A stretch of 14,294 bases of DNA, taken from the NCBI GenBank assembly GCA_003990745.1, contig RBNI01004300.1, forward strand, positions 1-14,294. The letters are read 5' to 3'. Below, one piece after another: positions 1-14,294 of the stretch. The notes beneath the pieces were generated by a model. The model did not search any database, was not told where the DNA came from, and worked only from the letters and a program-made list of their open reading frames with translations. This stretch comes from Jimgerdemannia flammicorona. Taxonomy: Eukaryota; Mucoromycota; Endogonomycetes; Endogonales; Endogonaceae. The translations under genes and the position numbers were made by a program. How positions within the stretch are numbered: the stretch's first letter is position 1; every line of letters starts with the position of its first letter.

Positions 1-101
1 TTTTTTAGTAAAATAATTTTTTATAATTTCTTTTTATTTTTATAAAATTTTAGATACAGTTGTTTTTTACAGCTGAATTTGGCTGCAATATTATTTAAGA
101 G
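1..101. other. AT-rich flank, no gene seen
   Basis: Homopolymer T and A runs dominate, and there is no usable reading frame. The similarity to the right-hand LTR begins abruptly at about 102, so this is sequence outside the gypsy element or the far side of a deletion that removed the end of its left LTR. It shows no similarity by eye to 12297-12414, which is the part of the LTR missing here. Confidence 0.6.
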
Positions 102-214
102 ATAGTCCTCAAACTTCTTATCTTTAACTGTCTTGTTATCTCTTAGATTGCTTACAAGGAAGTGTGTATATTGTACTGAGAAGACTGACTTTATTTCAGA
201 GGAAATGAGAGGGG

Positions 215-222
215 TATTTATA
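215..222 (-). promoter_or_regulatory. TATA box, left LTR copy
   Basis: On the minus strand this reads TATAAATA, identical to 12528-12535 in the other LTR. An AATAAA follows downstream on the minus strand, the usual order TATA then polyadenylation signal across U3/R. It is the best candidate for the core promoter of the genomic transcript in this LTR. No transcript evidence is available. Confidence 0.5.
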
Positions 223-318
223 TAAAATATAATTCAATGGTTGCTAAGATATAAAGCTAAATATAAATTCCAATAACTAAAACTACTAAGTTCTAGGATT
301 GGTACTGATAGTTGTACA

Positions 319-458
319 GGTTCAGGATGCTAGTATAATTCAGTATCACATCAGAATACTGGTGCTGGTATTATTTAGTGTTACATCAAAATACCAGTAC
401 TGGAATAATTCTGCATCACCTCAGAATATCAGTGCTGATATTATCTAGTGTAACAAAG
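319..458 (-). repeat. Four 35-bp tandem units with palindromic cores (left LTR copy)
   Basis: Four units of exactly 35 bp start at 319, 354, 389 and 424. Their cores resemble ACCAGTGCTGGT or CCAGTACTGG, which are inverted repeats, and each unit continues into a CAGTGT-like segment and a TCA end. This copy is more decayed than the one at 12632-12771. On the minus strand the array lies directly after the LTR reading frame stop and about 100 bp upstream of the TATA box at 215-222, where enhancers usually lie in an LTR. Confidence 0.8.
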
Positions 459-461
459 GAC

Positions 462-1123
462 TTAGAGCAGAATGTTCAAGACCATGGGGGCTTCATCCTC
501 ATCATCAGAGGTCAGGATATCTTCAAAGAAGATGAGGTCTATAAATATTTCGTCAAGATCACATAGGTTGCATGGGATGATATCATTGCCGATGACATCA
601 TCACATTCGGTGGTAGCAGGAACAAGGAGATCTGGAGCTCTCCAGTCTATGAGATTCTCTTCCACAAAATAAGGAACAAATATGGGGTCTTGGAGAGGTC
701 TAACCTGGATGCTTGGGCCTTGGAATACTGAGATCAATCCTTACAGAAATTGATCTGGGTTGTTCTGGAGGATGGGGTGCCAGAAGTCTTCTACTTCATC
801 ACTATTGAGGGTGATAGTGGACTGGGCTTCTATAGCCACTCTGGCTTCTAGTGCATTGATATGGCAGGATGACAGGTCTCTGAAATCTGAGACTTTAACA
901 TATTCCAAGTTGGGGATCAACCATAGTATATATCTGAAGATCTGATGGATCTTTTTAGCTATCCTTACCTTGTATATATTTATGAGAGTAGTATCTTGTA
1001 GCTCTTGAGGGCTGGCCTGTGGGAACTCTCAGCAGAGAAGATTTCATATTTCATACTTCTGCCATATTTGGAGATATTTGATAGCAATGGTGATCCTGGT
1101 TTCCATTTTATGGTAGTAGAGGA
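462..1123 (-). pseudogene. LTR-encoded ORF, C-terminal about 220 codons (left copy, cut by the copia insertion)
   Basis: This is the downstream part of a 270-codon minus-strand frame whose first 50 codons lie at 6213-6363, beyond the nested element. The product is not recognised. The C-terminal third is acidic (a DDEDEAP stretch just before the end), and the middle contains the segments EDFWHPIL and FVPYFVEENLIDW. Stops in this copy include TGA at 1029-1031 and TAA at 741-743. The latter is CAA (Gln) in the right copy. Conversely, codons at 642-644 (TGG) and 705-707 (CAG) are sense here and TAG in the right copy. The reciprocal pattern argues for an ancestral open frame. The final TAA is at 462-464. 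Confidence 0.7.
1119..1123. repeat. Left target-site duplication of the copia insertion
   Basis: GAGGA here corresponds to GAGAA at 6208-6212, one transition apart. The uninterrupted site survives once as GAGGA at 13432-13436 in the other LTR, followed by TATAGTG just as at 6213. A 5-bp duplication is normal for Ty1/copia integrases. Confidence 0.85.
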
Positions 1124-1276
1124 TATTGAAATATATAGGTTACAACTCGATATATGGTGGCGCAGCCTTCCTTGACTACGTCATCATGTAAACGTCACTA
1201 ATGGGGATGCATAAAAGCACGTAAGAATTAGCAATAAACACTTTACTTCTCTCTCCACAGTCCACATTCCACAACA
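1124..1276 (+). repeat. Copia 5' LTR (153 bp)
   Basis: It begins TATTGAAATAT and ends CCACAACA. The terminal CAACA would pair with TGTTG as an inverted terminal repeat, but both LTRs have TATTG. Seven positions differ from the right LTR, all transitions. Candidate signals are ATAAAAG at 1211-1217 (TATA-like), AATAAA at 1233-1238 and a pyrimidine-rich stretch after it. Confidence 0.93.
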
Positions 1277-1291
1277 GGTTATGAGCCCTGC
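1277..1291 (+). promoter_or_regulatory. Copia primer binding site (initiator tRNA-Met anticodon arm)
   Basis: GGTTATGAGCCCTGC starts at the first base after the LTR. It is the exact complement of the GCAGGGCUCAUAACC anticodon stem-loop of yeast-type initiator tRNA-Met, including the CAU anticodon. Drosophila copia likewise primes from an internal cut of this tRNA, not from its 3' CCA end. The short leader from here to 1341 has no other feature. Confidence 0.8.
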
Positions 1292-1341
1292 TTAATGGCT
1301 ATAATACACTCTCTTACATATACGCTACACTACGCTATACA

Positions 1342-2202
1342 ATGGCTACTAGTTCAAGCAGTGCTAGCAGCGCGCCGCCAAGTTCTGGTAATACAAATAC
1401 AGCCAGAATGGGTTTCACTTCCATGACGACGAACATTCCGGCAGTGGCGCCAACGTCAATAGTAAAGAGGAAGATTCCTGTCTTTGACGGTAAGGACTAT
1501 GCCATATGGGCATATCATATGAAGAATCTCCTTGAAGAATGTGGTTTGGAGGACTACTGGAAGCCACAGGTGCAAGTAATGACATACGATGCCACGAAAG
1601 ATCACAAAGCGCTAAGGGAGATTACGTTCACTCTTTCGAACATGCAAATGAAGCTGGTAATCAATGCTATGATGGCAAATGAAGCCTGGGAGATTTTACG
1701 CAATCACCATCAACAGGCATCTGCATCAAACAGATTCCACTTAAAGGCACAACTATTCAATCTTCGAATTAAGTCCAAGGAGAGCATCCAGGACTATGCC
1801 AATCGAGTTGATGAGCTGGCGAATCAAGTGAATTCCCTTACATCTATGCTGGCGGACACCATCAAGGATGAAGACAAGGTCCTGGCTCTTATACGAGGCC
1901 TTCCCGAAGCGTACAATATGGTTGTTGCTGCTATGAGGGAATCCGGCAGATTATCAGATTATAAGCATGTTATCACAAGCCTTTTAAATGAGGAAACGAG
2001 GCTAGGCAGCAACAACGCCAACAAGGAATACGATGAGAAAGCATTCTATGGTGGAGCACGTGGACGAGGCAAAGGTAAGCCGAACAAAGGTCGAGGCCAG
2101 CAACGCGAGAAATTTGATAGTAAATGCTTTTACTGTAATAAGCGTGGACATCGTGAGCAGGACTATAACTGCAAGAAGAAGGAAAAGGGTGACCAACAGT
2201 AA
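1342..2202 (+). CDS. Copia Gag polyprotein (286 aa)
   Basis: This is the capsid and nucleocapsid protein that forms the virus-like particle and packages the element RNA. After a Ser/Ala-rich N terminus (residues 1-25), the segment IPVFDGKDYAIWAYHM (about 45-60) is the typical start of a copia Gag core. A conserved helical core follows to about residue 230. A Gly/Arg/Lys-rich stretch then leads to a zinc knuckle at 2125-2172. The knuckle is odd: C-X2-C-X4-H-X6-C, with two residues more than the usual X4 before the last Cys. I chose the ATG at 1342 because it is the first in frame and lies 65 bp after the LTR. The frame ends at TAA 2200-2202, but pol continues in the same frame, so the stop is either a CAA-to-TAA mutation or a readthrough point. 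This is the only long intact frame in the element. Confidence 0.9.
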   Translation: MATSSSSASSAPPSSGNTNTARMGFTSMTTNIPAVAPTSIVKRKIPVFDGKDYAIWAYHMKNLLEECGLEDYWKPQVQVMTYDATKDHKALREITFTLSNMQMKLVINAMMANEAWEILRNHHQQASASNRFHLKAQLFNLRIKSKESIQDYANRVDELANQVNSLTSMLADTIKDEDKVLALIRGLPEAYNMVVAAMRESGRLSDYKHVITSLLNEETRLGSNNANKEYDEKAFYGGARGRGKGKPNKGRGQQREKFDSKCFYCNKRGHREQDYNCKKKEKGDQQ

Positions 2203-3057
2203 GGACAATGGCAGGCAAACATGGTGGACGTCAACAATGAGAACAGCAGTGGCGGAGGTCTATTCTTCGCAGAAGCAGCGACCTATCCATATGTAGAAAC
2301 CATTGAAATAGGAGGAAATTCGGAACCAACTGCCAGTTCCACCAATGCCAGTTGTAGATGCAATTCCACCAGTTCGACATCTACAAATCCTGGTCAACAA
2401 AACACTTTTCAGACAGCAAAAAATGGTGACATCAATGTCGGCGCCAGCGCAAATGTAAGCTATATGCCGAACAGCACTTATGCATGCAGTGAAGAGGTCT
2501 GGCTCATGGATTCGGGTGCAACACAGCATATGATGGCTCACTGGGAGTGGTTCTCTATGTACGAGAAGTTCGAGCATCCCATACCTATCAAGCTAGGTGA
2601 TAATAACGTCATTTACACTCAAGAGAAAGGCAACATAGGCATACATCTACATGGAAACGTTGATGAACCTTCAGGCACCTTCGTAGACATACTATACATT
2701 CCAGATATAGGCAAGAACCTCTTCTCGATAGGCCAGATGATGGCTTGTGGGGACAGAGGAGTAAATATACGCCCGAACGGTGTAACAGTAATCAATCTGA
2801 AGAACAATAAGGAGTTAATGTATGCATTGAGAAAGGGGAATCTATATGCAATCAACAGCATGCCGAGTGGCACTACATCTGCATATTCTGCAACTACGAC
2901 AGGAGAGGATTTCTGGCGTATAATGCATGAATGCTTAGGATATATTGGTAAAACAAGCCTGGAATGGATGATAAGAAGCAAGTCTGTATATGGTTTACCA
3001 GACTATATGCCACCAGATTTCTTTTGTGATAGATGCACGGCAAACAAGGCTTCCTGA
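2203..3057 (+). pseudogene. Copia pol: aspartic protease and integrase zinc-binding domain
   Basis: In the gag frame, the retropepsin active site is seen as LMDSGATQHM (about 2500-2530) with hydrophobic flanks. This enzyme would cleave the Gag-Pol precursor. The segment LYIPDIGKNLFSIGQM is a conserved feature after the copia protease. The GAG-pre-integrase/HHCC domain follows at about 2905-3054. Its expected WHxRLGH appears as MHECLGY, so the second zinc-binding His has become Tyr and the Arg has become Cys, each a single C-to-T change. The C-X2-C pair (FCDRC) is intact. The frame ends at TGA 3055-3057, where CGA (Arg) fits the family. An ATG at 2221 is available, but expression as a Gag-Pol fusion is the family norm. 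Confidence 0.88.
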
Positions 3058-4067
3058 CAACCTTTTCAGGAACGAATGAAGTGAGCGGCCGGCATTCTCG
3101 ATTTGATTCATACGGATATTTGTGGCCCCATGCGAATGGCATCACACTCTGGAAAGAAGTATTTTATTATATTCATTGATGATTATACACGCAAAGTCCA
3201 CGTATATTTCATTGCGGGGAAAAACGAGGTATTCGACAAATTCCAGGAATTCAAAGCAGCCATGGAGAACGAGACGGGACGTAGAATACAAACCCTATAC
3301 TCAGATAACGGTAAAGAATACATCAATAAAGGTTTCAGACACTTCTTGAAGAAGAACAGTATACAGCACTCTACGATAGTCCCTTATACACCTCAGCAAA
3401 ATGGCGTGGCGGAACGATTCAATCGAATGGTAGTGGAAATGGCTAGAACAATGATGAATACGGTTGGCTTGCCAAAGTCCTTTTGGGTGGAAGCAGTGAA
3501 TACAGCAGCATATATTCGAAATCATTGTTTCTCTTGAGCTCTAAGCAAGGATTCTGGCAAGCAATCCAGGAACAACAGCAATCTTACCCCTGAGGAATTA
3601 TGGAATGGATCCAAGTCTGACATTTCACACTTACACATATTCAGAAGTGAGGCATATGTTCTGGACAAAGGTGGCAACCGAGGCAAGTTCGAACCTAAGG
3701 CAGATAAGCATATATTCCTTAGATATGATGGAGCGGGATACAGACTTTGGAACCCGCAGAAACGACGTATAATCATTTCACACGATGTACAGTTCAAAGA
3801 GATTAAGCAGGAAATTTACATGGAAATTCCTATCTCAAATCCGACAGTGAATTCGACAGTACAGCCAGTGACATCTATGCCAACTGCAAAGGCTAGCGGA
3901 ATAACATCTACACCCGGAATGACACCAAAGACATCCTTGGGACCTACACCAGTGAAAATACAACTCATTCAAATGGAAATGAAGTTGCAAAAACCAAGGA
4001 TAATGGAAATTATGGACGAGGATGATGAAGAGGATACCTTCCAAAGGGTAAGAAGAAGCACAAATCT
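3058..4067 (+). pseudogene. Copia pol: integrase catalytic core and C-terminal region
   Basis: The DDE integrase core inserts element cDNA into host DNA. The catalytic residues are all present: Asp in HTDICGPM (codon 3115-3117), Asp in YSDNGKEY (3304-3306) and Glu in NGVAERFNR (3412-3414). Exactly 35 residues separate the last two. The C-terminal segment GYRLWNPQKRRIIISHDVQF (about 3739-3798) is the copia-specific motif before the RT. A low-complexity Thr/Pro/Ser linker follows (about 3820-3960), then an acidic patch. In-frame stops are TGA at 3079-3081 and 3535-3537, both readable as former CGA. The reading frame shifts by -1 at about 4060-4080. Confidence 0.9.
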
Positions 4068-5050
4068 GGGATGGATAATGAAGTCCAAGCGGATCTGGGA
4101 AATTACTGGAACCCACCCAAGTCATCTTGTCGCAAACAACATCACGTGAACTATGCCTGCGAATGCACTTACATAGCAACAACTGGTGAGCCAGCACACT
4201 ATAACAAAGCCATTTACTCAAATGATAAGAAGGAGTGGGGAAAGGCTATGGACGAGGAGTATAGTTCGCTCATCGAAAACCACACTTGGGATCTAATAAG
4301 CCTTCCAGCAGAGTGACAAGCTATAGGATCGAAGTGGGTCTACAAGATCAAGCACAAGGCTAACGGCAACGTAGAACGGTATAAGGCTCAATTTGTAGCA
4401 AAGGGGTACTCACAAGGCTATGGCGTAGACTACGATGAGACATTTTCCCCAGTATTTAAGTTGACTTCGCTTAGAATACTTCTTGCGATCGGAGCCAAGT
4501 ACGACTATGAAATACACCAAATGGACATAAAGACAGCATTCTTGAATGGTGACATAGACACGGAGTTATACGTACGACAACCACAAGGATACGAACTATA
4601 CGACAATGACAGAAACGAGCTCATATATAAATTATGCAAAGGGCTCTATGGAATCAAGCAAGCAGCAAGGTTGTAGAATTGAAAGATCGATGGATATCTC
4701 CTAGACAATGGATTCAAGCATTGTGAAGCCGATCCATGCATATACACCCGACATACATCCTCAGGAATGGTATACCTGGGAATTTGGGTTGACGATATTA
4801 TTTTAGTCAGAATGGTAAGTGAAATCAACGACGTAAAGGCTACACTATGCCAGGAATTCAAAATGACGGACTTAGGTGAAGCGTCCTATCTCCTTGGAAT
4901 ATCGATTACACGTAACAGGCGCGAGCATGCTATATACCTAACGCAAGCCACATACATTCAAAATATTCTTGAGCGATTCGGGATGAGTGAATGCAAACCA
5001 GTCGGGACACCTATGGAAACATTCGTGAAACTAAAGAAGTCTGACACTAT
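4068..5050 (+). pseudogene. Copia pol: reverse transcriptase (RVT_2 type)
   Basis: It copies element RNA into DNA. Recognisable segments are MDEEYSSLIENHTWDL, GSKWVYKIK, AQFVAKGYSQGYGVDYDETF, IHQMDIKTAFLNGD (first catalytic Asp) and the WVDD box (Asp codons 4791-4796). The family usually has YVDD; here Tyr is Trp. Segment LGISITRN ends the thumb side. Stops are TGA 4314-4316 (CGA expected), TAG 4674-4676 (TGG expected, since copia elements have Trp after this KQAARL segment) and TGA 4680-4682. The frame is the third plus frame, shifted -1 from integrase. Confidence 0.9.
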
Positions 5051-5766
5051 GCCCGAGGGAAACGATATCCCCTATCGACAAGCCGTGGGATCTCTCATGT
5101 ATCTTATGCAAGGGACAAGACCTAATATCTCTTTTGCAGTAAACAAAGCAGTGCAGTATTCTTCATGCTACGACAATAGCCATTGGACAGCAATCAAGCG
5201 AATTTTCAGGTACATCAAAGGAACTGTAGACTATATGCTCTGTTTGGGCGGTGATAATGGGCAAAGTGGGAGTACTATACGCCTATTTGGTTCTTGTGAT
5301 GCCGATTGGGCTGGCAACTTAGATGACAGAAGGTCTATGACTGGATACATCTTTAAAGTAAACAACAGAGCCATTTCGTGGCAAATGCATAAGCAATCTT
5401 CAGTGGCAACATCCTCTATGCAAGCGGAATATCAAGTGTTGTCAACGGCAACAAAGGAGGCTATCTGGCTTTGAGAACTGTTAAAGGAGCTGGGATATGA
5501 GCAACGGCACTCTATGCTACTCCAGCAAGATAACCAATCAACGATTGCTTTGGCGAAGAACCCTATACATCACCCAGAACGAAACACATTGATATACAGC
5601 ATCATTTCATATATGAATGCGTGGAAAATGACACTATACACCTTAAATACACCCCAACAGAATATATGACGGCGGATTCGTTGACTAAAGCCCTTCCAAA
5701 GGCAAAGTTTACTTATGCGTAAAGGGAATGGGAGTTACGGTAGCAAAAACTATATGCCAGCAATAA
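5051..5766 (+). pseudogene. Copia pol: RNase H and C-terminal end
   Basis: RNase H removes the RNA template strand during reverse transcription. The conserved segments are CDADWAGNLDDRRSMTGY (catalytic Asp), then SSMQAEYQ in place of the usual SSTEAEY, then QDNQSTIALAKNP. TGA at 5472-5474 sits where CGA (Arg) fits. At about 5579 the frame shifts by -1 again and continues as TKHIDIQHHFIYE and ADSLTKALPKAKF to TAA 5720-5722. A short continuation in another frame (KGMGV, to TAA 5764-5766) resembles the usual copia C terminus, so a third shift near 5719 is likely. The second shift could reflect loss of one copy of a repeated 4-base unit around GAACGAA. Confidence 0.85.
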
Positions 5767-6054
5767 AAACAGCAACAATAGTGAGCTATACGGAAGTATT
5801 TCGGTGGATCAATTTCGAAATCTATTTCATATTCAATGCATTTCTTTTCCCTATCGCTACATTGCAGATTTCTACCAACATTGCTCATCTACAAATGTTC
5901 ACATCTCTATTTTTCAACCTATTTTTTGAGCTTTAAGCAGGCAATTTGAATGTTTTTCGGTTTCTAGATAGCGGTCTGAACACTACAGCGAGATTTGCAG
6001 TGGTTATAGCTTAGTATTGCAGTTTGGGAATTTACATATCTCGTTGAGCAGGAG
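5767..6054 (+). other. Copia 3' untranslated stretch and weak polypurine tract
   Basis: About 290 bp are rich in A and T, with no conserved protein motif. A T-rich frame at 5715-5936 has no family resemblance and is not called. The last bases before the LTR, GAGCAGGAG (6046-6054), are purine-rich and in the right place to prime plus-strand DNA, though the tract is short and contains a C. Confidence 0.6.
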
Positions 6055-6207
6055 TATTGAAATATGTAGGTTACAACTCGATATATGGTGGCGCAGCCTT
6101 CCTTGACTATGTCATCATGTAAACGTCACTAATGGAGATGCGTAAAAGCGCATAAGAATTAGCAATAAACACTTTACTTCTCTCTCTACAGTCCACATTC
6201 CACAACA
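6055..6207 (+). repeat. Copia 3' LTR (153 bp)
   Basis: Same length and ends as the left LTR, differing at seven sites, all transitions. Three are C/T or G/A changes at sites where one copy keeps CpG alone, and two more make the adjacent GCAC/GCGC pair. The TATA-like ATAAAAG of the left LTR is GTAAAAG here. Confidence 0.93.
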
Positions 6208-6212
6208 GAGAA
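6208..6212. repeat. Right target-site duplication of the copia insertion
   Basis: GAGAA, against GAGGA at 1119-1123 and at the uninterrupted site 13432-13436; a single G-to-A change explains the mismatch. Gypsy LTR sequence resumes at 6213. Confidence 0.8.
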
Positions 6213-6363
6213 TATAGTGATAAGGATTACTAATACTCAGGTTGACACTAGGAGTTCTTCTTGAGTGAGTCCTCATAGCTCTTCTGATGTCTTGAAATAT
6301 TTTTTCTTCAACTGAGATATCTTGGTGGTTCCTTGATCTTGAGGTTTGGCAGGTGGCAGACAT
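6213..6363 (-). pseudogene. LTR-encoded ORF, N-terminal 50 codons (left copy)
   Basis: The ATG is at 6361-6363, matching the ATG at 13585-13587 of the other LTR. This copy reads CQTSRSRNHQDISVEE near its start, where the right copy has a stop at the Gln codon. The N terminus is basic and polar, with Arg-rich segments. The frame runs unbroken into the copia LTR at 6212, which fuses it to unrelated codons. The remainder is at 462-1123. No known domain is recognised. Confidence 0.7.
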
Positions 6364-6442
6364 TTCAATTATGGTAAGTCTTTGGGCTATTTTGGGATTG
6401 GTGGGTCTTATTGGTTGCTGCTACTGTGGTTTCTTGATCCTT

Positions 6443-6450
6443 CTTTTATA
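6443..6450 (-). promoter_or_regulatory. Upstream TATA box, left LTR copy
   Basis: Minus-strand TATAAAAG, identical at 13667-13674. It lies about 80 bp upstream of the LTR frame's ATG at 6363, a normal promoter-to-start distance in fungi. It may therefore serve the LTR gene, while the downstream TATA box serves the genomic RNA. Confidence 0.45.
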
Positions 6451-6605
6451 TTCCTCAAGATACCCATACTGTGGTTACAATGACTCACAGTTGGTCATTA
6501 TTGCTCATCTCATATGCTGTATAATCTTCTTGTACTCTGATCTGGTGGCTTGCAAGGAAAGACTGTCTCCTGTGCTGATATCATCATTCTGGAGTCACCA
6601 TTACA

Positions 6606-6615
6606 TCTTCCTCCT
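6606..6615 (-). promoter_or_regulatory. Gypsy polypurine tract
   Basis: The minus strand reads AGGAGGAAGA and touches the first base of the 3' LTR (TGTAA). This is the expected primer for plus-strand DNA synthesis and confirms the element's orientation and LTR boundary. Confidence 0.85.
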
Positions 6616-6929
6616 GAATAAGGATCTTCTCGAGCATTCTTATTCATTGGTCTAGTTCTGAAAAATTTGCTGATCCCATAACCTCTGACAAGGGGTCAAA
6701 AAGTGGTGTTTATGGGCTGATATCTTCTCTTTGTATTTTGGTGTGATGGTGAAGGGTTGCTCCCTTCAAATAGAGCAAGGGCCTGATTCTGATCTTGACC
6801 AATCAGTTGATAGTTTGAACTCCTCTGACTTCGAAAGTCTCACAGATGAGTAGTTACCAGTGCCATATCTCTTAGAGAATAATCCAGACAGATAGTCTGC
6901 TGGTCATGGGATATGCTGTTATGATTCAT
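6616..6929 (-). other. Region after integrase; possible small ORF running into the LTR
   Basis: From an ATG at 6927-6929 the minus strand stays open apart from TGA at 6840-6842 and TGA at 6696-6698, both possible former CGA codons. The frame passes through the polypurine tract into the 3' LTR, giving about 110 codons before the LTR. The inferred product is rich in Ser, Arg, Asn and Gln, with the segments NSISHDQQTICLDYSLRDMA and QNTKRRYQPIN. It is in the same frame as RT, and one frame off from the integrase that ends at 6980. It may be a former Pol tail or chance. No known domain is seen. Confidence 0.3.
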
Positions 6930-6979
6930 GGACTAGAACCTCACAAGTGGTTATTACATTTTATTTCTCTTGTATAGGT

Positions 6980-8150
6980 TCATAGTATATACTTCTTGAG
7001 TCTATTCCTGTGTACCATAGTAGGCAGTATAGTCTCTGAGATTTTTCTAAGCCAGAAGGTAGTTCCCTTGATATCTTGTACATAGAAGAGTCCTTCCCAT
7101 TTAGGCTCCAGTTATTGTAACTATGAGGCTTTTACCATATTTCGATACAGTAGAACCTTTTCTCCAATTTGGATGGGTTCTAGGACCTTGTGATTCTTTT
7201 CTACATCCTTCTTTGTCAGCACTTGTGACTTGATGATGTAATCTTCAGCCTTCTTCCTGATTTGGTGTAGTCTCCAGATTTCTGCATCAACCCATCTCCA
7301 AGTTAGGTCTAGATTTGTAGCTGAGGTTCTATCAGAATCTTCTTCTCTGAAGAGCAGCTCTCTTGGGGTAAAGTGTGTGCTCTGTGACCATATATCTCAT
7401 AGGACAGAGAGGTCAGTTGGGAGATAGTTATCCCAATTCTCATATGTCTCTGAGATCTTCGCTAGGATGTTCTTGAGGGTCTTGTTAGTTCTTTCTGTCT
7501 GTCCATTTCCTTGAGGGTGGTATGTGGTGGTCTTGATGTGCTGGATCTTATATTTCTGATATATTATATCATAGAATCCATTAATGAATTCTGTGCTTCA
7601 GTCTGTTGTGATTTGCTTTGGTGTCTTGTAGTGGCAGATGATTTCTTGGTGCAGGAAGTCAGCTATAGAGAGGGCATTGGCTTCTTGTAATACTCCTGCC
7701 TCTATCTATTTGGTGAAGAGATCTACAATAACTATAATATAGTGGTTTCCTGATAGTATTACCAGTAGTGGCCCAATGATATCCATTGAAATGTGGTGGA
7801 AGGGAATAGGCTCAATTCTTGATGACCCAGGTGCCTGGTCTTACTGATCTTGTTTCTGTTTTTGGCACTTGTCATACCCTTTGACAAATTGGCACAGGTC
7901 TTCTTCTATCTTGGGTCACTACATGGTTCTTCTTGCCTTATCATATGTATTGGTTCCTCCTAGGTGTCCTTGCTTATATACTTCCTTTATTACTTAATAT
8001 TTCTAGTATATTACTAGCTTTCCTCCTTTTCTGAGTGTAGTGTTATCTAGTTCAAACTGTTTTTAAGTCCAGTTGATAATGGTGATTGTCCAGAGTTTAA
8101 GGTGGTTGGGCATCTTCCACTGTCTAAGGTAGCTGATTAATCCATAGTAT
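6980..8150 (-). pseudogene. Gypsy integrase
   Basis: It would integrate the cDNA. The zinc-binding domain is near 7890-7975: the segment YKQGHLGG has Tyr where the first zinc-binding His is expected, and KGYDKCQKQ keeps the second Cys. Catalytic residues are Asp in SMDIIGPL (7781-7783), Asp in TTD (7601-7603) followed by a TGA for Arg in STEF, and Glu in GNGQTER (7493-7495). Exactly 35 residues lie between the last two. A GPY/F-like segment reads EPKWEGLFYV (Pro replaced by Leu) near the end. No chromodomain follows. Many stops interrupt the frame, which differs from the RT frame; the shift lies at about 8160-8230. The last stop is TGA 6980-6982. Confidence 0.88.
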
Positions 8151-8870
8151 AGCTCCTTATTCATGTTGAATAGTCTTGATGGAAGTGTTTTGGAGTGTCC
8201 TTGAGAGTACATCAATATTGGTATTGGTCTTTTCTGAGTAGTGCTTAACAGTACAGTTATACTCTTGTAGCCTATAGATCTATCTGGCATATATTCCTTT
8301 GGGGTTCAGAGTGTGGAATAGCCAGGCAAGAGCAGAATGATCTGTTTGAATGGTGAAGTGTTTCCTGGCTAGGTAGTAGTGGAACTTATCTACTGCCCAG
8401 ACTACTGCCAAGCATTCAAGCTTGCATGACTCATAGTTCTGTTCTGCTCCATGGGTACCTCAGCTTGCATAGGAGATGACATATTCATGTCCATCTTTCT
8501 TCTAAGCTAGGACTGCTCCAAGTTCTATAGTACTTGTATCTGTCTGCAGGATGAATTCTAGGTTCCAATCTGGTCTTCTGAGGATAGGTGCTTGGGTCAA
8601 CCTAGTCTTGAGTTCATTGAAGGTTTCTTGGCACTCCTTAGTCCATTTGAATTTTGTTTCCTTCTTCAGTAGCTCATAGATAGGTACTGCAATGTTAGAG
8701 TATCCTTTGATGAACCTTCTGTAGTAGCTGGCCAGTCCAAGGAAAGTATGGACTTCTGTGGTTGTTCTGGGTCTCAGGTAGGCTACAATAGCCTCAATCT
8801 TCATGGGGTCTGTGTGGATTCTGGTCTGGTTGATGAGATGTCCTAGGTAGGTGATTTCCTGAGCTACAAA
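8151..8870 (-). pseudogene. Gypsy RNase H with connecting region
   Basis: The connection is seen as TTEVHTFLGLASYYRRFIKGY (about 8690-8760 on the minus strand), a hallmark of Ty3/gypsy Pol between RT and RNase H. RNase H follows: Asp in LQTDTS, Glu in KLECLAVVWAVDKF, and Asp in IQTDHSALAWLF are all present. TAG at 8502-8504 reads as a former CAG (Gln) in the usual LAQKK context, and several more stops follow. After NTNIDVLSR, an approximate match to the end motif ADALSR, the frame becomes unclear and integrase resumes one frame off. Confidence 0.87.
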
Positions 8871-9480
8871 CTTGCATTTCTTGGGCTTAATGTAGAGGCC
8901 ATGCTCCTTGAGCTTCTTGAGGGCTAGCTATATATAATTGACATATTCCCATACAGTGTTGCTGAAGATGATCACATCATCAACATAGACAAAGAGCCAT
9001 TTTCCAATCTCATTGTTGAAGACTCTGTTCATCATTCACTGGAAACTTACTGGGGCATTGCACATTCTAAATGGTATTCACAGATAGATATAGGTGGCAT
9101 CAGGTGTGATGAAGGCTGATTTCTCACTGACATCTTGAGTGAGATCAATCTGATGGAAGTCTGAGAACAGATCCAAGGTGGTTTAGTATTTGGCTTCACT
9201 TCCAAAGATAGTAAGAATTTCTTAAATATTTGGCAAGGGCTGCCTATCCTTCTTGGTGATGGCATTGAGCTTCCTATAGTCAATACAGAGTCTTGGTGCA
9301 AACTCTCCAGACTTGCTTCCTTTCTTCAGGGCAAGGACAATAGGTGAGGCCCAGGGGCTGATAGCCTGCTTGATGATTCTAGCTTCATCCATTTCCTTAA
9401 GTTCTGCTTGCAGCAATTCTCTGTAGGTAGGTGGTATGGGTCTGGCTTTCTGGTAGATGGGCTTGGTATCACTAGTGTCA
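8871..9480 (-). pseudogene. Gypsy reverse transcriptase
   Basis: It begins near YRELLQAELKEMDEARII. The core shows SPWASPIVLALKKG, PRLCIDYRKLNAIT (motif with basic and Asp residues), then TTLDLFSDFHQI (first catalytic Asp region, Gly to Asp in SGFHQI), CNAPVSFQ, and an intact FVYVDDVIIFS box at about 8975-9000. LGHLINQTRIHTDP follows. Stops are TAA 9222-9224 (CAA expected), TAA 9183-9185 and further TGA and TAG codons, including a TGA after SFQ where CGA is the family residue. The YVDD box is intact, but the enzyme could not be made as one chain. Confidence 0.93.
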
Positions 9481-9551
9481 ACTTTGTGGTAGTACTTAAG
9501 TTCTTAATTGTAGATATCCCTAAAGTCTGTAGCAAATACTCCTTCATTTTA

Positions 9552-10103
9552 GTACAGGATCTTGAGAAATTATTCCTCCAGGGGAAAGTTTTCTCTAATA
9601 GTATATGTGTGCTTGTTCTGGTCCTTGTCTTTCTTGTGCTCAAGTTTGGTAATCTTGGTGACAGCATAGGCTCCTCTTCCAGTAGATCCAAAGTCTTGTT
9701 CTCCTCTCATAGTCTTGATGAGTTCGATGGCTTCTATGATCTTGGGCTTCTTGACTTTGTGAATCAGTATCTGGCCAATCCTGTCATACTTCTTAACTTC
9801 AAATGGGGTGGTGGGATTGTGATTCCTGACTATGATGAAGATCTCACCAGTGTAATCAGAGTCAATTACTTCTCCTTCAACTAAGATTTCACTTTTGGCC
9901 AGACTGCTCCTGGTCTTGATAATTCCAGCATAGTTTTCTGGCAGCTTGACTCCAATTCCAGTGCCAAGTAGAGTGGTGGTCTGTGGTTCAAGGGTAGCAT
10001 CTTGAATGCTGGCAAGGTCTATTCCTATGGCTCCTTCAGTCTTGTATTCTGGGATCTTGGCTTTGGGGTGAAACTTCTTAACCTTGAGGGTGATGTCTGA
10101 TTC
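9552..10103 (-). pseudogene. dUTPase domain in gypsy Pol
   Basis: All five motifs of the trimeric dUTPase family are present in order in one uninterrupted stretch of 184 codons: motif 1 GAIGIDLAS (10008-10034), motif 2 RSSLA (9897-9911), motif 3 VIDSDYTG (9846-9869) with the catalytic Asp, motif 4 DRIGQ (9771-9785), and motif 5 RGEQDFGSTG (9678-9707) with the Phe that stacks on uracil. From about 10100 to 9678 it is about 141 residues, the usual length. The family hydrolyses dUTP to dUMP and pyrophosphate, keeping uracil out of new DNA. Departures from consensus are Ile for Tyr in motif 1, Glu for Gly before VID in motif 3, and QD before the Phe of motif 5. It lies between protease and RT in the RT frame. 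Bounding stops are TAA 10104-10106 and TAA 9549-9551. The element as a whole is broken, so I call it a pseudogene although this domain is unbroken. Confidence 0.92.
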
Positions 10104-10424
10104 TTATTCCTCCTCATTGTTACTGTCAGCTTGAAGCTCTGGGGGCTGGTCATCTTCTTCAGCTTTCCTTTTTGCTTCAGCAGCTTCTTGCTCATATTTC
10201 TGTTGGTGGATTTTCCTGACTTCACTGATACAAGACCAGTAGTCATTCAGGTGTTCAGAGCAGTACATCCTAGTACTGTGGAGGCATCTTCCTTGAGGAG
10301 CATAGCCATCAATGATCTTGTTGTACCACTGCTTATCTGTGAGCTTGGGTGTCTTGTTCTTGTTCTTGTTCACCAAGTGTATGAAGACCTCTGTGTCCTC
10401 TTCATCTCCTTCCTCCATATCTAG
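10104..10424 (-). pseudogene. Charged linker with possible zinc-binding cluster, between protease and dUTPase
   Basis: This is an open stretch of 106 codons in the pol frame; the ATG at 10422-10424 is probably internal. It begins acidic (EEGDEEDTE), has a Lys/Asn repeat (NKNKNK), then WYNKIIDGY and a Cys/His cluster RCLHSTRMYCSEH (10257-10295), spaced C-X-H-X5-C-X2-H. It ends in a Glu/Lys/Ala-rich segment likely to form a coiled coil (about residues 65-90). I recognise no family. The cluster could bind zinc, or it could be chance in a spacer. Confidence 0.55.
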
Positions 10425-10429
10425 TAGAA

Positions 10430-10850
10430 CTCCTTTATGGACATTGATAGAGACTCATACCTTTCTCCCTCTATAGTTGATCTGCATCTTCTAAGCATTG
10501 AGGTCAATGATGGCCTTGACCTTGTGAAGCCATTGGTTACCAATAAGGATATCATAGTTGGTAGTGCTTGTAACAATCATGTCTACTGAGATGGTAGCTC
10601 CTCCTATCTTGATGGAGACTTCTCAGATTTTGCTAAAGGGGGTAGCTCGTGTACTATCTGCTGTAACATAGACCATCTTGGTGGACTCTTCAATGTCCCA
10701 GCCTAGGCAGTCAATTGCCTTCTTGCTTATGAGGCATCCTCCAGCACTGATATCAATGATGACATCAAAGATACAGTCTTCGATCTGACATGGGGTATAG
10801 GCTGATATCTTGCACTGGTCTTCGGATTCCTGAGTTCTCAGATTCCTCCT
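10430..10850 (-). pseudogene. Gypsy retropepsin-type protease
   Basis: The protease would process Gag-Pol. The active site region reads DVIIDISAGGCLIS (about 10720-10765). The expected Asp-Thr-Gly-Ala is Asp-Ile-Ser-Ala here, explained by one C-to-T and one G-to-A change. Later conserved segments are SIKIGGATISVDMIV and NYDILIGNQWLHKVKAIIDLN, equivalent to the YDxLLGRxWL block of the family. Stops are TGA 10623-10625, TAG 10491-10493 and TGA 10455-10457. The frame is +1 relative to gag; the change falls between about 10884 and 10800. Confidence 0.82.
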
Positions 10851-12240
10851 GTGTATTGTGAGCTTCTACAATCTTGTACTCTTAATTCTTGGCAGTAGTT
10901 GCAAGTCTTACTCTCAACTGCTGTCTGAAGACAGGGACTTCAGCTAGTTGTCCAAAAGTAGCATTGACCTTCTGTTCCTTGAGATCCTTGTAGATATCAT
11001 ACTGGTGGATCTTGGTCTTGTGCAGCTTCTGTTCCTTCTTGCTCTCACTTTCTCCTGAGACTGGAGTAGTGCCTTCTATGATTTGGCAAGCAGCTTCATC
11101 TAACTCCATGTCTTGATTAATCTCCTCAGGTTGAGTCTTGCTTTGAATAGTAACAGCTGGAGTCTTCTTTGGTCTTCTAACTGGCTTACTGTTGCTCTTC
11201 TTATTATAGAGCTTGGACTGGGTTCTGGTACCTTCAGTAGCAGAGTAGAATTCAAGCTCCTCATAGTATTCTTCATCATCAGTGTCACCAATCTCCTTGA
11301 TGACTACTGCATTGGTTTGTTCTCTGATTCTGCTAGCATTGCTTGGTTGGGCTTTACATCTTATTTTGATCATACAACTCTTTGTATAGTGGCCTTCTTC
11401 TCTACATCTGAAGCATATGATATGGCATTCTTCTGTAGCAGCTACAAATCTCTGCACTGGTCTCCTGTTGGTGCTTCAGACTTCTCTAACAATATCTTTA
11501 AGGTTTACAGACATCTCAGCAAACTACTTGGTAAGTTCTTTCACTGGGTCAGCTTTGACTGCCTTGGGGGTAAGTGAGGTTGGTTATCTGTTTATAACTG
11601 TGACAGGTATGATACTAGTTGGCTTTGATGGCTCCATCTTGATACCAGTTATTTTCTCTATTGAGTGTTCAGCAGGGTATCTGGCAGTCCAATATCTCTA
11701 TGCAAAGACCACTTTCTGATCAAGGGTCAGTACAGCTAAGATAGACCAGATTTCTAAAGCAATTTCAGAGTAAACTCTCTTGAGGAATGTTGAATCTGCT
11801 ATTTGTTCCTTGAGGCAGTCATCATAGCCAGCCAAGACAATCAAGTGACAGATTTGGGTATAGAATGAGTTGAGATCTTCACTAAGTCTCTGGCAGATAG
11901 TATTGAGTTGATCCTTGAGAGCTTGCTTGATATCTTCAGTATAGTATGTTGTTCTGAGGAAGGCCTTCATGTTGGCAAGTTTGGCTGTATCAGTATCAGC
12001 AATAGTGGCTGTATTGAACTTGTCTCTGGTAGGTCCTCTGAGGCTGACTGATAGAAGGGCCAATTGTGCATCCACACCAAGGACTTGTATGGTGGCAAAT
12101 TGTTCAAAGTCTTCAATGAAGGTCAGGATTGACTCTTCAGTAGTATATCCATAGAATGTGAGGAGATGTATTTCTATCTTGTCTTGAATTCTTGTAGGGG
12201 TGACTCTTGTAGTCAGGTAGTTGTTGTGGGGATTGTTCAT
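10851..12240 (-). pseudogene. Gypsy Gag, with downstream region leading into protease
   Basis: The capsid part starts at ATG 12238-12240, 36 bp after the primer site. The Ty3/gypsy Gag core is suggested by segments such as TFYGYTTEESILTFIEDFEQF and GPTRDKFNTA (residues about 28-75). A canonical zinc knuckle C-X2-C-X4-H-X4-C lies at 11374-11415 (CFRCREEGHYTKSC). After it come an acidic, Lys/Ser-rich segment and KVNATFGQLAEVPVFRQQL, which resembles the pre-protease segment of gypsy elements. In-frame stops are TAG 11698-11700 and TAG 11524-11526 (both former TGG), TAA 11584-11586 and TAA 10882-10884 (former CAA), and TGA 11476-11478 (former CGA). Confidence 0.88.
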
Positions 12241-12276
12241 TTTTCAGCTTGAAAGTGAGGGATTTGTCTTAAATCA

Positions 12277-12293
12277 CCAGCTAATGGGCACCA
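12277..12293 (-). promoter_or_regulatory. Gypsy primer binding site
   Basis: The minus strand reads TGGTGCCCATTAGCTGG, three bases after the LTR end CATGACA. A TGG start pairs with a tRNA 3' CCA end. The acceptor sequence would end GGGCACCA, possibly a Lys-type tRNA with an altered discriminator base. The matching tRNA is not established from this window. Confidence 0.65.
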
Positions 12294-12502
12294 AGTTGTC
12301 ATGTAGTGGTCACTGAGTCCTTCAAATATACCAGATTCTCTTCAAGGTATATCTCTTAGACTAACTCAAGTTTGTTATAAGCAAGTTCTTATTGGAGTGC
12401 CTTCCTAAGATCTTATAGTCCTCAAACTTCTTATCTTTAACTGTCTTGTTATCTCTTAGATTGCTTGCAAGGAAGTGTATATATTGTACTGAGAAGACTG
12501 AC

Positions 12503-12508
12503 TTTATT
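12503..12508 (-). terminator. Polyadenylation signal in gypsy LTR
   Basis: AATAAA on the minus strand, 20 bases downstream of the TATA box at 12528-12535; the left copy has the same at 190-195. The order TATA, AATAAA, U5 suits a short R region. Confidence 0.45.
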
Positions 12509-12527
12509 TCAGAGGAAATAAGAGGAG

Positions 12528-12535
12528 TATTTATA
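12528..12535 (-). promoter_or_regulatory. Downstream TATA box, right LTR
   Basis: TATAAATA on the minus strand, identical in the left LTR at 215-222 although neighbouring bases differ. It is the likely core promoter for the full-length RNA, about 100 bp after the palindrome array. Confidence 0.5.
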
Positions 12536-12631
12536 CAAAATATAATTCAATAGTTGCTAAGATATAAAGCTAAATATAAATTCCAATAACTAAAACTACT
12601 AAGTTCCAGAGTCGGTACTGATGGTTGTACA

Positions 12632-12771
12632 GGTTCAGGATGCTGGTATAATTCAGTGTCATATCAGAATACCAGTGCTGGTATTATTCAGTGTTATATC
12701 AAAATATTAATACTGGAACAATTCTGCATCACCTCAGAATGCCAGTGCTGGCATTATCCAGTATAACAAAG
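12632..12771 (-). repeat. Four 35-bp tandem units with palindromic cores (right LTR)
   Basis: Unit starts are 12632, 12667, 12702 and 12737. Unit 2 holds the perfect 16-base palindrome-like ATACCAGTGCTGGTAT, and unit 4 holds GCCAGTGCTGGC. Unit 3 is decayed, and unit 1 keeps only one arm. Units share the tail ATTCAGTGT and an ending TCA. The array starts 3 bp after the LTR frame's stop codon (minus strand) and lies upstream of the TATA box, which suggests repeated protein-binding sites. Confidence 0.85.
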
Positions 12772-12774
12772 GAC

Positions 12775-13587
12775 TTAGAGCAGAATGTTCAAGACCATGG
12801 GGGCTTCATCCTTATTATCAGAGGTCAGAATATCTTCAAAGGAGATGAGGTCTGCAAACATTTCATCAAGATTGTATAGGTTACATGGGATGATATCATC
12901 ACTGATGACATCATCATATTTGGTAGCAGTGGGAACAAGGAGATCTGGAGCTCTCTAGTCTATAAGGTTCTCTTCCACAAAATAAGGAACAAATGTGAGG
13001 TCTTGGGGAGGTCTAACCTAGATGCTTGGGCCTTAGAATACTGAGATCAATCCTTGCAGGAATTGGTCTGGGTTGTCCTGGAGGATGGGGTGCCAGAAGT
13101 CTTCTACTTCATCACTATTGAGGGTGATAGTGGACTGGGCTTCTGTAGCCACCCTGGCTTCTAGTGCATTGATATAGCAGGATGACAGGTCTCTGAAATC
13201 TGAGACTCTAACATATTCCAAGTTAGAGATTGACCATAGTGTATACCTGAAGATCTGATGGATCTTTTTAGCTGTCCTTATCTCGCATATATCTATGAAA
13301 GTGGTATCTTATAGCTCTTGAGGGCTGGCCTGTGGGAACTCTTAGCAGAGAAGGTTTCCTATTTTGTACTCCTGCCACATTTGGAGGCATTTGGTAGCAA
13401 TGGTGATCCTGATTTCCATTTCATGGCAGTAGAGGATATAGTGATAAGGATCACCAGTACTCAGGTTGACACTAGGAGTCCTTCTTAAGTGGGTCCTTAT
13501 AGCTCTTCTGATGTCTTGGAATATCCTTTTTTCAATTGAGATGTCTTGGTGGTTCCTTGATCTTGAGGTTTAGCAGGCAGCAGGCAT
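12775..13587 (-). pseudogene. LTR-encoded ORF, 270 codons (right copy, complete span)
   Basis: From ATG 13585-13587 to TAA 12775-12777 the frame is in phase throughout, with no indel against the left copy. Stops in this copy are TAA 13570-13572 (CAA in the left copy), TAA 13342-13344 (TGA in the left), TAA 13033-13035 (CAA in the left), TAG 13018-13020 (CAG in the left) and TAG 12955-12957 (TGG in the left). So four of five stops here are sense in the left copy. The predicted protein has a basic N-terminal third (SRSRNHQD, FQDIRRAIRTH), a middle with KKIHQIFRYTLW and VSDFRDLSSC, and an acidic C terminus. No signal peptide, membrane segment or known domain is recognised. The TATA box lies about 80 bp upstream. 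The codon-82 stop is shared by both copies and could be a former CGA or a real end that splits the frame. Confidence 0.72.
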
Positions 13588-13666
13588 TTCATTTGTGGTA
13601 AGTCTTTGGGCTATTTTGGGATTGGTGGGTCTTATTGGTTACTACTACTGTAGTTCCTTGATCCTT

Positions 13667-13674
13667 CTTTTATA
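13667..13674 (-). promoter_or_regulatory. Upstream TATA box, right LTR
   Basis: TATAAAAG on the minus strand, about 155 bp into the LTR and 80 bp before the LTR frame's ATG. It is conserved in the left copy at 6443-6450. Confidence 0.45.
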
Positions 13675-13829
13675 TTCCTCAAGATACCCATACTGTGGTT
13701 GTAATGACTCACAGTTGGTCATCATTTCTCATCTTGTATACTATATAATCTTCTTATACTCTGATCTGATGGCTTGTAAGGAAAGACTATATCCTGTGCT
13801 GATGTCATCATTCTGGGGTCACTGTTACA

Positions 13830-14294
13830 ATAAATACTCTTAGTATTTCTATCTGAAATAAAATAGCTTTAGTTTAGTTCTTGATATAAGAATCAAGTTT
13901 CTCTTCTATATATATGTATATTCTTCTGAGTCTTAGTAATAATACTTAAGTAACTCTAGTATTTCTAATTAAACTTTAAAAGTCTAACTAACTTCTGCCA
14001 GAACTAAAGACTAGTATATAAATCAAAAGACTTAAGAAAACCTCTTATTGAATCTGAATCCAAGATAAATTCAGTCTGTATATAAATAAAAAACAAGTCT
14101 CTTATAATTATAGTTATTAAAAAAATAACATTACTACTATAACTACTTTTAAGTAAGTACTTTCTTATACTGAAGGCTTCTTGATATACTTATATACTAA
14201 GTCTCTAAATAATTTCCCTACATACTCTAGTTATCTGTAGATAAGAGATAGATTAAAAAGAGAGTTATTATAAAAACTCTTAAACTATAAAAAA
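13830..14294. other. AT-rich flank without CpG, no gene seen
   Basis: This 465-bp stretch is strongly A+T-rich, and I see no CpG dinucleotide in it. All frames are short. It may be RIP-mutated repeat or ordinary AT-rich intergenic DNA. The bases next to the LTR (ATAAA) have no match at the left end, so no target duplication is visible. Confidence 0.6.

Follow-up and report, generated by a model that had tools for sequence, protein, structure and literature searches.

A dUTPase between the protease (PR) and the reverse transcriptase (RT) has been described before. For Postia placenta, the available part of the published account gives the order protease-dUTPase-RT for the element PosPlaTy3-5 and reports that the position of the dUTPase varies among the families of this one genome, being N-terminal, C-terminal, or between PR and RT, for which independent acquisition was suggested; elements with a dUTPase from Phanerochaete and Tuber (Tmt1) are cited there as well (PMC2864245). 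In the bdelloid rotifer elements Juno, Vesta, and TelKA, dut lies between PR and RT, and the accessible text says the same of basidiomycetes (PMC5408684). In the portions available to us, a dUTPase is also mentioned for fungal chromoviruses (PMC2774666), and PF00692 is enriched alongside retroviral families in Entomophthora muscae (PMC11105155). The first-pass annotation of the DNA analyzed here had stated that known retroelement dUTPases all sit elsewhere; even the available parts of these papers contradict this, for PosPlaTy3-5 (PMC2864245) and for Juno, Vesta, and TelKA (PMC5408684). The idea of this order as unknown is hereby corrected: the order is already known, and the element described below is a further member.

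We analyzed a window of 14,294 nucleotides from Jimgerdemannia flammicorona. We are confident that the feature under study is the dUTPase domain of a high-copy Ty3/gypsy Pol with the order gag-protease-dUTPase-RT-RNase H-integrase, in which the integrase is weakly seen; that this Pol belongs to an RT lineage with the dUTPase N-terminal to RT in all sampled members; that the domain has a putative role in clearing dUTP near RT; and that the copy in the window is probably dead. The features of the window are the following:

12415-13829, minus strand: gypsy 5' LTR of roughly 1.4 kb, beginning TGTAA on the minus strand (self-BLAST and pair alignment).
11698-12243, minus strand: first part of a gag-like open stretch, 181 aa, a stop-to-stop frame assigned to gag by position only; no Pfam match.
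10882-11475, minus strand: gag-like open stretch bearing a zinc knuckle of the CCHC type (zf-CCHC E=0.0054; at 17.2 bits, under the cut-off of 20.8).
10494-10805, minus strand: aspartic protease in two pieces (self-built protease profile, E 2.6e-13 and 8.4e-14).
10104-10454, minus strand: protease-dUTPase linker, Cys/His-rich and then charged (open frame, similar in plus-strand sister loci); no Pfam match.
9570-10103, minus strand: dUTPase open frame of 177 codons, with the domain proper at 9678-10061 (PF00692 E=1.2e-29).
8832-9320, minus strand: reverse transcriptase in four pieces (self-built RT profile, E 8e-10 to 1e-8).
8505-8645, minus strand: start of the RNase H domain (PF17919 E=8.7e-14, residues 95-141 of frame 8502-8927).
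7457-7549, minus strand: integrase core fragment at the expected place, a weak match (rve_3 E=0.0012, 19 bits, under the cut-off of 26.5).
6207-6605, minus strand: first part of the 3' LTR, with the purine-rich AGGAGGAAGA before it (self-BLAST and sequence).
1124-6208, plus strand: nested Ty1/copia element, inserted into the 3' LTR of the gypsy element and having short LTRs of about 155 bp and matches to Retrotran_gag_2, rve, and RVT_2.
102-1126, minus strand: second part of the 3' LTR (self-BLAST).

The claim that the dUTPase lies between the protease and the RT of a gypsy Pol holds for this locus: the three domains follow one another on the minus strand in one frame, which is shared by the open reading frames ending at 10865, 10454, 10103, 9503, and 8927 (protease, linker, dUTPase, and RT/RNase H). 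If this pol frame is counted as 0, the gag-like stretch at 10882-11475 is in frame 2 and the integrase piece in the third frame. Membership in Ty3/gypsy is indicated by the LTR pair (90-91%) and by an RVT_1-type RT followed by RNase H, the former seen in the sister copy L041 and the latter also in the window. In self-BLAST, the two parts of the 3' LTR are 91.0% (102-1126) and 89.7% (6207-6605) identical to the 5' LTR; mapped onto it, they overlap by nine bases. No clear target-site duplication of the gypsy element was seen at the LTR boundaries. The LTRs of the nested Ty1/copia element (1120-1277 and 6050-6208) are 95% identical by self-BLAST, and its RVT_2 match is spread over two open stretches. 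In the linker of the gypsy element and its sister copies, a conserved Cys/His cluster is followed by a charged stretch.

The identity of the domain, proposed in the first-pass annotation, is borne out by profile, sequence, and fold matches. First, PF00692 matches residues 14-142 of the 177 in the minus-strand frame 9570-10103 with 103.2 bits against a cut-off of 22, a dCTP deaminase-like Pfam model matches the same frame more weakly (2.5e-11), and a self-built dUTPase profile recovers 9678-10061 with E=1.6e-46. Second, a PDB sequence search with the window domain returned 75 distinct sequences at E<=0.001 (best 3.9e-23), and nearly all of the 60 matches shown are named dUTPase. Third, a structure model built from an 11-row alignment, with a mean pLDDT of 60 and values below 50 for residues 21-24 and 119-177, matched dUTPases in a Foldseek search of the PDB: 48 of the 50 rows listed are titled dUTPase, the other two being chains of 6h4c, and the best E is 6.6e-11. 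A chance match as the source of the dUTPase signal is excluded.

The Asp in motif 3 and the Phe in motif 5 of dUTPases have catalytic roles. All five motif strings reported earlier are present as written in the frame 9570-10103; the window's family has the five motifs with both catalytic residues, and the window copy retains the Asp and the Phe. Across the aligned rows, the motif 3 Asp is kept in 33 of 33, and the FGS of motif 5 in the window and in all 26 other element rows; exceptions elsewhere in the motifs are P0016, with Lys for the motif 2 Arg, and P0017, with Asn for the motif 1 Asp. In the window copy, Glu replaces Gly in motif 3 and Asp replaces Gly in motif 5, both in near-invariant columns. 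The resulting GEVID prompted the idea of a family-wide loss of the motif 3 glycine, which was rejected since most sister copies retain it; the exceptions among them have Arg (L006, L028, and L029) or Glu (L026). The protease site reads DISAG in the window versus DTGAK in the sister copy L016. Because two near-invariant glycines are replaced and the protease site is changed, we infer that the enzyme of the window copy, an old, heavily mutated relic, is probably dead.

With the window domain as the query, a search of the genome assembly (134.8 Mb, 7754 contigs) gave at least 150 matches at 86-100% identity. Sister copies show the order without interruption: L016 has the protease at 189-262 and then the dUTPase at 430-558 of a single open frame, L022 joins protease, dUTPase, and RT in one frame of 640 aa, and L041 has the dUTPase at 197-325, an RVT_1-type RT at 443-605, and then RT_RNaseH in a single open frame. 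Copies without the domain at this place, which the first-pass annotation had named as refuting its reading, were sought among the 30 best of 150 scored RT matches, and the reading was not refuted. Four of these loci are cut by a contig end and were left out of the count; the remaining 26, all with at least 824 nt upstream and one being the query's own locus, carry a dUTPase upstream of RT in 26 of 26 cases, nearly the whole domain in 25 (three of them in two pieces) and in L067 as a partial domain covering residues 83-187 of the 187-residue query. The dUTPase between protease and RT is, therefore, a family trait of a high-copy gypsy element. The window copy has breaks on either side, as would suit a host dUTPase gene or pseudogene that had inserted by chance into a single old gypsy element; this origin is refuted by the at least 150 family copies and the 26 of 26 RT-anchored loci, the 12 public proteins in the RT clade described below also speak against it, and we regard it as next to impossible.

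Elements bearing a dUTPase are abundant in this genome, searches with PF00692 and with yeast Dut1 likewise giving at least 150 matches each, the latter at 39-46% identity; the unscored loose candidates (5391 for PF00692 and 11005 for RVT_1) are not copy counts. Alongside the window's family (family A), the genome contains no fewer than three others (B, C, and D) with the order dUTPase-protease-RT. In family C, motif 4 reads GFCIAQ for GDRIAQ in L031 and L039, and the matches of L037 and L040 show this reading too. The remaining motifs are mostly intact; a change of activity is possible. Five loci from the Dut1 search (L043-L047) all have a protease downstream, and four have an RT downstream. 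No host dUTPase gene stands out among the Dut1 matches listed, where introns could hide one. A degenerate DNA pattern for dUTPase gave 18 matches, as many as the backward control; three short fetches from this search contain one decayed dUTPase (L080) and, by eye, two stretches without one. L080 (G000:C483:27380-28000) is a very decayed further dUTPase that looks, by eye, unlike families A to D.

Beyond this genome, a Pol search scored 7984 candidates, of which 2992 passed the E-value threshold and the best 120 were listed; domain order was scanned in the 16 dUTPase-bearing proteins among these 120 and in five further proteins. A 37-row RT tree, which included 12 of 14 chosen dUTPase-free proteins (P0009 and P0058 were lost to a length filter) together with P0027 and P0029, places three copies of the window family and 11 public proteins in a clade of 14 rows with support 100/99. 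A quick RT tree of 127 rows, for which fetched proteins were taken if their RT match spanned at least about 90 residues (12 of 132 dropped), gives a clade of 15 rows, three family copies and 12 public proteins, with an SH-aLRT of 97; the clade was identified with P0049, a distant row chosen arbitrarily, as the root. Every row of this clade has a dUTPase before RT, and no member is dUTPase-free. One member, P0008, is 91% identical to the window family.

The first-pass annotation had held that a clade of elements sharing the position would support a lineage-specific capture. An RT clade with the dUTPase before RT is there, but the protease N-terminal to the dUTPase is visible in only six of the 12 public proteins (P0008, P0010, P0011, P0013, P0021, and P0022). 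It was not found in P0015, P0024, and P0026, whose sequences begin close to or within the dUTPase, or in P0016, P0017, and P0028 despite 217-426 residues there. P0023, P0035, and P0082 also have protease-dUTPase-RT, yet fall outside the RT clade. The clade-level pattern, an RT lineage with the dUTPase always before RT in the sampled rows, is a small addition to the known order; in the literature covered, which was partial and included few subscription papers, we recognized no publication describing this clade. Elsewhere in the RT tree, P0018 (named Tanacetum coccineum) and P0025 stand among dUTPase-protease-RT elements with no dUTPase match of their own; loss, truncation, or contamination are possible reasons.

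How the dUTPase reached this position was addressed with trees. On the RT tree, a single clade of all dUTPase-bearing RTs is rejected (p=6e-10) and one of all rows labeled protease-dUTPase-RT is marginally rejected (p=0.040), p values that are weakened by the groups having been named after the trees were seen; the label was given to P0015, P0016, P0017, P0024, P0026, and P0028 by RT kinship, their protease being unseen. Because the single clade is rejected, repeated placement of the domain is favored. The fewest changes on the RT tree, counted without P0129, are five for the three order states and four for presence. The dUTPase tree, from 130 columns, is poorly resolved, with 11 of 30 inner branches open; family A and nine further members of the RT clade do not form one group in the best tree, but a tree that forces them together is not rejected (p=0.49). 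Within the lineage, RT distances agree with dUTPase distances (Mantel r=0.50, p=0.0018, n=10), as they do across the 16 rows with both domains (r=0.55, p=0.0002). Trees and distances would fit a history in which the lineage gained its dUTPase once and then inherited it, with the domain placed separately in other lineages, although they are not proof.

The earlier suggestion of a separate capture thus fits the RT tree but has an alternative, namely, that an element dUTPase was relocated from before the protease to after it with no fresh capture. In favor of relocation, the genome that holds family A also holds three dUTPase-protease-RT families, and the spacing between motifs 2 and 3 is 17 residues in families A and C and in P0103, a dUTPase-protease-RT protein, versus 18 in yeast, B, and D. 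Relocation nevertheless sits poorly with the rejection of a single clade for the A, B, C, and D dUTPases (p=0.003) and with that of the single clade of dUTPase-bearing RTs, in both of which the group was named after the tree was seen, and we consider it doubtful, though worth keeping in mind. We hold a stronger version of the capture to be rather improbable, in which protease-dUTPase-RT would mark one old gypsy lineage that gained its dUTPase once and for which the domain became obligatory, while other lineages in the genome gained it before the protease or moved it there. If this were true, so many dUTPase elements in one genome would suggest that the host is chronically short of dUTPase or actively restricts cDNA by way of uracil. 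With an RT lineage whose sampled rows all have the dUTPase before RT beside dUTPase-protease-RT families in one genome, the gain, move, and loss of a module can be followed.

The domain was also noted earlier to be free of stops beside stop-rich neighbors, perhaps by chance. The contrast is real: stops occupy 3 of 3563 dUTPase codons (26 loci) against 38 of 6629 in RT (30 loci) and 24 of 3054 in the linker (25 loci) of the RT-anchored copies, whose choice by RT score favors copies with few stops and low dN in RT. Codon content accounts for most of the contrast, because few dUTPase codons are stop-prone; in L041, 4 of 141 are one C>T or G>A step away from a stop, versus 17 of 221 in RT and 16 of 189 in the protease tail and linker. 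Selection inferred from stop counts alone was rejected for this reason. Of 1424 aligned positions, 133 differ between the two gypsy LTRs of the window, 129 of these being transitions and 4 transversions. Sorted by C-bearing context, the transitions number 84 CpA, 30 CpC, 9 CpT, and 5 CpG, for site counts of 407, 257, 435, and 10, and C/T (71) and G/A (57) differences are similar in number, their direction being unpolarized. We take this pattern, with its strong CpA preference and few remaining CpG, to resemble repeat-induced point mutation.

Such a bias matters for the reading of substitution ratios. Among RT-anchored copies, NG86 dN/dS is 0.242 for the dUTPase (24 copies), 0.188 for RT (30), 0.255 for RNase H (27), and 0.192 for the linker (4); with all loci together, it is 0.210 for the dUTPase (49 copies) and 0.237 for RT (47), the use of high-scoring copies biasing these within-family comparisons to well-kept ones. 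Ratios below 1 were rejected as proof of selection, since neutral transition-only simulations alone give 0.43-0.56 for the dUTPase and 0.37-0.51 for RT, and the 5% quantile of neutral pair ratios under the dUTPase transition models is 0.24-0.27. The signal of constraint on the dUTPase is modest once mutation bias is modeled and, at modest power, the domain seems to have been roughly as constrained as its neighbors during the period when the family was active.

All 13 key residues are kept in 17 of 24 RT-anchored dUTPase copies; within the family, the retention of key motif residues does not significantly exceed that of randomly drawn residue sets (P=0.146). This last result is what would be expected if the domain were kept as a structural or regulatory spacer, serving folding, RT assembly, or protease processing with catalysis no longer needed. 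The GFCIAQ of family C points the same way, and one paper, going by its title, reportedly concerns a dUTPase-related lentiviral protein without activity (PMC4261571). Across lineages that are 36-47% identical to the family (P0008 aside), however, the five motifs are mostly kept, including the motif 3 Asp and, in all element rows, FGS, and we judge a mere spacer to be unlikely.

For a catalytic dUTPase, the likeliest role here would be to clear dUTP near RT, by analogy with retroviral dUTPases (PMC4531489). In the available text of that source, the retroviral enzyme is important chiefly in nondividing cells poor in cellular dUTPase, and G-to-A changes increase when it is lost. For the window family, we infer activity, packaging, and benefit along the same lines. 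The domain would be made together with RT, could be cut out by the element's protease or remain fused, and would be carried in the particle, where it may split dUTP to dUMP and pyrophosphate near RT. The result would be cDNA made in dUTPase-poor cells without uptake of uracil.

Retroelement dUTPases occupy several places relative to their neighbors. The betaretroviral dUTPase precedes the protease, and that of nonprimate lentiviruses lies in Pol between RNase H and integrase. Betaretroviruses share with the window family a dUTPase within a retroelement polyprotein, and families B, C, and D resemble the betaretroviral order; however, the betaretroviral enzyme is described as a trans-frame protein of the gag and pro frames (PMC4531489, available part), whereas that of the window family follows the protease. 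The ERV-L/ERV3 dUTPase lies within Pol, as in the window family, but that of ERV3 is downstream of integrase in the accessible account (PMC4299795). A C-terminal chromodomain after integrase, the mark of chromoviruses, is a further point of comparison with fungal gypsy elements: in the stretch searched for it, 7121-7396, there was no Pfam match, the C-terminal end of the element being badly decayed. Closer in order are Juno, Vesta, and TelKA, set beside the window family by description only; the available text presents them as rotifer-specific lineages with an ORF3 (PMC5408684). PosPlaTy3-5, likewise compared by its published description in the part available, is alike in being a Ty3/gypsy Pol with the dUTPase between protease and RT (PMC2864245).
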